Below, in pieces: positions 1 to 64,000 of a stretch of DNA of 64,000 bases. Source of the stretch: Faecalibacterium hattorii (lineage in GTDB: Bacteria > Bacillota > Clostridia > Oscillospirales > Ruminococcaceae); NCBI RefSeq assembly GCF_003287455.1, contig NZ_PRLC01000003.1, positions 1-64,000 of the forward strand, in the 5' to 3' direction. A model generated the notes under the pieces. That model was not told the DNA's origin, made no database searches, and was given only the letters and a program-made list of their open reading frames with translations. How positions within the stretch are numbered: the stretch's first letter is position 1; every line of letters starts with the position of its first letter. The translations under genes were made by a program, and so were the position numbers.

Positions 1-531
1 CTGTACGTTCGTTTCATCTGCTTCGGCAATGGCAACCTTGTGGCTGCTCACGATGACAGCGACGGCTTCTGGCGCAGACAGATCCTCATCACGGTGAAAG
101 ACCGTGACCCTGCGCGGGTGGATAATCCCTTCCTCATCGAAGAGTTGTCCGAGGAGCGTCCCGGCATCCTGCTGTGGATGCTGGAGGGGTTACACCGTCT
201 GCTGGCAAACCGCTATCAGTTCACCATCAGCGAGCGCTCCATCCAGAACCTTGAAGCAGCCATGGCGGACAGCGACAACCTGACCCAGTTCATGCAGGCA
301 ACGGCGTATGTCCGCTTCAAGCCCGACACCGAGGAACGCTCCACCTATCTCTACCGCGCCTACACCAAGTGGTGCGAGGATAATCTGGAATCGCCTGTTC
401 CGCAAAAGAAGTTCAGCCAGTTCCTGCTGAAAAATGCAGGGAAGTATGGCCTGACCTTTTCCAAGCACATCGAGGGGAAGTACCGCGGCTTCCGGGGCGT
501 ATGCGTCCACCCCGCCTTTGCTGCGGCATAA
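1..531 (+). CDS. P4-type phage/plasmid primase-helicase, C-terminal part (5' end outside window)
   Basis: The reading frame is open from base 1 and no start is visible, so this is the C-terminal 176 residues of a longer protein. A 'FWRRQILI' segment is followed by a 'GILLWMLEGLHRL' helix and an 'AMADSDNLTQFM' region. This pattern is typical of the end of D5/P4-type primase-helicases, which prime and unwind replication of plasmids, phages and integrative elements. The family residues that would prove activity (Walker A/B, primase active site) lie outside the window. It is followed by an excisionase-like gene and an integrase beside a tRNA, so it is most likely the replication protein of the same element. 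The family call rests on C-terminal pattern alone. Confidence 0.72.
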   Translation: MYVRFICFGNGNLVAAHDDSDGFWRRQILITVKDRDPARVDNPFLIEELSEERPGILLWMLEGLHRLLANRYQFTISERSIQNLEAAMADSDNLTQFMQATAYVRFKPDTEERSTYLYRAYTKWCEDNLESPVPQKKFSQFLLKNAGKYGLTFSKHIEGKYRGFRGVCVHPAFAAA

Positions 532-909
532 AACACACGAAAAGTAAAATTCTCCCGCCCTACGCGCCCCAAAGTAGTGGTTTCGACTTGTTATCGCTGT
601 TTTCTTCAGGTGTGTATCCGCCCCTTTCGGGCGGATACAGGGCGGAAACACGCCCTTCGGGGCGGGAGAAAAACCAAGATGCGCCCAAAAAGGGCGCATA
701 CAATTCAGCCATGCGCCCTGTAAAATCAACACAGGAAGGTACTTTTGTGTGGTTTGGGGCGCGTGGGGCGCGTAAATTCAAGTTCTCGCACTTTTTTGGG
801 CTGCTGCTTCGGGTCAGGAGCGGCAGGCCCTTACATATTTACCAGCCCACAAGGGTGCAGCTCAACCGGAGCTGCACCGGGTCTGGAGAAGTGCAAAGGA
901 GACATGCCT
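532..909. other. non-coding, inverted-repeat-rich stretch of the integrated element
   Basis: I see no convincing gene in these 378 nt. Visible structure: hairpin GTATCCGCCC/GGGCGGATAC at 614-623 and 629-638; hairpin ATGCGCCC/GGGCGCAT at 679-686 and 692-699; the 12-mer ACGCGCCCCAAA at 562-573 with its exact inverse TTTGGGGCGCGT at 753-764; a second GGGGCGCGT at 765-773, directly after the first; and hairpin GGTGCAGCTC/GAGCTGCACC at 854-863 and 869-878 just before the next gene. Between a primase and an integrase this could be a replication or transfer origin, or a set of terminators. Function is inference. Confidence 0.5.
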
Positions 910-1209
910 ATGACGAATGTCCGCAAAAATTCCACCAAACTGACCCGTGAGGACTTGAAAATCGCGCCCGAATCCCCTACAATGAAATTGTCCGAAACCC
1001 CTGCCGTAGAACCTTCTGACCAGACCAGCAAAACCGTCCGACACGCCCCGCTTGTCTACCGGGTGGAGGAGATTGCCCAACTGTTGGCGATCTCCAACCG
1101 TGCTGCGTACAATCTGTGCAACACCACGAAAGACTTCAAGGTGATCCGCCTCGGTACCAGCATCCGGGTAAGCAAGCAGAGCTTTGACGATTGGTTTGCT
1201 GCGGTCTGA
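910..1209 (+). CDS. small helix-turn-helix (excisionase/MerR-like) DNA-binding protein
   Basis: A 99-residue protein. The second half (residues about 45-98) reads 'YRVEEIAQLLAISNRAAYN' followed by 'VIRLGTSIRVSKQSFDDW', the winged helix-turn-helix pattern of excisionase and MerR-like DNA-binding proteins. The first 40 residues are polar and probably disordered. The ATG at 910 is chosen over the one at 904 because AAAGGAG at 895-901 is 8 nt from 910 but only 2 nt from 904. It lies 14 nt upstream of the integrase, so the two are probably co-transcribed and this protein is likely the recombination directionality factor (Xis). The exact role is inferred from family and position. Confidence 0.75.
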   Translation: MTNVRKNSTKLTREDLKIAPESPTMKLSETPAVEPSDQTSKTVRHAPLVYRVEEIAQLLAISNRAAYNLCNTTKDFKVIRLGTSIRVSKQSFDDWFAAV

Positions 1210-1223
1210 GGGAGGGAATATCT

Positions 1224-2627
1224 ATGGCATCTATTCTCAGGCGCGGAGATTCCTACTCCGTTCGTTTCAAATACAAAGACCATGCTGGCCGGATCTGTGA
1301 AGGCTGGGAGAGTTTCAAAACCAAGAAGGAAGCGCAAGACCGCAAGATCTCGGTAGAGAAAGAACTCTTGGACGGTACGTTCCTCATACCCGATGCAATG
1401 ACGGTAGCGGAAATGCTGTACAAGTGGCTCCCCATCCAGTCCAGCAAGCACAAGTGGGCACCCAAAACCTACACCCACACGGTAGCCATGATTCAGAATC
1501 TTGTCGTGCCCTATCTCGGCAAGAAGCAGATTCAGAAGGTTCAGACGTATGACCTCGAACAGTTTTACGCCACGCTGAGCCGGACACCGCGCGGACTGTA
1601 TAAGCAGGGTGTCAAGCAAACGCTCACCGACAAACAGAAGCGGCAGTTTCTGACGGGTGCTTCCATCCGGGAAGTCCACGCCATGCTCAAGACTGCTTTT
1701 TCCTATGCCGTTGAGTGGGGTCTGCTCCTCAAGTCACCGATTCCGAGAGAAGCCCCGAAATCGACCTCGGAAGAACGTGCCATCTGGGACGAAAAGACCA
1801 TGCTTGCTGCGTTGCAGACCATGACCGACCCTACGCTCCACCTTGCTGTTCATCTGAGCATGATTCTCTCGCTGCGTGTCGGAGAGATCCTTGGCTTGCA
1901 GCCGGGAGACATCGACTTCGATGCAGCGGATGGACGTGGGACCATCACGGTCGGCAGGAGCTTACAGCGCACCGAAAAGGCTGCACTGGAAAAGACCGAC
2001 CCGAATCAGATCTACCACATCTTCCCCGACCAGCGTGAGGGCAGCAGCTCCGCACTGGTGCTGAAGAAGCCGAAAACCAAGAAATCCAGCCGCACCCTTT
2101 ATCTGACGAGACCCTTGAAAGAGGAACTGCTGGCTTGGCTGGAAAAGCTCCGTCAGGACGAGCTTGCCATGGATGGCAGATATCGCAACTGTGGCCAGCT
2201 CTTCCGTCTGCCCAACGGTATGCCTGTTGCCCCGGAAGCCCTTTCTAAATGGTACCGCACTTGGCGTGCAGAGCACCCGGAGTTTGAGAAGATCGTGTTC
2301 CACGGTCTGCGCCACTCCAGTGCCACTTACCAGTTGATTGAATCCGGCGGCAACATCAAGGCCGTGCAGGGCAACACCGGCCACGCCACCACGGGCATCC
2401 TGATGGACACCTACGCCCACACGCAGGACAAGCCCCGGTTGGAGCTGGCTGAGAAGCTGGAAGCAGACTTCTATTCACAGGACATCAGCTCCCCCAAATC
2501 CGGCTCTGTGCCGGTAAAAGAAAATCTGCCGGACAGCATCCAGATCACCCCGGAAGGGCTGCTGAAAGTTGTCCGACAGATGAACCCCGAGCAGCGGCGT
2601 GAGTTCACCCGCCTGCTGTTCGCCTGA
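1224..2627 (+). CDS. int: tyrosine recombinase / integrase of the integrated element
   Basis: A 467-residue phage/ICE-type integrase. The N-terminal AP2-like arm-binding segment is at residues 1-55, the SAM-like core-binding domain at about 60-170, and the catalytic domain follows. Visible catalytic parts: first Arg in 'LSLRVGEILGLQPGDID', the H-x-x-R box in 'FHGLRHSSATY', the later His in 'GNTGHAT' and the nucleophile Tyr in 'MDTYAH'. All required residues are present, so it looks active. The ATG at 1224 follows a GGAGGGA site; an upstream in-frame Met at 1191 would overlap the excisionase gene and has no site. The gene ends 155 nt before the 3' end of tRNA-Lys, the usual place for an integrase whose target is a tRNA 3' end. 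Confidence 0.92.
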   Translation: MASILRRGDSYSVRFKYKDHAGRICEGWESFKTKKEAQDRKISVEKELLDGTFLIPDAMTVAEMLYKWLPIQSSKHKWAPKTYTHTVAMIQNLVVPYLGKKQIQKVQTYDLEQFYATLSRTPRGLYKQGVKQTLTDKQKRQFLTGASIREVHAMLKTAFSYAVEWGLLLKSPIPREAPKSTSEERAIWDEKTMLAALQTMTDPTLHLAVHLSMILSLRVGEILGLQPGDIDFDAADGRGTITVGRSLQRTEKAALEKTDPNQIYHIFPDQREGSSSALVLKKPKTKKSSRTLYLTRPLKEELLAWLEKLRQDELAMDGRYRNCGQLFRLPNGMPVAPEALSKWYRTWRAEHPEFEKIVFHGLRHSSATYQLIESGGNIKAVQGNTGHATTGILMDTYAHTQDKPRLELAEKLEADFYSQDISSPKSGSVPVKENLPDSIQITPEGLLKVVRQMNPEQRREFTRLLFA

Positions 2628-2699
2628 AAAAAGTATGGAAAAAACGCTCACGATGCACAGAATGCAGACAATGCAAGGAAAAACACGGCTTTCCCGCCG

Positions 2700-2729
2700 G
2701 TGTGCAAAAAGTGTGCAAAAGTGTGCAGA
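2700..2729 (+). repeat. three tandem copies of a GTGTGCA(A/G)A(A/G) motif near the integration site
   Basis: GTGTGCAAAAA, GTGTGCAAAA and GTGTGCAGAG follow one another without gap, between the integrase stop and the tRNA. Short direct repeats here resemble arm-type binding sites used by tyrosine integrases. That role is inferred from position. Confidence 0.45.
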
Positions 2730-2743
2730 GCCCCAGAAAAAGG

Positions 2744-2783
2744 AAAATCCCACGAGGAATCTTACGATTCCTCGTGGGATTTT
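2744..2783. terminator. bidirectional terminator between integrase and tRNA-Lys
   Basis: A perfect 14-bp stem, ATCCCACGAGGAAT (2747-2760) and ATTCCTCGTGGGAT (2767-2780), with a 6-nt loop, an A-run before and a T-run after. It can stop transcription from the integrase (plus) and from the tRNA (minus). It touches the CCA end of the tRNA, so it may also mark the element/chromosome junction. Confidence 0.75.
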
Positions 2784-2858
2784 GGTGCGCTCGAGGGAAC
2801 TCGAATCCCTGGCCCTCTGATTAAAAGTCAGATGCTCTACCGGCTGAGCTACGAGCGC
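2783..2858 (-). tRNA. tRNA-Lys (anticodon UUU), CCA encoded
   Basis: The minus strand folds as a 76-nt cloverleaf. The acceptor stem GCGCTCG/CGAGCGC is fully paired, with discriminator A and encoded CCA at 2785-2783. The D-arm carries 'AGCTCAGCCGGTAGAGC'. The anticodon arm is CTGAC-TTTTAA-TCAG with anticodon TTT, and the T-arm contains GTTCGAGT-type sequence ('ATTCGAGT'). Its 3' end is the probable attachment site of the element to the left. An AT-rich stretch with an inverted repeat CAATATT/AATATTG (2873-2889) lies just upstream of the tRNA. Confidence 0.95.
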
Positions 2859-3100
2859 ATACGATACTGATACAATATTCAAAATATTGCCGTATTATAT
2901 TACCATACCCGCCGCAAAAAAGCAAGCCTTCGGGGCAAAAAACTTTCTTTCACAAAATCTGCGGGCGCTGGCACGAACTTTCCCTTTACAAATCCGGCAA
3001 GAATCAGTACAATCAAATCATGTACACTGTATGCCGATCCCGGCGGGCGGCGGCGCGGAGAAGTGCACGCCCGGCCGATGCAATAGGAGGTCTGTTTCGT

Positions 3101-4339
3101 ATGAAAATTTCTCGACGGTCCGTACTTCGTTACTCTGGGCTGGCGGCCGCTTGGCTGGCGCTGACCGGCTGCACCCCCACCGGCAATGCTTCGCTGGGCA
3201 GCAGTCTGCCCGCGTGGATGCAGAAGGTGCTGCGCGTCTCGCCCGCTGATTCGTCGGCTGCGTCGTCAGCCGCTTCCAGTGAGGCGTCCTCTGAAATGGC
3301 CGCTTCCTCCCTGCCTGCGGGCGAGCCGCTCGACCCCGGCTTCGGCGTGATGCCGAGCTATGACGCCAATCCCCTGACCGGCGAAGAGCGCAGCGGCAAC
3401 GACCGGATCGTGGGCGTCATGGTCAACAACATCTGCAACTCTGAAAGGCAGAACGCCCGCCCCCAGCGCGGCATCGCCTCCGCCGACCTGCTCATCGAGA
3501 GCAAGGTCGAGGGCGGCATCACCCGCTTCTGCGCGGTGTATTCCAGTGTGGACAACATCCCGGAGATCGGCCCCATCCGCTCCGGCCGCGACCAGTTTTT
3601 GCAGCTGCTCATGCCGTGGAACGCCCTGTATTACCACGACGGTGAAAGCATTTTCTGCACCCAGTTCATCAACGTCTACAACTACTCCGGCCTGAACATC
3701 GGCGGCAAGAGCTACTTCAACACCCCGATCCATCCCCATGTGGCCCACCGCATCAAGCGCAGTGAGAACGTCGCCTACGAGCACACCGAGTTCACCTCCG
3801 CCAAGGAGATCAAACAGGCGGCCAACGATGCCGGCATCAGCCTGAGCTACCCGTATGAGGGCACCTTCTTCCGCTTTGCCGACTACCGTACCAAGGCCGT
3901 GAACACCCTTGAGGGCACCCCCGCCGCCAAGAGCATCAGCATCACCCACTCGGCCAGCTACAAGACGAGCTTCGCCTACAACAGTTGGAACAAAAACTAT
4001 AAGATGTCGATGTACAGCAACCGCACCAAAAAGTTCGAGTCCACGGTGGACGAGCTGACCGGCAAGCAGCTGGCCTTCGACAATGTGGTGGTCTGCTTTG
4101 CCAACATTGCGGCCTACGCGGGCGACTCCCACGATGTGCAGGAGGTCCAGTACGTGCAGGGCGGCGAGGCCTACCTGTTCACCCGCGGCGGCGTCCAGAC
4201 CGGCCGCTGGGAAAAGAACCACCCCACCCAGCCCCTGAAGCTCTACACCGACAGCGGTGAGGAGATGACCCTGAACCGCGGCAAGACCTACTTTGCCCTC
4301 GTGGACGACGACGAGTGGGCCAATTTCAGCTACCAGTAA
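3101..4339 (+). CDS. DUF3048 (YerB-like) lipoprotein with twin-arginine-like signal
   Basis: 412 residues. The N-terminus 'SRRSVLRYSG', a hydrophobic stretch and the lipobox 'LTGC' mark an exported lipoprotein, possibly Tat-dependent. A Ser/Ala-rich linker runs to about residue 75. The DUF3048 domain follows with its family signatures 'NARPQRGI', 'EGGITRF' and 'IGPIRSGRD', and ends with the C-terminal DUF3048 part ('LYTDSGEEMTLNRGKTYF'). The family (B. subtilis YerB) has no established biochemical role. ATG 3101 is chosen because AGGAGG lies 10 nt upstream and it begins the signal peptide. A second, divergent DUF3048 gene follows after 33 nt, so the two probably form an operon. Confidence 0.85.
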   Translation: MKISRRSVLRYSGLAAAWLALTGCTPTGNASLGSSLPAWMQKVLRVSPADSSAASSAASSEASSEMAASSLPAGEPLDPGFGVMPSYDANPLTGEERSGNDRIVGVMVNNICNSERQNARPQRGIASADLLIESKVEGGITRFCAVYSSVDNIPEIGPIRSGRDQFLQLLMPWNALYYHDGESIFCTQFINVYNYSGLNIGGKSYFNTPIHPHVAHRIKRSENVAYEHTEFTSAKEIKQAANDAGISLSYPYEGTFFRFADYRTKAVNTLEGTPAAKSISITHSASYKTSFAYNSWNKNYKMSMYSNRTKKFESTVDELTGKQLAFDNVVVCFANIAAYAGDSHDVQEVQYVQGGEAYLFTRGGVQTGRWEKNHPTQPLKLYTDSGEEMTLNRGKTYFALVDDDEWANFSYQ

Positions 4340-4372
4340 ATCACCCGCCCTTCGGGGCAGAAGAGGAACAAC

Positions 4373-5503
4373 ATGAAATTTTGGAAGCGGACTGCTTTGT
4401 GCCTTGCGCTCTGCGCCGCGCTCTTGGCCGGCTGCGCCCCCGCGCGGGATGCGGCTGAGTCCGACACGCCCGCCGACCCCCTCACCGGGCAGGAACTGCT
4501 CTGGCCGGGGCAGCGGCCGGTGGCGGTCACCATTGAAAACGATCCTTCCAGCACGACCCAGTGGGGGCTTTCTACGGCGTCGGTGGTGCTGCAAGCCCTG
4601 ACCGAGACCCAGACGCCCACCAGCCTCTGTCTGGTCTACCCCGCCGTGGACGCGGTGCCGCAGGTGGGCCCGGTCAGCGCCGGGCAGGACCTGTACTGGC
4701 GGCTTCTGGTAGGCCAGCAGGTGCTGCCCGTCCAGCGCGGCGGCGGAGCCTTTGACCAGAACTATCTCGATTACTACTCCCTGCGGGCCGTGGACGCTTT
4801 GGAAACCGGCACCAACGCCTTCTCCTGCGATGGCGCATGGAGCAACAGCCCCCTGTGGTACACCAGCGGCAGCGCCTTGGCCGGAGTGCTGGGCAAGCTG
4901 AACATCTCTTCGGTGCTGACGGAATCCCGCCTGACCGACGCAGCCGCCAGCGGCACCAGCGAAAGCGAGACGGAGACCACCGTTCTCTCGGTCCCGGCCC
5001 TGCTGCCCCAGCAGACCGAGGGCCACCTGCCGGACGCCGCAGCGTCCGACGCGGTCAGTGTCCGCGTGCAGTTCGACGCCTCCAACGCCACCGGCTTTTC
5101 CTACGATGCCGACAGCAGCACCTACAAGATGCTCCACGCCGACGGCACGCCCCAGCTCGATGCCAACAACGGCCAGCAGGCGGGCTTCGACAACCTGCTC
5201 GTCCTGTTCAGCGCCTCGGCCCTCCGGGACGACGGCCTGACCCTCGACTACGACCTGACCATGGGCGGCGGGGTCTGGCTCAACGGCGGGCACCTGTGGC
5301 CGATCACATGGACGCAGGGCAGCGACACCACCTTTTTCTTCTACGACGCCGACGGCCAGCCGCTGACCCTGACCGCGGGCAGCAGCTACATTGCCCTTGT
5401 CTCCAGCCTCACCGGGCAGGAGCTCATGGTGCTGAACTCCGCCGGGGAGAGCCTGACCCCTGCGCTCGCCACCGAGGCGGACTCCGCTTCCATCATCCCC
5501 TGA
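4373..5503 (+). CDS. divergent DUF3048-like lipoprotein, paralogue of the preceding gene
   Basis: 376 residues. The signal 'MKFWKRTALCLALCAALLAGC' is an ordinary Sec lipoprotein signal with lipobox 'LAGC', unlike its neighbour. The body follows the DUF3048 plan: 'RPVAVTIENDPSS', 'LCLVYPAVDAVPQVGPVSAG', 'SCDGAWSNSPLWY' and a C-terminal 'WTQGSDTTFFFYDADGQPLTLTAGSSYI'. The conserved 'GP(I/V)RS(A/G)R' box of the family has become 'GPVSAGQ', losing both arginines, so this copy may have lost or changed its function. It is cotranscribed with the first DUF3048 gene (33-nt gap) and ends at a strong terminator. The paralogy is clear from shared order of motifs; function is unknown. Confidence 0.72.
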   Translation: MKFWKRTALCLALCAALLAGCAPARDAAESDTPADPLTGQELLWPGQRPVAVTIENDPSSTTQWGLSTASVVLQALTETQTPTSLCLVYPAVDAVPQVGPVSAGQDLYWRLLVGQQVLPVQRGGGAFDQNYLDYYSLRAVDALETGTNAFSCDGAWSNSPLWYTSGSALAGVLGKLNISSVLTESRLTDAAASGTSESETETTVLSVPALLPQQTEGHLPDAAASDAVSVRVQFDASNATGFSYDADSSTYKMLHADGTPQLDANNGQQAGFDNLLVLFSASALRDDGLTLDYDLTMGGGVWLNGGHLWPITWTQGSDTTFFFYDADGQPLTLTAGSSYIALVSSLTGQELMVLNSAGESLTPALATEADSASIIP

Positions 5504-5509
5504 CGACCA

Positions 5510-5556
5510 AAAACACCCTCGCGGGCTGTGTGTGCAGCTCACGAGGGTGTTTTTTC
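5510..5556 (+). terminator. intrinsic terminator after the DUF3048 pair
   Basis: Nine-bp stem ACACCCTCG (5513-5521) / CGAGGGTGT (5542-5550) followed by a T-run. It lies between convergent genes and has an A-run on the left, so it could also serve the minus-strand gene that ends at 5566. Confidence 0.8.
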
Positions 5557-5565
5557 GTTTTTCTG

Positions 5566-6171
5566 TTACAAGTCCACCACGCTGCCGACCTCGGCGGGGG
5601 TGGTGGGGACGGCGCCCAGCTGGACTTCGTCCACGTCCCGGCGCACCACAAAGTGCATAGTCTGGCCGGAAGCAAAATCGGGCTGGTAGGTCAGTTCCAG
5701 CGTGGTCCAGTCCTCCGGCGTCTCGCAGAAGCAGTGGAGCATGGCCCCGCGGCCCGCGGCCAGATTCAGCGTAAAGGCCGAGGCGTCTGCTGCATTTTCG
5801 CCGTAGAGCGGGGCGGCGAAGCTGCCGCAGCGGACGGCCTTGCCATCGCAGACCGCCGTCAGCCCCGTACCCAGCCGGTACAACTGGTCGGTGGTGGTCA
5901 TATCGCGGCTCTGCAGATAGCTCGTGCCGACGGCCAGCGCCTTGGCCGAGAGGTTCTCCACCGACAGGTACACAAGGGTGCTGCCCAGCTCCGGCGCAGG
6001 GGCATAACCCAGCAGCTCGACGGCAGCCTTGCCGTCCAGCAGAGCCGGTTCGCCCTCATAACAGGGGGCCAGTGCCGCAGCCGAAACGCCGGTGAGCAGG
6101 GCGGCAGCCAGACTGACCGCACCGGAACCGGCACATTTCAGGAACGAGCGGCGGGACAGGGATTGGGACAT
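5566..6171 (-). CDS. exported protein with twin-arginine signal, DUF4352-like fold suspected
   Basis: 201 residues. 'SRRSFLKCAG' is a full Tat consensus (S-R-R-x-F-L-K), followed by a hydrophobic stretch and 'SAAALA', a probable signal peptidase I site. Unlike its relatives at 8038 and 8821 it has no convincing lipobox. The mature part looks all-beta: 'LVYLSVENLSAKALAVG', 'FTLNLAAGRGAMLHC' and 'LELTYQPDFASGQTMHF'. This resembles the pattern of the protein at 8038 ('MTVTYTPTFVSGKTLTF'), so the two are probably paralogues with an immunoglobulin-like DUF4352 type of fold. AGGAGG precedes the ATG. The substrate and role are not known. Confidence 0.7.
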   Translation of the reverse strand: MSQSLSRRSFLKCAGSGAVSLAAALLTGVSAAALAPCYEGEPALLDGKAAVELLGYAPAPELGSTLVYLSVENLSAKALAVGTSYLQSRDMTTTDQLYRLGTGLTAVCDGKAVRCGSFAAPLYGENAADASAFTLNLAAGRGAMLHCFCETPEDWTTLELTYQPDFASGQTMHFVVRRDVDEVQLGAVPTTPAEVGSVVDL

Positions 6172-6261
6172 CGGGGATTCCTCCTAACGGAATAGTTCTC
6201 CTTATACAATAGTAAATTCCGGGCAGCCTGTCAAGGGATTTGCCCGGAATTTTACCAAGCC

Positions 6262-6936
6262 TTATTCAAACGCTTCGTTTTCTTCGTTCTCGGCCTGACC
6301 GCGCAGGGTGTCGGCGTAACCGAAGGGCACGATGTCGATGGCCTCTACAAGGCGGTCCCGCATCCAGAGCTGAACGTCGGTCTGGACGGTGTAGCCGCAG
6401 CCGGGGTCAGCCATCCACTGTTCCGGGTGGCGGCTGGGCAGAGCCCGCTGGCTGAGCATACTCATGATAACGCCGCCGTGGGTCACACAAGCCGCCTCGG
6501 TAACGTCCATCCGGATCATATACTCAAACAGCTTGAGCAGCGTCTCGGAGCAGCGGGCGTGGAACTTCTCGGTGGGCTCGGCTCCTTCGGGCACGAAGCC
6601 GGAACCGGGGGTGATCCACTTCTTGAAGTCCTCATCCTTGACCAGCTCCTTGACGGGGCGGTTCTCGAAAACGCCGAAGCCCGCCTCCCGCAGGTCGTGG
6701 ACCGAGAACTGATGGGTCGCGTTGGGGAAGAGGATGTTCGCCGTTTCCACCGCGCGCATCAGCGGCGAGGAGAAAACAGTGTCCACCTGCGGATACTCGA
6801 ACCGCTCCTTCAGGTCGGCCAGCTGGGCGCGTCCCTCGTCGCACAGGGGGATGTCCGTGCCGCTGCCGATGTACAGCCCCTGCAGGTTGCCGGCCGTGAT
6901 GCCGTGGCGGATGAGATGCAGCTTAAATGTTTTCAT
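6262..6936 (-). CDS. histidine phosphatase (phosphoglycerate mutase-like) family protein
   Basis: 224 residues. The 'LHLIRHGITAGN' motif carries the phosphorylated His (R-H-G). 'SSPLMRAVETA' gives the second Arg, 'LREAGFGVFENRP' the acid region and 'CVTHGGVIMSML' the second catalytic His. These are the full active-site set of the branch-2 histidine phosphatases, which act on small phosphorylated metabolites or phosphoproteins; the substrate cannot be read from sequence. The start at 6936 is used because GAGGTG (6946-6951) sits 9 nt upstream; the in-frame ATG at 6948 overlaps that site. It is divergent from the XRE regulator at 7221 across a structured 284-nt region, so the regulator may control it. 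Confidence 0.85.
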   Translation of the reverse strand: MKTFKLHLIRHGITAGNLQGLYIGSGTDIPLCDEGRAQLADLKERFEYPQVDTVFSSPLMRAVETANILFPNATHQFSVHDLREAGFGVFENRPVKELVKDEDFKKWITPGSGFVPEGAEPTEKFHARCSETLLKLFEYMIRMDVTEAACVTHGGVIMSMLSQRALPSRHPEQWMADPGCGYTVQTDVQLWMRDRLVEAIDIVPFGYADTLRGQAENEENEAFE

Positions 6937-6982
6937 CGTCAAAAACACCTCGATTTTCGCAAAGTTCGTCGCATTGTGCTAA

Positions 6983-7030
6983 AATTTTTGTGCGCAGCGG
7001 GCAGTCTGCCCTTTCTGCGCAGCACAAAAT
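6983..7030 (-). promoter_or_regulatory. leader hairpin ahead of the histidine phosphatase gene
   Basis: On the minus strand, GTGCTGCGCAG and CTGCGCAC flank a short inner hairpin (GGCAGACTGCC) and are followed by AAAAATTTT. The fold sits between the promoter at 7049-7078 and the start codon, so it could act as an attenuator or stabilise the 5' end. I infer a regulatory role from position only. Confidence 0.35.
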
Positions 7031-7048
7031 GTACGCCAGTTTCTTCTT

Positions 7049-7078
7049 AGTTTAACATAGATATGGTGGTTTGAGCAA
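7049..7078 (-). promoter_or_regulatory. probable sigma-A promoter of the histidine phosphatase gene
   Basis: On the minus strand TTGCTC (7078-7073) and TAAACT (7054-7049) are 18 nt apart. The match is moderate. Confidence 0.45.
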
Positions 7079-7089
7079 GACCTTTGACA

Positions 7090-7160
7090 AAAATGACGAA
7101 ATCCGACAGGAAATTCCGTCATTTTGCTCGCTTTACAAGTCGTTTTCCGTTGTGTATAAT
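7090..7160 (+). promoter_or_regulatory. promoter of the XRE regulator with upstream inverted repeat
   Basis: TTTACA (7132-7137) and TATAAT (7155-7160) are 17 nt apart. Just upstream lies the inverted repeat AAAATGACG (7090-7098) / CGTCATTTT (7117-7125). It lies between the two divergent promoters, where an autoregulating XRE protein would bind. The promoter is well supported; the operator role is inferred. Confidence 0.65.
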
Positions 7161-7220
7161 CAACATGCTGTAAACCAAAAATCAAAGAAGTCTCATATTT
7201 TCACTGAGGAGCCAAAGATC

Positions 7221-7916
7221 ATGGAATTCAATCGTATCATCAAACTGCTGCGCAAGGAGCGCGGCATCACCCAAAAGCAGGCGGCGGAGGATCTCGGCGT
7301 CTCGCAGGCGCTGCTCTCCCACTACGAAAAGGGTATCCGCGAGTGCGGTCTGGATTTCGTGGTCCGCGTGGCAGATTACTATAATGTATCCTGCGATTAT
7401 CTGCTGGGCCGCTCGGCGGAGCGCAACGGCATGATGCTGACCGCCGACGAGCTGCCCAACCCCGACAAGATGAAGGACAACGTCTACCACGGCAGCGTCC
7501 TGCCCACCATGAACAAAAAGCTGATCTCCAACGGCCTGAATGTCCTCTACGCCAAGATCGCCGAATGCCACAGCAAAGCCCTGACCACCGAGGTCAGCAG
7601 CTACCTGATGATGGCGGTGGCCAAGATGTTCCGACTGCTCTACTCCGCCGAGCCCCACAACGCGCCCAGCCTGTTCAGCGTGGAGGCCCGCCGCTGGCCC
7701 GGCTACTCCAGCGCCGTGATGCAGATGAACGAAGCCAATGTCGAAGCCCTGCTGGCCGGGGAGGACGTGGGCACGGGCGAGGGGGTCAAGGATCCGTCCT
7801 GCCTTGCCATGACCACCGAGAGCCTGACCCGCGAATTCCCGCTGTACACCCCCAGTCTGCTCAATCTGGTCAAGACCAGTGAGACCCGCGTCAAGGGCAT
7901 CGGCCCGGAGCAGTGA
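7221..7916 (+). CDS. XRE-family transcriptional regulator
   Basis: 231 residues. Residues 5-62 form a Cro/CI-type helix-turn-helix: 'LLRKERGITQKQAAEDLGVS' is followed by 'LLSHYEKGIRECGLDFVVRVADYYNVSCDYLLG'. The C-terminal 160 residues are helical with no family I can name, perhaps for dimerisation or ligand sensing. The ATG at 7221 is chosen because it begins directly before the HTH and follows TGAGGAG; an in-frame Met further upstream would include the promoter. It is transcribed divergently from the histidine phosphatase gene and followed after 121 nt by a Tat-lipoprotein gene with its own promoter. Its targets are unknown; the nearby inverted repeat suggests autoregulation. Confidence 0.82.
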   Translation: MEFNRIIKLLRKERGITQKQAAEDLGVSQALLSHYEKGIRECGLDFVVRVADYYNVSCDYLLGRSAERNGMMLTADELPNPDKMKDNVYHGSVLPTMNKKLISNGLNVLYAKIAECHSKALTTEVSSYLMMAVAKMFRLLYSAEPHNAPSLFSVEARRWPGYSSAVMQMNEANVEALLAGEDVGTGEGVKDPSCLAMTTESLTREFPLYTPSLLNLVKTSETRVKGIGPEQ

Positions 7917-7959
7917 CGGCCCCGCATGTGAAACTCGTGTTAATTTTTGCCGAAAAGGG

Positions 7960-7988
7960 TTGCGCTCCATTCCAAAAGATGTTATAAA
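7960..7988 (+). promoter_or_regulatory. sigma-A promoter of the lipoprotein gene at 8038
   Basis: TTGCGC (7960-7965) and TATAAA (7983-7988) are separated by 17 nt. AGGAGG lies close to the ATG at 8038. Confidence 0.6.
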
Positions 7989-8037
7989 CGAACCAGAGAA
8001 GAAAAAGACATTGCCATTTGATAAGGAGGCAGTTTTT

Positions 8038-8661
8038 ATGTCGAACAAGATCTCCCGCCGCTCCTTCCTGAAGGTCTCCGGCGCTTCTGCACTCGCACTG
8101 GGCGCCGCTTCCATGCTGGGCGGCTGCCAGTCTTCCAGCAGCAATTCTGTGGAAGTCAAGGTCGGTGATAAGATCAGCAACTGGAACAATCTGGCCGTCC
8201 AGCTCACCAGCGTCTTCACGCTGGCCGACGCGCCCGATGTGCCCGGCAGCAAGTACGTTGCCATTCTGGTCACCGCCGTCAACCGCTCCAAGACCGATAC
8301 CATGGCCATCGGTGCCCAGAACGTCCTTGAGATCGATGCCGCTTACCCGCTGAACACCGAGGAGCTCAAGGCCGCCAACACTGCCCCCTATTTCCACGCT
8401 CTGTCCGCCTCCACCACCGACTTTGCCGTGACCGTGGACGGCCAGACCGCCGAGGCCGGCGCTTATGTCGCTCTGTACGACAGCGCCACCGAGACCTTCA
8501 ACGATTCCCCGAATCTGCCCCCGCAGGGCTCCGGCTACATCGAGCTGGTCTGCATGGTCCCCGCCGATTGGCAGCAGATGACCGTGACCTACACCCCGAC
8601 CTTCGTTTCCGGCAAGACCCTCACCTTCTCGATGAGCGCTTCCGACCTGTCGAATTCCTGA
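8038..8661 (+). CDS. Tat-type lipoprotein, DUF4352-like
   Basis: 207 residues. 'SRRSFLKVSG' matches the Tat consensus, and 'LGGC' at about residue 30 is a lipobox, so a folded, membrane-anchored lipoprotein is expected. After a short Ser-rich linker the domain reads 'NLAVQLTSVFTLADAPDVPGSKYVAILVTAVNRS', a beta-rich pattern of DUF4352/telomeric-repeat-binding-like exported domains. It ends 'VTYTPTFVSGKTLTFSMSAS'. The same design appears at 5566-6171 (minus) and 8821. It is monocistronic by promoter and spacing. Function is unknown. Confidence 0.72.
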   Translation: MSNKISRRSFLKVSGASALALGAASMLGGCQSSSSNSVEVKVGDKISNWNNLAVQLTSVFTLADAPDVPGSKYVAILVTAVNRSKTDTMAIGAQNVLEIDAAYPLNTEELKAANTAPYFHALSASTTDFAVTVDGQTAEAGAYVALYDSATETFNDSPNLPPQGSGYIELVCMVPADWQQMTVTYTPTFVSGKTLTFSMSASDLSNS

Positions 8662-8735
8662 GTTCCGGGGGACGAAATTTCGTCGCATCGGGTTTCCTTG
8701 AGCCGTTTTTGTTCTCAAAAAATCTGTGAAAACCA

Positions 8736-8764
8736 TTGACATCCGCCCATTTTTCGCCTATTGT
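8736..8764 (+). promoter_or_regulatory. strong sigma-A promoter of the lipoprotein gene at 8821
   Basis: TTGACA (8736-8741) and TATTGT (8759-8764) with a 17-nt spacer. The -35 is a perfect consensus match. Confidence 0.75.
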
Positions 8765-8820
8765 ATAGGCAAGGCCTTTTGGCAAATGATATGTGATCCC
8801 ATATAAAAGGAGGAACCATC

Positions 8821-9378
8821 ATGTCTTTCGAGTTTTCCCGCCGTAATTTTATGAAATACACCGCTGTGGCTGCCGTCGCTCTGGCGGGCGCAAGCCTGTT
8901 CACCGGCTGCAAGAACTCCGGCGATTCCTACAACCTGCTCAAAGAGGGCGCCGGTGAACTGACCGTCCTGCAGGTGACCGCCGCAATGGGCAAGTATGAC
9001 GACAAGAGCAAGAAATACACCGCTCCCGACATCACCGGTACGACCACGACCATTGAATTCCCCATGAAGATCACCAACAACCGCACCAATCCTATTTATG
9101 TCACTCCTAATAATTTCAAGGTGGTCGTCACCAGCAGTGATGGAAAAAACGTCAAAAAGTACTCTGTAACAATTGAGGATGCGCTGAAGGACACTAATCT
9201 GAAGAAGGGTTCTTCCGTTTCTGGTAATGTTACTGCACAGGGGGTTGATTTAAAGGAAGGCGATGTTGTCGTCCTGACCTACTGCCCCGATCTGCAGTAC
9301 AACGAGTACTCTCTGAACTGGAAGCTGACCGTTTCCAAGAAAGAGAGCAGTGCTTCCACAACCAGTACCACGACCTGA
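8821..9378 (+). CDS. Tat-type lipoprotein, DUF4352-like
   Basis: 185 residues. 'SRRNFMKYTA' (S-R-R-x-F-M-K) and lipobox 'FTGC' mark a third Tat-like exported protein, here with Asn in the variable position. The domain 'ELTVLQVTAAMGKYDDKSKKY' followed by 'TTIEFPMKITNNRTNPIYV' is beta-rich. The C-terminus is a Ser/Thr tail. Codon use between about 9080 and 9250 is more AT-rich than in neighbouring genes. A strong promoter (8736-8764) and a terminator (9403-9434) make it a single-gene unit. Function is unknown. Confidence 0.72.
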   Translation: MSFEFSRRNFMKYTAVAAVALAGASLFTGCKNSGDSYNLLKEGAGELTVLQVTAAMGKYDDKSKKYTAPDITGTTTTIEFPMKITNNRTNPIYVTPNNFKVVVTSSDGKNVKKYSVTIEDALKDTNLKKGSSVSGNVTAQGVDLKEGDVVVLTYCPDLQYNEYSLNWKLTVSKKESSASTTSTTT

Positions 9379-9402
9379 TTTTTCTCGATCAGCTGCATTC
9401 TC

Positions 9403-9434
9403 ACCGCCCGGACCCGTTCCGGGCGGTTTTTGTT
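9403..9434 (+). terminator. intrinsic terminator after the lipoprotein gene
   Basis: Ten-bp stem ACCGCCCGGA (9403-9412) / TCCGGGCGGT (9419-9428) followed by a run of T. Confidence 0.85.
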
Positions 9435-9492
9435 TGCCCGCTCCTTGGCACAATATCTTAAATTTGCTTTCCATTTTCGGCAGTTTTGTATC

Positions 9493-9521
9493 TTGTGCAC
9501 AGCATCCTTTTCCTTTACAAT
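9493..9521 (+). promoter_or_regulatory. sigma-A promoter of the PRTase-like gene
   Basis: TTGTGC (9493-9498) and TACAAT (9516-9521) with a 17-nt spacer. It lies 115 nt upstream of the start codon, leaving room for a structured leader. Confidence 0.65.
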
Positions 9522-9542
9522 AGAGATATGGAAAAGGATGGG

Positions 9543-9582
9543 AGCGCAGCGGCTCAGCACATGCCGCCGCGCTGTTTGTTTT
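9543..9582 (+). promoter_or_regulatory. terminator-like hairpin in the leader of the PRTase-like gene
   Basis: AGCGCAGCGGC (9543-9553) pairs with GCCGCCGCGCT (9563-9573) apart from one offset base, and TGTTTGTTTT follows. An intrinsic terminator between promoter and start codon suggests transcription attenuation. No competing antiterminator fold was worked out by eye. Confidence 0.45.
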
Positions 9583-9635
9583 CCGCCCGGAACCGGAATG
9601 ACGCCGGACTTTTGTAGAACAGGAGTGTTGCAGTT

Positions 9636-10271
9636 ATGATCAACATGGTAAAACTTCCCACCAACAAGAGCAGTCTGTTCCTGCGTGTGGCAAAGGGCCA
9701 TTTCGCCACCAGCCACAGCCACATCAACTACTACATCGATGTGACCACCCAGAAATCCCGTCTGTCCGAGGCAAAGGCCGTGGCAAAGGAACTGGTGGCC
9801 GCCTATCAGCATAATACCATCGTGGACACCGTGCTCTGCTTGGACGGCACGCAGGTCATCGGCACCTGCCTTGCCAACGAGCTGACCAAGGACGGCTTCT
9901 CCAACATGAACGCCCACCAGACCATCTACATCATCACCCCGGAGTACACCACCGGCAGCCAGATCATCCTGCGCGACAACCTCGCCCCCATGGTCAAGGG
10001 CAAGCATGTGCTGATCTTGGCGGCTTCCATCACCACCGGCTACACCGCACAGGCCGCCATCGAGGCCGTGAACTATTACGGCGGCATGGTCGCGGGTCTG
10101 TCCGCCATCTTCGCCACCACCAACGAGTGCCTCGGCATCCCGGTCACTTCCATCTTTGACCCGTCCAGCCTCCCCGATTACGCCAGCTTCGATTCCCGCG
10201 AATGCCCCCTGTGCAAGGCGGGCCAGCACATCGACGCCCTCGTCAACAGCTTCGGTTACTCGGCACTGTAA
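9636..10271 (+). CDS. phosphoribosyltransferase-like protein (orotate PRTase family)
   Basis: 211 residues. The core looks like a type I phosphoribosyltransferase: 'TVLCLDGTQVIGTCLANEL' near residue 70, and 'HVLILAASITTGYTAQAA' near residue 128. The second is the place of the PRPP-binding loop (normally D-D/V-x-x-T-G-x-T); the two acidic residues are replaced by 'AA', so PRPP binding may be weakened. Two Cys in 'ECPLC' near the C-terminus could bind metal. The gene is alone between its own promoter and a strong terminator. It is not a canonical PyrE, and a regulatory PRTase-like role is possible. Confidence 0.62.
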   Translation: MINMVKLPTNKSSLFLRVAKGHFATSHSHINYYIDVTTQKSRLSEAKAVAKELVAAYQHNTIVDTVLCLDGTQVIGTCLANELTKDGFSNMNAHQTIYIITPEYTTGSQIILRDNLAPMVKGKHVLILAASITTGYTAQAAIEAVNYYGGMVAGLSAIFATTNECLGIPVTSIFDPSSLPDYASFDSRECPLCKAGQHIDALVNSFGYSAL

Positions 10272-10312
10272 CCGGTTGCTTTCCACAGATCCCTTTTGAC
10301 CGACCTCTTCTG

Positions 10313-10358
10313 CCCCGCCGCACCGGACACTCCTCTGTTCCCGTGCGGCGGGGTTTTC
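10313..10358 (+). terminator. intrinsic terminator after the PRTase-like gene
   Basis: Eleven-bp stem CCCCGCCGCAC (10313-10323) / GTGCGGCGGGG (10343-10353), then TTTT. Confidence 0.85.
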
Positions 10359-10401
10359 TTATGTGTCATTTAATTTAACAGTAAATTCACTGTTCTATTG
10401 C

Positions 10402-10430
10402 TTGACTTTTCCTTTGCATCCGCATATACT
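10402..10430 (+). promoter_or_regulatory. strong sigma-A promoter of the antitoxin gene
   Basis: TTGACT (10402-10407) and TATACT (10425-10430) with a 17-nt spacer, 31 nt before the start codon. Confidence 0.75.
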
Positions 10431-10460
10431 GGAATCAGAAAAACAATGGAGGTGTGTACG

Positions 10461-10784
10461 ATGGCCGATGTTTCGGGTGCACTGCGCAGCACAGTTCCCA
10501 TTTCGCTGTTCAACCGCGGCCTTGCGGGCAAAGTGTTTGAGGAAGTCCGCCAGCAGGGCGCTAAAGTCGTGATGAAAAACAATGCGCCGGAGTGTGTTCT
10601 GCTCTCGCCGGAGGAGTATCTTCGCCTGATCGACGAAGTCAACGACGCCAAGCTCGCTGCCCTTGCCGCGCAGCGGATGCAGCATTTTGACGCCGACAAG
10701 GCGATTCCCGCAGAGGAAGTTTACCAGAAGTACGGTATCTCCGACGCCGACCTCGCCGATTTTGACGAGGTGGAATTCGAATGA
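10461..10784 (+). CDS. type II antitoxin of the Phd/YefM-RelB kind
   Basis: 107 residues. 'PISLFNRGLAGKVFEEVRQQGAKVVMKNNAPECVLLSPEEYLRLID' is the N-terminal DNA-binding and dimerisation pattern of Phd/YefM antitoxins. The acidic C-terminus ('ISDADLADFDEVEFE') would wrap the toxin. GGAGGT at 10448-10453 is 7 nt from the ATG at 10461; an upstream in-frame ATG at 10446 overlaps that site and is rejected. The toxin-encoding frame begins in ATGA overlap with this stop but is only 34 codons long, so the antitoxin appears to be left without a full partner. Confidence 0.78.
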   Translation: MADVSGALRSTVPISLFNRGLAGKVFEEVRQQGAKVVMKNNAPECVLLSPEEYLRLIDEVNDAKLAALAAQRMQHFDADKAIPAEEVYQKYGISDADLADFDEVEFE

Positions 10785-10885
10785 TCCGGACCGAAACGGA
10801 AATGCTCATCGTAGTCATCGGAGCCCGCGCAGATGACGAAGTCTATCAGCTCGCCGAAAAGCGGGCCCGCAAAAAACAGCTCTAA
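10781..10885 (+). pseudogene. remnant of a RelE/ParE-type toxin (C-terminal 34 codons)
   Basis: The frame starts in a 4-nt ATGA overlap with the antitoxin and encodes 34 residues ending '..MLIVVIGARADDEVYQLAEKR..'. This matches the last strand and helix of RelE/ParE toxins ('vvvigHR.eVY..a.kR'). A normal toxin has 80-100 residues, so about 50-60 N-terminal residues, including most of the fold, are missing, while the coupled start is preserved. I read it as an internal deletion that disarmed the toxin. An alternative is a genuine short protein that kept only the tail. It ends right at the terminator. Confidence 0.6.
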
Positions 10886-10922
10886 CGCAAAAAGAGACCG
10901 CGCGTGCGGCCTCTTTTTTGCG
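10886..10922. terminator. bidirectional terminator between toxin remnant and MATE gene
   Basis: CGCAAAAAGAG-A-CCGC and GCGG-CCTCTTTTTTGCG form a long stem with A/T tracts on both sides. It serves the convergent genes on each side. Confidence 0.75.
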
Positions 10923-10930
10923 TTATTCAC

Positions 10931-12298
10931 TTACTTCTTCTTCGGGAACACGAACGGGTCATGCAGGTAAACCGTGACGAGATAGACCGCCATGAAGCAC
11001 CAGATGATCGGCTCGCAGAGGATGACGGCGTTGTACGCGAATTTCGGGATCAGGAGCAGGACGAAGATGATCTTGCCCACCAGCTCGATGACGCTGGAGA
11101 AGAGGGGCAGCACCTTGTTGCCGAGGCTCTGCAGCGCATAGCGGGTGGAGAGCAGGACGCCCAGCACCGCGTAGAACGGCGCGTTCCAGAGCAGATACCG
11201 TGCGCCGTTTTCCAGCACCACCGGCTCGCTGGAACCGGAGACGAAGGCCACCATCCACGGAGCCGCCGCCCGCATGAGCAGGACGGCGAGGACCGCCACC
11301 ACGACCGAGTAGAGGTAAATTTCCTTCATGCCCTTGCGGACGCGGTCCGGCTGGCCCGCACCGCAGTTCTGGGAAACGAAGGTCGAACCCGCCGACGCCA
11401 TGCTCAGCAGCGGCATATCCGTGAACATGAACATCTTGCGGGCGGCGGTGTGGCCCGCGATGACCAGCGTGCCCAGACCGTTGATGCCGTATTGCAGGAC
11501 CACCGAGCCCGCCGAGACGATGCTGCTCATCAGGCCCATGCAGATGCTCTGGCTGAACAGCTCCCAGTACAGGTGCTGGCCGACTTTGAAGTGCTTTTTC
11601 TCCGGGAGGAGAAGCTTCACCTTGGCGAAGACGTAGAGGATGCAGAGCAGGACGGACACGCCCTGCGAGATGACGGTGGCCACGGCCGCGCCCTGCACGC
11701 CCAAGCCCATCTTCGCGATGAAGAGCAGGTCCAGCAGGATGTTCAGGCCCGACGAGAGGAGCAGGAAGACCAGCGGCATAAAGCTGTTGCCGATGGCCCG
11801 GAGCAGACCGGCGCACAGGTTGTATGCAAACATGACCATGACGCCGTAATCGATGACGATGATGTAGCGGTAGGCGTCTTCCAGAATCTCCGCCGGGGTG
11901 TCCAGCAGCACCAGCAGCGGGCGCAGCCCCACCGCGCCCGCCAGCGTGATGCAGAGGGAGGCGATCAGGCCGATGACGAGAGAGCCCGCCACGGTCTTCT
12001 TGAGCAGATCGTCTTCCTGCGCCCCGTAGGAGCGCGCTGCAACGATGGCAAGGCCGTTTCCGATGCCGAGGCCGAAACCCACCAAAAGCTCGTAGATCGA
12101 GCCGCAGGAGCCAATGGCGGCGAGGGCGGTGTCGCCCAGCACGTTGCCCACGATCATGGTATCCACCGTGTTGTACAATTGCTGGAACAGGTTCGACACG
12201 AAGATGGGCAGCATAAAGATGACAAGGCGCTGGAAGATCGGCCCGTGCATCAGGTCCACATTCATATTGAAAAGCGGTTTTCTTGCGGTCTGGGTCAT
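10931..12298 (-). CDS. MATE family efflux transporter
   Basis: 455 residues with twelve predictable membrane segments. The N-terminus 'PIFQRLVIFMLPIFVSNLFQQLYNTVDTMIVGNVLG' is the MATE signature (helix 1, 'P...N..Q..Y..VD...VG'), repeated in the second half ('FSQSICMGLMSSIVSAGSVVLQYGINGLG'). MATE proteins export drugs or metabolites in exchange for H+ or Na+. The start has AGGAGG 6 nt upstream. It follows the his operon with a terminator in between, so it is probably expressed separately. The substrate is unknown; a second, different MATE protein lies at 60605. Confidence 0.88.
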   Translation of the reverse strand: MTQTARKPLFNMNVDLMHGPIFQRLVIFMLPIFVSNLFQQLYNTVDTMIVGNVLGDTALAAIGSCGSIYELLVGFGLGIGNGLAIVAARSYGAQEDDLLKKTVAGSLVIGLIASLCITLAGAVGLRPLLVLLDTPAEILEDAYRYIIVIDYGVMVMFAYNLCAGLLRAIGNSFMPLVFLLLSSGLNILLDLLFIAKMGLGVQGAAVATVISQGVSVLLCILYVFAKVKLLLPEKKHFKVGQHLYWELFSQSICMGLMSSIVSAGSVVLQYGINGLGTLVIAGHTAARKMFMFTDMPLLSMASAGSTFVSQNCGAGQPDRVRKGMKEIYLYSVVVAVLAVLLMRAAAPWMVAFVSGSSEPVVLENGARYLLWNAPFYAVLGVLLSTRYALQSLGNKVLPLFSSVIELVGKIIFVLLLIPKFAYNAVILCEPIIWCFMAVYLVTVYLHDPFVFPKKK

Positions 12299-12330
12299 GC
12301 AGTTCCTCCTGTCCGGCCCCTATGAGCCGG

Positions 12331-12366
12331 AAAATGACCCTCCCCGCCGAAGGCGGAGAGGGTCAT
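12331..12366 (-). terminator. terminator of the histidine operon
   Basis: ATGACCCTC (12334-12342) and GAGGGTCAT (12358-12366) enclose an inner CCCGCC/GGCGG stem; AAAA at 12331-12334 reads as TTTT on the minus strand. It lies just after the last his gene. Confidence 0.7.
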
Positions 12367-12386
12367 GGCATTTTTCTGATTTTTGA

Positions 12387-13211
12387 TCACAGCTCCTGCG
12401 ATTCGAAGCCGTTGGCGGTCAGCACTTCGACGCTGGTGAAACCCGCTGCCTTGATGGCAGCAGCGGCCTCATCGAAATCGAAGGTCAGGCTGGCGGTGTC
12501 GTGGGCGTCGGCGGTGATGATGACCTTGCCGCCCATCTTCTGCCACTCGCCCAGCAGCCATGCGCCGGGGTAGAAATCCTTGCGGTAGCCGCGGTAGACG
12601 CCGCCGGTGTTCACCTCAAGGCGGCAATCATGCTCCTTGGCCACGGCCAGTGCCTTGAGGGCAGCGGCCTTGTAGCGGGGGTCCTCCTCGTCGAAGAACT
12701 CACCCTCACCGTTCAGCTTCTTGATGAGGTCGATGTGGGCCAGAATGTCCGGGCCCTTGGCGGCCACCTTCTCCACCTCGGCAAAGTAAGCTTCCACTGC
12801 GGCCAGCGCATCGCCGCCGAAATCGTCGAAAATGCAGTCGTGCAGATCCTGCGGGCGGAAGTCGATCTCGTAATACTTGCCGGTGTTCTTGCCGTACAGA
12901 TGGTGCGCCGCACCGATCCAGTAATCGTAGCTTTCGGGCTTATCCTCGCTCAGAGAGTCCCACTCGATGCCGCAGAGGATATCCACCTTGCCCTTGTACT
13001 CGGCCTTGAGCTTTGCGATGGTGGCCTTGTACTGAGCCGTGCGGCTGGGGCTCATGCAGTATTCGCGGTCACGCTGGGTGTAGCTATGGCCGGAGAAGCC
13101 CAGTGTGGTCAAGCCCTGCGCACAGGCGGCGCTGGCCATCTCCTGCAAGGTATTTCTGCCGTCGCACATCGTCGAGTGGCAATGAACGCTGGACTTCTTA
13201 TAATCTGCCAT
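12387..13211 (-). CDS. hisK: histidinol-phosphatase, PHP (HisK/HisJ) type
   Basis: 274 residues of a PHP-domain metal-dependent phosphatase, which removes phosphate from histidinol phosphate, step 8 of histidine synthesis. Visible metal-binding motifs: 'SVHCHSTMCDG' (first H-x-H), 'FSGHSYTQ', 'CGIEWD', 'DILAHIDLI', 'EVNTGG' and 'ITADAHD'. The start 'MADYKK' at 13211 is 7 nt after the hisIE stop; its ribosome site is weak (AAGGATG further upstream), so coupling to hisIE is likely. An in-frame Met at 13277 would overlap hisIE. As last gene of the his operon it completes the pathway and replaces the HisB phosphatase domain, which is absent from the hisB here. Confidence 0.88.
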   Translation of the reverse strand: MADYKKSSVHCHSTMCDGRNTLQEMASAACAQGLTTLGFSGHSYTQRDREYCMSPSRTAQYKATIAKLKAEYKGKVDILCGIEWDSLSEDKPESYDYWIGAAHHLYGKNTGKYYEIDFRPQDLHDCIFDDFGGDALAAVEAYFAEVEKVAAKGPDILAHIDLIKKLNGEGEFFDEEDPRYKAAALKALAVAKEHDCRLEVNTGGVYRGYRKDFYPGAWLLGEWQKMGGKVIITADAHDTASLTFDFDEAAAAIKAAGFTSVEVLTANGFESQEL

Positions 13212-13218
13212 AAAAAAC

Positions 13219-13854
13219 TCACTGCATCCTTTCCTGTTTGACCTTGTGGTCAATGACATGTCGCTTCTCCAGCTCACGGGTGATGTCCTCCACCGTGATG
13301 CCCGCCTGAACCATCAGCACCAGCACATGATATGCCAAGTCGCTGATCTCATAGATGGTCTCGGCTTTGTCTTCCTTTTCGCCCGCAATGATGACCTCGG
13401 TGCACTCCTCGCCCACCTTTTTCAGGATCTTCTCCTTGCCCTTTTCAAACAGGTAGGTGGTGTAACTGCCCTCCTTGGGGTCGGTCTTGCGGCCTTTGAT
13501 GAGCTCATACAGCCCCTGCCAGCTGAACTGCTTCAGCTCCGGCGAGACGTATACTTCGTTGAAGAAGCAGCTCTCGGCGCCGGTGTGGCAGGCGGGGCCG
13601 TCTTTGACCACTTCCACCACCAGCGCGTCCTTGTCGCAGTCGGCGGTGATGGACACCACATGCTGCACATTGCCGCTGGTGTCGCCCTTACGCCAGATCT
13701 CCTGCCGGCTCCGGCTCCAAAAGACCGTCCGCCCCTCGGCGATGGTCAGCGCCAGCGTCTCGGCGTTCATATAGGCGAGGGTCAGCACCTCTTTGGTGTA
13801 GTGGTCCTGCACGATGGCAGGAATGAGGCCCTTTTCATCAAATTTCAGTTCCAT
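13219..13854 (-). CDS. hisIE: bifunctional phosphoribosyl-AMP cyclohydrolase / phosphoribosyl-ATP pyrophosphatase
   Basis: 211 residues. The N-terminal HisI domain (1-115) carries '[11 protein letters not shown]', '[18 protein letters not shown]', '[11 protein letters not shown]' and '[11 protein letters not shown]' with the Zn/Mg ligands. The C-terminal HisE domain (120-211) shows '[15 protein letters not shown]', '[17 protein letters not shown]' and 'LEKRH'. They catalyse steps 2 and 3. GGAGG precedes the ATG. The gene lies between hisF (66-nt gap) and the PHP phosphatase in the minus-strand his operon. Both domains are complete. Confidence 0.93.
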
Positions 13855-13920
13855 AATTTTCTCCTCCCCCTCAAAGGGGATACTTACAGTTTATCCTAAA
13901 TGGGCCCGAAACGCAAGAGC

Positions 13921-14676
13921 TCAGACCCGCATTTCGATGCCATTTTCATTCAAGTAGGCTTTCAAGTCGGAAATTGAGAGCAGCTTCTGGTGGAAGATGC
14001 CCGCCGCAAGGCCCGCGTCGATGCCTTTGTGGTGGAACAGCTCCAAAAAATCCTCCTTTTTGCCCGCGCCGCCGCTGGCGATGATGGGCACATGGACCCG
14101 CGCCGCCACAGCGTCCAGCATTTCGAGGTCGAAACCGTTCCGCACGCCGTCGGTGTCGATGCTGTTCAGGCAGACCTCCCCCGCGCCGTGCTCGGTGCAC
14201 CACGCGATCCAGTCCAGCGCATCGCGGCCGGTGTCCTCCCGCCCGCCTTTGGCAAAGACCCGGAACTGGCCGTTCACCCGCTTGACGTCCGCCGAGAGGA
14301 CGACGCACTGGTCGCCGTAGCGCTGAGCCGCCGCCGGGATGAGGTCCGGGTTCTTGAGAGCGCCGGAGTTGACGCTGACCTTGTCGGCCCCGCACTTGAG
14401 CACCCGGTCAAAATCCTCCAGCGTATTGATGCCGCCGCCCACGGTCAGCGGGATGAAGATCTCGCTGGCCACTTGGGTCAGGATATCGGTGAAGAGGGCG
14501 CGCCCCTCGAAGCTGGCCGTGATGTCATAGAACACCAGCTCGTCGGCCCCGGCTGCGTTGTAGAGCCGGGCCATCTCCACCGGGTCGGCCACATCCTTGA
14601 TGCCCTCGAAGTTCGTGCCCTTGACCACCCGGCCGTTTCGCACATCAAGGCAGGGAATGATGCGTTTTGTTACCAT
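13921..14676 (-). CDS. hisF: imidazole glycerol phosphate synthase, cyclase subunit HisF
   Basis: 251 residues, a (beta-alpha)8 barrel. 'IIPCLDVRNGRVVKGTNF' includes the catalytic Asp; 'LTVGGGINTLEDF', 'DKVSVNSGA' and 'PIIASGGAGKKEDF' are the phosphate-binding loops, and a second catalytic Asp is in 'VVLSADVKR'. It uses ammonia from HisH to form IGP and AICAR. GGAGGAAG lies upstream of the ATG. It is 18 nt after hisA. HisH is encoded two genes upstream, as expected for a two-subunit enzyme. Confidence 0.95.
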   Translation of the reverse strand: MVTKRIIPCLDVRNGRVVKGTNFEGIKDVADPVEMARLYNAAGADELVFYDITASFEGRALFTDILTQVASEIFIPLTVGGGINTLEDFDRVLKCGADKVSVNSGALKNPDLIPAAAQRYGDQCVVLSADVKRVNGQFRVFAKGGREDTGRDALDWIAWCTEHGAGEVCLNSIDTDGVRNGFDLEMLDAVAARVHVPIIASGGAGKKEDFLELFHHKGIDAGLAAGIFHQKLLSISDLKAYLNENGIEMRV

Positions 14677-14694
14677 GGTCAGCTTCCTCCCTGT

Positions 14695-15414
14695 TTATTT
14701 CTGTACCAGTTTTACGCAGCGTTGCAGGTCGAGCGCCCCGGTGTAGAGGCTTTTGCCCAAGATCGCCGCCGCGACGCCCATCCGATCCAGCTCCACCAGC
14801 TCGGATTCGAAGGAGATGCCGCCGCTGGCCGTGAAGTTCATGCCCGGCACCTCGGTCTGCAATTGGCGGTACAGGGCCATGTTCGTGCCCTGCATCGCGC
14901 CGTCACAGGCGATGTCGGTGTAGATAACCGCCGTGCAGCCCGCATCCGCCAGCCGCTTGCAGAAGTCGATGCCCTTTTCGGCGCTGACATCCTTCCAGCC
15001 GTGGATGGCCACAAAGCCGTTCTTGGCGTCCACGCCGACGGCGATCCTGTCGCCGTATTTTTTCAGCATCCGGGCCGTGAAGTCAAAATCCGTCACGGCC
15101 ACACTGCCAAGGATGCAGCGGCCCACACCGAGGGAAAGGTACTTCTCGATCCGCTCCTCGGTGCGGATGCCGCCGCCCACCTCGATGTACAAGCCGCCCT
15201 GCTTTGCCAGCGCGGCTATGGTGTCGTAATTGGAAAGGGTGCCGTCCTTCGCGCCGTCCAGATCGACGACGTGGAGGTTCTTGGCCCCCGCCGCGAGGAA
15301 CTGCCGCGCCTGTGCGCAGGGATCCTCGCCGTAGACGGTCATGCGGTCGTAGTCGCCCTGCGTCAGCCGGACGACCTTGCCGCCCCGCAGGTCAATGGCA
15401 GGAAATAATTGCAT
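14695..15414 (-). CDS. hisA: phosphoribosylformimino-5-aminoimidazole carboxamide ribotide isomerase HisA
   Basis: 239 residues. 'FPAIDLRGGKVVRLTQGDYD' is the HisA start with catalytic Asp; 'HVVDLDGAKDG', 'IEVGGGIRTEE' and 'TDIACDGAMQGTN' are diagnostic, the last with the second catalytic Asp. It performs the isomerisation before the HisF/HisH step. It begins 143 nt after hisH, and that gap is filled by hairpin repeats. GGAGGG is near its ATG, so it has its own efficient ribosome site. Confidence 0.95.
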   Translation of the reverse strand: MQLFPAIDLRGGKVVRLTQGDYDRMTVYGEDPCAQARQFLAAGAKNLHVVDLDGAKDGTLSNYDTIAALAKQGGLYIEVGGGIRTEERIEKYLSLGVGRCILGSVAVTDFDFTARMLKKYGDRIAVGVDAKNGFVAIHGWKDVSAEKGIDFCKRLADAGCTAVIYTDIACDGAMQGTNMALYRQLQTEVPGMNFTASGGISFESELVELDRMGVAAAILGKSLYTGALDLQRCVKLVQK

Positions 15415-15454
15415 CGGGTAGATTCCCTCCTAACTTTAGCACTTCCTTCGTACA

Positions 15455-15557
15455 ACCTCTCCTTGTAGGAGAGGCCTTGGCAGAACGATAAAGTTTCCGG
15501 TTTTGCCAAGGGCTCCCCTATTAGGGGAGCTGGCGAGCGTCAGCGAGACTGAGAGGT
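15455..15557. repeat. interspersed hairpin repeat (copy 1), inside the his operon
   Basis: The full unit reads GGCTCCCC-TATTA-GGGGAGCTGG, then a second small hairpin (CGAGCGTCAGCGAG), then CTGAGAGG touching the hisH stop at 15558-15560. A second hairpin, CCTCTCC-TTG-TAGGAGAGG (15456-15474), and a TTGGCA...TGCCAA pair precede it. The same plan recurs at 34771, 39454-39567 and 50471. Confidence 0.75.
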
Positions 15558-16166
15558 TCATAATTCACTGAACGCCTTCAGGATCCTCAGCCCCGTATCC
15601 CCGCTTTTTTCGGGATGGAACTGGGTGCCGTACACCTTCCCCGCCCGGACCACACCGGTGACGGGAAGGGAGTAATCGCTGACGGCCAGCGTGCTTTCCA
15701 CGCAGTGTTTGCCGTAGTAGCTGTGGACGTAGTACACATACTCGCCTTCCCGGATGTACCGGAACAGCGGGTCGTCTTTGAGGATGTGCAGGGCGTTCCA
15801 GCCGATCTGCGGCACCTTTAGAGTCTTGTCCGCAAGGTCGGGTTCCAGCGGGCAGACCTCGCCTTTCACAAAGCCGAGACCCGCGTGCTCGCCGTACTCG
15901 TAGCTTTTCTCAAACAGAAGCTGCATCCCAAGGCAGATGCCCAGCAGCGGCTTCTTTTGGGCCTCCTCTTGAATGACCGGCACAAGGCCGGTGGCGGTGA
16001 GCTTCGCCATGGCGTCGCCGAAGGCCCCCACGCCGGGCAGGATCAGCCGGTCCGCTGCCCGGATCACGGCCGGGTCTGCCGTGACAACAGCTTCCTGCCC
16101 CAGATGGGCAAGGCTCGACTTCAGGCTGAACAGGTTGCCCACACCATAATCGATGATCGCGATCAT
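15558..16166 (-). CDS. hisH: imidazole glycerol phosphate synthase, glutaminase subunit HisH
   Basis: 202 residues, class I glutamine amidotransferase. 'IAIIDYGVGNLFS' opens the protein, 'LILPGVGAFGDAM' is the oxyanion region, 'LLGICLGMQLLFE' holds the nucleophile Cys, and 'GTQFHPEKSG' the His and Glu of the triad. It supplies ammonia to HisF. The ATG (16166) overlaps the hisB stop by ATGA, so translation is coupled. A hairpin repeat begins directly at its stop codon. Confidence 0.95.
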   Translation of the reverse strand: MIAIIDYGVGNLFSLKSSLAHLGQEAVVTADPAVIRAADRLILPGVGAFGDAMAKLTATGLVPVIQEEAQKKPLLGICLGMQLLFEKSYEYGEHAGLGFVKGEVCPLEPDLADKTLKVPQIGWNALHILKDDPLFRYIREGEYVYYVHSYYGKHCVESTLAVSDYSLPVTGVVRAGKVYGTQFHPEKSGDTGLRILKAFSEL

Positions 16167-16753
16167 ACCAGCAGTCCTTTCGTGGAGGGGATCTCGTCCC
16201 GGTGGGCGGCGTCGATCTTTACTGCGGCGGCCAGCGCGTGCCCGGCCCCCTTGAAACAGGCTTCCAGAATGTGATGGGTATTCTCCCCCGCGAACTGGAC
16301 GAAATGGATCGTGGCGGGCACATTCCGGGCAAAGCCCAGCCAGAATTCCGAGGCGCACTCCACATCGAAATCGCCGACCTTTTCGGTCTTGCAGTGGACG
16401 TCCCAATTCAGGGTGCACCGGCCCGAAAGGTCCACGGCGCAGAGCACCAGCGCCTCGTCCATGGGCAGGTAGAAGCTGCCGTAGCGGCAGATGCCACGCA
16501 TCTCGCCCAGCGCCTTGGCAAAGGCTTGGCCCAGCGCAATGCCGATGTCCTCGGCGGTGTGGTGGTAGTCCACCTCCACGTCGCCGTGGCAGGTGAGCAC
16601 GAGGTCGAACCGGCCATGCCGCGCGAACAGCTCCAGCATATGATTCAGAAAACCGCAGCCGGTGTCCACCTGATAGCGGCCCGCGCCGTCCAGATTCAGG
16701 GTCAGTTCGATCTGCGTCTCGTTGGTGTTGCGTTCCAGACTGACTTCCCGCAT
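16163..16753 (-). CDS. hisB: imidazoleglycerol-phosphate dehydratase HisB (monofunctional)
   Basis: 196 residues, the length of the dehydratase alone. 'DTGCGFLNHMLELFARHG' and 'DYHHTAEDIGIALG' hold the His/Glu metal ligands, 'RYGSFYLPMDEALV' and 'ENTHHILEACFKGAGHAL' the second set. It dehydrates IGP to imidazole acetol phosphate. It starts 3 nt after hisC and overlaps hisH. The histidinol-phosphatase activity fused to HisB in enterobacteria is supplied here by the PHP gene at 12387. Confidence 0.95.
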   Translation of the reverse strand: MREVSLERNTNETQIELTLNLDGAGRYQVDTGCGFLNHMLELFARHGRFDLVLTCHGDVEVDYHHTAEDIGIALGQAFAKALGEMRGICRYGSFYLPMDEALVLCAVDLSGRCTLNWDVHCKTEKVGDFDVECASEFWLGFARNVPATIHFVQFAGENTHHILEACFKGAGHALAAAVKIDAAHRDEIPSTKGLLV

Positions 16754-16756
16754 GGG

Positions 16757-17818
16757 TCACACCTCCAAAATCTCATCCAGTGCTTTGAGCAGGGCCCGCA
16801 TCTCATCCGGGGTGCCGATGGTGATGCGCAGCCAGCTGCCGATCCGGGGCGCATCAAAATGACGGACGAGGACGCCCTTTTCTTTCAACTTTTTGTAAAG
16901 TTCCCCGCCATCTTTGCGGATTGTACTTGCAAACAGGAAGTTGGAGCGGCTGTCCAGCACGGAGAAGCCCCGCGCTTCCAGCTCCTGTTTCGTCCAGCCG
17001 CGGGTCTCCACGATGGCGGCGCGGGTGGTGTCAAAATACGCCGTATCTTCCAGCGCAGCCTGTCCGGCCTTCAGGGTCAGCCGGTTGATGTTGTAGGGGT
17101 TCAGGCTGAACTTGACCCGGTTCAGGTCCGCGATGAGCTTCTCATTGCCCATCGCAAGGCCCAGCCGTGCACCCGCCAGTTGGCGGGATTTCGAGAAGGT
17201 CTGCACGACCAGCAGGTTCTCGTATTGGTCGATGAGGGGCACGCAGCTCTCGCCGCCGAAGTCCACATAGGCTTCGTCCACGATCACCACGTTGTCAGGG
17301 TTCGCCTTCAGGATGCCCTCGATGGCACTGCGGGGCAGGGCCAGACCGGTGGGGGCGTTGGGGTTGGCCAACACGATGGTGGCACCGAGGCCGTAGTAAT
17401 CGGTGGGATCAAGGGTGAAATCCTCCTTCAGGGGGATGATCCTGCTGGGGATGTGCATCAGCCCGCACCAGACGCCGTAGCAGCCGTAGGTGATGTCCGC
17501 ATAGGCCAGCGGGTGTTCCTCGTCGCAGAAGGCCCGCAGCGCGAAGAAGAGGTTTTCGTCGCTGCCGTTGCCGGGCATGATCTGGCTGGGCCTCAGCCCG
17601 AAGTGCTTGGCCGCCGTGTTCAGCAGCTCGGCACAGGCCGGGTCGGAGTAGAGCCGCAGCTTTTCGACCTCGGCGCGGCTCACGGCGTCCAATACCGCCG
17701 GGGAGGGCGGGTAGGGGCTCTCGTTGGTGTTCAGCTTGATGTATTTCTGATCCTGCGGCTGTTCGCCGGGGGTGTAAGGGGTGACGTTCATCAATCGTTC
17801 TGATAGAAACCGGCTCAT
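16757..17818 (-). CDS. hisC: histidinol-phosphate aminotransferase HisC
   Basis: 353 residues, PLP fold type I aminotransferase. 'LNTNESPYPPSPAVLDAV' is the substrate-binding start; 'PGNGSDENLFFALRAF' binds the cofactor phosphate; 'LANPNAPTG' and 'VDEAYVDFG' carry the Asn and Asp/Tyr cofactor ligands. The Schiff-base Lys is in 'TFSKSRQLAGARLG'. It transfers the amino group from Glu to imidazole acetol phosphate. GGAGG lies upstream of the ATG; the gap to hisD is 31 nt. Confidence 0.94.
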   Translation of the reverse strand: MSRFLSERLMNVTPYTPGEQPQDQKYIKLNTNESPYPPSPAVLDAVSRAEVEKLRLYSDPACAELLNTAAKHFGLRPSQIMPGNGSDENLFFALRAFCDEEHPLAYADITYGCYGVWCGLMHIPSRIIPLKEDFTLDPTDYYGLGATIVLANPNAPTGLALPRSAIEGILKANPDNVVIVDEAYVDFGGESCVPLIDQYENLLVVQTFSKSRQLAGARLGLAMGNEKLIADLNRVKFSLNPYNINRLTLKAGQAALEDTAYFDTTRAAIVETRGWTKQELEARGFSVLDSRSNFLFASTIRKDGGELYKKLKEKGVLVRHFDAPRIGSWLRITIGTPDEMRALLKALDEILEV

Positions 17819-17849
17819 TGGGGTCGTCCTCCGTTTTTCTGCACCTGAA

Positions 17850-19127
17850 TCATTCTTCGTACCGGATGGTCACGCTCTTGGCGTGGGCGTGCAGTCCCTC
17901 GCGCTCGGCGAAGTCGGCGATGCGGGGAGCGACGGCGCCCAGCGCCTCGCGGGTGTAGTAGATGAAGCTGGACTTCTTCACGAAGTCGTCCACGCCCAAG
18001 GGGCTGGAGAACCGAGCCGTGCCGCTGGTGGGCAGGGTGTGGTTCGGCCCGGCGAAGTAATCGCCCAGCGCTTCCGGCACATTGCGGCCGAGGAAGATGC
18101 TGCCTGCGTTTCGGATCTCGTTCAGCACACCGAAGGGGTCCTCCACGCAGACTTCCAGATGCTCCGGCGCGATGATGTTGCACGCCTCAATGGCCTTGTG
18201 CAGATCGGAGCAGACGATGATCTTGCCGTTGTCGTCCACGCTGGCGCGGGCGATGGCGGCGCGGGGCAGCTGGGGGATCTGGACTTCCAGCTCCGCCTGT
18301 ACGGCCTTGGCCAGCGCCTCACTGTCCGTCACGAGGACGGGGCTGGCCAGCTTGTCGTGCTCGGCTTGGCTCAGCAGGTCGGCGGCTACCCACGCGGGGT
18401 TGCAGCCGCCGTCCGCCAGCACCAGAATCTCGCTGGGGCCCGCGATCATGTCGATGCCCACCTTGCCAAAGACCTTCCGCTTGGCCGTGGCAACGTAGAT
18501 GTTGCCGGGGCCCACGATCTTATCCACCGCCGGGATGCTCTCGGTGCCGTAGGCCAGCGCGGCCACGGCCTGTGCGCCGCCGGTCTTGAAAATTTTGGTC
18601 ACGCCCGCCGTGGCTGCTGCCGCGAGGATGACCGGGTTCACCTTACCGTCCTTCCCCGCCGGGGTGGTCATGACGATCTCGGACACCCCCGCCACCTTAG
18701 CCGGGATCACGTCCATCAGCACCGTGGAGGGGTACGCCGCCGTGCCGCCGGGCACATAGACGCCCGCCTTCTCGATGGGGGTATATTTCTGGCCCAGTAC
18801 CACGCCGGGCTTGTCGTTCATCACAAAGTTTTTGTGCACCTGCTGGCGGTGGAAAGCCTCGATGTTGGCGGCAGCCTCCCGCAGTGTCTCAAGGAAGTAG
18901 GGGTCCATGTTGGCAAAGGCCTCGTCGATCTCCTCTTGCGTCACCTGCAAATTCTCGATGGCCGCGCCATCGAATTTCAGGGCATAGTCCTTCAGAGCCG
19001 CATCGCCGCGGGCACGGACGTCGGCAATGATGCCGTCCACCACATCCTCCACGTTCTTCTCCGCGCGGATGTCGCGGTTCAAGATCTCTTCGGGTCTCAG
19101 TTCGTCGAAGTTATACAGCTTGATCAT
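17850..19127 (-). CDS. hisD: histidinol dehydrogenase HisD
   Basis: 425 residues. 'GQKYTPIEKAGVYVPGGTAAYPSTVLM' region, 'KIVGPGNIYVATAKR', 'GIDMIAGPSEILVLAD', 'ADLLSQAEHD' and 'IAPEHLEV' are the signatures, including the catalytic Glu-His and Zn ligands. It oxidises histidinol to histidine in two NAD steps. The ATG at 19127 overlaps the hisZG stop by ATGA, with AGGAGG upstream. A longer in-frame opening would run inside hisG and is not used. Confidence 0.95.
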   Translation of the reverse strand: MIKLYNFDELRPEEILNRDIRAEKNVEDVVDGIIADVRARGDAALKDYALKFDGAAIENLQVTQEEIDEAFANMDPYFLETLREAAANIEAFHRQQVHKNFVMNDKPGVVLGQKYTPIEKAGVYVPGGTAAYPSTVLMDVIPAKVAGVSEIVMTTPAGKDGKVNPVILAAAATAGVTKIFKTGGAQAVAALAYGTESIPAVDKIVGPGNIYVATAKRKVFGKVGIDMIAGPSEILVLADGGCNPAWVAADLLSQAEHDKLASPVLVTDSEALAKAVQAELEVQIPQLPRAAIARASVDDNGKIIVCSDLHKAIEACNIIAPEHLEVCVEDPFGVLNEIRNAGSIFLGRNVPEALGDYFAGPNHTLPTSGTARFSSPLGVDDFVKKSSFIYYTREALGAVAPRIADFAEREGLHAHAKSVTIRYEE

Positions 19128-20716
19128 TTTGCAGCCTCCTGTAAGGTATCCCGCAGTTTTTCGAGCATTTCGTCCATTTCCTTGTGCTTGAACTGGTAGC
19201 TGGCCTTGTTGGCGATGAACCGGGCCGAGATGGGCAGGAACTCCGTCACGACCTTGAGGCCGTTTTCCCGGAGGGTCGTGCCCGTCTCCACGATGTCCAC
19301 AATGACGTCCGAAAGCCCTAAGATGGGGGCCAGCTCGATGGAACCGTTCAGCTTGATGATGTCGATATCCCGCCCCATGGACGCATAATAGTTTTTCGCG
19401 ATGTTCACGAACTTGGTGGCGACCCGCACCGGGCGGCTGGGGTCGTCCTGATAGTCTGCCGGGGCGGCCACGCACATCCGGCACTTGCCAAGGCCGGTGT
19501 CCAGCAGCTCGTAGACGTCCGCCGAGGCTTCGGTGAGGATGTCCTTGCCCACGATGCCCACGTCCGCCGCGCCGTGCTCCACGTAGATGGCCACATCGCT
19601 GGGTTTGACGAGGAAGTAGCGGATGCCCGCCGCCGGGTTCTCCACCACCAGTTTCCGGGTGGCGTTGTAGTCCTCGGTGCAGCCGTAGCCGATGCGGGCA
19701 AGCAGATCATAAACCTTGTCGCCCAGCCGGCCTTTGGGCAGAGCCACATTCAGCATGGTCTTTTCGGTCTTCTGCTGCTGCACCGGCGGCAGCGGAGCGC
19801 TCAGGCGGTCCAGCTCGTCGAGGTAGACCGCAAAGCCGATGGCGTCCGCGCCGGGGGTGAACTTCTGCATCAGCCGGTCGTACCGTCCGCCTTTGAGCAG
19901 CGGCCGGGGCAGACCCCGCAGATACCCCTGAAAGACCAAGCCGTTATAGTATTCCATCTCACCCGCCAGCGAGAGATCCAGCCGGATGCTGCCGCCCGCC
20001 GCTTCCAGCGGTTCGGCCAGCGCCCGCAGCTCGGCAGCGGCTGCCCGCATCCGGTCGTTCTTGCAGAAGGCTTCGGCCCGCGTCAGCGTCTCTTCGTACC
20101 CGCCGCAGAGGCTCAGCAGCCCGCACAGGGTCTCGGCCCCGGCATCGTCCAGCCCGGCAGCCTTGGCCGCTGCCCGCAGCTCGTGGGCATTTTTCTCCCG
20201 CAGTGATCCCAGCAGGGCCGGGCGGGCGTTTTCCGGCACTGCCAGCGCATCCAGCAAGCCGAAGAGGTAGCCCATGTGGCTCACTTCCAGCACCCACGCA
20301 GCCCCCATCTGCCCCAGCGACTGCGCCGCCAGCCGGACGGTCTGCTGGACCTGTGCTTCGCCCACGGCTCCCAGCATCTCAAGACCCATCTGGGAGATCT
20401 CCTTGAAGGTGTGGCTCTCTGCCGAGGGGCGGTAGACGTTCTCGTGGTAGTAATATTTCAGCGTCTCACCGGCTGCGGGCTGGGCCGTCTTGGCGATGGA
20501 AAGGGTCACGTCCGGCTTCAGCGCCAGCAGCCGCCCGTCCAAGTCCGTGAAGGTGATGACCTGTTCCGACGACAAAAAGCTGCGGTTTTCCTGATACAGC
20601 CCATACTCCTCGAAGCGGCCCATGTGGTATTTGCGGCACCCCGCCGCCTCGTACAGCGCCCGCAGCCCGAAGGAAGCCCGCTCCTTCGGCTGCAAATACG
20701 ACAGATCAAATTTCAT
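19124..20716 (-). CDS. hisZG: HisZ-HisG fusion: ATP phosphoribosyltransferase regulatory and catalytic parts in one protein
   Basis: 530 residues. Residues 1-315 are HisZ, a histidyl-tRNA-synthetase-like domain with 'ALKPDVTLSIAKTA' (motif 2-like) and 'LLKGGRYDRLMQKF'. A short linker 'PPVQQQKTEKT' leads to Met321, where the short-form HisG begins: 'LNVALPKGRLGDKVYDLL', 'VGIVGKDILTE', 'DIIKLNGSIELAPILGLSDVIVDIVETGTTLREN'. HisG joins ATP and PRPP in the first committed step, and the short form needs HisZ for activity and histidine feedback. They are usually separate proteins in a hetero-octamer. The frame runs unbroken with no ribosome site before Met321. As first gene of the operon it follows the his promoter, with GGAGG 8 nt before the ATG. 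Confidence 0.92.
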   Translation of the reverse strand: MKFDLSYLQPKERASFGLRALYEAAGCRKYHMGRFEEYGLYQENRSFLSSEQVITFTDLDGRLLALKPDVTLSIAKTAQPAAGETLKYYYHENVYRPSAESHTFKEISQMGLEMLGAVGEAQVQQTVRLAAQSLGQMGAAWVLEVSHMGYLFGLLDALAVPENARPALLGSLREKNAHELRAAAKAAGLDDAGAETLCGLLSLCGGYEETLTRAEAFCKNDRMRAAAAELRALAEPLEAAGGSIRLDLSLAGEMEYYNGLVFQGYLRGLPRPLLKGGRYDRLMQKFTPGADAIGFAVYLDELDRLSAPLPPVQQQKTEKTMLNVALPKGRLGDKVYDLLARIGYGCTEDYNATRKLVVENPAAGIRYFLVKPSDVAIYVEHGAADVGIVGKDILTEASADVYELLDTGLGKCRMCVAAPADYQDDPSRPVRVATKFVNIAKNYYASMGRDIDIIKLNGSIELAPILGLSDVIVDIVETGTTLRENGLKVVTEFLPISARFIANKASYQFKHKEMDEMLEKLRDTLQEAAK

Positions 20717-20799
20717 CTCCGTTTCCTCCCGTTCCTCGGTTTTGAAGCGTTCCGGCGGCCATCCTGCCGCCCCTTTCCCAGCGTGTATTTTATAAAATC
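20717..20799 (-). promoter_or_regulatory. 5' leader of the his operon
   Basis: About 80 nt of untranslated leader between promoter and hisZG. I see no T-box box, no His-codon leader peptide and no riboswitch-like fold, so control probably rests on the palindrome in the promoter. Confidence 0.4.
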
Positions 20800-20828
20800 A
20801 TTTTACTTTATCTAGGTAAAGTTGTAAA
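20800..20828 (-). promoter_or_regulatory. his operon promoter with an operator-like palindrome in the spacer
   Basis: On the minus strand TTTACA (20828-20823) and TAAAAT (20805-20800) are 17 nt apart. The plus-strand 18-mer ACTTTATCTAGGTAAAGT at 20805-20822 is a palindrome (16 of 18 positions) that fills the spacer. Histidine operons of some Firmicutes are known to be repressed by HisR/YerC proteins of the TrpR superfamily. Whether this is such a site is inference. Confidence 0.7.
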
Positions 20829-20955
20829 GTATGAAAGTGAAAGATTTTTCATCTCTATCTTACAGTTTTTCTGTGCGTTTGTACAGAAACGCGAAATTGT
20901 TTCATCGTACCGCTGGATCAGATGATGCGTTCCGCAAATGCCCGCCCCCGCAAAC
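20829..20955. other. intergenic spacer, nothing recognised
   Basis: AT-rich stretch upstream of the his promoter. The plus-strand frame starting at 20831 runs antisense into trxA and I do not consider it a gene. Confidence 0.4.
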
Positions 20956-20999
20956 GCAAAAAATCCCCCGCCGGGCGCAGGGTGCGCGGCGGCGGGGGA
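20956..20999 (-). terminator. intrinsic terminator of trxA
   Basis: TCCCCCGCC/GGCGGGGGA stem (20964-20972 and 20991-20999) around a GC-rich loop; AAAAAA at 20957-20963 gives the minus-strand T-run. Confidence 0.8.
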
Positions 21000-21026
21000 A
21001 GGGTGCGGTTCTGATTTCAGGTGTTC

Positions 21027-21338
21027 TCAGACGTCCAGCAGAGCCAGCACGCCGCTCTTGGGGCGGGCACCGACGGTCTGGTTGACGAGCTTGCCGTTTT
21101 TGAAGACCAGCAGGGTCGGGATGCTCATGACGCCGAACTGGGCGGCGAGGTCGGGCTGCTCGTCCACATTGACCTTGCCCACCTTGATGTCGCTGCGCTC
21201 TGCAGCCACCTCGTCCACGATGGGGGACAGCATCCGGCAGGGGCCGCACCAGCTTGCCCAGAAGTCCAGCAGGACGGGCTTTTCGCTGTGCAGCACCTCG
21301 GCGTCAAAATTTGCACTGGTAATGGTGATGGGTTCCAT
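21027..21338 (-). CDS. trxA: thioredoxin
   Basis: 103 residues, the normal thioredoxin length. The redox motif is '[11 protein letters not shown]' (C-G-P-C), the buried Asp is in 'VLLDFWA', and the cis-Pro loop is '[13 protein letters not shown]'. It reduces disulfides in the cytoplasm. The start 'MEPITI' at 21338 has AAGGAGG 7 nt upstream; in-frame codons further upstream lack a site. It is flanked by terminators and is probably a single-gene unit. No thioredoxin reductase is nearby. Confidence 0.95.
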
Positions 21339-21425
21339 ATCGGTTACCTCCTTGGGAAGTGTTTTGTTCGATGGCATTAGTATACCCCAAAACGCCCCGC
21401 CGTTCCGTAACTGGGTCACACAACA

Positions 21426-21466
21426 CAAAAAGCGGCGGCCCGCCCGCTTGGGGTGAGCCGCCGCCC
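21426..21466 (-). terminator. terminator of the peptide gene pair
   Basis: GCGGCGGC (21432-21439) / GCCGCCGC (21457-21464) stem; TTTTT follows on the minus strand, and ACAC/GTGT bases extend the outer pairing. It ends the unit that starts at 22411. Confidence 0.75.
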
Positions 21467-21510
21467 TGCTGTGTTCTTTGGACTTCTCCGCAGATGCGGG
21501 TCAAGAGCAA

Positions 21511-21849
21511 TTATGCCGTTACCCAAGCAACTGCGGTGACAGGCCACCAGCCGGCCAGATTGATTGCCGTATAAACACCAACCACAGCGTTGCCGACGGA
21601 CTTGTTCAGGTAATTTGCGAAAGCATCAATACCGCTGGCTGCCAGCTCGGTAACGGACTTGCCCTTCTTGTTCTTCTGGATCCACTCACGACTCTTGCCA
21701 ATGCCCCAGACCATATTTGCAATGGAAATGGTAGTACCGATCACCCAACCCACGGCGTAAGCGGTCCCAGCATCGCCACCAGAGGTGTAGGTCATTTCAT
21801 CTTCAGTCATGACACTGTAGCAAGCGGGCATCATCATTTTGTTTTCCAT
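21511..21849 (-). CDS. secreted peptide precursor with double-glycine-type leader (peptide B)
   Basis: 112 residues. The first 25 (M-E-N-K ... 'SVMTEDEMTYTSGG') form a leader ending in Gly-Gly, the type removed by C39-peptidase ABC exporters during class II bacteriocin or peptide-pheromone export. The predicted mature part of 87 residues is rich in Gly, Ala, Val and Trp ('AVGWVIGTTISIANMVWGIG', 'GVYTAINLAGWWPVTAVAWV') with a basic middle ('KSREWIQKNKKGKS'). AAAGGAG sits 7 nt before ATG 21849. It is the second gene of a two-gene unit, and the leader matches that of peptide A in length and core motif. No exporter or immunity gene is recognised nearby. I infer a bacteriocin-like or signalling role. 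Confidence 0.65.
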   Translation of the reverse strand: MENKMMMPACYSVMTEDEMTYTSGGDAGTAYAVGWVIGTTISIANMVWGIGKSREWIQKNKKGKSVTELAASGIDAFANYLNKSVGNAVVGVYTAINLAGWWPVTAVAWVTA

Positions 21850-21880
21850 AATAACACTCCTTTGAAAGCAATCTATCCCA

Positions 21881-21900
21881 AGCGGTGCACACTGCACCGC
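21881..21900 (-). promoter_or_regulatory. intercistronic hairpin between the two peptide genes
   Basis: GCGGTGCA (21882-21889) and TGCACCGC (21893-21900) form an 8-bp stem with a 3-nt loop. No T-run follows, so it is more likely an RNA stability or processing element than a terminator. Confidence 0.4.
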
Positions 21901-21952
21901 AAGTTTCCAAATAAATGCTATGGGGAACAAGTGGACGCGGAGTCCCGGCTCC

Positions 21953-22297
21953 TTAGACCAGAACGAGGATCAGGCTGATGGGAGCCAGACCCACCACCAT
22001 GGCGGTGGAAACACTATCGCGTAGGAAGTTGGAGGGACTCTTGGTCATGTCCTCGCCGATATCATCCATGGCGCGGCCCAGAACCGTCAGGACATTGCCC
22101 TTACGGTTGGATTTGTTGCTCAGCCAGTTGCGGGCGGCAGAAATGCCCCAGATGTAGCTGGCGCCCAGCACCACGCTGCCAACGACGGTGGCGGCCACCT
22201 TAAAGGTATCAAATGCAGCGCTTCCGCCCTCGGTATAGGTCATTTCATCTTCGGTCATCACCGCATACTCTGCGGGCAGTCTCAGTTCATTTTTCAT
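21953..22297 (-). CDS. secreted peptide precursor with double-glycine-type leader (peptide A)
   Basis: 114 residues. The leader is again 25 residues, ending 'AVMTEDEMTYTEGG', nearly identical to peptide B over 'VMTEDEMTYT'. The 89-residue remainder differs: 'FKVAATVVGSVVLGASYIWGISAARNWLSNKSNRKGNV' followed by a helical part and a hydrophobic tail ('STAMVVGLAPISLILVLV'). Both mature parts share the order Gly/Ala-rich helix, W-G-I motif, 'R.W' and a Lys/Asn-rich turn, so they are distant paralogues. AGAGGGA precedes the ATG. A promoter lies at 22383-22411. Pairing of two such peptides recalls two-component class II bacteriocins, but no immunity protein is seen. Confidence 0.65.
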   Translation of the reverse strand: MKNELRLPAEYAVMTEDEMTYTEGGSAAFDTFKVAATVVGSVVLGASYIWGISAARNWLSNKSNRKGNVLTVLGRAMDDIGEDMTKSPSNFLRDSVSTAMVVGLAPISLILVLV

Positions 22298-22382
22298 AGG
22301 TCATTTCCCTCTTTGCGGCGGCGCCTGTGCGCCGATCAAGTACAACTTCCATGCCGCTTTCCTTCTCACTCTTTGTACGCTC

Positions 22383-22411
22383 ATTTTACTACACCTGTCG
22401 GTTTTCTGCAA
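22383..22411 (-). promoter_or_regulatory. sigma-A promoter of the peptide gene pair
   Basis: On the minus strand TTGCAG (22411-22406) and TAAAAT (22388-22383) are 17 nt apart. The transcript would begin near 22376, about 80 nt before peptide A. Confidence 0.7.
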
Positions 22412-22499
22412 TAGATTCTGTGCAAAATAGTGAAAAATCGGAAAGTCGCATGAAAACGGACACCATTCTTTGTGAAAAAGTTCTGCAACAAGCCGTTTT

Positions 22500-23663
22500 T
22501 CAGCCCGCGACACCCGCACGGTAGAGGTACGGGTCGCTGGTGAAGCTCGAATAGCTGTACAGCACTAGGATCGCGTCATAGTTATTGTCGGCGATGAGCT
22601 GGTCCAGCCCGTAGTTGTAATTGCGGAAGTCTACCACGTCGATGGCCCCATAGTTGGCCGTCAGGTAAGGCACGAAGCTGTTGGCGTAGCTGTCCTTGAT
22701 GACGAGGATCTTCCCCGTTCCGTCGCCCTCCACCCGGCTCAGGCCGTTGTTGCCGTGGAGAAACATGGCGTACTTGTCGTAAACATCCAGTTTCGCGGTA
22801 TCGTACAGGCCGGTCTCGGTGCCGTCGGTGGGCTGGCCGGGGCCGGTGACATTCCAGATGGTGAGCTTGTTCTGCAAGTCGTACCATGTGATCGTGTCCG
22901 GCTCGGCGTTCCACGTCCGCGCCTTGGAGTAATGGGTGCCGTAGAAGTCTTCCGCCGTCTCCACTGTATGCGTGCTGCGGTCAAACGGCGTCAGGCCCAG
23001 CTCCTTGCAGAAGGCTTCGTAGGCGTAGTAAGCCCCCAGCGTCGTCCAGTGGTGGTCCGTGCGATAATAGAGATACTCGTCCTTGTGGTCGTACAGAGCC
23101 GGAAGGACATTGATGAAATGCCCGCCCTGCACCACATTCGCGGCTTCGTTGATGCGGGCTTCCTCGTCCATCTGGGGCGCGGCGAGGGGCAGCTTTTCCG
23201 GGTAGACGGTGGAGGCCGACGGCACCAGCATGAAGCTGACCTTGCCGGGGCAGCGCTCGGACAGCGAACTCACCGCCGCGAGGTTCTTGTTCCATGTCTT
23301 CTCCTCGCTGGGCAGCACGCGGTACCGCCGGGCGAACATCCTGTGCTCCTTGCCCAGCAGGATGCCGCCGCTCTGGGTCTTCTGGAACAGGGTCGTCTCG
23401 GCAAGGCTCTGAAGGTCGATCCACTGATCCCGCCCGAAGACCTGATCCTTGACGTACTTCGTGTAATTGGTGAAGTAGCTGTTCAGCCCGTCCACCGACA
23501 CCGCCGTGAGCTTGGGCCGCTGGGTGAGGGTGGTGTTTTCCATCTCACTGTATGCGCGGTCGGGCGTTGCCATGTCCAGCACGAAGAGGGCGATGAAAAA
23601 CAGGCTGAAGGCCATCAGTACCGGGTACTGTTTGAGCGAGGACAAACGCTTTTTCTTTTCCAT
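22500..23663 (-). CDS. DHHW-motif (AlgX/DltD-like) exported protein
   Basis: 387 residues. One N-terminal membrane segment ('YPVLMAFSLFFIALFVLDM') is followed by an SGNH-hydrolase-like domain. 'YRTDHHWTTLGAYYAYEAF' is the DHHW signature (Asp-His pair), 'MFLHGNNG' and 'ILVIKDSYANSFVPYL' (catalytic Ser region) complete the pattern. Such proteins work with MBOAT acyltransferases to move acyl groups onto extracellular polymers, as AlgX/AlgJ do in alginate acetylation. The gene follows the MBOAT gene by 14 nt and is the last of the DUF4358-MBOAT-DHHW set. The polymer acted on is not known. Confidence 0.85.
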   Translation of the reverse strand: MEKKKRLSSLKQYPVLMAFSLFFIALFVLDMATPDRAYSEMENTTLTQRPKLTAVSVDGLNSYFTNYTKYVKDQVFGRDQWIDLQSLAETTLFQKTQSGGILLGKEHRMFARRYRVLPSEEKTWNKNLAAVSSLSERCPGKVSFMLVPSASTVYPEKLPLAAPQMDEEARINEAANVVQGGHFINVLPALYDHKDEYLYYRTDHHWTTLGAYYAYEAFCKELGLTPFDRSTHTVETAEDFYGTHYSKARTWNAEPDTITWYDLQNKLTIWNVTGPGQPTDGTETGLYDTAKLDVYDKYAMFLHGNNGLSRVEGDGTGKILVIKDSYANSFVPYLTANYGAIDVVDFRNYNYGLDQLIADNNYDAILVLYSYSSFTSDPYLYRAGVAG

Positions 23664-23677
23664 GATCCACGTCCTCC

Positions 23678-25096
23678 TCAGAAGTTAAAATACAGGAACG
23701 GGCTGTTGGTGCTGCCCACCACATAGGCCGTGGAGAGTACCAGCAGCACCAGCACCGTGGCCACACGGGTGGCCGTGCGCTTTTTCAGCGCGTTCCAGAG
23801 CGTTTCGATGAGCGGCGTACAGCAGACGGCGGACACCGCCAGCAGCACCCCGTAATTCCGCAGGAAATACACCGGCGAGACGCCGCCCGTGGGAACGAAG
23901 AGCCGGTGGAACAGTTCCCCGAAGCCGACACCGTAATCGTTGCCCACGAACATGGCCCAGCCCACCACCACGAGGAAGAGGGTGTAGACATGGGGCCAGA
24001 GCTTCCCCTTTTCAAGGTATTTCAGCAGGAAGAGCTTCTCGATGGCCAGCAGGACAAAGTAGTACAGGCCCCAGCAGATGAAGTTCCAATCCGCGCCGTG
24101 CCAGATGCCGGTGAGCAGCTCCACGACGAAGAGGTTGAAGATCTGCCGCTTGAGGCCCTTGCGGTTGCCGCCCAGCGGGATATACACATACTCCCGGAAC
24201 CAGCCGGACAGGGTCATGTGCCAGCGCCGCCAGAACTCGGTGATGGAGCGGGAGATATAGGGGAAGTTGAAGTTCTGGGGGAAATCAAAGCCCAGCATCT
24301 TGCCCATGCCGATGGCCATCATCGAGTAGCCGGAGAAGTCGAAGTAGAGCTGGAGCGAATAGGCGATGACGCCCAGCCAGACCAGCGCCGTAGAAGCATT
24401 TCCAAGGCCCACATAGGTGGTGGAAGGGCTGCTCTGGATGCCGATGATGTCGGTCCAGAGGGCGCCCACCGCATCCGCCAGCAGGACCTTTTTCGCCAGA
24501 CCAAAGGTAAACAGGGTCATGCCCTCTTCGATTTGCTTTAAGTGATAGCGGTGCTCGTAGACGTGGAGCTGCGCCGAAACATCGCGGTATTTGACGATGG
24601 GGCCCGCAATGAGCTGCGGGAACATGACGACGTAGGCACCGAAGTCGATGATGTTGTGTTCGGTCTTGACCTCGCCCCGGTAAACATCGATGGTATAGGA
24701 CAGGGTCTGGAAGGTGTAGAAGCTGATGCCCAGCGGCAGGGTGCTGATGCCCTGAATGGCCGCAAAATCCGTACCCAGCAGCGCGTTCAGGCTGGAGAGG
24801 ACGAAGTTCGCGTACTTGAAGTAAAACAGCATCCCCAAGCTGCCCGCCAAGGCCGCCAGCAGCAGCGCCGTGCGGGCGGCGGGCTTGGCCGCACATTTTT
24901 CCAGCCCCAAGCCGCACAGGTAGTTGATGAGGATGAGGGCCAGCATGACCGGGAAAAACCGGACTTCACCCCAGCAGTAGAACACCAGACTGCACACGAA
25001 GAGTACCGTGTTCTTGAGCTTTGCGGGCGCAAGGTAATACAGCGCCAGCGTGATGGGGAGAAACCGGAACAGAAAGATGATGGTGCTGAAAACCAA
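23678..25096 (-). CDS. MBOAT family membrane O-acyltransferase (AlgI/DltB-like)
   Basis: 472 residues with about ten membrane segments. 'FPQLIAGPIVKYRDV' and 'SRSITEFWRRWHMTLSGWFREYVYIPLGGN' are AlgI-type signatures, and the catalytic His is in 'LLTGIWHGADWNF'. It transfers acyl groups, usually acetyl, across the membrane onto a surface polymer. The start is taken as TTG at 25096: AGGAGG at 25103-25108 lies 6 nt upstream and the first helix begins right after it. An in-frame ATG at 25147 lies before that site and overlaps the end of the preceding gene. It forms an operon with DUF4358 and DHHW genes. Confidence 0.88.
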   Translation of the reverse strand: MVFSTIIFLFRFLPITLALYYLAPAKLKNTVLFVCSLVFYCWGEVRFFPVMLALILINYLCGLGLEKCAAKPAARTALLLAALAGSLGMLFYFKYANFVLSSLNALLGTDFAAIQGISTLPLGISFYTFQTLSYTIDVYRGEVKTEHNIIDFGAYVVMFPQLIAGPIVKYRDVSAQLHVYEHRYHLKQIEEGMTLFTFGLAKKVLLADAVGALWTDIIGIQSSPSTTYVGLGNASTALVWLGVIAYSLQLYFDFSGYSMMAIGMGKMLGFDFPQNFNFPYISRSITEFWRRWHMTLSGWFREYVYIPLGGNRKGLKRQIFNLFVVELLTGIWHGADWNFICWGLYYFVLLAIEKLFLLKYLEKGKLWPHVYTLFLVVVGWAMFVGNDYGVGFGELFHRLFVPTGGVSPVYFLRNYGVLLAVSAVCCTPLIETLWNALKKRTATRVATVLVLLVLSTAYVVGSTNSPFLYFNF

Positions 25097-25156
25097 GGTG
25101 TTCCTCCTTTGAAAAAAGGCCGATGCCGCCATGGCACCGGCCCACAACTGTTGTTT

Positions 25157-25735
25157 TTACTTGAGCAGAACGTCGTTGACGGCGTCGGTCAGATCCTCCG
25201 TGCACTCGTTGGAGGCAATGGCCATCACCACGCGGTCGGCACTGCTGGCGATGACCGCATTTTCCACGTTGGCCTGTGCGGTGGCGAACTCAGCGTAGTT
25301 GCCATAGAACGCGACCTGATCCTGCTGGTAGGCCTTCAGCGCTTCCACGATGTCGTCGGCCTTGCCCTCGGCGGGTTCGATGACCAGCACGAGGCCCGCA
25401 TCGCCGTTGTCGTTGCTCTTCACGCCCTTATAGCCGGCCACATCCTCTGCCTTCAGGCCGAAATCGTACTCGATGTTCATTGCGGCGATCTCGAACTGGT
25501 TTGCGATGGGGTTCGCCTCCAGCAGGGTGTTCACCTCATCGGCCAGCTCATCGGGGCTGTTGGTGCCGTCGTCGGGCAGAGCGCTCTCCACCTGCGACAG
25601 GACCACCGAGCTGGGAGCCGACTCGGAGCTGGCGGCAGAGCTTGCCGTGGAGGAAGCGGAGGAGCCGCAGCCCGCGAGCAGAACACAGCTTGCGGCCACC
25701 GCAGCAACTATCATCAGTTTTGAACGGTTCTTCAT
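25157..25735 (-). CDS. DUF4358 lipoprotein
   Basis: 192 residues. Signal with lipobox 'LLAGC', then a Ser/Ala linker. The domain 'EVNTLLEANPIANQFEIAAMNIEYDFGLKAEDVAGYKG' followed by 'EPAEGKADDIVEALKAYQQDQVAFY' is the DUF4358 pattern. Genes of this family commonly sit beside MBOAT/DHHW pairs, as here. It lies 60 nt upstream of the MBOAT start and is probably the first gene of the operon. The role is unknown, perhaps an accessory of surface polymer acylation. Confidence 0.8.
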   Translation of the reverse strand: MKNRSKLMIVAAVAASCVLLAGCGSSASSTASSAASSESAPSSVVLSQVESALPDDGTNSPDELADEVNTLLEANPIANQFEIAAMNIEYDFGLKAEDVAGYKGVKSNDNGDAGLVLVIEPAEGKADDIVEALKAYQQDQVAFYGNYAEFATAQANVENAVIASSADRVVMAIASNECTEDLTDAVNDVLLK

Positions 25736-25896
25736 GAATTATTCCCTCTTTTGCATTCGTTACACTCAGGTCCCCCGCTGCGTTCTTTTACGCGGCATAC
25801 CGGGACATTGCTATCTTACCATACCGCCCCCTAAAATGCAAAGGGTCCGGTAAAGTTTTACGGTTTCTTCACGGGTCTTTGCCCGCGCTTTGCCGC

Positions 25897-26826
25897 TCAG
25901 CCCGCAATGGCGTGCAGCTGGGCGGTGTAATCCTCGAAGCACAGGCCGCTGGTGCTGATCTTGGCGGCGTTCTCCCTGCCCACATACCGCCAGTGCCACG
26001 GCTCGTAGGTGATCTCCGTCTTATCCTCGGCCCCCTTGGGGTAGCGCAGGATGAAGCCGTACTCCACCGCGTGCTCGCACAGCCAGCGGAAGGCCGTGGT
26101 GTTCTCAAAGCCCTCGTCCAGCCCGGTGTGTTCGGGGCTGTTCAGGTCGGCGGCAAGGCCGCAGTTGTGCTCGGAATAGCCCGGCGGATTGACGACGGCG
26201 GCGGCCATCTCCTTGGCGGTGGCGGTATCGTAGCCCCGGTCGGTGTAGTACTTCGTTTTCCGCTCGTACAGGCCGGTCTGGTACTTGACGCTGCGGTAGC
26301 CGCTCTGCATCCAGACGGTCACGCCGTCGGCTGCGGCAGCTTTCTGCATCTCCAGAAAGGCATCGCACGCTGCGGTCTGCAGGGTCTTATTCACCGCCGT
26401 CTGGGAGCCGCACTCCTTTGTATCAAAGGTGTAGTTGTCCGGCATCTTGTTGGTGTGGTTCACCAGCACCATCATCGGGTCGGCCAGCATGGCGGCGGCC
26501 TCGGCCTTGGTCAGGCCCAGCGCATTGTCCCGGCTCTCCTCGGCCCCTTCGCTGGCGGCAGCGCTGGTGGATTCGGCGGCGCTGCCGGGGAACAGCCGGT
26601 CGGTCAGCAGCCCGTTCGTCTCGCTGGCGGCACTGCTGGCGGGGGCACCGGCGGCGCTGGCCGAGGGCACCGGGGCCTTACGGTTGAGCAGGAAGGCCGC
26701 GCCGCCCACGACGAGGCAGACGACGGCGGTCAGCCCGGCCACCCGGCGGATGGCACGGCTGCGCCGACGGCGGCGTACTTCCGCGCGGGTCAGGCGGCGG
26801 TGGGTGGGTCGATGTTGTTGGTCCAT
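25897..26826 (-). CDS. VanY/LdcB-type D,D-carboxypeptidase (M15B), membrane-anchored
   Basis: 309 residues. A very basic cytoplasmic start ('RAEVRRRRRSRAIRR') and one membrane helix are followed by a Ser/Ala linker. The M15B domain (about 110-309) has 'MQSGYRSVKYQTGLYERK', 'NPPGYSEHNCGLAADLNS' with the first Zn ligands (S-x-H-x-x-G-x-A-x-D) and 'YEPWHWRYVG' with catalytic Glu and the third His ligand. It trims D-Ala from peptidoglycan stem peptides outside the cell. There is no van cluster, so a wall-maturation role is more likely than vancomycin resistance. It is divergent from spoVAC. Confidence 0.88.
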   Translation of the reverse strand: MDQQHRPTHRRLTRAEVRRRRRSRAIRRVAGLTAVVCLVVGGAAFLLNRKAPVPSASAAGAPASSAASETNGLLTDRLFPGSAAESTSAAASEGAEESRDNALGLTKAEAAAMLADPMMVLVNHTNKMPDNYTFDTKECGSQTAVNKTLQTAACDAFLEMQKAAAADGVTVWMQSGYRSVKYQTGLYERKTKYYTDRGYDTATAKEMAAAVVNPPGYSEHNCGLAADLNSPEHTGLDEGFENTTAFRWLCEHAVEYGFILRYPKGAEDKTEITYEPWHWRYVGRENAAKISTSGLCFEDYTAQLHAIAG

Positions 26827-26887
26827 AACGAGCCTTCTTTCTTGTCAGCGGCCCCGCACTCTCAGGCGGGCAGACCGCAGTTTGCTT

Positions 26888-26916
26888 GCATAGTTCTTCA
26901 GGTTCCGGAAATACTA
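26888..26916 (+). promoter_or_regulatory. possible sigma-G-type promoter ahead of spoVAC
   Basis: GCATA (26888-26892) and AATACTA (26910-26916) are 17 nt apart, close to the forespore sigma-G consensus (GHATR and CATNMTA). The start site would fall inside the ribosome-binding sequence at 26922-26928, giving a very short leader, which weakens the call. Confidence 0.35.
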
Positions 26917-26935
26917 CCCTCGGAGGTGTTCCCCT

Positions 26936-27376
26936 ATGAAGATGACAGCGCAGGAATATGCGCGGCGGGTGAAAAAGGTCGGTCCCCACTCCCCCCTCGG
27001 CACCGACTGCCTGTGGGCCTTCGGGGTAGGCGGCGGCATCTGCCTTCTCGGCGAGGTGCTCCGCCAGCGGTATCTCGCCCTTGGGCTCGAAGCCGACCTC
27101 GCGGGCACCCTGACCAGCTGCACCCTCATCGCCCTTTCGGCGGTGCTGACGACGCTGGGTCTTTACCAGAAGCTCGCGGCCCGCGCGGGGGCGGGGTCGC
27201 TGGTGCCCATCACCGGCTTTGCCAACGCCGTGGTCAGCGCGGCCATCGAGTTCAAGACGGAGGGCCGCATCCTCGGCACCGGGGCCAAGATGTTCACCAT
27301 CGCGGGGCCGGTCATCGTCTACGGCACCCTGTCCGCCGTGGTCTACGGCGGGGTGCTCTGGCTGCTGGGCGGCTGA
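26936..27376 (+). CDS. spoVAC: stage V sporulation protein AC
   Basis: 146 residues. The start 'AQEYARRVKKVGPHSPLGTDCLWAFGVGGGICLLGEVL' and the later 'PITGFANAVVSAAIEFKTEGRILGTGAKMFTIAGPVI' are SpoVAC signatures. It is a multi-spanning inner spore membrane protein that forms part of the channel moving dipicolinic acid into and out of spores. GGAGGTG is 8 nt before the ATG. In Bacillus the gene is followed at once by spoVAD; here 111 nt intervene. Its presence points to a spore-former or a recent ancestor. Confidence 0.93.
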   Translation: MKMTAQEYARRVKKVGPHSPLGTDCLWAFGVGGGICLLGEVLRQRYLALGLEADLAGTLTSCTLIALSAVLTTLGLYQKLAARAGAGSLVPITGFANAVVSAAIEFKTEGRILGTGAKMFTIAGPVIVYGTLSAVVYGGVLWLLGG

Positions 27377-27487
27377 GCGCTTTCCTTTACGATACGCACA
27401 GCCGGGCGCGAAGATTGCACCACCCCGGCGAATTCTCAGTATACCACAAAATTCGCAAAAAAACAGCCCTGAAAGGAGGAATTTCTG

Positions 27488-28510
27488 ATGGCGACCCGGC
27501 GCGGCGATACCCTGATCTTCTCCGATCCCCCCGTCATCGCATCTCACGCGGCGGTGGGTGGCAAAAAAGAGGGCGAGGGCCCCTTGGCGGCGGGCTTTGA
27601 CGAGCTGCGGGCCGACAACAGTTTCGGCCAATCCGGGTGGGAGGCCGCCGAGGCCGAGCTCCAGCTCCGGGCGGCCCGGCTCTGCCTAAAAAAAGCACAG
27701 ATCACCGAAAAAGAGGTCAGCCTTGTGCTGGCCGGGGATCTCCAAGCCCAGTGCACGGCCTCCAACTATGCCATGCGGGCGCTGGGCATCCCCTACGCCG
27801 GACTGTTCGGGGCCTGCAGCACGATGGCTGAAGCGTTGGGGCTGGGGGCTGCGCTCTGTTCGGCGGGGATGGCCGACGGGCTGCTGGCCATGTCGTCCAG
27901 CCATTTCTGCGCGGCAGAGCGTCAGTTCCGCACCCCGCTCAGCTACGGAGCCGTCCGCACCCCCACGGCCCAGTGGACCGCCACCGCCGCCGGGGCCTGT
28001 CTGCTGCGGCCCACCGGGCCGGGCGTCGGCATCCGGGCCGTGACCTTCGGCCGGGTGCAGGATTACCAGATCAAGGACATCAACAACATGGGCGCAGCCA
28101 TGGCCCCCGCAGCCGCCGCCACCCTGCTGCATTACCTGCGGGACACCCACAGCGAACCGCAGGATTTCGACGCCATCTACACCGGCGACCTCGGCCATGT
28201 GGGCAGCCAGCTTTTCCGGGAACTTCTGGCCGCCGAGGGGCTGCTCCTCAAGAACCATGTGGACTGCGGCTGCATCCTCTACGATGCCGAGGCGCAGTCC
28301 GTCAAGAGCGGCGGTTCCGGGGCGGGGTGCTGCGCCGCCGTCCTCTGCGCCCACATCCTGCCCCGGCTGGAGCGGGGCACCCAGAAGCGCCTGCTCTTCC
28401 TCGCCACCGGGGCGCTGATGAGCCAGACCACCTTCCTGCAAAAGGAGAGCATCCCGGCCATCGCCCACCTCGTCGAGCTCTGGGCCCCGAAAAAGGAGGG
28501 AACTGCATGA
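27488..28510 (+). CDS. spoVAD: stage V sporulation protein AD
   Basis: 340 residues, a thiolase-like fold that binds dipicolinic acid at the spore membrane. 'FGQSGWEAAEAELQ', 'YAGLFGACSTMAEALGLG' (position of the thiolase Cys), 'RTPTAQWTATAAGACLL', 'VQDYQIKDINNMGAAMAPAA' and 'YTGDLGHVGSQLFRELL' are family motifs. Full length matches the family. AGGAGG precedes the ATG. Its stop overlaps the spoVAE start by ATGA. Confidence 0.94.
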   Translation: MATRRGDTLIFSDPPVIASHAAVGGKKEGEGPLAAGFDELRADNSFGQSGWEAAEAELQLRAARLCLKKAQITEKEVSLVLAGDLQAQCTASNYAMRALGIPYAGLFGACSTMAEALGLGAALCSAGMADGLLAMSSSHFCAAERQFRTPLSYGAVRTPTAQWTATAAGACLLRPTGPGVGIRAVTFGRVQDYQIKDINNMGAAMAPAAAATLLHYLRDTHSEPQDFDAIYTGDLGHVGSQLFRELLAAEGLLLKNHVDCGCILYDAEAQSVKSGGSGAGCCAAVLCAHILPRLERGTQKRLLFLATGALMSQTTFLQKESIPAIAHLVELWAPKKEGTA

Positions 28511-28863
28511 ATTATTTCTGGGCTTTCGTCGTTGGGGGCGGCATCTGCGTGGTCGGGCAGCTCCTCATCGACCTCACCGGCCTGACCCCCGCCCGCATCC
28601 TGACAGGCTACGTCGTGGCGGGCGTCGTCCTGTCCGCCGTCGGCTGGTACGCGCCGCTGGCCGAGTTCGCCGGGTGCGGAGCCACCGTGCCCCTGCTGGG
28701 CTTCGGGCATCTGCTGGCCAAAGGCGTCCGCACCGCTTTGCAGGAAGAAGGAGCCATCGGCATCCTCACCGGCGGCCTGACCGCTGCCGCCGCCGGCGTC
28801 ACCACCAGCCTTGTCTGCGGCGTGGTCTGCTCGTGGTTCGGGAAGAGCCATGATCAGAACTGA
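28507..28863 (+). CDS. spoVAE: stage V sporulation protein AE (AEb type)
   Basis: 118 residues, four membrane segments. 'MNYFWAFVVGGGICVVGQLLID', 'RILTGYVVAGVVL' and 'GATVPLLGFGHLLAKGV' match SpoVAE, a partner of SpoVAC in the channel. It starts inside the end of spoVAD (ATGA overlap) with GGAGG just upstream. No spoVAA, AB or AF lies nearby, so only the conserved AC-AD-AE core is present here. Confidence 0.92.
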   Translation: MNYFWAFVVGGGICVVGQLLIDLTGLTPARILTGYVVAGVVLSAVGWYAPLAEFAGCGATVPLLGFGHLLAKGVRTALQEEGAIGILTGGLTAAAAGVTTSLVCGVVCSWFGKSHDQN

Positions 28864-28872
28864 CTTTCACGC

Positions 28873-28912
28873 AAAAACGGTCTGACCGTATCGTTCGGCC
28901 AGACCGTTTTCC
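28873..28912 (+). terminator. terminator after spoVAE
   Basis: AAAACGGTCTG (28874-28884) / CAGACCGTTTT (28900-28910), 11 bp. Confidence 0.8.
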
Positions 28913-28945
28913 TGTATTTCTGCAATCAAAAAGTGGTACGATGCA

Positions 28946-28986
28946 AAAACAAAAACCCCCATGCCGGATGGCACAGAGGTTTTGTT
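28946..28986 (-). terminator. terminator of rpsT
   Basis: On the minus strand ACCTCTGTGCC-ATCC-GGCATGGGGGT forms a stem with a few mismatches followed by TTTTTG and TTTTT. Confidence 0.65.
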
Positions 28987-29016
28987 CGTCAGTCGATCAC
29001 TTGATCAGGCACGGAC

Positions 29017-29277
29017 TCAAGCGTTCTTGTTAGCACGCTTTGCCATACGGCTGATCTTGCGAGAAGCGGTGTTCTTCTTGATGACACCCTTAGCGCGAGC
29101 CTTGTCGATCGCGGAAACAGCAGCCAGGACAGTTGCGTCCTTGTCAGCGGCTTTAGCATCGATGGCAGCGTCTGCCTTCTTGACGACTGTTTTCAGGTTG
29201 GTCTTAATGGCCTTGTTGTGAGCCTGCTCTGCGGCATTCTGCACGACGCGGTCCTTCTGAGATTTGATGTTAGGCAT
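29017..29277 (-). CDS. rpsT: 30S ribosomal protein S20
   Basis: 86 residues, Lys/Ala-rich. 'MPNIKSQKDRVVQNAAEQAHNKAIK' and 'AIDKARAKGVIKKNTASRKISRMAKRAN' are typical S20. It binds 16S rRNA early in small-subunit assembly. ATG 29277 has AGGAGGT 7 nt upstream; an in-frame Met three codons earlier would overlap that site. The gene is divergent from gpr, the same arrangement as in Bacillus. Confidence 0.97.
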   Translation of the reverse strand: MPNIKSQKDRVVQNAAEQAHNKAIKTNLKTVVKKADAAIDAKAADKDATVLAAVSAIDKARAKGVIKKNTASRKISRMAKRANKNA

Positions 29278-29315
29278 TCGTTCCACCTCCTTGGCTACCT
29301 ATAACAGCGCACCTT

Positions 29316-29344
29316 ATGATACCATATTTGCCGTACCAGCGCAA
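29316..29344 (-). promoter_or_regulatory. sigma-A promoter of rpsT
   Basis: On the minus strand TTGCGC (29344-29339) and TATCAT (29321-29316) are 17 nt apart. Confidence 0.65.
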
Positions 29345-29361
29345 GCCTTTTTTCGATTTTT

Positions 29362-29391
29362 GTTTAGAAAAGTTTTCAAAATCCCATACTG
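29362..29391 (+). promoter_or_regulatory. possible sigma-F/G-type promoter of gpr
   Basis: GTTTA (29362-29366) and CATACTG (29385-29391) are 18 nt apart. They match 4 of 5 and 6 of 7 positions of the sigma-G consensus. Spacing to the start is normal (58 nt). Confidence 0.4.
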
Positions 29392-29448
29392 AAGCTGTGT
29401 TATCGGGCCAAAACGGCCCCGAAAGCGGACTTCAGACAGAAAAGTGGG

Positions 29449-30237
29449 ATGAAAATGCGTTATACCGACCTTGCGGACGAGCTCTACCATGCCCCGGAGG
29501 ACGCCCTGCCTGCCGGTGTGCGGGTGGCCACGGCCAAACGCGGCGGCGTGACCGTGACGCGGGTGGAGATCGCGCGGGAAGGGCTGGAGCGGCCCCGCGG
29601 GCGGTATGTGACGCTGGAAGTGCCCCGCGTCAGCCTGCTCGACGAGCGGGACGAAAGCGTCATCGAACCGGCAGCAGCAGAGCTACGGGCCCTGCTCCCG
29701 GCGGCGGGGCCGGTGCTGGTGCTGGGGGTGGGGAACCGCCGGGTCACCGCAGACGCCCTCGGCCCCCGCACGGTGCAGAAGATCTTCGTCACCATGGGGC
29801 AGCGCAGCATTCCGGTGCAGGGCATCCGGCCCGTGGCGGCGGTGGCGCCGGGGGTATCGGCCTCCACCGGGCTGAGCTTGCAGCAGCTGGCGGCGGCGCT
29901 GGTGCGTCAGGTCCGCCCTGCGGCCCTGCTCTGCGTGGACAGCCTGTGCTCCTCTGAACCGGAGCGGCTGGGCCGCACCCTGCAATTTTCGGACACCGGG
30001 CTCTTCCCCGCCCAGCCCGACCACTCCCGCCATCTGGACGCGGCGCGGCTGGGCGTGCCGGTGCTGGCGGCGGGCATCCCCACCCTGATGCAGTCGGAGG
30101 AGGGCCGTGACCTCGTGGTGACCCCCCGCGAGCTGGACAGCGTCATCGCCCACGGGGCGGCCCTGCTGGCGGCGGCCATCAACCGGGCGTTGCAGCCCCG
30201 GCTCAGCATTGCGCAGCTGGGCTGGCTGACGAATTGA
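29449..30237 (+). CDS. gpr: GPR-like spore germination endopeptidase, short form
   Basis: 262 residues, shorter than the 320-370 of typical GPR proteases. Family motifs: 'VLVLGVGNRRVTADALGPRTVQKI', 'AVAPGVSASTGLS', 'LLCVDSLCSSEPERLGRTLQFSDTGLFP' and 'LGVPVLAAGIPTLM'. GPR degrades small acid-soluble proteins during germination. The N-terminal propeptide and part of the C-terminus appear reduced. The position beside rpsT and before spoIIP is the conserved Firmicute order and supports the call. The ribosome site before ATG 29449 is weak; ATG 29455 is an alternative. Confidence 0.82.
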   Translation: MKMRYTDLADELYHAPEDALPAGVRVATAKRGGVTVTRVEIAREGLERPRGRYVTLEVPRVSLLDERDESVIEPAAAELRALLPAAGPVLVLGVGNRRVTADALGPRTVQKIFVTMGQRSIPVQGIRPVAAVAPGVSASTGLSLQQLAAALVRQVRPAALLCVDSLCSSEPERLGRTLQFSDTGLFPAQPDHSRHLDAARLGVPVLAAGIPTLMQSEEGRDLVVTPRELDSVIAHGAALLAAAINRALQPRLSIAQLGWLTN

Positions 30238-30326
30238 TGGCTCCTTCCGCCGCGTCTGCGATGGCACAGGGAGTTCTATCCCTTTGCATTTTTCATATGT
30301 TTGTAAGAGGGAAGGAGGTGCGCGCC

Positions 30327-31457
30327 ATGCGCCACAGGCAGACAAGTTCCGGGGCCGGGCAGCTCGCCGCCTTGGCCGGGGCGGCGGCGCTGATGCTGGC
30401 CCTGACTTTCTTTGCCCACGGGCTTCTGCTCGGCCTTTCGGCCCTTGTCATCGGGCCGCTGCCCGCCGCCAAGACCGCTCTTTCCCTCAGCCGGAAGCAA
30501 GCGGCGGCTTCCTCCCAGCCCGCCGCGTCTGCCGACGCCATCGAGCCGGATGCCCCGGCCCAAGCCCAGCCGGACGCTGCCGTCCCTGCCGACACGTCCT
30601 ATTTCGTCGCCTTGGAAGAGGACGATGCCCGCCCCGCCGATGCAGGGATCATTCTGGAAAAGAACTACCCGCAGGGCAGCGGGGAAAAGTACATCCCCTG
30701 CGGCACGGGCACGATCAAAAACAACACCCGTGTCCCGGCAGCCGAAGTCGCGGCGGAGATCGAGGGCCCGCTGCCCTTCTCGGTGGAGTGGAACAGCCCG
30801 GAGCCGCAGATCCTCATTATGCACACCCACGCCACCGAGGACTACCGCCTGTCGGCGGGGCTCTGGTTCCGCTCCGGCGACGGCTCCCGCACCACCGACC
30901 GCAGCTATAATATGTGCGCCGTGGGCCGGGTCATGGCCGACACCCTCAACGCTGCCGGGCTGAACACCCTCCACGACGAGACCCTGAACGACTACCCCAG
31001 CTACACCGGCAGCTACGCCAACAGCCGCGCCGTAGTGCAGCAGTACTTAGCCCAGTACCCCAGCATCAAGATCGTGCTGGACGTCCACCGCGACGCCATC
31101 GAGACGGAGAACGGCTCCCGGATGGCCCCGGTCTGCACCGTCAACGGCCAACAGGCCGCGCAGGTCATGATCATCTGCGGGTGCGACAACGGCGGCAGCG
31201 TCTGTCTGCCGAACTACCGCCAGAACCTCCGCTTCGCCGCCGCATGGGAGCGGGCCATGGAAAGCGCGTTCCCCGGCTTCACCCGCCCGGTGCTGTTCAG
31301 CTACCGTTTTTATAATCAAGACCTCACCACCGGCAGCCTCCTCATCGAGATCGGTGGCCACGGCAACAACCTGAACGAGGCCCTCTACGCCGGGCAGCTG
31401 GCCGCCGAAGGTCTGGTGGAGGCACTGCGGAACGCAAGCCCCGCAATTTCCGATTGA
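30327..31457 (+). CDS. spoIIP: stage II sporulation protein P (peptidoglycan hydrolase)
   Basis: 376 residues. A basic start and one membrane helix are followed by a long Ala/Pro-rich linker. The catalytic SpoIIP domain follows: 'EPQILIMHTHATEDYRL' (first His/Glu ligand set), 'IKIVLDVHRDAIET', and 'GSLLIEIGGHGNNLNEAL' near the end. SpoIIP is an amidase and endopeptidase that thins the septum during forespore engulfment. AAGGAGGTG is 6 nt before ATG 30327; upstream in-frame Mets lack sites. It follows gpr by 89 nt. Its stop overlaps the -35 of the asnS promoter. Confidence 0.92.
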   Translation: MRHRQTSSGAGQLAALAGAAALMLALTFFAHGLLLGLSALVIGPLPAAKTALSLSRKQAAASSQPAASADAIEPDAPAQAQPDAAVPADTSYFVALEEDDARPADAGIILEKNYPQGSGEKYIPCGTGTIKNNTRVPAAEVAAEIEGPLPFSVEWNSPEPQILIMHTHATEDYRLSAGLWFRSGDGSRTTDRSYNMCAVGRVMADTLNAAGLNTLHDETLNDYPSYTGSYANSRAVVQQYLAQYPSIKIVLDVHRDAIETENGSRMAPVCTVNGQQAAQVMIICGCDNGGSVCLPNYRQNLRFAAAWERAMESAFPGFTRPVLFSYRFYNQDLTTGSLLIEIGGHGNNLNEALYAGQLAAEGLVEALRNASPAISD

Positions 31458-31482
31458 CAAACCCGCCCACCTGTGCTATTTT
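31454..31482 (+). promoter_or_regulatory. sigma-A promoter of the asnS transcript
   Basis: TTGACA (31454-31459) and TATTTT (31477-31482), 17-nt spacer. The -35 overlaps the spoIIP stop codon. Confidence 0.75.
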
Positions 31483-31488
31483 TATAAC

Positions 31489-31796
31489 TACTGAAAAGCA
31501 CAGATCGGAAAAAGTAACGCAACCCGGACGCTTCCAGAGAACACGGCATTTGCTGCGAGCCGTGGGCGGACGCTGCGCGAACGAACCTCCGGGAGCTGCA
31601 ACCTGAACACGGTGCGCCGCAAGGGCCGCCGCCAGTAGGTGCGCCGCTGCGCCCCGCGTTACAAGGGCAGCGCTTCCTTTTTTGAAGGGCGCGCGTGAGC
31701 GACCGGACACTTCCGGTAATTCAGGTGGCACCGCGGACATTACAAGACAGCTTGTTCGCCCTGAAAATTCAGGGCAAAGCTGTCTTTTTATTTTAT
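31489..31796 (+). promoter_or_regulatory. T-box leader controlling asnS
   Basis: The T-box sequence AGGTGGCACCGCGG is at 31723-31736, and the leader ends in a strong terminator, AAGACAGCT (31744-31752) / AGCTGTCTT (31778-31786) plus T-run. A long structured stem I region precedes it. Uncharged tRNA-Asn should bind and favour the antiterminator. An AAC at 31606-31608 is one candidate specifier codon, but I could not fix the specifier loop by eye. Confidence 0.9.
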
Positions 31797-31809
31797 CGGA
31801 GGGAACATC

Positions 31810-33198
31810 ATGGAACGTACTGAGATCGTTTCGCTGTACAAGAACACCCCCGCCGACGGCACGGTCGTGACCGTCTGCGGCTGGGCAAAGAACATCCGCG
31901 ACTCCAAGAACATCGGCTTCATCGCCCTGTCCGACGGCGGCTGCTTCAAGACCCTGCAGGTCGTTTTGGAGGCCGGCAAGCTGGGAAACTACGATGCCGT
32001 CATCCACACCGGCCTGTACAGCAGTCTGCGTGTTGTGGGCCGCATCGTGCTGACCCCGCAGGCAAAGCAGCCCTTTGAGCTGAACGCCGACTCCGTCGAG
32101 ATCCTCGGCGACTGCCCGGCAGACGAGTATCCGCTGCAGAAAAAGAAGATGAGCATGGAGTATCTGCGCACCATGCCCACCCTGCGCCCCCGCACCAACA
32201 CCTTCAACGCCGCCTTCCGCGTCCGCAGCGTGGCCGCTTACGCCATCCACAAGTTCTTCCAAGAGAACGGCTTCGTCTACGCCCACTCTCCCCTGCTGAC
32301 CGCCTCCGACTGCGAGGGTGCCGGTGAGATGTTCCGCGTGACCACCCTCGACCTCGAAAACGTCCCCAAGAACGAGGACGGCACCGTGGATTACACCAAG
32401 GACTTCTTTGAGAAGCCCGTCAACCTGACCGTTTCCGGCCAGCTGGAGGCCGAGGCCATGGCCATGGCCTTCGGCAAGGTGTACACCTTCGGCCCCACCT
32501 TCCGCGCCGAGAAGAGCTTCACTACCCGCCACGCCGCCGAGTTCTGGATGATCGAGCCGGAGATGGCCTTCTGCGACCTGAACGGCTACATGGACACCGC
32601 CGAGGCCATGACCAAGTACGTCATCCGCTACGTGCTGGACAACTGCCCCGATGAGATGGCCTTCTTCAACCAGTTCATCGACAAGGGCCTGATCGAGCGT
32701 TTGGAGCTGGTGGCAAACAGTGAGTTCGGCCGCATCACCTACACCGACGCCATCGAGGTGCTGAAGAAGAACAACAAGAAGTTCCAGTTCCCCGTGGAGT
32801 GGGGCGTGGACATCCAGACCGAGCACGAGCGCTACCTCACCGAGGTGATATTCAAGAAGCCCGTCTTCGTCACCGACTATCCGAAGGAGATCAAGAGCTT
32901 CTACATGAAGCAGAACGCAGACGGCAAGACCGTGGCCGCAGCCGATATGCTGGTGCCCGGCATCGGCGAACTGATCGGCGGCAGCCAGCGTGAGGAGGAC
33001 TACGACAAGCTGGTGGCCCGCATGGACGAGCTGGGTCTGGACAAGTCCAGCTACGACTGGTACCTCAACCTGCGCAAGTTCGGCGGCGTGGAGCACGCCG
33101 GTTACGGCCTCGGCTTCGAGCGCATGATCATGTACCTCACGGGCATCCAGAACATCCGTGATGTCCTGCCCTTCCCCCGCACCGCTTACGGGTTCTAA
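31810..33198 (+). CDS. asnS: asparaginyl-tRNA synthetase
   Basis: 462 residues, class IIb synthetase. The N-terminal OB-fold anticodon domain ('[24 protein letters not shown]') is followed by motif 2 region '[27 protein letters not shown]' and motif 3 '[13 protein letters not shown]'. '[13 protein letters not shown]' is AsnRS-like. It charges tRNA-Asn. The T-box ahead of it and the sequence agree on Asn rather than Asp. A terminator follows closely. Confidence 0.96.
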
Positions 33199-33208
33199 AA
33201 AATTTTCG

Positions 33209-33241
33209 GAGAGCTGCCGCCGGATGCGGCAGCTCTTTTTT
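33209..33241 (+). terminator. intrinsic terminator of asnS
   Basis: AGAGCTGCCGC (33210-33220) / GCGGCAGCTCT (33226-33236), 5-nt loop, followed by T-run. Confidence 0.9.
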
Positions 33242-33261
33242 CAACAACGAGGTAACTTTCC

Positions 33262-34314
33262 GTGGAAAACATCTCCCCCGCACTGCTCAATTGGTTCTAC
33301 GCGAACCACCGCATCCTGCCCTTCCGCTCGGACCCGACGCCCTACCACGTCTGGCTGAGCGAGATCATGCTCCAGCAGACCCGCGTCTCGGCGGCACTGC
33401 CCTATTATGAGCGTTTCCTTGCCGCCCTGCCGGACATCCCGGCGCTGGCTGCGTGCGAGGAGGAAAAGCTCCACAAGCTGTGGGAGGGGCTGGGCTATTA
33501 CAGCCGGGTGCGGAACCTGCAAAAGGCCGCGAAGATCGTCTGTGAGCAGTACGGCGGTGAACTGCCCGCCGACTACGACGCTCTCCGCGCCCTGCCCGGC
33601 ATCGGGGACTATACGGCAGGGGCCATCGCTTCCATCAGCTTCGGACTCCCGGTGCCCGCTGTGGACGGCAACGTGCTCCGGGTCTTCTCCCGGCTGTACA
33701 ACGACGACGGCCTCATCACCGACCCCAAGGTGAAGCGGGCGTTCACGGCCCGCGTCATGGAGCACCAGCCCCCCGCCGCCCCCGGCGACTACAATCAGGC
33801 CCTGATGGAGCTGGGGGCACTGGTCTGCGTGCCCAACGGCGCGCCCCTGTGTGAGCAGTGCCCGCTGGCCCACCTCTGTCAGGCCCGCGCCGCCGGGACA
33901 GCCCTTTCCCTGCCCCGGAAAGCCGCCCCCAAGGCCCGCCGCATCGAGCCGGTGACGCTGGCCGTCGTCCGCAGCCCGGCGGGCGTCCTGCTCCAGCAGC
34001 GGCCCGAAAAAGGACTGCTGGCGGGGCTGTGGCAGCCGGTGCTGTGGGAAAACGAAACCCTCACCCCCGACGAAGCACGGGCCCGGCTGGCGGCGCTGGG
34101 CGTCACCTGCACCCCCGACGCCGCCAAAGCGCTCCGCCCGGCCAAGCACATCTTCAGCCACATCGAATGGCAGATGCAGGGCTATCTCTTTGCGGCGGAC
34201 ACGCAGCCGGCCCCGGCGAGCTGCGTCTGGGCCAGCCCGGAGCAGTTGGCGGCGGAGTACACCCTGCCCGGCGCGTTCAAGGCGTACAAGAAGCTTTTGG
34301 CCGCCGCATTGTAA
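33262..34314 (+). CDS. mutY: A/G-specific adenine DNA glycosylase
   Basis: 350 residues with a GTG start (GAGGT 8 nt upstream). 'WLSEIMLQQTRVSAALPYYERF' has the catalytic Glu helix. 'LPGIGDYTAGAIASISFG' is the helix-hairpin-helix and 'PAVDGNVLRVFSRL' has the catalytic Asp. Four Cys in 'CVPNGAPLCEQCPLAHLC' should hold a [4Fe-4S] cluster. Their spacing is C-X7-C-X2-C-X5-C, one residue longer than the usual X6 in the first gap. The C-terminal NUDIX-like domain ('VLLQQRPEKGLLAGLWQPVLWENE') recognises 8-oxoG. It removes A opposite 8-oxoG. Confidence 0.94.
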   Translation: MENISPALLNWFYANHRILPFRSDPTPYHVWLSEIMLQQTRVSAALPYYERFLAALPDIPALAACEEEKLHKLWEGLGYYSRVRNLQKAAKIVCEQYGGELPADYDALRALPGIGDYTAGAIASISFGLPVPAVDGNVLRVFSRLYNDDGLITDPKVKRAFTARVMEHQPPAAPGDYNQALMELGALVCVPNGAPLCEQCPLAHLCQARAAGTALSLPRKAAPKARRIEPVTLAVVRSPAGVLLQQRPEKGLLAGLWQPVLWENETLTPDEARARLAALGVTCTPDAAKALRPAKHIFSHIEWQMQGYLFAADTQPAPASCVWASPEQLAAEYTLPGAFKAYKKLLAAAL

Positions 34315-34354
34315 CGAATTTCGTGCGGGTTGATGAAAATTTCTGGATTTGCAG

Positions 34355-34383
34355 TTGTAATTTTTTTGCATTCCGGGTATAAT
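34355..34383 (+). promoter_or_regulatory. sigma-A promoter of the small membrane protein gene
   Basis: TTGTAA (34355-34360) and TATAAT (34378-34383), 17-nt spacer. The -10 is a perfect match. Confidence 0.75.
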
Positions 34384-34486
34384 ATCCGCAAGGGCGGTTC
34401 ATTGGCCCACCGCGAAAAGGGCCACCCCGACACGAAGGATGCCATCAGAACATCGTTCCGACCCGAATAAAGGAGTGTGCTGAACT

Positions 34487-34678
34487 ATGAAGAAATCTTG
34501 TTTGATCGTTGTGATCGCCACGCTGGCCGCTATCGCTGGTGCGCTGGCCGCTGTGGCCGTTTACCTGCGCCGCCGCGAGAAGGAGCTGGACGAGTACGAG
34601 CGCCTTCTGTTTGGTGAAGACAAGGCAGAACCCGCAGAGGCCCCTGCCGACGCACCTGCCGAGGACGCCGCAGAATAA
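34487..34678 (+). CDS. small membrane protein, unknown
   Basis: 63 residues. One N-terminal membrane helix ('LIVVIATLAAIAGALAAVAVYL') is followed by a basic stop-transfer 'RRREKELDEYERLLFG' and an acidic Ala/Pro-rich tail. AAAGGAG lies upstream, and the gene has its own good promoter and terminator, which argues that it is real. I do not recognise a family; the layout (one helix, charged tail inside) resembles small regulatory or scaffold membrane proteins. Confidence 0.75.
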   Translation: MKKSCLIVVIATLAAIAGALAAVAVYLRRREKELDEYERLLFGEDKAEPAEAPADAPAEDAAE

Positions 34679-34691
34679 AACAAACACGCTG

Positions 34692-34742
34692 AAGGGCGCA
34701 CCCGGTCGTCAGTTCCTGACCCGCCGAGTGCGCCCTTTTTGT
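34692..34742 (+). terminator. intrinsic terminator of the small membrane protein gene
   Basis: AAGGGCGCAC (34692-34701) / GTGCGCCCTT (34728-34737) and a T-run. Confidence 0.8.
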
Positions 34743-34770
34743 ACAACACAGCGCGCGGTTTCAAACCAAA

Positions 34771-34818
34771 CCTCTCAGGCCGCGCTTTGGCGCGTCCAGC
34801 TCCCCTAATAGGGGAGCC
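34771..34818. repeat. interspersed hairpin repeat (copy 2)
   Basis: CCTCTCAGG, then CGCGCTTTGGCGCG, then CCAGCTCCCCTAATAGGGGAGCC: the same three-part plan as at 15511-15557, in the opposite orientation. It lies in the upstream region of the M23-like gene, after a terminator. Confidence 0.75.
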
Positions 34819-34849
34819 AAATAGAGGAGCGCTGTGTGGAGGACTACAT

Positions 34850-36154
34850 ATGAAACGCTTTTTACTCTGGATCATCGGCGTCATTCTGGGCGTTGTGGTG
34901 CTTCTGGGGGCCGTGATGGCGGTGAGTTATTCGTTCACCGGCGAGGGTTCCCGGCCGGAAGCGGCGGCGCAGTTCGGCGGACAGGAGCTGGAAGTGAACG
35001 GCTCCTGCTGGCAGGTGCCGCTGGTGGGCGGCGTGCTGGACAAGGTCTTCGCAGAACCGGAGACCCTGTCCGTGCAGAAGCTGGGCGTCCTCTACGATGC
35101 CCACCCGGCCCTCACCACGCCCGACTGGGCCACCTATACCACCCTGACCATCCAATCCGCCGACGGAGCCCCCCTTTTCACCGGCTCCGCCTCCGAATAC
35201 GACAGCTTCCTCTTCCCCGCCAACGGCGAGTACAAGGCCCAGATGACCGTCTGGCGGCTCCCGGCGGGCGGCCTCGTCACCCGCTTTGAGGGCGGCAGCA
35301 ACGGGGCCGTCCGGAAAAATTCCGGTCTGGAGCACCCCGCCAAGCCCTCCGGCTGGTACAGCTTCTCCTTCCGGTTCACCCTCCAAGCCAGCGCCAATGT
35401 GGAGCTTTCCGCCGAGCGGGTGGAGCAGGGCGGCATCGTGGGCGTGGCCATCACCGGCATGGTGGGCGAAACAGCCCCCACGGTGGAGACCGACCTCGGC
35501 AGTGTCCAGTGCACCCGCAGCCCCTCCGGCTGGCGGGCCTACATCCCCGCGGCCTACAACGCCTCCGCCGGGGCCCATGACGTCGCCCTCACCGTCAACG
35601 GCGAGGTCCTCACCAAGACCCTGACCGTTCTGCCCAAGGACTTCGGCACGGCGGAAGTGGAAGCCGAACCCGCCCCCACCGAGGCGGCCAACACCGAGTT
35701 CCGGAACAGCATCTGGCCCCTCTACGAGCAGCCCGCGCAGGAAAAGCTCTGGTCCGGCGGCTTCGTCTGCCCGGCGGAAGATTACCTTGTTCTGCTCGAT
35801 TTCGGCCAGATCAAGATCACGAACGGCCAGCAGGGTTCCAAGTCGAACTCCACCAAGCTCTACACCATCCCCGGCGACCCGGCCCGCGCCCCCGCAAACG
35901 GCACGGTGGCCTTCGCCGGGAACCTCGCCCTCACCGGCAACACCGTCGTCATCGACCACGGCTGCGGGATGCGCAGCTACCTCTACGGCTTGCAGACCCT
36001 CTCCGTCACCCGCGGCCAGACCGTTGAAAAGGGTCAGGCCGTCGGTGCCCTCGGCGAAGAACTGACCATGGACTTCAAGCTCGGCAGCAAGAGCGTGAAC
36101 CCGTGGCTCCTCTTCCAGACCAGCGGCGGGCTGTTCTGGCGGGAAAACGGTTGA
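34850..36154 (+). CDS. membrane-anchored LytM/M23-like protein, probably non-catalytic
   Basis: 434 residues. An N-terminal membrane helix ('FLLWIIGVILGVVVLLGAVMA') is followed by about 270 residues of beta-rich extracytoplasmic sequence. A C-terminal LytM-like domain reads 'APANGTVAFAGNLALTGNTVVIDHGCGMRSYLYGL', then 'VTRGQTVEKGQAVGALG'. In active M23 peptidases Zn ligands are an H-x-x-x-D and an H-x-H ('YAHL'). Here the first is missing and the second has become 'YLYGL', so it is likely a degenerate scaffold or activator, like EnvC/NlpD types. TGGAGGA precedes ATG 34850. A deaminase gene follows after 28 nt. Confidence 0.75.
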   Translation: MKRFLLWIIGVILGVVVLLGAVMAVSYSFTGEGSRPEAAAQFGGQELEVNGSCWQVPLVGGVLDKVFAEPETLSVQKLGVLYDAHPALTTPDWATYTTLTIQSADGAPLFTGSASEYDSFLFPANGEYKAQMTVWRLPAGGLVTRFEGGSNGAVRKNSGLEHPAKPSGWYSFSFRFTLQASANVELSAERVEQGGIVGVAITGMVGETAPTVETDLGSVQCTRSPSGWRAYIPAAYNASAGAHDVALTVNGEVLTKTLTVLPKDFGTAEVEAEPAPTEAANTEFRNSIWPLYEQPAQEKLWSGGFVCPAEDYLVLLDFGQIKITNGQQGSKSNSTKLYTIPGDPARAPANGTVAFAGNLALTGNTVVIDHGCGMRSYLYGLQTLSVTRGQTVEKGQAVGALGEELTMDFKLGSKSVNPWLLFQTSGGLFWRENG

Positions 36155-36182
36155 ACAGTTAATCAACACAGGAGACTTCATC

Positions 36183-36617
36183 ATGCGGAACTATAAAATA
36201 GAACGTGAAATGTATCGCATTGCAGTTGAATTGATTGAAAAGCGCTATCCTTCCGGCTGGGGCGGTGCCGGAGTCGTCCACACCGCAGCCGACAACTACT
36301 ACACGAGTGTTTTCTTCGACAGCCCCAATGCAGGTGCCACCCTCTGTATCGAAACGGGCGCAATGCTTGATGCGTTTAAGTTCAACGAGAAGGTCACACA
36401 CTGTCTGTGCCTCATTCGCCAAGACGAAAATTCACCCTATCAAGTGTTGTCTCCCTGCGGAATTTGCCAAGAGCGATTAAAATATTGGGGCGAAGACGTT
36501 CAAGTAGCCGTGACAACAAAGGAGGAGCAACTCCGATTCGTTGAGCTGCGCACGTTACAGCCTTATCATTGGACCAATGCCTATCCCGCCGAGGAACTTG
36601 ACCACTGGGAAGCATAA
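36183..36617 (+). CDS. cytidine deaminase-like protein (blasticidin-S deaminase type)
   Basis: 144 residues. The zinc site is visible: 'LCIETGAM' (C-x-E) and 'LSPCGICQERL' (P-C-x-x-C), the cytidine deaminase pair. The 'SPCG.CQE' form and short length resemble cytidine or blasticidin-S deaminases. It would deaminate a cytosine nucleoside or analogue; the substrate cannot be fixed. Base composition is clearly more AT-rich than neighbouring genes over much of the gene, a hint of transfer. It follows the M23-like gene by 28 nt and ends at a strong bidirectional terminator. Confidence 0.78.
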   Translation: MRNYKIEREMYRIAVELIEKRYPSGWGGAGVVHTAADNYYTSVFFDSPNAGATLCIETGAMLDAFKFNEKVTHCLCLIRQDENSPYQVLSPCGICQERLKYWGEDVQVAVTTKEEQLRFVELRTLQPYHWTNAYPAEELDHWEA

Positions 36618-36621
36618 CAAA

Positions 36622-36668
36622 ACAGAAGGAGCAGACGCAGGGTGATGGCATCTGCTCCTTCTGTTTTA
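36622..36668. terminator. bidirectional terminator between deaminase and aldo/keto reductase genes
   Basis: Perfect 14-bp stem ACAGAAGGAGCAGA (36622-36635) / TCTGCTCCTTCTGT (36651-36664), A-rich before and T-rich after. Confidence 0.85.
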
Positions 36669-36689
36669 CTGATTCTGCGGTTCTTCCTT

Positions 36690-37673
36690 TCAGGAGATCG
36701 CATCCACATCCCACTTCATGCGGACGGCGTCGGCGCCGTCGAGGGTGATGCGGAGGGCACCAGCGTTGTCCAGCACCTGCTCCGGGGTGCGGGCACCGCA
36801 GAGCACATGCAGACCGGGGATCAGCCGGGCGGTCAGGGCGATGACGAGCTGGGCGGTGGTGCAGTGGTACTTTTCGGTCAGGTCGGCCCACTTGGCCAGC
36901 ATCTCAATGGCCTGTGCCCGGCGGACGGGCTGGAAGCTGGGGTTCGAGTTCCGGGTGCTGCCTTCGGGGTAGGTGGTGTCCATGGTCACCTTGCCGGTGA
37001 GCAGCCCCTGCTCCAAGGGCGAGTAAGCCTGAACGGACACGCCCAGCTCCTTGCAGGTGGGCAGGAGCTGCTTTTCGATGCGGCGGGTCAGCAGACTGTA
37101 CTTTTCCTGAATAACATCCAACTGACCGTACTTGCAGTAGCCGCGGATGATGTCCGCCGTTACGTTCGAAGCACCGATGGCCCGGATCTTGCCCTGCTCT
37201 TTCAGCTTCATCATAGCTTCCACCGTCTCTTCCAGCGGAAAAACGCTGAAATCCGGGCTTTGCCAGTGGGTGTACAGCACGTCGAGGTGGTCGGTGCCAA
37301 GCCGCTTCAGGCTCTCCTCCACGTCCTCGATGATGCTCTGGGCGGACAGGTCGCGGTAGACCGCGGTGCCGTCCACGACTTTGTGGAGCACCGGCGTCTC
37401 ATGCCGCCACTCCAGCCCGCACTTGGTGGAGAGCACCACCTTGTCCCGGTCGATATGCTTGAGCGCCTCGCCCACGACCTTCTCGCTGTGATACAGGCCG
37501 TAGATGGGGGCCGTGTCGATCCAGCGGATGCCCTGCTCCACGGCGGTCTCGATGGCCTTGACCGACAGGGCGTCGTCGTTGTCGCCCCACCAGCTCCCGC
37601 CGCCGATGGCCCATGTCCCCATGCCGAGGAAGGGCACTTCGATGCCGCTCTTTCCGATGCTGATATTCTGCAT
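36690..37673 (-). CDS. aldo/keto reductase
   Basis: 327 residues, TIM-barrel NADPH-dependent oxidoreductase. The catalytic tetrad is present: Asp in 'RWIDTAPIYG' and its Tyr, Lys in 'VVLSTKCG', His in 'DVLYTHWQSPD'. 'IRAIGASNVTADIIRG' and 'VSVQAYSPLEQGLLTGK' are family motifs. It reduces aldehydes or ketones; the physiological substrate is open. The start at 37673 has GGAGG 8 nt upstream; the in-frame ATG at 37688 overlaps that site. It is a single-gene unit. Confidence 0.88.
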   Translation of the reverse strand: MQNISIGKSGIEVPFLGMGTWAIGGGSWWGDNDDALSVKAIETAVEQGIRWIDTAPIYGLYHSEKVVGEALKHIDRDKVVLSTKCGLEWRHETPVLHKVVDGTAVYRDLSAQSIIEDVEESLKRLGTDHLDVLYTHWQSPDFSVFPLEETVEAMMKLKEQGKIRAIGASNVTADIIRGYCKYGQLDVIQEKYSLLTRRIEKQLLPTCKELGVSVQAYSPLEQGLLTGKVTMDTTYPEGSTRNSNPSFQPVRRAQAIEMLAKWADLTEKYHCTTAQLVIALTARLIPGLHVLCGARTPEQVLDNAGALRITLDGADAVRMKWDVDAIS

Positions 37674-37764
37674 AGTATCGTCCTCCATGCCAGAAGTGTT
37701 CCCCACTTGGGGGCGGAGTCATTCCGTTTCCGGCATTCTTTGTTGTATTTTTGTTTTTTTATTC

Positions 37765-37789
37765 AAAAAAGAGCCGCCATGCAAGGCTC
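37765..37789 (-). terminator. terminator of prfC
   Basis: On the minus strand GAGCC-TTGCATGGC-GGCTC is followed by TTTTTT. The stem is short (5 bp). Confidence 0.55.
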
Positions 37790-37818
37790 GCCCCGCACAG
37801 CAGCTCTTCTGAATCGGT

Positions 37819-39423
37819 TCAAATATTGCCGAACTCGCTGAGTTTCAGCTCCTCGTTGTGGGTCTCGGCCCAGCGGACGGCCCAATCAGAGGTGAACAGC
37901 AGCAGGCGGTTGCCCTTCATGTCCTCCACGGCTTTGGTGTCGCTGGTCAGGTCGAGATCCCGCAGGTTGTAGGTGTCCGGGTCGTTCTGGACCCAGCGCA
38001 GCTGCTCGAAGGGGAGCTGCTGCATCCGGATCTCGACATTGTACTCGGTGTTCAGGCGGTACTCCAGCACTTCCAGCTGCAGCACGCCGACGACGCCGAC
38101 CACGACTTCCTCCATGCCGCCGCCGACTTCGCGGAAGATCTGGATAGCACCTTCCTGTGCGATCTGCTCCATGCCCTTCACGAACTGCTTGCGCTTCATG
38201 GTGTCCTTCTGCTCGATGCGGGCGAAGTGCTCCGGCGAGAAGGTGGGGATGCCCGCAAACTCGACCTTCTTTTTGCCGGTGCAGAGGGTATCGCCGATGG
38301 AGAAGATGCCCGGATCGAACAGGCCGATGATATCGCCCGCATAGGCCTCATCGACGATGGCGCGGTCCTGCGCCATCAACTGCGTGCCGGTGGCCAGCTT
38401 GATGTTCTTGCCCTCCTGCACATGGTAAGCTTCCATGCCGCGCTCGAACTTGCCGGAGCAGATGCGCATGAAGGCGATGCGGTCCCGGTGGGCCTTGTTC
38501 ATGTTGGCCTGAATTTTGAAGATGAAGGCCGAGAATTCATCGCGGCAGGGGTCCACCTGCTCCCCGGTCAGGCTGTCCACACGGGCCAGCGGGGTGGGGG
38601 TCAGGCGGAGGAAGTTTTCGAGGAAGGGTTCGACGCCGAAGTTGGTCAGCGCAGAACCGAAGAAGACGGGGCTGAGCTCGCCGCGCAGCACCTTGTCCAG
38701 ATCAAATTCCTCGGCGGCACCGTCCAGCAGCTCGATCTCGTCCACCAGCTGCTGATGCAGATAGGGGGTCAGCAGCTCGTCCAGTGCGGGATCTCCCAGC
38801 TCGGCCTCGGTCTCATCGACCTTCTTGACGCCGTTGGCGCGGCCGTCGCTGGAGAAAGCCAGCACCTTGCGGGTATTGCGGTCGAACACGCCCTTGAACT
38901 CCTTGCCGCAGCCGATGGGCCAGTTCATCGGGTAGGTCTTGATGCCAAGGATCTCTTCGATGTTCTCCATCAGCTCGAAGGGGTCGCGGGCTTCGCGGTC
39001 CATCTTGTTGATGAAGGTGAAGATGGGGATGTGGCGCAGGGTGCAGACCTTGAACAGCTTGATGGTCTGGGCCTCGACGCCCTTGGCCGCGTCGATGACC
39101 ATGACGGCGGAGTCCGCTGCCATCAGGGTGCGGTAGGTATCCTCCGAGAAGTCCTGATGGCCCGGCGTATCCAGAATGTTGACGCACTTGCCCGCGTAGT
39201 TGAACTGCAGCACCGAGGAGGTGACGGAAATACCGCGCTGCTTCTCGATGTCCATCCAGTCGGACACGGCGTGCTTGGCGCTCTGCTTGCCCTTGACGGA
39301 ACCTGCCTGATTGATGGCTCCACCGTACAGCAGCAGCTTTTCGGTGAGCGTGGTCTTACCGGCGTCGGGGTGGCTGATGATTGCAAACGTCCGACGGCGC
39401 TCGATTTCTTCACGATTTGTCAT
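37819..39423 (-). CDS. prfC: peptide chain release factor 3
   Basis: 534 residues, translational GTPase. G1 'ISHPDAGKTTLTEKLLLYGGAINQAG', G2 region 'EKQRGISVTSSVLQF', G3 'ILDTPGHQDFSEDTYR', G4 'FINKMDREARDPFELMENIE'. The C-terminal RF3-specific part includes 'EVVVGVVGVLQLEVLEYRLNTEYNVE'. It recycles RF1/RF2 from the ribosome after peptide release. The gene is alone, with hairpin repeats just upstream. Confidence 0.95.
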   Translation of the reverse strand: MTNREEIERRRTFAIISHPDAGKTTLTEKLLLYGGAINQAGSVKGKQSAKHAVSDWMDIEKQRGISVTSSVLQFNYAGKCVNILDTPGHQDFSEDTYRTLMAADSAVMVIDAAKGVEAQTIKLFKVCTLRHIPIFTFINKMDREARDPFELMENIEEILGIKTYPMNWPIGCGKEFKGVFDRNTRKVLAFSSDGRANGVKKVDETEAELGDPALDELLTPYLHQQLVDEIELLDGAAEEFDLDKVLRGELSPVFFGSALTNFGVEPFLENFLRLTPTPLARVDSLTGEQVDPCRDEFSAFIFKIQANMNKAHRDRIAFMRICSGKFERGMEAYHVQEGKNIKLATGTQLMAQDRAIVDEAYAGDIIGLFDPGIFSIGDTLCTGKKKVEFAGIPTFSPEHFARIEQKDTMKRKQFVKGMEQIAQEGAIQIFREVGGGMEEVVVGVVGVLQLEVLEYRLNTEYNVEIRMQQLPFEQLRWVQNDPDTYNLRDLDLTSDTKAVEDMKGNRLLLFTSDWAVRWAETHNEELKLSEFGNI

Positions 39424-39453
39424 AGATAGTAGATTCTCCTATACGGATAAAAC

Positions 39454-39567
39454 TCCTTCAGTCTCGCATTCGCTCGACAGCTCCCTCTGAGAGGGAGCCT
39501 TTCACGCTGCGGAGAAGCGAAAGCCTCCCTCCTTGAGGGAGGTGGCATCGCGCAGCGATGACGGAAG
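39454..39567. repeat. two interspersed hairpin repeats facing each other (copies 3 and 4)
   Basis: Copy 3 (39454-39499): TTCAGTCTCGC, a small ATTCG hairpin, then CAGCTCCCTCTGAGAGGGAGCC. Copy 4 (39520-39567), opposite orientation: GCCTCCCTCCTTGAGGGAGG, TGGC, ATCGCGCAGCGATG, then ACGGAAGG. They fill most of the 208-nt gap between prfC and the methyltransferase fusion. Confidence 0.75.
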
Positions 39568-39631
39568 GCGTTTGCTTTTGCACATACGCATTCTATTTTA
39601 TCCGAAAACGCGTGATAATGCAAGACTTTTC

Positions 39632-40489
39632 TCATTTTTTCAGCACAAAGCAGGGCAGCGGGGCGGTTTCGGCCCAATTGGCGAAGCCGCACACGAGGAC
39701 GGTGCAGCGGCTGAGGGGCAGTGTGCGCATCCAATTCAGGATCTCGGTCTTCTCGTCCGAGCCGATGACCCGCCCGCTGTACAGGATGGCACTGAGCACC
39801 CCGCCGGGCCGCAGCGCATCGAGGGCCGCTTCCAGCGCGGGGATGCTGCTGAACGCATGGGAGAACACGTTGTGGTCCGCCCCCGGCAGCCAGCCGAAGT
39901 TGAACATTACCGCATCCGCCGTGCCGGGGGTGACATACTGTAAGAGGTTTGCGTGGCTGTCGCAGTGGAGTTCTGCCGAAAGGCCCTTGGCCGCGAGGTT
40001 CCTTTCGGTGGAGGCAATGGCTTCCGGCTGGATGTCAAAGCCCAGCACCCGGCCCTCTTTCCCGGCCAGTCGGCAGAGGAAGGCCGTGTCGCCGCCGTTG
40101 CCGCAGGTGGCGTCCACCAGCAGCTTCGGCTCTGCAAGGCGGGAGGTCAGAAAGTCCTGCACGAACTTCACCGCCGTCAGGTCCGGGGTGCGGCGGCGGC
40201 AGAGCTGCGCCCCCTCCACCCGGAAGCCGAACTTCTCCCAGAACGCCCGCTCCCCTTCGTCCCCCGGCAGCGGGGCTGTGAAGACGGTGGCCGTCTCCTT
40301 GTCATAACCGCCGAAGCGGCGCAATACTTCTTTTAACAGGTAGGAGCCGTAGCCTTTTCGCCGCCATTCTGGTACAATGGTAAGCAGCGTGAGGGCGCCC
40401 CCCTGCGCCGTTGCGGTCACTTCGCACCAGCCCACGGCGGTCTTTTCCTTATAAAGGGCGAACCCGCCCGGAATCTCAGCCAGTTTCAT
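39632..40489 (-). CDS. GNAT acetyltransferase - MnmM/YtqB-like methyltransferase fusion
   Basis: 285 residues. Residues 1-105 form a GNAT domain with the acetyl-CoA loop 'LLTIVPEWRRKGYGSYLLKEVLRRF'. Residues 110-285 are a Rossmann methyltransferase: 'LLVDATCGNGGDTAFLCRLAG' (SAM loop), 'VLGFDIQPEAIAST' and 'VMFNFGWLPGADHNV', the diagnostic YtqB-type motif. B. subtilis YtqB (MnmM) methylates nm5s2U to mnm5s2U in tRNA wobble positions. The fused GNAT domain is not part of that protein. The ATG at 40489 is the only good start before the GNAT domain. It is alone between repeats and the HtrA promoter region. Confidence 0.82.
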   Translation of the reverse strand: MKLAEIPGGFALYKEKTAVGWCEVTATAQGGALTLLTIVPEWRRKGYGSYLLKEVLRRFGGYDKETATVFTAPLPGDEGERAFWEKFGFRVEGAQLCRRRTPDLTAVKFVQDFLTSRLAEPKLLVDATCGNGGDTAFLCRLAGKEGRVLGFDIQPEAIASTERNLAAKGLSAELHCDSHANLLQYVTPGTADAVMFNFGWLPGADHNVFSHAFSSIPALEAALDALRPGGVLSAILYSGRVIGSDEKTEILNWMRTLPLSRCTVLVCGFANWAETAPLPCFVLKK

Positions 40490-40646
40490 CGAAAGCCTCC
40501 TGTTTTTTTACGACCTTATTTCACACATTCTTCACCCGCTCAGCGATTCGTTTTCACAATTAGCGGCTACAATAAAGCCAGTTCAAAGGAAGTGCGGCTC
40601 CCGCACCCATCCCCGAACCGATTCCCTTTAGAAAGGATGTTGCACC

Positions 40647-42059
40647 ATGGATAATGAAAACAAATGGGAATACGATTATTCCTCTGCAAATAGTTCGTCC
40701 GGAGAGACCGGATACCCCAACGTCGGCTCCACCGGCATGAACACCGCCAACACGGCGGGCACCTACGGCGAGCCTTCCCCCGCCGCCGACCCGGAACCCG
40801 CTTCGGCGGGCGGCAATGGCGGGGCCACGCCCCCTCCGGCAGACCCGGCTCCCCGCGCAGAGAACGCGAAACCCGCCAAAAAGCCCCGCAAGAAGAACGG
40901 GGCCAAGGTCGCCCGCAGCGCCGTTGCGCTGGTGCTGGCCGCGGCCATGGGCTTTGCGGGCGGCTTCGTGGGCGCACGGTTCGGCAACGCGGGCAGCAAG
41001 GTGGTCATCCAGCAGGTCGAACGCAGCTCCGATTCCTCCAGCGGTTCCGCCGCCGGCACCACCGTCTCCTCCAACGGCATGACCACCGCACAGGTGGCTG
41101 AAATGGTCAGCCCCAGCGTCGTGGTCATCACCACGGAGCAGGTCGTCTACTCCCAGTGGTCGTGGTACGGCCAGAGTCAGGTCGAGTCCGGCGCGGGCAG
41201 CGGCGTCATCATCAGTTCGGATGGCTACATCCTGACCTGCGCCCACGTCGTTTCCGGCGCTTCCCAGATCACGGTGACCGTCGGGGATACCGATTACACC
41301 GCCACCGTCGTGGGTGAGGACGACACCAGCGATGTTGCCGTGCTGAAGATCGACGCCACCGGCCTGACCCCCGCCACCGTCGGCGACAGCGACGGCCTCG
41401 CCGTGGGCGACAATGTCCTCGCCGTGGGCAACCCGCTGGGTGAGCTGGGCGGCACCGTCACCAGCGGCATCGTCAGTGCATTGAACCGCAGCGTGACCAT
41501 TCAGGGCACCAGCTCCACCAACACCATGTCTCTGGTCCAGATGGATGCTTCCGTCAGCCCCGGCAACTCCGGCGGCGGCCTGTTCAACATGAACGGTGAG
41601 CTCATCGGTCTGGTCAACGCCAAGTCCTCCAGCTCCGACGCCGAGGGTCTGGGCTTCGCCATCCCCATCAATGACGCCATCAAGGTAGCGCAGGATCTGC
41701 TGGAGAACGGCTACGTCTCCGGCCGGCCCTACATGGGCATCACCTACCTTGCCGTTACCGATGCCCAGACGGCCGCGCAGCTGAACGTCAGCGCTTACGG
41801 CGTCTACGTCGTGGACGTGGTGCAGGGCGGCCCCGCTGATAAGGCGGGCCTCAAGGTCGGCGACCGCATCGTGAGCATCGACGGCACCGAGATCGCCCAG
41901 AGGGACGACCTTGGCACCCTGATCCAGCAGCACACTGCAGGCGACACGTTGTCCATCACCGTGGCCCGTGACGGCCAGATGCAGACCGTTTCCCTGACGC
42001 TGGGCGAAAAGAACACCTCCACCAATGCACAGGCGGCTCAGCGCTCGACCAACGACTAA
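40647..42059 (+). CDS. htrA: HtrA/DegP-like serine protease, membrane-anchored
   Basis: 470 residues. A long disordered cytoplasmic part (1-90, Pro/Ala-rich, then 'KKPRKKNGAK') precedes one membrane helix ('VALVLAAAMGFAGGFVGARF'). The trypsin-like domain has the triad: His in 'YILTCAHVV', Asp in 'EDDTSDVAVLKI' and Ser in 'SVSPGNSGGGLFN'. One PDZ domain follows (about 350-450, 'GVYVVDVVQGGPADKAGLKVGDRIVSIDG'). It degrades misfolded exported proteins at the cell surface. A TACAAT -10 lies at 40568-40573, but I cannot assign a clear -35. Confidence 0.93.
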   Translation: MDNENKWEYDYSSANSSSGETGYPNVGSTGMNTANTAGTYGEPSPAADPEPASAGGNGGATPPPADPAPRAENAKPAKKPRKKNGAKVARSAVALVLAAAMGFAGGFVGARFGNAGSKVVIQQVERSSDSSSGSAAGTTVSSNGMTTAQVAEMVSPSVVVITTEQVVYSQWSWYGQSQVESGAGSGVIISSDGYILTCAHVVSGASQITVTVGDTDYTATVVGEDDTSDVAVLKIDATGLTPATVGDSDGLAVGDNVLAVGNPLGELGGTVTSGIVSALNRSVTIQGTSSTNTMSLVQMDASVSPGNSGGGLFNMNGELIGLVNAKSSSSDAEGLGFAIPINDAIKVAQDLLENGYVSGRPYMGITYLAVTDAQTAAQLNVSAYGVYVVDVVQGGPADKAGLKVGDRIVSIDGTEIAQRDDLGTLIQQHTAGDTLSITVARDGQMQTVSLTLGEKNTSTNAQAAQRSTND

Positions 42060-42111
42060 ACCATTTTCCACGCCGCAAGGCAGGATCAAGTTTTGATTTC
42101 TTTCTTCTCGG

Positions 42112-42159
42112 AAAAGCCCCTGACTGGCACCCAGAACGCCGGTCAGGGGCTTTTTCTGT
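42112..42159. terminator. bidirectional terminator between htrA and pulA
   Basis: AAAAGCCCCTGAC and GTCAGGGGCTTTTT form a long stem around a short loop, with A and T runs on the two sides. Confidence 0.85.
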
Positions 42160-44105
42160 CACACCAAGCCGAAGATGGTGGCGCTGACCGGGGCCAGCAC
42201 AGCTTGGCCCTGCACCACCCGGCTGCTGCCCCGCCACAGGCTCGATGAGGTGCCGTCGCTCAGCAGCTTCCAGTTCCCGCCGGGGAGCCAGACGCGCTGC
42301 TCTTCCTCAGTGGGGTTATAGTAGACGCAGAGCGCCCCCCACCACGCACCGTCGCCGGGGGCTGCGGGCAGCCGCCAGCCCACCAGCGGCTGCTCCAAAT
42401 TGAAAAATTCAATGGCGCTGGGGCTGGCTTTGTCCACCGCCCCCAGCCGGGGAAAGGCTCCCCGCAGCCCGATGAGGCCCCGGTAGTAATCCACAAGGCT
42501 GTGGAACTGCTGGGCCCGCTTCCAGTCCAGCCGGTTCAGAGCCGGGGAGGAGCGGTAGCTGTTGCCCTGCCCCTTTTTGGTGCGGGCAAACTCCTCGCCC
42601 GCCTGCCAGAAAGGCAGCCCCATGCTGGTGAGATAGATGCCCGCCGCCAAGCGGTTCTGGGCCAGCGCAGCCTTGTCCACCGCACGAAACTCCGGGCGCT
42701 CGTACCGCACCATCAGCAGCTTGTCCCACAGGGTGAAGTTGTCGTGGGCGGAAACGTAGCTCACGATCTGCCCCGGCGTGTGGGGCGGGAACTTGTCGCT
42801 GCGGCACCACGCCGCCACCGCCCCGCCGATATCCCAGAAACTGCCGGGTCTGCCTTCCACGTAGCCCGGTTCCCGCGCGTTGAAGCAGCCGCCCTTGATG
42901 GCGTCACGGGTGTCGTCGCAGAAGATGCCGATCCGGTCGTTCAGCATGGCGAGGTTATTTTTGTTGGCCTCGTACCGGTGCAGGGCACTTCCGCCGCCCT
43001 GCCACGGCTCGCCGTACATCAGGATATCCCGCCCGCCGGGGAGCTTGTCCAGCTCGGCCCGCAGCAGGTTCATGGTCTCCACATCGTACAGGCCCATCAG
43101 GTCGAACCGAAAGCCGTCGATGTGGTATTCCTGCGCCCAGTAGAGCACCGAGTCGATCATATACCGCCGGGCCATGGGCCGCTCGCTGGCGAACTCGTTG
43201 CCGCAGCCGCTGCCGTTGGAAAGGCTGCCGTCCTCGTTCTGGCGGAAATAATAGAGCGGCACCACCCGGTTCAGCACATTGTCGGCGCGGTACATATGGT
43301 TATAAACCACATCCATCACCACGCCGATGCCCGCCGCGTGGAGGGCTTGGATCATCTGCTTGCACTCCCGCACCCGGACTTCGCCGCGGGCGGGGTCGGT
43401 GGAGTAGCTGCCCTCCGGCACATTGAAGTTGGCGGGGTCGTAGCCCCAGTTGTACTGCCGGGTCAGCGGGCGGCTCTCGTCCACGCTGCCGAAGTCAAAG
43501 ATAGGCATGAGCTGGACATAGCTCACCCCCAGCCGCTTGAGATAGTTCAGGCAGGTGGGGTGGATGCCGTCGCCGTTCAGGGTCGTGCCCTGCTGGGTAA
43601 AGGCCAGAAATTTGCCCCGCCATGCGTTGCGCACGCCGCTGGCCGGGTCCTGCGAAAAGTCCCGGACGTTGATCTCCCAGACGCTCCGCTTCGCCGCCGG
43701 GATAACCGGTCGGCGGTCGTGCTCCCAGCCGGGCGGGTCGGTGCGGGCGGTGTCGAGGATCATGCTCCGCTCCCCGTTCACCCCCGCTGCGCGGGCGTAG
43801 GGGTCGGCGGCGGTGCAGCTGCCCCACTCGGTCGTCACCGTGAAATTATAGTAGCGTCCGTGCTGGTCGCCGGGCAGATAGACGCCCCAGACCCCCTGCC
43901 CCCACGGGCTGAGGGGCAGCGTGCCAATGCAGACCCCGCCGCCGCCTTTTCGGTAAAGGTTTACGCTGACCGATTGAGCCGTGGGGGCCCACAGCCGCAG
44001 ATGGGTGCCCGCCGGGGCATATTGGGCCCCCAGCGGCCCCTGATCGCCGTTCTGCCGCGCAAAGTCCTCGCTTTCAAAGACCGTCTTCCACTGTGCTGAA
44101 GTCAT
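42159..44105 (-). CDS. pulA: type I pullulanase, intracellular
   Basis: 648 residues without a signal peptide. An N-terminal CBM48-like domain ('APAGTHLRLWAPTAQSVSVNLY') precedes the GH13 barrel. The pullulanase signature is 'YNWGYDPANFNVPEGSYS'. Catalytic Asp is in 'GFRFDLMGLYD', Glu in 'DILMYGEPWQ', and the transition-state Asp in 'VSAHDNFTLWD'. It cleaves alpha-1,6 branches of glycogen or imported malto-oligosaccharides. The start at 44105 has GAGGAT 7 nt upstream; codons further upstream run through the promoter. It is divergent from the AAA+ gene, and the two promoters share a compact control region. Confidence 0.93.
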   Translation of the reverse strand: MTSAQWKTVFESEDFARQNGDQGPLGAQYAPAGTHLRLWAPTAQSVSVNLYRKGGGGVCIGTLPLSPWGQGVWGVYLPGDQHGRYYNFTVTTEWGSCTAADPYARAAGVNGERSMILDTARTDPPGWEHDRRPVIPAAKRSVWEINVRDFSQDPASGVRNAWRGKFLAFTQQGTTLNGDGIHPTCLNYLKRLGVSYVQLMPIFDFGSVDESRPLTRQYNWGYDPANFNVPEGSYSTDPARGEVRVRECKQMIQALHAAGIGVVMDVVYNHMYRADNVLNRVVPLYYFRQNEDGSLSNGSGCGNEFASERPMARRYMIDSVLYWAQEYHIDGFRFDLMGLYDVETMNLLRAELDKLPGGRDILMYGEPWQGGGSALHRYEANKNNLAMLNDRIGIFCDDTRDAIKGGCFNAREPGYVEGRPGSFWDIGGAVAAWCRSDKFPPHTPGQIVSYVSAHDNFTLWDKLLMVRYERPEFRAVDKAALAQNRLAAGIYLTSMGLPFWQAGEEFARTKKGQGNSYRSSPALNRLDWKRAQQFHSLVDYYRGLIGLRGAFPRLGAVDKASPSAIEFFNLEQPLVGWRLPAAPGDGAWWGALCVYYNPTEEEQRVWLPGGNWKLLSDGTSSSLWRGSSRVVQGQAVLAPVSATIFGLV

Positions 44106-44137
44106 AACGTCATCCTCACTCTTGCCAATTTGATTTA

Positions 44138-44203
44138 AGTGTAACGAACTTTTGTGCGGTTTGCAAGAGTTTCCTTGCAAAAGGGCGCGCGGTACACTAT
44201 ACT
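44138..44203. promoter_or_regulatory. back-to-back promoters of pulA and the AAA+ gene
   Basis: Minus strand: TTGCAA (44166-44161), 17 nt, TACACT (44143-44138), for pulA. Plus strand: TTGCAA (44175-44180), 17 nt, TATACT (44198-44203), for the AAA+ gene. The two -35 boxes lie 8 nt apart and form the arms of the inverted repeat TTTGCAAG (44160-44167) / CTTGCAAA (44174-44181). Confidence 0.75.
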
Positions 44204-44232
44204 GGAGCAAAACGATGTACGGAGGGGACGAC

Positions 44233-46269
44233 ATGGCATACACTGACGATTGGGAATCTTTGATGAACGGCGTCTTCGGGCCGGGCGGCAAGTTCAAGAC
44301 GACGCCCACCGCACCCGCCCCGAAGCCGAAGCAGCCCGGCGGCCTGAACGATCTGAACGCGGCCCTGCTGGAGCAGCAGAAAAAGCTGGACGCGATGCTG
44401 AAAGCCCAGTCCGCCCAGATCAAGACGCAGGACACCGCCACCGAAGCTGCCCTCGCCGACAGCCGCCAGATGCTGCGGGATATGGAGAACGACGGGCTGC
44501 TGGCCAAGGGCACTGTGGACACAAAGCCCGAACATCTGGGCAGCTTCGAGGGGCTGGCCGATGAGGTCAAACAGACCGTGCTGGGGCAGGACGCCTTTGT
44601 GGAGAGTGTCGTCCGGGCCATGCGCCGCCCCTTCGTGCTGGGCACCGAGGCACCGGCGGCCCGGAACGTCATCCTGCTGTGGGGCGGCACCGGCACCGGG
44701 CGGCACTTCACCCTTGAGGAAACGGCCCGCTGCATGGCCGCCCGCGGGCTGCTGAAAAACGACAGCATCGCCGCCCTCGACCTTTCGCTCTACGCGAACC
44801 CCGGCGCGGAGAAGCTGTTTTTGCAGGACCTGTACGCCGCCCTCCACGCCCCCGGCGAGATTCTGGTCTTTGAGCACTACGAAAGCTGCTATCCCGGCTT
44901 TCTGAAGACCCTTTCCGACCTTGCGGTCAAGGGCAGCGCCCCCCTGTCCAGCCGCTATCTCGTCAACCGGGAGGGCATTCTTGTGGACGCCGGGACCGCG
45001 CTGGCTCCCGGCGCGGTGAGCCGCCTTGACCCCTGCGGCAAGTATCTCATCTTCTTCTCCAACAAGGGCCGCGCCGCGCTGGCGGACAAGTTCGGCGCGG
45101 GCATGGTCGCGGCGCTGGGCGATGTCTGCGAGACGACCGCCTACGCGCGGGAGGATCTTGCCGCCCTCGCGGCCCAGCAGTTGAACGCGCTGGCCCAGAA
45201 GGTCACCGCCCGGCTGGGCCTGACCCTCGCCGCCGGAGTCGATGTGCGGGATCACGTCGCCGCCCAGTGCACACCCCAGAAGGGGGCCGCCGGGCTTTCC
45301 GGCTGCTGTGACCGCATCTTCCGGGCTCTGAGTGAATACTGCCTCCAGACCGACAAAAAGCTGACCGGCACCGTCACCCTGACTGCCGCGCCGGAGGGGC
45401 TTTTCTTCCGCCTGAACGATGCCGCCCCCGCCCCCCTGTTCGACCTGCTGCCCGCCGCCTACACCGGCGCGCTGGACGAGATCAAGGCCGAGATCTCGGA
45501 GCTGGTGGGCCTTGCCCCGGTCAAGGAATACGTCTTCGGTCTGGCCGATAATCTCCAAGTCCAGCAGCGCCGCGCCGCCGCCGGGATGAAGACGACCAGC
45601 CTTTCGATGCACATGATCTTCACCGGCAACCCCGGTACCGGCAAGACCACCATCGCCCGCTTGGTGGCCAAGTACCTCAAGGCCATCGGGGCGCTCAAGG
45701 GCGGGCAGCTCGTGGAGGTGAGCCGCGGCGACCTCGTGGGCCGCTACACCGGCCACACCGCCCCGCTGACCAACAGCGTCATCGAGAGCGCCCTCGGCGG
45801 CGTCCTCTTCATTGACGAAGCCTACAGCCTCTACCGCGGCGAGCAGGACAGCTTCGGCCTCGAAGCCATCGACACCCTCGTGAAGGGGATGGAGGATCAC
45901 CGGGACGAGCTGGTGGTCATCCTTGCCGGATACACCAAGGAGATGGAGACCTTCCTCACCGCCAACAGCGGCCTTGCCAGCCGTTTCCCGAATAAAATCG
46001 AGTTCCCGGACTATACTGCCGACGAATTGCTGCAGATCACCCACGTCCTCGCCAAGAGCAAGGGCTACACCCTCGCCGAGAGCTGCAACGAACCCCTGCG
46101 CAGTTATTATGCCCGCCGGCAGACCGCCGATGCCCGCACCGCCGGCAATGGCCGCTTGGCCCGCAACACGCTGGAAAAAGCCATCTTCCACCAGAGCCGC
46201 CGCCTCGTCGCCGAACCCGCCGCCGCGCTGGATGTGCTCCTGCCGAGCGATCTGGAATTGGAAGAGTGA
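44233..46269 (+). CDS. two-module AAA+ protein with CbxX/SpoVK-type ATPase
   Basis: 678 residues. The N-terminal 100 residues are linker plus a helical segment ('LNAALLEQQKKLDAMLKAQSAQ'). Residues about 110-430 resemble a ClpA/B-type AAA module that has decayed: the Walker A site reads 'GGTGTGRHFT' with Arg for Lys, and Walker B reads 'EILVFEHYE'. The C-terminal module (about 430-678) is an intact CbxX/SpoVK-type ATPase: 'FTGNPGTGKTTIARLVAKYL', 'GGVLFIDEAYSLY', 'DELVVILAGYTKEM', 'LASRFPNKIEF'. Proteins of this kind remodel protein complexes. ATG 44233 is behind GGAGGGG. No type VII secretion genes lie nearby, so the partner is unknown. Confidence 0.82.
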   Translation: MAYTDDWESLMNGVFGPGGKFKTTPTAPAPKPKQPGGLNDLNAALLEQQKKLDAMLKAQSAQIKTQDTATEAALADSRQMLRDMENDGLLAKGTVDTKPEHLGSFEGLADEVKQTVLGQDAFVESVVRAMRRPFVLGTEAPAARNVILLWGGTGTGRHFTLEETARCMAARGLLKNDSIAALDLSLYANPGAEKLFLQDLYAALHAPGEILVFEHYESCYPGFLKTLSDLAVKGSAPLSSRYLVNREGILVDAGTALAPGAVSRLDPCGKYLIFFSNKGRAALADKFGAGMVAALGDVCETTAYAREDLAALAAQQLNALAQKVTARLGLTLAAGVDVRDHVAAQCTPQKGAAGLSGCCDRIFRALSEYCLQTDKKLTGTVTLTAAPEGLFFRLNDAAPAPLFDLLPAAYTGALDEIKAEISELVGLAPVKEYVFGLADNLQVQQRRAAAGMKTTSLSMHMIFTGNPGTGKTTIARLVAKYLKAIGALKGGQLVEVSRGDLVGRYTGHTAPLTNSVIESALGGVLFIDEAYSLYRGEQDSFGLEAIDTLVKGMEDHRDELVVILAGYTKEMETFLTANSGLASRFPNKIEFPDYTADELLQITHVLAKSKGYTLAESCNEPLRSYYARRQTADARTAGNGRLARNTLEKAIFHQSRRLVAEPAAALDVLLPSDLELEE

Positions 46270-46270
46270 G

Positions 46271-46310
46271 AAACAAAAAATGGACCGCAAACGCGGTCCA
46301 TTTTTTGTTT
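46271..46310. terminator. bidirectional terminator between AAA+ gene and aro operon end
   Basis: Perfect 18-bp stem AAACAAAAAATGGACCGC (46271-46288) / GCGGTCCATTTTTTGTTT (46293-46310). Its end touches the WYL regulator stop codon. Confidence 0.9.
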
Positions 46311-47275
46311 CAGGTATGTTCTTTTGCCAATTGTTCGGCCAGCCGCTTCATCCCGGCCCGGACTTGTTCCGGGGCGGTGATCTCCACTTTGCCGCCAAAG
46401 CCCGCCACCCAGCCGTAGAAGGGTTCGCTGACGCAGATGGGGACGTCGAAGTGGAAATGGCCGTCCTCTTCGGGCAGGAAGAGGGGCGACGCGCCGAAGC
46501 GCTCCCGCATGGCGTCTTCCAAGCCCGCCGCGCACCGCAGGGTGACGCGGGCTTCGGGGCCGCCGTACATGCTGAAATGCTTTTTCAGGTAGGCGGGCAG
46601 GTCGAAGTCCGCAAACTCCGCCTTGCCCCGGCGGGGTTCGTCCAGAACCCGGACGCCGGACATCTTGTCCACCCGGTAGTGGCGGATGCCCACCGGCTCC
46701 TTTTCGTCCTGATAGGCGATGAGGTAGTAGCAGCCGTTCTCCCACGCCATCTGCCACGGGCTGATGGCCCGCTTTTCGGGGCGGCCCACCTTTTTGTAGT
46801 GGAACTCCACCATTTTCCCGGCGTTGATGGCCTCGTGCAGCGCGTCCACGCTGTAGAGCAGGCTCTTGCTGTCGGTCTTGGGGCGGCCGTCCACATAGAC
46901 CTGCCGCTGGAGCTGGCTGCCCTCGTAGTTGGAGCAGAGCTTTTCCAGCTTTCGGATCAAGCGGCGGCTCGTGGCGCTGGACACCACCCGGCTGGCCTGT
47001 ACGGCGTCTACCAGCAGCTTGAGCTCCGCGAGGTCGAACATCCGGCTGGCCATGTAGTAGCCGCCGCCGCGCCCCCGCCGCAGCCGGATCTCATACCCCA
47101 GCGCGTTGAGGGCATCGATGTCGCTGTACACACTCTTGCGCTCGCAGAGGATGCCCTGCTGTTCCAGCAGCCTGACCAGCTGGGGCACGTTCAGCAGATG
47201 GTTTTCGTCGGTCTGGGTCTCAAAGATGCGCAAAAGCGCGAGCAGCTTGGATTTCTGGCCTTCCTGCTTGGGCAT
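46310..47275 (-). CDS. WYL-domain transcriptional regulator at the end of the aro operon
   Basis: 321 residues. An N-terminal winged helix ('LLNVPQLVRLLEQQGILCERKSVYSDIDALNALGYEIRL') is of DeoR/YafY type. A central WYL domain ('INAGKMVEFHYKKVGRPEKRAISPWQMAWENGCYYLIAY') and the C-terminal WCX-like part follow. WYL domains bind small ligands or nucleic acids. GAGGTG lies 6 nt before the ATG and the gene begins 9 nt after tyrA, so it is translated from the aro transcript. It could be the regulator that binds the palindrome at the operon promoter; that is inference. Confidence 0.88.
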   Translation of the reverse strand: MPKQEGQKSKLLALLRIFETQTDENHLLNVPQLVRLLEQQGILCERKSVYSDIDALNALGYEIRLRRGRGGGYYMASRMFDLAELKLLVDAVQASRVVSSATSRRLIRKLEKLCSNYEGSQLQRQVYVDGRPKTDSKSLLYSVDALHEAINAGKMVEFHYKKVGRPEKRAISPWQMAWENGCYYLIAYQDEKEPVGIRHYRVDKMSGVRVLDEPRRGKAEFADFDLPAYLKKHFSMYGGPEARVTLRCAAGLEDAMRERFGASPLFLPEEDGHFHFDVPICVSEPFYGWVAGFGGKVEITAPEQVRAGMKRLAEQLAKEHT

Positions 47276-47284
47276 ACAAACACC

Positions 47285-48148
47285 TCATTCGGGGAGCTTT
47301 TTGTCGAACGCCGCGCGGCGCCGGGTGGACAGGCGGAACATCTCTTCGAGCTTTTCGCGGTCGCCCGCCACCAGCGCGTTGCGCAGTGCGCCGAGCGCCG
47401 CGTCGAACTGGTCGATCTCGGAGATGAGGTTTTCCTTGTTCCAGAGGAACAGCTCCGCCCACATTTTATCGTTGATGCGTGCGATGCGGGTCAGGTCACG
47501 GAAGGAGTCGCCCGTATATTCGCACAGGGAGGTATTGTCGTTGGCGCACATCAGGCTGACGGCGATGGCGTGGCACAGCTGGCTGACGTAGCCGATCATC
47601 TTATCGTGCTCTTCCACGGTCAGGGTGCAGATGTGCTTGAATCCCAGTACCTCGGCCAACTCCTTCGCCCACGCGATGCCCGCCGGGGTGTTCTTCTCCG
47701 TGGGGGTGATGATGAAGTTCGCCGGGGCGAAGTTCACCTCCGCCGCGTGCTCCACGCTGGAAGTCTCCCGCCCCGCCATGGGGTGACTGGCGATGAACTC
47801 CACACCGTCCGGGCAGAGGGCCTGCACCGGCTCCACAAGGCCGGTCTTGACGCCGGACACATCCGTGAAGATGCAGCCGGGCTTGAGGAGGGCGCCGTAG
47901 GTCTTGAACCACTCGATCAGAGCCGTGGGGTACAGGCCGAAGATGATATGGTCGGCCTCCCGCACAAGATCCTCAAAATCGTGGGTCTTGCCGCTGGCGA
48001 TGTAGCCCTGATCCAGCGCATACTGCAAATGGCCCTCGCTGCGGTTGATGCCGTCCACATGGAACCCGGCCTTGGTCAGCTCCAGCGCGTACTTGCCGCC
48101 CAGCAGACCCAGACCCACAACGAGATAACGCTTTGTTTTATCCAACAT
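47285..48148 (-). CDS. tyrA: prephenate dehydrogenase
   Basis: 287 residues, NAD-binding start 'YLVVGLGLLGGKYALELTKAGFHVDGINR' and the family motifs 'DVSGVKTGLVEPVQAL', 'FIASHPMAGRETSSVEHA'. The catalytic His is in 'SHPMAG'. It oxidises prephenate to 4-hydroxyphenylpyruvate for tyrosine. There is no C-terminal ACT domain, so tyrosine feedback by that route is not expected. The start overlaps the end of aroA by 11 nt. Confidence 0.92.
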   Translation of the reverse strand: MLDKTKRYLVVGLGLLGGKYALELTKAGFHVDGINRSEGHLQYALDQGYIASGKTHDFEDLVREADHIIFGLYPTALIEWFKTYGALLKPGCIFTDVSGVKTGLVEPVQALCPDGVEFIASHPMAGRETSSVEHAAEVNFAPANFIITPTEKNTPAGIAWAKELAEVLGFKHICTLTVEEHDKMIGYVSQLCHAIAVSLMCANDNTSLCEYTGDSFRDLTRIARINDKMWAELFLWNKENLISEIDQFDAALGALRNALVAGDREKLEEMFRLSTRRRAAFDKKLPE

Positions 48149-49412
48149 CCTGTACCTCCGCGCCCAATGGCTTGATGGCTGTAAAGAAATTCGGCCAGCT
48201 CTTCGTGACGGCCTCGGCTTCCGCGATGGGCAGCTTCAGCCCCGCCGCCAGCGCCAGCACCGCAAGGCTCATGACGACCCGGTGGTCGTTGTGGCCGGAA
48301 AGGACTTCGCCCGGCGCATGGAGCGCCCCGGCGCAGCCTGTGATGGTGATGGTGCCGCCCTCGCTGGACAGCACCCCGCCGCACTTGCGCAGTTCCATCT
48401 CCATGGCCTCGATGCGGTCGCTCTCCTTGATGCGGAGGCGCTCCGCGTTCCGGATGACCGTCGTCCCCTCGCACAGCAGCCCCAGCACCATCAGCACGGG
48501 GCCGAGGTCCGGGCAGTCGGCAAGGTCGATGTCGGTGCCGTGGAGCGGCGCTTGTTCAAAGACGATGCCCGCCGCCGTGGGGGTGAACTTTGCCCCGCAG
48601 CGGCGCAGGATATCCAGAATGGCGGCGTCGCCCTGCAATGTCTTCTCGGCAAGGCCGGTCAGGGTCACCCCGCCGGCCACGGCCCCCAGCACCGCCGGGA
48701 ACGCGGCCTGACTGTAATCCCCCTCCACGGTGTAATCGCAGGGGTGGTATTCCTGCCCGCCGGAGATCTCCAGCGTCGTTTCGTCCAGCCAGCGGCTCTC
48801 CACGCCAAAGGCGGCTTGGACCGCGCGGGTCATGTCGATGTAGCTGCGGCTCTCCACCGGCGGCAGCAGACGGAGGGTGCTGGTCCCCGCCAGAAGCGGC
48901 AGCGCGAACAGCAGCCCGCTGATGAACTGGCTGGACACATTGCCCTCCAGCGTGTAATCCCCGCTGGAAAGGAGTCCTTCCACGGTCAGGCCGGAAGGCG
49001 TCTGCTCAAACCGCAGGCCCTTGGCCCGGTAAAGTTCTTCATACACTGACTGGGGCCGTTCCATCAGCCGCCCCCGGCCCACAAAGGTGATTTCTTGGCC
49101 GGTCAGGCTGGCCAGCGGGATCAAAAAGCGCAGGGTGCTGCCGCTCTCGCAGCAGTCCACCGGGGCCGAAACGGGCCGAAACTGCCCCAGCCCCTCCACC
49201 ACGGCGTCGTTTTCGCCGGTGGTGACGCGGGCGCAGAGCTGGCCCGCCGCCGCGAGGGTCGCCGCAATGTCCTTGCTGAATTCGAGGTTGCGGATGTGGG
49301 ACGTGCCCTTTGACAGCGCCGCACAGAGCACCGCCCGGTGGGCCATACTCTTGCTGGGGGGCGCGGCAATGGCTCCCCCGATCTCTTGCGCGCGTTCTAC
49401 TGTTACGACCAT
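48138..49412 (-). CDS. aroA: EPSP synthase (3-phosphoshikimate 1-carboxyvinyltransferase)
   Basis: 424 residues. 'IAAPPSKSMAHRAVLCAAL' (PEP/S3P site), 'DCCESGSTLRFLIPLASL' (S-G-S-T-x-R), 'GDYSQAAFPAVLGAVAG' and 'RIKESDRIEAMEMELRKCGG' are the signatures. It joins shikimate-3-phosphate and PEP, the sixth step of the pathway. The ATG at 49412 is one nt beyond the aroF stop; in-frame Mets upstream lie inside aroF. Coupling with both neighbours is likely. Confidence 0.94.
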   Translation of the reverse strand: MVVTVERAQEIGGAIAAPPSKSMAHRAVLCAALSKGTSHIRNLEFSKDIAATLAAAGQLCARVTTGENDAVVEGLGQFRPVSAPVDCCESGSTLRFLIPLASLTGQEITFVGRGRLMERPQSVYEELYRAKGLRFEQTPSGLTVEGLLSSGDYTLEGNVSSQFISGLLFALPLLAGTSTLRLLPPVESRSYIDMTRAVQAAFGVESRWLDETTLEISGGQEYHPCDYTVEGDYSQAAFPAVLGAVAGGVTLTGLAEKTLQGDAAILDILRRCGAKFTPTAAGIVFEQAPLHGTDIDLADCPDLGPVLMVLGLLCEGTTVIRNAERLRIKESDRIEAMEMELRKCGGVLSSEGGTITITGCAGALHAPGEVLSGHNDHRVVMSLAVLALAAGLKLPIAEAEAVTKSWPNFFTAIKPLGAEVQDVG

Positions 49413-49413
49413 C

Positions 49414-50430
49414 TTACATATCCCGCCCGATGGCCCATGCGACCTGACGGCACTTTGCCATGGCCTGTGCAAAGGCATCCGGGGTCAGGCACTGGGCACC
49501 GTCGCTCCATGCGTGGCGGGGGTCGTAGTGGACTTCCACTTCCAGACCGTCGGCACCGGCGGCCACGGCAGCGATCATCATCGGCTCCACGAGGTTCGAC
49601 TTGCCGGTGGCGTGGCTGGGGTCCACGATGACGGGCAGATGAGTCTTTTCGTGGATGATGGGCACAGCGGAGAGGTCGAGGGTGTTGCGGGTGTACTTCT
49701 CGAACGTACGGATGCCGCGCTCGCAGAGGATGACCTGCTCGTTGCCGCCCGCCATGATATACTCGGCGCTCATGATCCACTCTTCGATGGTGTTGCACAG
49801 GCCGCGCTTGAGCAGCACCGGCTTGTGCATCTTGCCGACGGCCTTCAGCAGCTGGAAGTTCTGCATGTTGCGGGCACCGATCTGCACCACATCCACGTAC
49901 TCTTCAAATTCGGGGATGCGGTCCTCGCTCATCAGCTCGGAAACGATGGGCAGACCGGTGGCCTCGCGGGCCTTGACCATGTCGAGGATGCCCTCGGTCT
50001 CAAGGCCTTGGAAGGAGTAGGGAGAGGTGCGGGGCTTGTAAGCACCGCCGCGGAAGAGGGCTGCGCCGCCCGCCTTGACGCTCTGGGCGATGCGCAGGGC
50101 CTGTTCCTCCCCCTCGATGCTGCAGGGGCCCGCCATGACGGCGATCTTCTCCTTGCCGCCGATCTTGACGCCGCCGCAATCGATGACGGAATCGGCCGGG
50201 TGGAACAGGCGGTTCGCGCGCTTATAGGGCGCGGAAACGCGGGTCACGTTGTCGATCCACGGGTTCGCGAGGACATCGCGCTCGTCGATCTTGGTGGTGT
50301 CGCCCACAAGGCCGAAGACGTTGTAATCCTTGCCGGTAATGAGGGTGACATCGAGGCCCTGCTTCTCGAAGCGGTCCACGATCTTTTCCAGTTCTTCCTT
50401 GGGGGTGCCTTTTTTGGTGGAGATGATCAT
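49414..50430 (-). CDS. aroF: 3-deoxy-7-phosphoheptulonate (DAHP) synthase, Thermotoga/B. subtilis-type
   Basis: 338 residues. The N-terminal ferredoxin-like regulatory domain (1-70, '[35 protein letters not shown]') precedes the type I-beta DAHP synthase barrel: '[15 protein letters not shown]', '[18 protein letters not shown]', '[18 protein letters not shown]', '[12 protein letters not shown]'. It starts the shikimate pathway from PEP and erythrose-4-phosphate. The N-terminal domain usually carries Tyr/Phe feedback. Start 50430 has a weak purine-rich site; a hairpin repeat lies between it and aroQ. Confidence 0.94.
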
Positions 50431-50470
50431 CTTCGTTCGTCCCTTTCCCTTTTTGATCTTTTTTCCTCTA

Positions 50471-50514
50471 AAAGCTCCCACTCTGGGGGAGCTGGCGCGG
50501 AGCGCCTGAGAGGG
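50471..50514. repeat. interspersed hairpin repeat (copy 5), inside the aro operon
   Basis: AGCTCCCACTCTGGGGGAGCTGGC, then GCGGAGCGC, then CTGAGAGGG, which ends at the aroQ stop (50515-50517). The position relative to the upstream stop codon is the same as for copy 1 at hisH. Confidence 0.75.
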
Positions 50515-50979
50515 CTATTGTACCATATGCGATTGTGCGCTGCCGTCCAGCCGGAGCAGCTGCACAAGATAGCTGCACGCATGAAGATAGCCGCTGATGC
50601 CCTCGCCCGCGAACCGGCCCTGACAGCCGAAGGAGACGACGTCCGTGTTCCGGAAGGATTCGCGGCCGCTGGGGTCATGGAGCATCACTTCCACGGCGGG
50701 CACGCCGCACAGCTGCAATGCTTCAAGGATGGCCACGCTGTAATAGGCGTAGCCGCCCGGATTGATGATGATGCCGTCGGCGCGGCCCGCCGCCGACTGG
50801 ATCTCGTCGATGATGTCGCCCTCGTGGTTCGACTGGAAGAAGTCCGGCTCGATGCCCATCTGCTGACAGCAGACGTCCAGATAATCCAGCAGGGCGTTGT
50901 AATCGATCTCGCCCTCCACGCCGGGTTCGGTGAACCGGGCCATGTTGACGTTGGGGCCGTTAATGAACAAAAATCGCAT
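50515..50979 (-). CDS. aroQ: divergent type II dehydroquinate dehydratase (AroQ-like)
   Basis: 154 residues, the length of AroQ. The fold motifs are recognisable: 'FLFINGPNVNMARFTEP', 'FFQSNHEGDIIDEIQSA', 'GIIINPGGYAYYSVAILEAL' and 'PAVEVMLHD'. Against the usual 'NGPNLNLLG.REP..YG', 'NPGAYTHTS' and 'EVH.SN', the catalytic Tyr, the His of 'THTS' and the His of 'EVH.SN' are all replaced. The Arg of the first loop is shifted. It may be a functional variant or a structural relic. It is translated from an ATG overlapping aroE-aroK by 20 nt, with GGAGG 6 nt upstream. The aro operon contains no other candidate for this step. Confidence 0.75.
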   Translation of the reverse strand: MRFLFINGPNVNMARFTEPGVEGEIDYNALLDYLDVCCQQMGIEPDFFQSNHEGDIIDEIQSAAGRADGIIINPGGYAYYSVAILEALQLCGVPAVEVMLHDPSGRESFRNTDVVSFGCQGRFAGEGISGYLHACSYLVQLLRLDGSAQSHMVQ

Positions 50980-52222
50980 CCAGTGCCTCCAGTGCCGCCG
51001 CCACGGCATCCGCAGCGGTGGTCTTGTTCGGGATGACCGCATCCGCCGCCGCAAGATAGAGCGGGCGGCGCTGGGCTTCCATTTCTTTCAGCGCGTCGGT
51101 GCTGCTGGAGAGCGGACGCCCGCCGCCCACCGCAAGGTCTTCCAGCGGGCGGTCGATGAAGAGCACCACGCCGTTCTGGCGCAGAGCCCGCAGATTTTCG
51201 GGCCGCTTGATGACGCCGCCCCCGCAGGAGAGCACCTGACGGCCCTCCTTGGCAAAGCGGGCGGTCTGCTCCGCTTCCTTGGCGCGGAACCCGTCCTCGC
51301 CCTCGGCGGCGAAGATGTCCGGGATGCTGCGGCCCTCGGCCTTGACGATCTCCTCGTCGAGGTCCACGAACCGCTTGCCCAGTTTCTCAGCCAGTGCGCG
51401 GCCGATGGTGGTCTTGCCGGAGGAGGGCATCCCGATGAGGGCCACGTTCAGCTGCTCTCTGCGGAGCGCCGCCGTGATGGTGCGGATCTCGCCGGGGGCA
51501 TCATCGAACTTGCGGTCGAGGAAGCATTCCGCCGCATACACGGCCTGTGCCACCAGCATTTCGAGGCCGCCCACGGCCACCGGCACCTCGGCTTCCTCGG
51601 CGCGGAGGATGAGTTCGGTCTTATCCGGGTTGTAAACCACATCGAGGACGGCTTCCAGCCCCGGCATGGCCGCCACGTCCAGATTGCAGGCGCCGACGTT
51701 CGGGTACATGCCCGCCGGGGTGGTGTTGATGACGATCTGCGCCCCGCTGTGCACCGCTTCCGCATAGGAAAGCTCCCCCTTTGCGGGGTCGGGGTTCCGG
51801 CTGACGGTCAGCACCTTGGCCGCGCCCTTGTCCTTCGCCACCGCGCTGGTGGTGTTGTGGGTGCCGCCGGTGCCGAGGATCAGCACGGTCTTGCCCGAAA
51901 AATCCACTCCATGCGCATCGGCGAGGTAGGCGAAGCCGAGGTAATCGGTGTTGTAGCCGCAGAGCAAACCGTTTTTGTTCACCACGGTGTTCACGGCCCC
52001 GATGGCCTTGGCGCGGGGGTCAATATAGGAGCAGTATTCCATGACCAGCCGCTTATAGGGGATGGTCACATTGATGGCCTTGAACTGCCGCTTCTGCAAA
52101 AAGGTCCGCGCCTCGGCCTCAGTGGGCAGGGGGCACAGGTCATACCGGTAGCCGCAGAGCATCTCGTGGATGATCTTCGAGTACGAGTGACCGAGCTTTG
52201 CGCCGATGAGTCCGTATTCCAT
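50960..52222 (-). CDS. aroEK: shikimate dehydrogenase - shikimate kinase fusion
   Basis: 420 residues. Residues 1-250 are AroE: 'INVTIPYKRLVMEY' with catalytic Lys, 'GYNTDYLGFAYL' with Asp and 'VLILGTGGTHNTTSAVAKDKGA' for NADP binding. Residues 255-420 are AroK: 'ALIGMPSSGKTTIGRALAEKLGKRFVDLDEEI' (Walker A, shikimate Asp), 'LSCGGGVIKRPENL' and 'RRPLYLAAAD'. It reduces dehydroshikimate and phosphorylates shikimate. The frame is continuous. It starts one base before the aroC stop region, without overlap. Confidence 0.93.
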   Translation of the reverse strand: MEYGLIGAKLGHSYSKIIHEMLCGYRYDLCPLPTEAEARTFLQKRQFKAINVTIPYKRLVMEYCSYIDPRAKAIGAVNTVVNKNGLLCGYNTDYLGFAYLADAHGVDFSGKTVLILGTGGTHNTTSAVAKDKGAAKVLTVSRNPDPAKGELSYAEAVHSGAQIVINTTPAGMYPNVGACNLDVAAMPGLEAVLDVVYNPDKTELILRAEEAEVPVAVGGLEMLVAQAVYAAECFLDRKFDDAPGEIRTITAALRREQLNVALIGMPSSGKTTIGRALAEKLGKRFVDLDEEIVKAEGRSIPDIFAAEGEDGFRAKEAEQTARFAKEGRQVLSCGGGVIKRPENLRALRQNGVVLFIDRPLEDLAVGGGRPLSSSTDALKEMEAQRRPLYLAAADAVIPNKTTAADAVAAALEALDAIFVH

Positions 52223-53365
52223 TTACAGCTCCTCCTTGCGATAGCTTGTGGGGTGCTCCATCCACGCCATGCCGTACTTGGCAGTCAGCAGGTCGCCGAC
52301 GGCCAGCGCCGCCGCACAGGTCTGCACGATGGCGGCGCGGGGCACGATGCAGGGGTCGTGGCGGCCCTGAATGGAGAGTTCCACATTCTGTTTTGCAATA
52401 TAATCCACGGTGTCCTGCTGTTTATAGATGCTGGGCGTCGGCTTGACCACGGTACGGAAGACCACGGGCATCCCGTTGGAGATGCCGCCGTTCAGCCCCG
52501 CGTTGTGGTTGGTGGCCGTCACGATGTTGCTCCCCTTCATCCGAAAGGGGTCGTTGGCTTCGCTGCCCTTCTGGTCGGCGAAGCCGAAGCCGGTGCCGAA
52601 CTCGATGCCCTTGACGGCGGGGACCGAGAAGGCCATGTGGGCGATCTCACTTTCCACGCTGTCGAAATAGGGCTCGCCGACGCCCGCCGGGAGGCCGAGG
52701 ATGGCGGTCTCAAGGATGCCGCCCACACTGTCGCCCTCGCTGCCCGCCGCGCGGATGGCGTTCTTCATGGGCTCCTCGGCGTCCGCATCCAGCAGCGCGA
52801 AGCCGCCGCTTTGATTCAGCAGGGCCTCAGCCTGTGCAGCCAGCGCCGCCGGGTCGTTCAGGGCGAAGGGGGTGTCGGCCACCCCGGCGCACCGGCCGAT
52901 GTGGGTCACGATCTCGATGCCCGCTCGTTTCAGCGCCCCCAGCACGATGCCGCCGCCCGCCACGAGGGCCGCCGTGATCCGGCCGGAAAAGTGCCCGCCG
53001 CCCCGCGCGTCCTGAAAGCCGTGGTATTTGGCATAGGCCGTATAATCCGCGTGGCCGGGGCGAAGCAGGTCGGCGGTCTTGGCGTAATCGCCGCTGCGGG
53101 TGTTCTGGTTTTCGATCATCAGGGCGATGGCGGTGCCGATGGTCCGGCCGTTCAGCACGCCGGAAAGGAACTGGATCTTGTCCGCTTCCACGCGGGGGGT
53201 GGAAAGCCCGTCGCCCCGCGCCCGGCGCTTGTCCATGCAGAGGGCGAGGAATTCCTCGTCCACCGGCACGCCCGCCGCCATTCCATCCAGCACGGCCCCG
53301 ATGGCGCGGCCATGGCTCTCGCCGAAGATGGTCAGGGAGAGGTTGGAGCCAAAGGTGTTCTTCAT
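52223..53365 (-). CDS. aroC: chorismate synthase
   Basis: 380 residues. 'LTIFGESHGRAIGAVLDG', 'RRARGDGLSTPRVE', 'RPGHADYTAYAKY', 'DARGGGHFSGRITAALVAGG', 'KGSNIVTATNHNAGLNGGISNGMP' (FMN/EPSP sites) and 'RHDPCIVPRA' are family motifs. It needs reduced FMN and makes chorismate from EPSP. ATG 53365 is preferred over 53371 because GGAGG is 7 nt from 53365 and only about 1 nt from the other. Its start region overlaps the aroB stop. Confidence 0.95.
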   Translation of the reverse strand: MKNTFGSNLSLTIFGESHGRAIGAVLDGMAAGVPVDEEFLALCMDKRRARGDGLSTPRVEADKIQFLSGVLNGRTIGTAIALMIENQNTRSGDYAKTADLLRPGHADYTAYAKYHGFQDARGGGHFSGRITAALVAGGGIVLGALKRAGIEIVTHIGRCAGVADTPFALNDPAALAAQAEALLNQSGGFALLDADAEEPMKNAIRAAGSEGDSVGGILETAILGLPAGVGEPYFDSVESEIAHMAFSVPAVKGIEFGTGFGFADQKGSEANDPFRMKGSNIVTATNHNAGLNGGISNGMPVVFRTVVKPTPSIYKQQDTVDYIAKQNVELSIQGRHDPCIVPRAAIVQTCAAALAVGDLLTAKYGMAWMEHPTSYRKEEL

Positions 53366-53367
53366 GG

Positions 53368-54411
53368 TCATTCCTCCATGCCCAGCAGGGGGCGCAGCCC
53401 CTCCACCGGGATGGTCTCGGCCCGCCAGCAGCCGAGGCCCGGCACCTTGATGATGGTGATCTGACCGCCCTGCGCCTTTTTGTCGTGGAGCATCTCGGCC
53501 AGCACTTTTTCCTTATTGTAGGTGGTGCGCAGGGGCAGCCCCAAGCGGCGGTAGACCGCCCGCACCCGCTTTTGCAGCGCCTTCGACTCGATCATCGGCA
53601 GCATCCCCAGCGCCACGCACTCGCCGTGGAACAGGCCCACGGTGCGGCGGCCCTTGATGCCCTTGACGGCCTCGATGCCGTGGCCGATGGTGTGGCCGAA
53701 GTTCAGCGCCTTGCGCATCCCGTGCTCCGTCTCGTCCTGCTCGACGATGTTCTTCTTGAACCGGAGGCTTCGGTAGATGATCTCGTTGATCTGGCCGTCG
53801 ATGTCGCCCTTCTCAAAAATGGCAAACAGCTCCGGGTCGGCCAGAAGGCTGGCCTTGACTGCCTCGGCCAGACCGTTGATGTAATGGCGGCGGGGCAGGG
53901 TGGCGAGGGTGTCCGGGTCCACGATGACCAGCTTCGGCTGCCAGAATGCGCCCACGATGTTCTTGGTATCCCCCAGATCCACAGCCGTTTTGCCGCCGAT
54001 GGAGGAGTCGATCATGGAAAGGGTGGTGGTGGGGCAGTTGATGAAGTCGATGCCGCGCATGTAGATGGAAGCGGCAAATCCGGCCAAGTCGCCGGCCACG
54101 CCGCCGCCCACGGCCACCACAAGATCGCCCCGGCCCATGTGAAAGTCGAGCATCTGTTTCAGCACCGTTTCCAAAATTTTGAAGCTCTTGCTGGCTTCGC
54201 CCTGCGGCACGGTGATGATGACGGCATCGCGGCACTGATCCGCGACACGCTGGGCGTACTGGGCCGGAACGCCGCTGTCGGTCACGACGGCCACCTTGCG
54301 GTCCAGCCGGGCGAACTGATACAGATTTTCCAGCGCGCCGTTCTTCAGGATGATATCATAGCTGCGCTCGCCCAGATTCATGGTGAGCTTGGTTCCGATA
54401 AAGTCGCTCAT
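53368..54411 (-). CDS. aroB: 3-dehydroquinate synthase
   Basis: 347 residues. 'VVAVGGGVAGDLAGFAASIYMRGIDFINCPTTTLSMIDSSIGGKTAVD' region, 'IVGAFWQPKLVIVDPDTL', 'LRFKKNIVEQDETEHGMRKALNFGHTIGHGIEA' region and 'FHGECVALGMLPMIE' include the NAD and Zn ligands. It converts DAHP to dehydroquinate. Its ATG overlaps the pheA stop by ATGA. Confidence 0.95.
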   Translation of the reverse strand: MSDFIGTKLTMNLGERSYDIILKNGALENLYQFARLDRKVAVVTDSGVPAQYAQRVADQCRDAVIITVPQGEASKSFKILETVLKQMLDFHMGRGDLVVAVGGGVAGDLAGFAASIYMRGIDFINCPTTTLSMIDSSIGGKTAVDLGDTKNIVGAFWQPKLVIVDPDTLATLPRRHYINGLAEAVKASLLADPELFAIFEKGDIDGQINEIIYRSLRFKKNIVEQDETEHGMRKALNFGHTIGHGIEAVKGIKGRRTVGLFHGECVALGMLPMIESKALQKRVRAVYRRLGLPLRTTYNKEKVLAEMLHDKKAQGGQITIIKVPGLGCWRAETIPVEGLRPLLGMEE

Positions 54412-55478
54412 TTGTTGTACACTCCTAACAGCCGTACCGTGCGGCAGGTATGGTTCAGCTCGCGCAGCAGCGCGGCGGTCTCGTCGGCGGTGGGGTCGCC
54501 CACCAGCTCGACGTAAAAGTAGTAATCAAAGGGGACGTGGGGCAGCGGGCGGCTCTTGATGGATTCCATATCGTAGCCGCTGGCACCGATGATCTGGATG
54601 ACCTCCGCCAGCTTGCCGGGCTTGTTGTCCACCGTGAACAGCAGCGAGAACCGGTTACCCGCCGTGGGCTTTTCCCGGCTGAGGACGATGAAGCGGGTGG
54701 TGTTGTCGCCATCCGTGTTGATGCTGGGCACCAGAACCTCCAGCCCGTAGAGGGCCGCCGTCTCCACGCTGGCGATGGCCGCCTTGGTCTTATCGCCGCT
54801 TTCGGCCACGAATTTCGCGGCCATGGCCGTGTTGGGCATCGCCGTAGCGGGCAGCCGGAACTGCTTCAAGAAGGTCTCGCTCTGGGCGATGGCCTGCTGG
54901 TGGCTGTACACATGGGTCAGCTCCCCCAGCTGGGTGCCGGGCAGGACCAGCAGGTTCTGGGAGATGGGCAGGTCGTAGACATCCACGACCCAGAGGTCGG
55001 GGTGGTTATAGCACAGATCCAGCACCGCCGAAACATCGCCCGCGTGGCTGTTCTCGAAGGGCACGACGCCGTGGGCCGCATCCCCGCGCTCCACCGCATC
55101 GAACACTTCGTCCCACGTCGGGAAGCTCACGGCCTCGGCGTGGGGGAAAAGGGCCTTCAGGGCAATGTGGGCAAAGGCGCCCTCCACGCCCTGATAGGCG
55201 GCACGGTTTTGGCCCAGCACCTCGGCCTCATAGTGCTTCGCTACATCCATCATGTTCTGGACATAATCGCGGTAATAGGGGCGCAGGGCCGGGTCCTGAA
55301 TGCGGGCCTCGGCCTTATCCAGCACCACCTTTTCCCGCGCGGCGTCGAAGATCGGCAGACCGTGGGCCTGTTTGTATTGGGCAACGGCCAGCACCGCCGC
55401 CATCCGCCGCTCAAACAGCGCGGCCAGCTCGGCGTCCACCGCGTCGATCTCGCGGCGGGCTTTGTCCAGTGCGTCCAT
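54408..55478 (-). CDS. pheA: chorismate mutase - prephenate dehydratase (P-protein)
   Basis: 356 residues. Residues 1-90: AroQ-type chorismate mutase ('LDKARREIDAVDAELAALFERRMAAVLAVAQYK'). Residues 95-270: prephenate dehydratase ('YQGVEGAFAH', 'GVVPFENSHAGDVSAVLD', 'TTRFIVLSREK' with T-R-F). Residues 275-356: ACT domain with 'DMESIKSRP', where Phe would bind for feedback. It is first in the aro operon. Chorismate mutase for the tyrosine branch must come from here, as tyrA lacks one. Confidence 0.95.
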   Translation of the reverse strand: MDALDKARREIDAVDAELAALFERRMAAVLAVAQYKQAHGLPIFDAAREKVVLDKAEARIQDPALRPYYRDYVQNMMDVAKHYEAEVLGQNRAAYQGVEGAFAHIALKALFPHAEAVSFPTWDEVFDAVERGDAAHGVVPFENSHAGDVSAVLDLCYNHPDLWVVDVYDLPISQNLLVLPGTQLGELTHVYSHQQAIAQSETFLKQFRLPATAMPNTAMAAKFVAESGDKTKAAIASVETAALYGLEVLVPSINTDGDNTTRFIVLSREKPTAGNRFSLLFTVDNKPGKLAEVIQIIGASGYDMESIKSRPLPHVPFDYYFYVELVGDPTADETAALLRELNHTCRTVRLLGVYNK

Positions 55479-55510
55479 GGTTCCACATCCTTTGGGTCAA
55501 GATTTTGATG

Positions 55511-55549
55511 ATACTGAATCAGTATACCATAACCCGGACACGGACACAA
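55511..55549 (-). promoter_or_regulatory. aro operon promoter with palindromic operator over the -10
   Basis: On the minus strand TTGTGT (55549-55544) and TATACT (55526-55521) are 17 nt apart. The perfect 15-nt palindrome ATACTGAATCAGTAT (55511-55525) covers the -10 and the start point, the position of a classical repressor site. Confidence 0.75.
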
Positions 55550-55604
55550 CAAGCTCCGCCGCCTTTCAGAGCGGAGTTTTTTTCAGTTGTCGGCTGGGAA
55601 AAAC

Positions 55605-55644
55605 AAAAGAGTCTCATCTGCCTTCCGGCAGATGAGACTCTTTT
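55605..55644. terminator. bidirectional terminator downstream of the small gene at 55652
   Basis: Perfect 18-bp stem AAAAGAGTCTCATCTGCC (55605-55622) / GGCAGATGAGACTCTTTT (55627-55644), loop of 4, A/T tails on both sides. It ends the minus-strand unit 57319 to 55652. Confidence 0.9.
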
Positions 55645-55651
55645 TCGCGCT

Positions 55652-55816
55652 TTATTTTCGCAGTTCTTCAAGGCTCCGCGCCTTCCCGTAATACCGCCCA
55701 TAGGGGTTGTCGAGGTCGGCGGCGCGGGGCGGGGCAGGGGGCGTTTTTTCCGGGGCAGATGCCGCCGGCAGCCGCCGGGGTGCCCCCGCCTTGCGTTCAA
55801 CCAAACGGAATCGCAT
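55652..55816 (-). CDS. small basic protein, unknown, coupled to the upstream gene
   Basis: 54 residues, starting M-R-F-R-L and ending 'NPYGRYYGKARSLEELRK'. The ribosome site GGAGG overlaps the stop codon of the preceding gene (TGA at 55820-55822) and lies 8 nt from this ATG, a strong sign of translational coupling. The first 30 residues are Arg/Ala/Pro-rich. I do not recognise the family. It directly precedes the terminator, so it is the last gene of a three-gene unit with plsC. Confidence 0.6.
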   Translation of the reverse strand: MRFRLVERKAGAPRRLPAASAPEKTPPAPPRAADLDNPYGRYYGKARSLEELRK

Positions 55817-55819
55817 GGC

Positions 55820-56584
55820 TCATTCCTCCGCGCTTGCCGTCGAGACGGCCCCGGCGGTCAGCTTCTGCCACAGTTCCTCGCCGCCCTTGAGGTTATCGGC
55901 GGTGCCGGAATTCCACGCCCCGCGCATCCCCACATAGAACTGCGCCATGTACTCCTGACTGTCACCGCCCTGTGCATGGGTGGTGTCAGCCTGATAGCCG
56001 CCGAGATCCAGCCCCGTCAGCACGGGGCAGTCGGTCCATTTGTAGACCATGTTCCACCAGTCGCCGTCGCTGCCGGATCCCGGCAGACCGCCGTCGAGGT
56101 AGCGCAGGGTGCCGGTGCTCTCCTCAAAACCCGCCGGGTCATAAAGCAGGAAGACCGAGCTCAAGCCCCCCTGCACATCGGCGGCAAGCTTCGTGGTGCC
56201 CGCCATGGTCAGGTAGGCCGCGCTCTCGGTCTGGGTATCCTCGTCCGAATAATCCAGCGTGTAAACGTTCAGAGTCACGACCACCTTGCCGTCGCCGTTC
56301 AGGTCTTCGCCCAACGGGGCGAGCCGGGTCTGCAGGGCGTTCACGGTGTCCTCCGGCAGGTAGTAGGGGGCCACCACAGCCACATTATAGTCGGCCTTGG
56401 TGGTAAAGAAATACTGCCCGATGAAATTGTAGGCCACGAACGCCACGGCGATGCCGATGATAAGAACCCACTTCAGATTATAGTCCCACCAGTTCGCCCA
56501 GCGCTCGCGGCGGGTGTACTGCTTTTCGCGGCGGGGAGCAAGATCGCCGGGGGTAATATCGCGCTCATAACGGTAACTTGCCAT
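55820..56584 (-). CDS. single-pass membrane protein, unknown
   Basis: 254 residues. A basic cytoplasmic start ('APRREKQYTRRERWANWWDYNLK') is followed by a membrane helix ('WVLIIGIAVAFVAYNFIGQYFF') and an extracytoplasmic domain: 'YNVAVVAPYYLPEDTVNALQTRLAPLGEDLNGDGKVVVTLNVY' and 'QGGLSSVFLLYDPAGFEE'. The alternating pattern suggests an alpha/beta fold. I cannot name a family. It begins 9 nt after plsC. Confidence 0.72.
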   Translation of the reverse strand: MASYRYERDITPGDLAPRREKQYTRRERWANWWDYNLKWVLIIGIAVAFVAYNFIGQYFFTTKADYNVAVVAPYYLPEDTVNALQTRLAPLGEDLNGDGKVVVTLNVYTLDYSDEDTQTESAAYLTMAGTTKLAADVQGGLSSVFLLYDPAGFEESTGTLRYLDGGLPGSGSDGDWWNMVYKWTDCPVLTGLDLGGYQADTTHAQGGDSQEYMAQFYVGMRGAWNSGTADNLKGGEELWQKLTAGAVSTASAEE

Positions 56585-56593
56585 AGCTTCCTC

Positions 56594-57319
56594 TTACAAC
56601 TCAGCCAGAATGGTCTGGCGGACGGCTTCGGGCAGCTGCTTCTGCTCGGCCTTGCTCATGCCCACGGTCTGAATGGGCGGCAGGATGCGGATGTAGATGG
56701 AGCCGGGGGTGGCGCGGTTGCCGTGGCCCTCGAACAGGCCGCGGGCACCGGAGATGGCCACCGGCACCACCGGGGCTCCGGTCTTGATGGCAATGCGGAA
56801 GGCACCGGCCTTGAACTCCCCGGCGCCGCCCTCTTCGCCCTTGTAGCGGGTGCCCTCCGGGAAAATGACGAAGCTCCTGCCGCTTTCCACGATGGCGGTG
56901 GCATCGTTCAGCGCCTTGACGGAGGCGCGGATGTCGTCCCGCTTGACAAAGACGCAGCCCAGCAGCTTCATCCAGCGGTTGAGCAGGGGGATCTTTTCCA
57001 GCTCCTCCTTCGCAAGGATGCCGTGGGGCGCATCCAGCGCCACCAGAAGCAGCGGGATGTCAAAATAGCTGCGGTGGTTGCCGACGAAGACGCAGGGGAC
57101 CCCCTGCGGGATATTCTCTTTTCCCTCCACGACCAGTTGTGCGCCGGTCACGTTCAGGATGCCCTGACTCCAATGGGGGATGTGCTTGCGAACGATCTGC
57201 TCCACGGTGTCCATGTCCCCGGCGGCGAGTGCACGCTCGGCCCGGCGGAGCACACCGTAATGTACGATCATGTACCCGAACAGGTACGCAAATAACGCAA
57301 TCGTGCGAAGAATGCTCAC
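56594..57319 (-). CDS. plsC: 1-acyl-sn-glycerol-3-phosphate acyltransferase
   Basis: 241 residues. N-terminal membrane helix, then 'FVGNHRSYFDIPLLLVAL' (H-x4-D catalytic motif) and 'FVIFPEGTRYKGEEGG' (acceptor-binding E-G-T-R). 'KTGAPVVPVAISGARGLF' is the block IV motif. It acylates lysophosphatidic acid to phosphatidic acid at the membrane. It starts a unit with the two genes downstream. Confidence 0.92.
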   Translation of the reverse strand: MSILRTIALFAYLFGYMIVHYGVLRRAERALAAGDMDTVEQIVRKHIPHWSQGILNVTGAQLVVEGKENIPQGVPCVFVGNHRSYFDIPLLLVALDAPHGILAKEELEKIPLLNRWMKLLGCVFVKRDDIRASVKALNDATAIVESGRSFVIFPEGTRYKGEEGGAGEFKAGAFRIAIKTGAPVVPVAISGARGLFEGHGNRATPGSIYIRILPPIQTVGMSKAEQKQLPEAVRQTILAEL

Positions 57320-57423
57320 GATACTTTTCCTCCTTCTGGCCTAAAAAGCCATTGTCATTGTACCACACTTTCCACAAAAATGGGAGTGAACACATTTTTT
57401 TTACAAATGAGGGGCCGGATGGC

Positions 57424-57452
57424 TTGCAAAATTCACAAAATCCGGGTATATT
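57424..57452 (+). promoter_or_regulatory. sigma-A promoter of the YesL-like gene
   Basis: TTGCAA (57424-57429) and TATATT (57447-57452), 17-nt spacer. Confidence 0.65.
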
Positions 57453-57536
57453 TATAAGCAGAAAGGTAGCACAATAGGCATTTCTTCCGCCTCGGTGCTG
57501 CCGGCCGGGACCAAACAAGAAAGGGTTCGTAACAAT

Positions 57537-58391
57537 ATGGGTCTTTTTCCTTCTGCAAATGACTTCCGCAAGGCCGGGCCGGGCGTCGAAAAGGACGCGC
57601 CCCGCAAAACGGGCGTGGGCCGCTTCTTCGAGCTGGTGGGCCGCGATATGTCCGGCATGTTCCTCGCAAACCTGCTCACCTGCCTCGGCTTTCTGCCGGT
57701 GATCTGTCTGGTGTATGTGGGCTTTCTGATGAACAACCTCACGGTCATGGTGCTCAGCGCCATGGTGGGCGGCATCTTGGCCGGGCCCGCACTGGCCGGC
57801 ATGTACGACACCGTGCTCCGCGCTTTGCGCGACGAAGCCGGTTACTGGTGGACGACCTACCGCAAGGCCTTCAAGCGGAACTTCAAGTCCGCCATCCTGC
57901 CCGGCATCGTCTACTGCACCGTCGTCACCATTCAAATTTTCCTCGTCTACTTCTGCTTCAGCATGCTGTACCATGGCACCAACGTCGGGCTGCCCATGTG
58001 GGTGGCCACCGTGCTGAATCTGGTGCTGCTGCACATGCTGTTCTCGTACATGTGGCCGCAGGTCGTCCTGCTGGATCAGCCCTTCACCCTGACGCTGAAA
58101 AACAGCCTGAACTGCATGATCGCCTTCCTGCCGCACGCACTGGCGTCTTCCATCGTGGCCATCTTGTTCTGGGGCGTCGTGATCCTGTGTATGCCGCTGG
58201 GCATCTTTCTGATGCTGATCTTCGGCTTCTGGTTCCAGACCGAGGTTTGCTGCCAGATCGTCTACGGCGACATCGACCGGGTGTTCCACATTGAGGAGAA
58301 CATCCAGAAGCTGCGGGACGCCGAGCTGGACGCGGCCCTCAAAGAGGAGTACGGCGAGGGTCCGGACGACGACAGCACCCCCGAAGCCTGA
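57537..58391 (+). CDS. YesL/DUF624-like polytopic membrane protein
   Basis: 284 residues with about six membrane segments. 'RFFELVGRDMSGMFLANLLTCLGFLPVICLVYVGF', 'GGILAGPALAGMYDTVLRALRDEAGYWWTTYRKAFKRNFKSA' match the DUF624 layout (helix pair, 'GP...A...', then a basic 'W..Y...F..N'). The role is unknown; YesL members often accompany carbohydrate uptake genes, which are absent here. ATG 57537 has AAAGGG upstream. It is followed after 47 nt by the C39-like gene. Confidence 0.75.
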   Translation: MGLFPSANDFRKAGPGVEKDAPRKTGVGRFFELVGRDMSGMFLANLLTCLGFLPVICLVYVGFLMNNLTVMVLSAMVGGILAGPALAGMYDTVLRALRDEAGYWWTTYRKAFKRNFKSAILPGIVYCTVVTIQIFLVYFCFSMLYHGTNVGLPMWVATVLNLVLLHMLFSYMWPQVVLLDQPFTLTLKNSLNCMIAFLPHALASSIVAILFWGVVILCMPLGIFLMLIFGFWFQTEVCCQIVYGDIDRVFHIEENIQKLRDAELDAALKEEYGEGPDDDSTPEA

Positions 58392-58438
58392 TTTTCTGAT
58401 TTTTACGCCGAACGCTGGCCGCAAAGGAGAAACGTGCG

Positions 58439-59812
58439 ATGGAACAACGAAATAACCTCGTGTTGCAGGGCACCGAGACCTTCTCCCGCGGCGCGCTGGA
58501 CAATGTGGCGCTGGAGAGCGGTGCGCTGGTGCTGGACAGCTCCGCCGGGCGGTATCTGCCCTACGGCAGCTACACCACCCCGGAGTTCGCGATGCCGCCC
58601 TTCTGCAACCTGAACGTCAGTTGGAACGCCAGCGCCCCACACAACACCATGGTGGAGGTGCGCTGCCGGGTCTACGCCGGGAACAGTTGGACCGGCTGGA
58701 TGAGCTTTGGCAAATGGGCCCCGGATTACCCCCGCCGCAGCATCAACGCCCAGAGCGACGACGGCATGATCTTCCTGATGGGAGACACGGTCACGGTCGC
58801 CACGCCGGGCGGCGGCACCGGCATCCAGCTCCAAGTCAACCTTTCCACCAACGATGATAAAGCCACCCCCGCCGTCCGGCTGCTGGCCGCAGCGGTCCGT
58901 CCTCTGACGTGGGAAAAGCACAGCGGCCATCCGCTGAACCGGCGGCTCTATCTGCCGGAATACTGCCTCTCCGCCCACGACCCCAGCTTCGGCCGGGAGA
59001 TGGACCTGCCCCTTGTCATGGCGGCTCTGATGAACCGCTGGGGCGAGGACATCCTGCCCGAAGAAGTGGCCTACGCCATGGAGGACAACGCCACCAGCAG
59101 CACCGGCAACGCCGCCTTTGCGGCCGCGGCGGCGGGCTGCTGCGGCTTCCCCTGCTGGCAGGCGTGGATGGACCTTGAAGACCTCCGTGCCCAGATCCAC
59201 GACGACTGTTCCGTCGCCGTCCGGGTCGAGCGCCGGGTGCGGGGCCAGCGCGACCCCGTAGGCATCTGGATGGGGCTGCGGGGCTTCGGCCACGACGATG
59301 CCGTGATGGCCGATTTCGTCTTACTGAATGACCCCACTGCAGACAGCGACGGCTCCGTGAACTGCACCATGGCGCTGGCCGATTTCCTGCGCTACTTCAC
59401 GGGCCGGGCCATCGCTCTGCGGCGCAAGCCGCGGGATATCGCCGCCGACCTGCCAAACCGGGTGCGGTGCGACCTCGCCCGCAAAGAGGACGGCAGCTAC
59501 TCGTTCGAGCAGCGGGGCCAGCCCGACCCCCTGCCGGAGGATTTTTCCGGCTGGGTGGCCTACACCCTGCACGACGGTGTGGCCCACGCCACCACCGCCC
59601 ACCGCACCTTCCGCCGGATGGAGCGTACGCCGGAGGGCTGCATCCTCTTCCCGGCGGACCAACTGGCTGCAGGAGGCCGCTGCAGCGTTTACGCTGTGGA
59701 TCAGACCGGCCGGATGCGGGTGGCGGAAGTCCGCCTCCCCGCGCCCCCGAAACCGGCGGCTCCGCCCGCACTCCCACAGGATCACCAAAGCACCGTGCAG
59801 CCGGGTCCGTAA
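58439..59812 (+). CDS. peptidase C39-like protein lacking the catalytic cysteine
   Basis: 457 residues. Residues 1-165: a discoidin-like beta domain ('SYTTPEFAMPPFCNLNVSWNASAP'). Residues 170-320 follow the C39_2 plan: 'LPEYCLSAHDPSFGREMDLPLVMAALMNRWGEDILPEEVAYAMED', then 'FPCWQAWMDLEDLRAQIHDDCSVAVRVE', then 'GFGHDDAVMADFVLLNDP'. In active members the middle of the first segment reads 'CSPTS'; here it is 'MDLPL', so the nucleophile is missing. The His-Asp region is kept only in part. It is likely a binding protein. No signal peptide is seen, so it may act inside the cell. Confidence 0.7.
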   Translation: MEQRNNLVLQGTETFSRGALDNVALESGALVLDSSAGRYLPYGSYTTPEFAMPPFCNLNVSWNASAPHNTMVEVRCRVYAGNSWTGWMSFGKWAPDYPRRSINAQSDDGMIFLMGDTVTVATPGGGTGIQLQVNLSTNDDKATPAVRLLAAAVRPLTWEKHSGHPLNRRLYLPEYCLSAHDPSFGREMDLPLVMAALMNRWGEDILPEEVAYAMEDNATSSTGNAAFAAAAAGCCGFPCWQAWMDLEDLRAQIHDDCSVAVRVERRVRGQRDPVGIWMGLRGFGHDDAVMADFVLLNDPTADSDGSVNCTMALADFLRYFTGRAIALRRKPRDIAADLPNRVRCDLARKEDGSYSFEQRGQPDPLPEDFSGWVAYTLHDGVAHATTAHRTFRRMERTPEGCILFPADQLAAGGRCSVYAVDQTGRMRVAEVRLPAPPKPAAPPALPQDHQSTVQPGP

Positions 59813-59870
59813 GAACCCGCTCCGCCAAGCGCTTTTTGGAAGATACACCAAACAATAGGAGGAACGCATT

Positions 59871-60488
59871 ATGGCAAAGACGATCATCACCATTGGCCGT
59901 GAGTACTGCACCGGCGGCAACTACATCGCAGAGGATGTTGCGAATGCTCTGGGCATCAAGCTCTACGACAAGGAGCTGATCACTATGGCAGCCAAGCACT
60001 CCGGTCTGTCCGAGGAGGCGGTTGCAGCCAGCGAGAAGCGCCATACCCACAGTCTGCTGTACAGCCTGTACACCATGGGCAACGAGCTGCCGCTGGGCGA
60101 TCAGGTGTTCATCCTGCAGAGCCGCATCATCAAGCAGCTGGCCGAGGAAGGCCCCTGCGTCATTCTGGGCCGCTGCGGTGACTACGTGTTGCGGGAGCGC
60201 AAGGATGTGCTGCGCGTCTTCATCTACGCGCCGGTGGAGTGGCGCCGTGAGCTGGCCAAGACCGATCCGCTGGTCAAGGCACACGATGAGAAGGGCATCA
60301 AGGAAGAGATCGAGAAGACCGACCGCAACCGCGCTGCCTACTACAACTACTACACCCAGAACCGCTGGGGCGATGCCCACAACTACGATCTGGCCATCAA
60401 CGCTGCCCTTGGCCGCGAGACCTGCGTCAAGATGATCCTTGACGCTGTGGCTGCCAAGGAAAAGACGATGGAAACCGCCGAGACGTAA
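59871..60488 (+). CDS. cytidylate kinase-like family protein
   Basis: 205 residues. 'IITIGREYCTGGNYIAEDVANALGIKLYDKELI' corresponds to the P-loop and first helix of the cytidylate-kinase-like family ('GRE.GSGG..IA..LA..LG...YD.ELI'). 'VILGRCGDYVLRER' and 'YNYYTQNRWGDAHNYDLAINAA' are further motifs. It probably phosphorylates a nucleotide or related metabolite, but it is distinct from Cmk and its substrate is unknown. The start has AGGAGG upstream. It is followed by a weak terminator and a MATE gene. Confidence 0.82.
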   Translation: MAKTIITIGREYCTGGNYIAEDVANALGIKLYDKELITMAAKHSGLSEEAVAASEKRHTHSLLYSLYTMGNELPLGDQVFILQSRIIKQLAEEGPCVILGRCGDYVLRERKDVLRVFIYAPVEWRRELAKTDPLVKAHDEKGIKEEIEKTDRNRAAYYNYYTQNRWGDAHNYDLAINAALGRETCVKMILDAVAAKEKTMETAET

Positions 60489-60537
60489 GCGGCCAAGCCA
60501 TTTGAGCCGAAACGCTCAAAAAACAATGATGCTGCGT

Positions 60538-60563
60538 GGGTAGGGTGCGTTTGCACCCTGCCC
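60538..60563 (+). terminator. possible terminator after the cytidylate-kinase-like gene
   Basis: GGGTAGGGTGC-GTTT-GCACCCTGCCC forms a strong hairpin but lacks a proper T-run. Confidence 0.4.
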
Positions 60564-60604
60564 ATGTTTCAGGCATAGAGAAAATTCGTCAATAAGGAGT
60601 AATC

Positions 60605-61984
60605 GTGGAAACAAAGCAAACAACCTCCCCTGCTGCGCAGGAAAACATCATGGGCACCATGTCCATCAACCCCCTGCTCGTCAAACTGAGCGTCCCGATG
60701 ATGGTCTCGATGCTGGTACAGGCGCTGTACAACGTCGTGGACTCCATCTTCGTGTCCCATGTCAGCGAGAGCGCCCTGACCGCCGTTTCGCTGGCCTTTT
60801 CCTTGCAGAACGTCATGATCGCGGTCGGCGTCGGCACCGGTGTCGGCGTCAACGCGCTGCTGTCCAAGAGCCTCGGCGAAAAGGACCAGTACCGCGCCAA
60901 CAAGACCGCCGAAAACGGCATCTTCCTCGCCTTTTGCAGCTTTGCGGTATTTTTTGTCATTGGCCTGACCTGCATGAAGCCCTACTTCTATGCACAGACC
61001 AACGATGCGGAGATTGCCCAGCAGGGCATCCGCTACCTGACCGTCTGCTCGGTGTTCAGCCTTGGCCTGTTTATGCAGACCATGAGCGAAAAGCTGCTGG
61101 CCGCAACGGGCCGCACCAACCTGAGCATGTGCAGCCAGCTCATCGGTGCCATCGTCAACATCGTGCTGGACCCCATCTTCATCTTCGGCTGCTGCGGTGA
61201 AGCCCTTTCCGGCACCACCGGCGCAGCCGTGGCCACCGTCATCGGCCAGTTCTGCGGCGCGGGCGCGGCCATCTTCTTCAACCTGAAGAAGAACCCCGAC
61301 ATCCAGCTCGACTGGCACGGCTTCCGCCCCAGCGCCGATGCCATCAAGCGGATCTACATCGTTGGTCTGCCCAGCATCGCGATGCAGTGCGTCGGCAGCG
61401 TGATGACCTTCCTGATGAACAAGATCCTGATGGCCTTCTCGGCCACGGCCGTCGCCGTCTTCGGCGTCTACTTCAAGCTGCAGAGCTTCGTCTTTATGCC
61501 CATCTTCGGCATGAACAACGGCATGGTCCCCATCATCAGCTACAACTACGGTGCCCGCAGACCTGACCGCGTGAAGAAGACCATCAAGCTGGCCATGTGC
61601 TATGCCGAGGGCATCATGCTGATCGGCTTCCTGCTGTTCCAGTTCGCACCGGATAAGCTGCTGGGCTTCTTCGCCGCCAGCGACGCCATGCTGGCCATCG
61701 GCATCCCGGCGCTGCGCATCATCTGCCTCCACTTCCTGCTGGCCGGCATGAGCATCATCCTGTCCTCGTCGTTTCAGGCGCTGGGCAACGGCATGTTCAG
61801 CCTGATCGTTTCCATCTGCCGTCAGCTGGTGGTGCTGATCCCTGCCGCATGGCTGTTGAGCCAGACCGGCAACGTGAACATGGTGTGGTGGTCCTTCGTC
61901 ATCGCAGAGCTGGTCAGCGTGGTGATGAGCTTTGCCCTCTTCGCGCAGCTCAACAAGAAGATCATCGCTCCCCTGTACAACTAA
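60605..61984 (+). CDS. MATE family efflux transporter (second copy)
   Basis: 459 residues, GTG start with AAGGAG 5 nt upstream. 'NPLLVKLSVPMMVSMLVQALYNVVDSIFVSHVSESALTAVSLAF' and 'GVGTGVGVNALLSKSLGEKDQ' are MATE motifs, repeated in the second half. It differs from the MATE protein at 10931 and belongs to a separate branch. The substrate is unknown. It precedes the DUF308 gene by 25 nt, so the two may be co-transcribed. Confidence 0.88.
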   Translation: METKQTTSPAAQENIMGTMSINPLLVKLSVPMMVSMLVQALYNVVDSIFVSHVSESALTAVSLAFSLQNVMIAVGVGTGVGVNALLSKSLGEKDQYRANKTAENGIFLAFCSFAVFFVIGLTCMKPYFYAQTNDAEIAQQGIRYLTVCSVFSLGLFMQTMSEKLLAATGRTNLSMCSQLIGAIVNIVLDPIFIFGCCGEALSGTTGAAVATVIGQFCGAGAAIFFNLKKNPDIQLDWHGFRPSADAIKRIYIVGLPSIAMQCVGSVMTFLMNKILMAFSATAVAVFGVYFKLQSFVFMPIFGMNNGMVPIISYNYGARRPDRVKKTIKLAMCYAEGIMLIGFLLFQFAPDKLLGFFAASDAMLAIGIPALRIICLHFLLAGMSIILSSSFQALGNGMFSLIVSICRQLVVLIPAAWLLSQTGNVNMVWWSFVIAELVSVVMSFALFAQLNKKIIAPLYN

Positions 61985-62009
61985 CAAAACCGAAAGGAAC
62001 GTGAGCCTT

Positions 62010-62711
62010 ATGGGAAAGAAGTTAAAATGGAACCTCGTGCTGATGAGCATCCTGTATCTGGGGCTGGGCATCTTCTTGCTGCTGGTCCCCGGCACAGCGC
62101 TCAACATCGTCTGCTACGCGCTGGGCGGCGTGGTGCTGGCCTGTGCGGCCGTGCAGCTCATCCGCTATTTTGCGGTGGAGCGCGGGGTGTTCCAAAGCCA
62201 ACTGACCCTGATCTCCGGCCTTGTGTGTCTGGGGCTGGGCGCGTTCCTCATCATCCGCAGCGACATCGTGGTGCGCATCCTGCCCATCGTGTTCGGCCTG
62301 TTCGTCATCTTTGACAGCCTTGGCCGCATCCAGAACGCCTTGGAGCTGCGCCGGTGCGAGTATCCGAGCTGGAAGGGCTTTTTGCTGCTGGCGGTGCTCA
62401 GCATCGCGCTGGGTGTCATCATGATCGTGGACCCCTTCGGCACCATGGAAACGCTGGTCATGGCCATCGGCGTCATCCTGATCGTGGAGGGTTCGCTCAA
62501 CCTGCTGAGTGCGCTGTACACGGTCATCGCGGTGAAGCGGTTCCTGAAGCTGCACCCGGAGACCCAGTCCATGCTGGAGGCCGTGACGGGCGAGGACCTG
62601 AACGGCGACGGCGTCATTGCGCCGGATGTTGCCCGCGCAGACGTAGAAGCTTCCGCCGTGGAACTCGACCATGTGGACGAGAGTGCGGAGGTGGAGCAGG
62701 AAAACGATTAA
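62010..62711 (+). CDS. DUF308 (HdeD-like) membrane protein
   Basis: 233 residues with six membrane segments and paired motifs ('LYLGLGIFLLLVPGTALNIVCYALGGVVLACAAVQL', 'LLLAVLSIALGVIMIVDPFGTMETLVMAIGVILIVEGSLNL'), the DUF308 internal repeat. A cytoplasmic acidic tail follows. HdeD-type proteins are linked to acid or envelope stress in other bacteria, but the role here is not known. The start is the ATG at 62010, after AAAGGA. Confidence 0.82.
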   Translation: MGKKLKWNLVLMSILYLGLGIFLLLVPGTALNIVCYALGGVVLACAAVQLIRYFAVERGVFQSQLTLISGLVCLGLGAFLIIRSDIVVRILPIVFGLFVIFDSLGRIQNALELRRCEYPSWKGFLLLAVLSIALGVIMIVDPFGTMETLVMAIGVILIVEGSLNLLSALYTVIAVKRFLKLHPETQSMLEAVTGEDLNGDGVIAPDVARADVEASAVELDHVDESAEVEQEND

Positions 62712-62719
62712 CGGGCTCG

Positions 62720-62733
62720 CCCTCTCAGGCCGC
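62720..62733 (+). repeat. fragment of the interspersed repeat (end part)
   Basis: CCTCTCAGGCCGCT matches the conserved end of copies 1, 2 and 5. No complete hairpin follows. Confidence 0.45.
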
Positions 62734-62776
62734 TGATAAAAGAGAGTAACTGAAATCAATAGTAAAGGAAAACATT

Positions 62777-64000
62777 ATGAACAACTACGACCTGATCATC
62801 GTCGGTGCCGGCCCGGCCGGCATCTTTACCGCTGTGGAGCTGCTGCGCCACGGCAGCAAGAAGAAGATCCTGCTGGTGGAAAAGGGCAAGCCGGTGGAAA
62901 AGCGCCACTGCCCCAAGGCAGAGCTGGGCCACTGCGTCAACTGCCGCCCCACCTGCGCCATCACCACCGGCTTCTCCGGTGCGGGTGCTTTCTCGGACGG
63001 CAAGCTGAGCCTCTCCTATGAGGTCGGCGGCGACCTGCCCAGCCTCATCGGCGAGGAGTTCGCGCAGGAGCTCATCAACTACACGGATAAGATCTACCTC
63101 GAATTTGGTGCCGACCCCCATGTGGAGGGCATCTACACCGGCGAGGACATCAAGGAGATCCGCAAGAACGCCATCCACGCGGGCCTGAAGCTGGTGGACT
63201 GCCCCATCCGCCACCTCGGCACCGAGAAGGCCCAGCAGCTGTATCTGGCCATCCAGAACTATCTGGCCGACAACGGCGTGGAGATGCTCTTCTCCACCGA
63301 GTGTGAGAACATCATCCTCGAAAACGAGGTCTGCAAGGGCGTATATCTCCGCAATGGCAGCGAGGAACCCCGCGCCGTCTACGCGGATACCGTCGTCATC
63401 GGCACCGGCCGCCGCGGCGCGGACTGGCTGGAGAAGATCTGCGCGGAGCACCACATCGCCCACAAACCCGGCACCGTGGACATCGGCGTCCGGGTCGAGT
63501 GCCGCAATGAGGTCATGGAGAAGGTCAACAAGGTGCTGTACGAGTCCAAGCTCATCGGCTACCCGAAGCCTTGGAAGAACAAGGTCCGCACCTTCTGCCA
63601 GAACCCCGGCGGCTTCGTGGCGCAGGAAAACTACGACAACGACCTTGCCGTGGTCAACGGCCACAGCTTCAAGGAGAAGAAGAGCGAAAACACCAACCTC
63701 GCCATCCTCGTCTCCCACAATTTCACCGAGCCCTTCAACCAGCCCATCGCCTACGCCCAGAAGGTCGGCGAGCTGACCAACATGCTGGGCGCGGGGCACA
63801 TCATGGTCCAGCGCTACGGCGACATTCTGGACGGCAAGCGCACTTGGGCCAAGGAGCTGGCCCAGTCCAACGTGAAGCCCACCCTGAAGGATGCCGTCGC
63901 TGGTGACATCACCGCTGCCATGCCCTACCGCGCCATGACCAACATCATCGAGTTCATCAAGATGCTGGATATGGTCGTGCCCGGCTTTGCCGCCAACGAG
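62777..64000 (+). CDS. FAD/NAD(P)-dependent dehydrogenase (partial, 3' end outside window)
   Basis: 408 codons visible and open at the window end. The N-terminal FAD-binding motif is 'NYDLIIVGAGPAGIFTAVELLRHG'. 'GFSGAGAFSDGKLSLSYEVGGDL' is diagnostic for a family of uncharacterised FAD-dependent dehydrogenases (COG2509 type), and 'ADTVVIGTGRRGADWLEKI' is the second dinucleotide-site strand. Four Cys in 'HCPKAELGHCVNCRPTC' may bind metal or form disulfides. The start has AAAGGAAAAC upstream. The enzyme substrate is unknown. Confidence 0.85.
   Translation, partial: MNNYDLIIVGAGPAGIFTAVELLRHGSKKKILLVEKGKPVEKRHCPKAELGHCVNCRPTCAITTGFSGAGAFSDGKLSLSYEVGGDLPSLIGEEFAQELINYTDKIYLEFGADPHVEGIYTGEDIKEIRKNAIHAGLKLVDCPIRHLGTEKAQQLYLAIQNYLADNGVEMLFSTECENIILENEVCKGVYLRNGSEEPRAVYADTVVIGTGRRGADWLEKICAEHHIAHKPGTVDIGVRVECRNEVMEKVNKVLYESKLIGYPKPWKNKVRTFCQNPGGFVAQENYDNDLAVVNGHSFKEKKSENTNLAILVSHNFTEPFNQPIAYAQKVGELTNMLGAGHIMVQRYGDILDGKRTWAKELAQSNVKPTLKDAVAGDITAAMPYRAMTNIIEFIKMLDMVVPGFAANE

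Follow-up and report, generated by a model that had tools for sequence, protein, structure and literature searches.

The window analysed here, a 64,000-nucleotide stretch of Faecalibacterium hattorii DNA, carries on its minus strand, between positions 21511 and 22297, two adjacent genes, A and B, whose products begin with double-glycine-type leaders (Table 1). The earlier note had taken them for a paralogous pair, and this was confirmed: the proteins share 37% identity across residues 1-108 of A with an E value of 5.1e-15 in a one-genome search, so their kinship is not due to chance. Both leaders contain the common stretch VMTEDEMTYT and end in Gly-Gly, the leader and mature lengths are those previously given, and the WGI motif, the R.W motif, and the basic Lys/Asn stretches are found in both proteins as described. 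For gene B, the open reading frame list places the start at an upstream TTG, and the ATG is preceded by an AAAGGAG motif recognised by eye. The B leader contains MMMPACYSV and near its start is similar (MMMPA.YSV) to the published leader (MMMPANYSV) of MAM, the Microbial Anti-inflammatory Molecule, an anti-inflammatory protein that in F. duncaniae is reported to outnumber all other envelope proteins (excerpts of PMC12184118).

Table 1. Features of the A/B locus in the window
Feature	Position	Strand	Evidence
Gene A	22297..21953	-	ATG start; 114 aa = leader 25 + mature 89
Gene B	21849..21511	-	ATG start; 112 aa = leader 25 + mature 87
Leader of A, MKNELRLPAEYAVMTEDEMTYTEGG	22223..22297	-	Leader profile, E 4.0e-15 (a row of the 11-row leader model, so the match holds by construction)
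Leader of B, MENKMMMPACYSVMTEDEMTYTSGG	21775..21849	-	Leader profile (likewise a row of the model)
Possible A promoter, TTGCAG-17-TAAAAT, weak -35	22411-22383	-	By eye; 8/12 consensus bases
Hairpin between A and B, GCGGTGCA-CAC-TGCACCGC	21882-21900		Perfect 8-bp stem, 3-nt loop, without T run
Terminator-like hairpin downstream of B	21449-21430	-	4 such sites in the scanned region vs 2.0 expected in shuffles
DHHW / AlgX-like SGNH protein, upstream of A	22500..23663	-	PF14286 2.4e-29, PF16822 5.2e-10
MBOAT O-acyltransferase (AlgI/DltB-like)	23678..25147	-	PF03062 1.3e-29

The hairpin between the two genes was confirmed, while the signals proposed to bound the pair held up in part. A -10 element close to the consensus can be read upstream of A, but the promoter as a whole is weaker than had been claimed, and the consensus promoter scan listed none upstream of A. 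A terminator-like site does lie 3' of B, but the scanned region holds 4 sites of this kind where shuffles predict 2.0. The MBOAT protein encoded upstream scored 168.3 bits against the NCBIfam DltB model, under its cut-off of 375. On the other side of the pair, a thioredoxin-like gene is followed by the his operon (annotation by reading), in which one frame (19124-20716, minus strand) seemingly joins a HisZ-like and a HisG-like part, a putative assignment by reading; a similar joined frame is present in genomes G003 and G014. By eye, no immunity gene was evident among the DHHW, A, B, and thioredoxin-like genes in the window, no modification gene beside A and B, and no sensor gene among their immediate neighbours.

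Neither A and B nor the relatives checked reached the curated cut-off of any Pfam or NCBIfam model. A matched Bacteriocin_IIc (PF10439) with 15 bits against a cut-off of 27.1, and MAM was also sub-threshold with 21.6 bits; B gave no match at E <= 1, and A was the only one of seven relatives that matched at this level. A PHROGs search with the seven relatives returned nothing under E 0.099, and the best E value in a PDB sequence search was 0.37. A Mersacidin model, which matched one of the seven relatives with a best E value of 0.001, was not used. AlphaFold models of A and B, predicted with 7 sequences as input, were all-helical and poor (pLDDT 51.2 and pTM 0.26 for A; 59.1 and 0.38 for B), and their quality led us to drop them as a basis for a fold search.

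The sub-threshold match of A fits the main rival reading of the locus, in which A and B would be a two-peptide (class IIb-like) bacteriocin or fratricide peptides that leave through the same exporter as described below, immunity being conferred by a gene located elsewhere or not recognised as such. Class IIb bacteriocins are likewise encoded by two adjacent genes with double-glycine leaders and are Gly-rich and hydrophobic. Their mature peptides typically have about 25-60 residues, in contrast to 82-109 residues in the 58 members of the A/B family, and both the lack of an immunity gene evident by eye next to A and B and the failure of every model to reach its cut-off speak against this assignment, to which we return with the evolutionary evidence. 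Peptide pheromones that signal through a receptor of the two-component or Rgg type are a far poorer fit and seem to us extremely improbable, because the known double-glycine pheromones are, to our knowledge, far shorter than these mature parts, no sensor is evident nearby, and the conserved neighbours are the MBOAT and DHHW genes. What speaks for them is that leaders of this kind also serve pheromones (excerpts of PMC7018657).

A common leader on unrelated cargo

The window's genome contains seven precursors with this style of leader at five loci, namely the A/B pair and single or paired genes on four further contigs (C6, C29, two at C43, C49). A profile built from 11 leaders was searched against 31 genomes of the genus at E <= 0.1 and matched in at least 27 of them, so the leader is conserved in relatives, which the earlier note had named as a check on its reading. 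Regions were taken from the 150 leader matches listed, and 103 loci were fetched, in which 185 open frames matched the profile at E <= 10. A filter on the Pro...Gly-Gly pattern and the start removed 16 frames, although two of these, a truncated MAM from G021 and a contig-end fragment from G005, look genuine; one accepted frame, sigma-factor-like by reading, was a false hit. This left at least 168 precursors in 27 genomes.

Clustering of the mature parts by BLAST divided the 168 precursors into 11 cargo families. FAM0, the family of A and B, comprises at least 58 precursors in 26 genomes, and FAM1, the MAM family, at least 34 in 24; FAM2, FAM3, FAM4, and FAM5 follow with at least 26, 22, 13, and 6 precursors in as many genomes each, and the remaining families have 1-3 precursors each. 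Comparison of the seven largest families by hhalign gave weak kinship for FAM1 with FAM2 (probability 55%), a trace for FAM2 with FAM4 (7.5%), and no other relation. FAM0 reached at most 0.5% with any other large family and 0.1% with MAM (E 0.4), indicating that the mature parts of A/B and MAM are not homologous; FAM7-FAM10 were compared by BLAST alone. Given that the mature parts are mostly without kinship, the leader is what the cargo families have in common. Of the FAM0 mature proteins, 55/58 have one or two TM-like segments, and B of the window has none at that threshold.

The leaders are 21-32 residues long and share Glu at -8 (166/168), Met or Leu at -7 (148/168), an I/L/V/M residue at -12 (166/168), Tyr or Phe at -15 (156/168), and Tyr at -5 (137/168). 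Pro at -18 is present in 164/168, but the filter forces Gly-Gly and favours this Pro, so neither is independent evidence. Binding of such leaders to the C39 domain occurs through hydrophobic residues at -15, -12, -7, and -4 (excerpts of PMC7018657 and PMC6363468). We scored the precursors by a rule for substrates of C39 peptidase-containing ABC transporters (PCATs) that requires these positions to be hydrophobic and the leader to end in Gly-Gly, Gly-Ala, or Gly-Ser, with a relaxed form that allows Thr or Ala at -4. The relaxed hydrophobic rule holds for 57/58 FAM0 leaders and 141/168 precursors overall, and a strictly aliphatic -4 residue is present in 10/58 and 86/168, respectively. Thr occupies -4 in 47/58 FAM0 leaders; LahT150, another C39 domain, processed a substrate carrying the V-4T mutation to completion (excerpts of PMC6363468). 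FAM3 (4/22 pass) and FAM5 (1/6 pass) mostly fail the relaxed rule, and these two families count against the general picture. The published MAM motif, MMMPANx(8,11)VxGG, is found in 25/34 MAMs but in 0/134 other precursors, including 0/58 of FAM0, and this narrowness would explain why the other cargo has gone unseen.

Two observations concern other cargo families. Precursors of FAM2 and FAM3 are encoded at L015 4191-5036, with homologues in other genomes, and MalQ-like and GalK-like genes (names by reading) are both present in the stretch fetched around the FAM2 locus in 18/26 genomes.

The exporter and its co-occurrence with the leader

The earlier note had found no exporter nearby, and this is correct for the window, which contains no C39 match. 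The genome, however, does encode one: the sole C39 gene found genome-wide at E <= 0.001 (G000:C49:1281-3674) lies on another contig than A and B, beside a MAM gene, and it supplies the C39-type exporter whose presence had been set as a further check. Its 797-residue product combines C39, membrane, and ATPase domains and scores 578.6 against the NCBIfam model TIGR01193 'peptide cleavage/export' (cut-off 523.85). Q8, C14, H92, and D136 are intact, corresponding to Gln8, Cys14, His92, and Asp136 named for the MAM PCAT (excerpts of PMC12184118). Its neighbours encode an HlyD adaptor, a bacterial Ig-like protein, and a precursor of the MAM family whose leader is MMMPANYSVIAENELSYVEGG, an arrangement much like that of the MAM locus in PMC8836110 (excerpts). 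MAM, the adjacent PCAT, and their link have already been published (excerpts of PMC12184118 and PMC8836110), the latter notes that PCAT and mam are separated in some genomes, and the former mentions a list of 257 MAM-like proteins.

Two features of the exporter locus were noted in passing. The Pfam match of the C39 domain falls into two pieces (G000:C49:1287-1772), as in the other PCATs of the genus, and this two-piece match points to an insertion between the His and Asp parts of the domain, as judged from sequence. In addition, a 158-aa protein without a Pfam or NCBIfam match is encoded at L014 5571-6047, between the MAM/PCAT genes and HlyD, and its homologue is present at all 16 FAM1 loci with PCAT and at 10 further PCAT loci, even where MAM lies elsewhere.

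Across the genus, a PCAT with the two-piece C39 match was found in 26/31 genomes, all 26 of which bear leaders; this count leaves out G020, which has a weak C39 match only, in a 293-aa frame. G025, which is 77% complete, has leaders and yielded no PCAT. The PCAT gene of G028 (L185 5063-7389) is broken up into two open frames, and the leader-bearing genes of this genome are still open; the split may be a sequencing error or mark a decayed exporter. Four genomes (G018, G019, G020, and G026) have neither PCAT nor leader at E <= 0.1 among the matches listed. They carry MBOAT and DHHW side by side, and the 7-10 kb stretches flanking these genes gave no FAM0 or leader match better than E 0.9. The co-absence of leader and PCAT has a Fisher p value of 1.6e-4, which is overstated because the four genomes form one clade (support 1.0 in the MBOAT+DHHW tree) and therefore reflect one gain or loss rather than four. 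FAM0 is present in 26/27 leader-bearing genomes, and DHHW was also not found in the exception, G024, which is 79% complete.

As an independent line of evidence from outside the genus, we searched 247 genomes of the taxonomic family with a wider leader profile at E <= 0.001. The sample included four members of the genus, three with leaders (G000, G015, and G016) and one without (G020). Six genomes matched, three of them from other genera, and in each of these three a leader and a C39 gene lie 1.5-6.2 kb apart on one contig. A C39 match was found in 63/247 genomes of the sample, which means that leaders of this type are missing from most relatives with a PCAT.

These data bear on a reading in which A and B are not exported at all but stay inside the cell or in its membrane, with an N-terminus that just resembles a double-glycine leader. 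Cleavage of A and B is deduced from sequence, and the TM-like segments of most FAM0 members would suit membrane proteins. Nevertheless, we regard this reading as very unlikely, since the leader is common to families without mature kinship, occurs together with PCATs in the genus and close to C39 genes in three other genera, and is absent from the PCAT-less clade among the matches listed. The interpretation as genuine double-glycine leaders, already put forward in the earlier note, is supported both by their retention in relatives and by the C39 exporter in the genome.

The MBOAT-DHHW locus and its evolution

All 26 FAM0 loci have the same order on one strand, MBOAT, DHHW, and then 1-3 FAM0 genes; in G009, DHHW and FAM0 are separated by a FAM10 precursor. 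One FAM0 gene is present in one genome, where the contig ends, two in 18, and three in 7. Beyond them, the first reference gene is an inverted DnaJ in 21 genomes and the Trx-HisZG-HisD series in 3, the window's genome included, with none in 2. The first slot holds a distinct type in 23 genomes (clusters at 45% identity). Averaged over 325 genome pairs, protein identity is 0.86 for MBOAT and 0.74 for DHHW; for the first FAM0 gene it is 0.54 in the leader and 0.55 in the mature part (325 pairs), and for the second it is 0.69 and 0.38 (300 pairs). The leader is thus better kept than the mature part for the second gene alone. Comparisons of the second slot between most genomes were not used as a measure of selection because the genes there are often not orthologues.

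For dN/dS we used seven close pairs (DHHW dS 0.12-0.23), six of which fall among the same four genomes, and excluded the even closer pair G027/G028, whose second genes are not orthologues. The ratios are 0.16-0.33 for mature A, 0.10-0.29 for mature B, and 0.05-0.14 for DHHW, indicating that A and B are real, constrained genes, under looser constraint than their neighbours.

The bacteriocin reading can now be weighed more fully. The strong variation in gene number and in the sequence of the second slot would be in keeping with it, and so would the Gly/Ala-rich hydrophobic segments, TM-like in nearly all FAM0 members; a Gly-rich cargo of two helices would be suitable for a bacteriocin as well. 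Bacteriocins are typically strain-variable, whereas FAM0 sits at one site in almost every leader-bearing genome, and mature A is under purifying selection in the seven close pairs. A and B differ from class IIb bacteriocins in length and in breadth of conservation, no immunity gene is evident by eye beside them, and we consider a bacteriocin unlikely, although it is the alternative we take most seriously. Accordingly, the class II bacteriocin or pheromone for which such leaders are known, as the earlier note had pointed out, is not supported for this pair.

A change of cargo can be read from a comparison of G027 and G028. Their FAM0 loci (L163 and L165) are 98-99% identical in two long blocks and differ by about 0.43 kb, corresponding to one gene unit. 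Upstream of its start, the second FAM0 gene of G028 matches gene 2 of G027, and from about base 40 of the leader it matches gene 3; gene 1 is a good match as well over the first 60 bases of the leader. In this one clear case, a junction inside the leader DNA changed the cargo behind the tag. We do not claim general recombination in leader DNA, as leader identity is only modestly above mature identity: within genomes, the nucleotide identity of 39 FAM0 pairs is 0.69 in the leader and 0.62 in the mature part, with the leader higher in 27, against a between-family baseline of 0.64 and 0.63 (408 pairs).

In viral contigs, a pattern matched 7 and 16 stretches, none of which encoded a relative at E <= 1e-3. 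A FAM0 relative (55.7%) is encoded at 1506-1850 of MT839569.1, a 4,184-bp entry of a phage collection that comes from human faeces and is labelled 'Bacteriophage sp.', which is probably bacterial DNA.

Proposed export route and related systems

Based on these results, we think it likely that A and B are precursors of small, probably helical secreted proteins that are delivered to the envelope as overlooked cargo of the Faecalibacterium MAM exporter. What the computation shows is that the A/B genes exist, that their leader is conserved, that the PCAT retains its catalytic residues, that leader and PCAT occur together, and that the gene order is kept; from this we infer cleavage, export, envelope location, and any working link to MBOAT-DHHW. 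The 25-residue leaders would bind to the C39 peptidase domain of the only PCAT detected in the genome, whose gene lies on the other contig next to those of MAM and an HlyD-type adaptor. Gly-Gly would then enter the C39 active site, the precursor would be cut after it, and the hydrophobic, probably helical cargo of 87-89 residues would pass out of the cell. Once exported, A and B would most likely be kept in or on the envelope like MAM rather than diffuse as a toxin or pheromone, a placement suggested by the MAM analogy and by the TM-like segments in FAM0; the location of MAM need not apply to A and B, their mature parts being unrelated. Solely from the neighbourhood, A and B may play a role together with MBOAT-DHHW, which we take to resemble partners in surface-glycan acetylation. 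The PCAT-less clade keeps MBOAT-DHHW without the A/B pair, so the enzyme pair does not need A and B.

A broader version, to which we lean only slightly, is that the single PCAT of Faecalibacterium serves as a general exporter of envelope proteins. A modular leader, carried by 11 cargo families whose genes are scattered, would direct some six proteins per genome to it, and recombination within the leader could swap the cargo, as in the one clear case above. If so, MAM would belong to a wider surface proteome in which the pair linked to MBOAT-DHHW would, MAM aside, rank among the most widespread components. Faecalibacterium is a major commensal of the human gut. Part of its anti-inflammatory effect has been credited to MAM (excerpts of PMC12184118 and PMC8836110), and if the MAM exporter also handles a scattered set of further small proteins, what is observed when the surface or the exporter is studied may not stem from MAM alone. 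The precursors would then provide a ready list of candidate surface proteins and a natural test case for cargo choice by one PCAT; the need to assign transporters to 'orphan' double-glycine peptides has been pointed out (excerpts of PMC7018657). The earlier note had considered the system possibly undescribed. In open-access texts, we found no paper describing the A/B pair or the scattered cargo set, whereas the exporter and the neighbouring MAM are published (excerpts of PMC12184118 and PMC8836110).

One exporter for unrelated, scattered cargo is a variant of the prochlorosin and pneumococcal PCAT schemes. The pneumococcal ComAB/BlpAB and RtgAB systems likewise use one exporter for several double-glycine peptides with hydrophobic residues at -15, -12, -7, and -4, and the rtg leaders, in which a region containing Pro -18 also serves and Y/L/M/L occupies these positions, are close to the Faecalibacterium pattern of Y, I/L/V/M, M, and T/L/V (excerpts of PMC7018657). 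They differ in that the pneumococcal cargo consists of quorum-regulated pheromones and bacteriocins, whereas the Faecalibacterium cargo consists of longer proteins found across the genus. Prochlorosins also combine a conserved Gly-Gly leader with diverse cargoes, and their precursor genes can be scattered (excerpts of PMC10783134 and PMC6363468), so the scheme has a precedent; unlike the Faecalibacterium precursors with their short leaders, they are lanthipeptides matured by ProcM and have long Nif11 leaders.

The closest comparison is with MAM itself, which shares with A and B the leader type, the genus, the presumed PCAT, and a cargo of about 100 residues. In contrast, the mature parts are unrelated, the published MAM leader motif does not occur in FAM0, and the fixed neighbours of FAM0 are MBOAT-DHHW rather than the PCAT. 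The MAM of G003 agrees with the published peptide at 21/21 mature residues and carries an identical leader. MAM-like genes whose leaders are shortened, reading MMMPANFSAVNAEVVYGG or differing little from it, also lie beside the PCAT in G002 (L183) and G012 (L187); these leaders score poorly on the profile and stand outside the 168 precursors.
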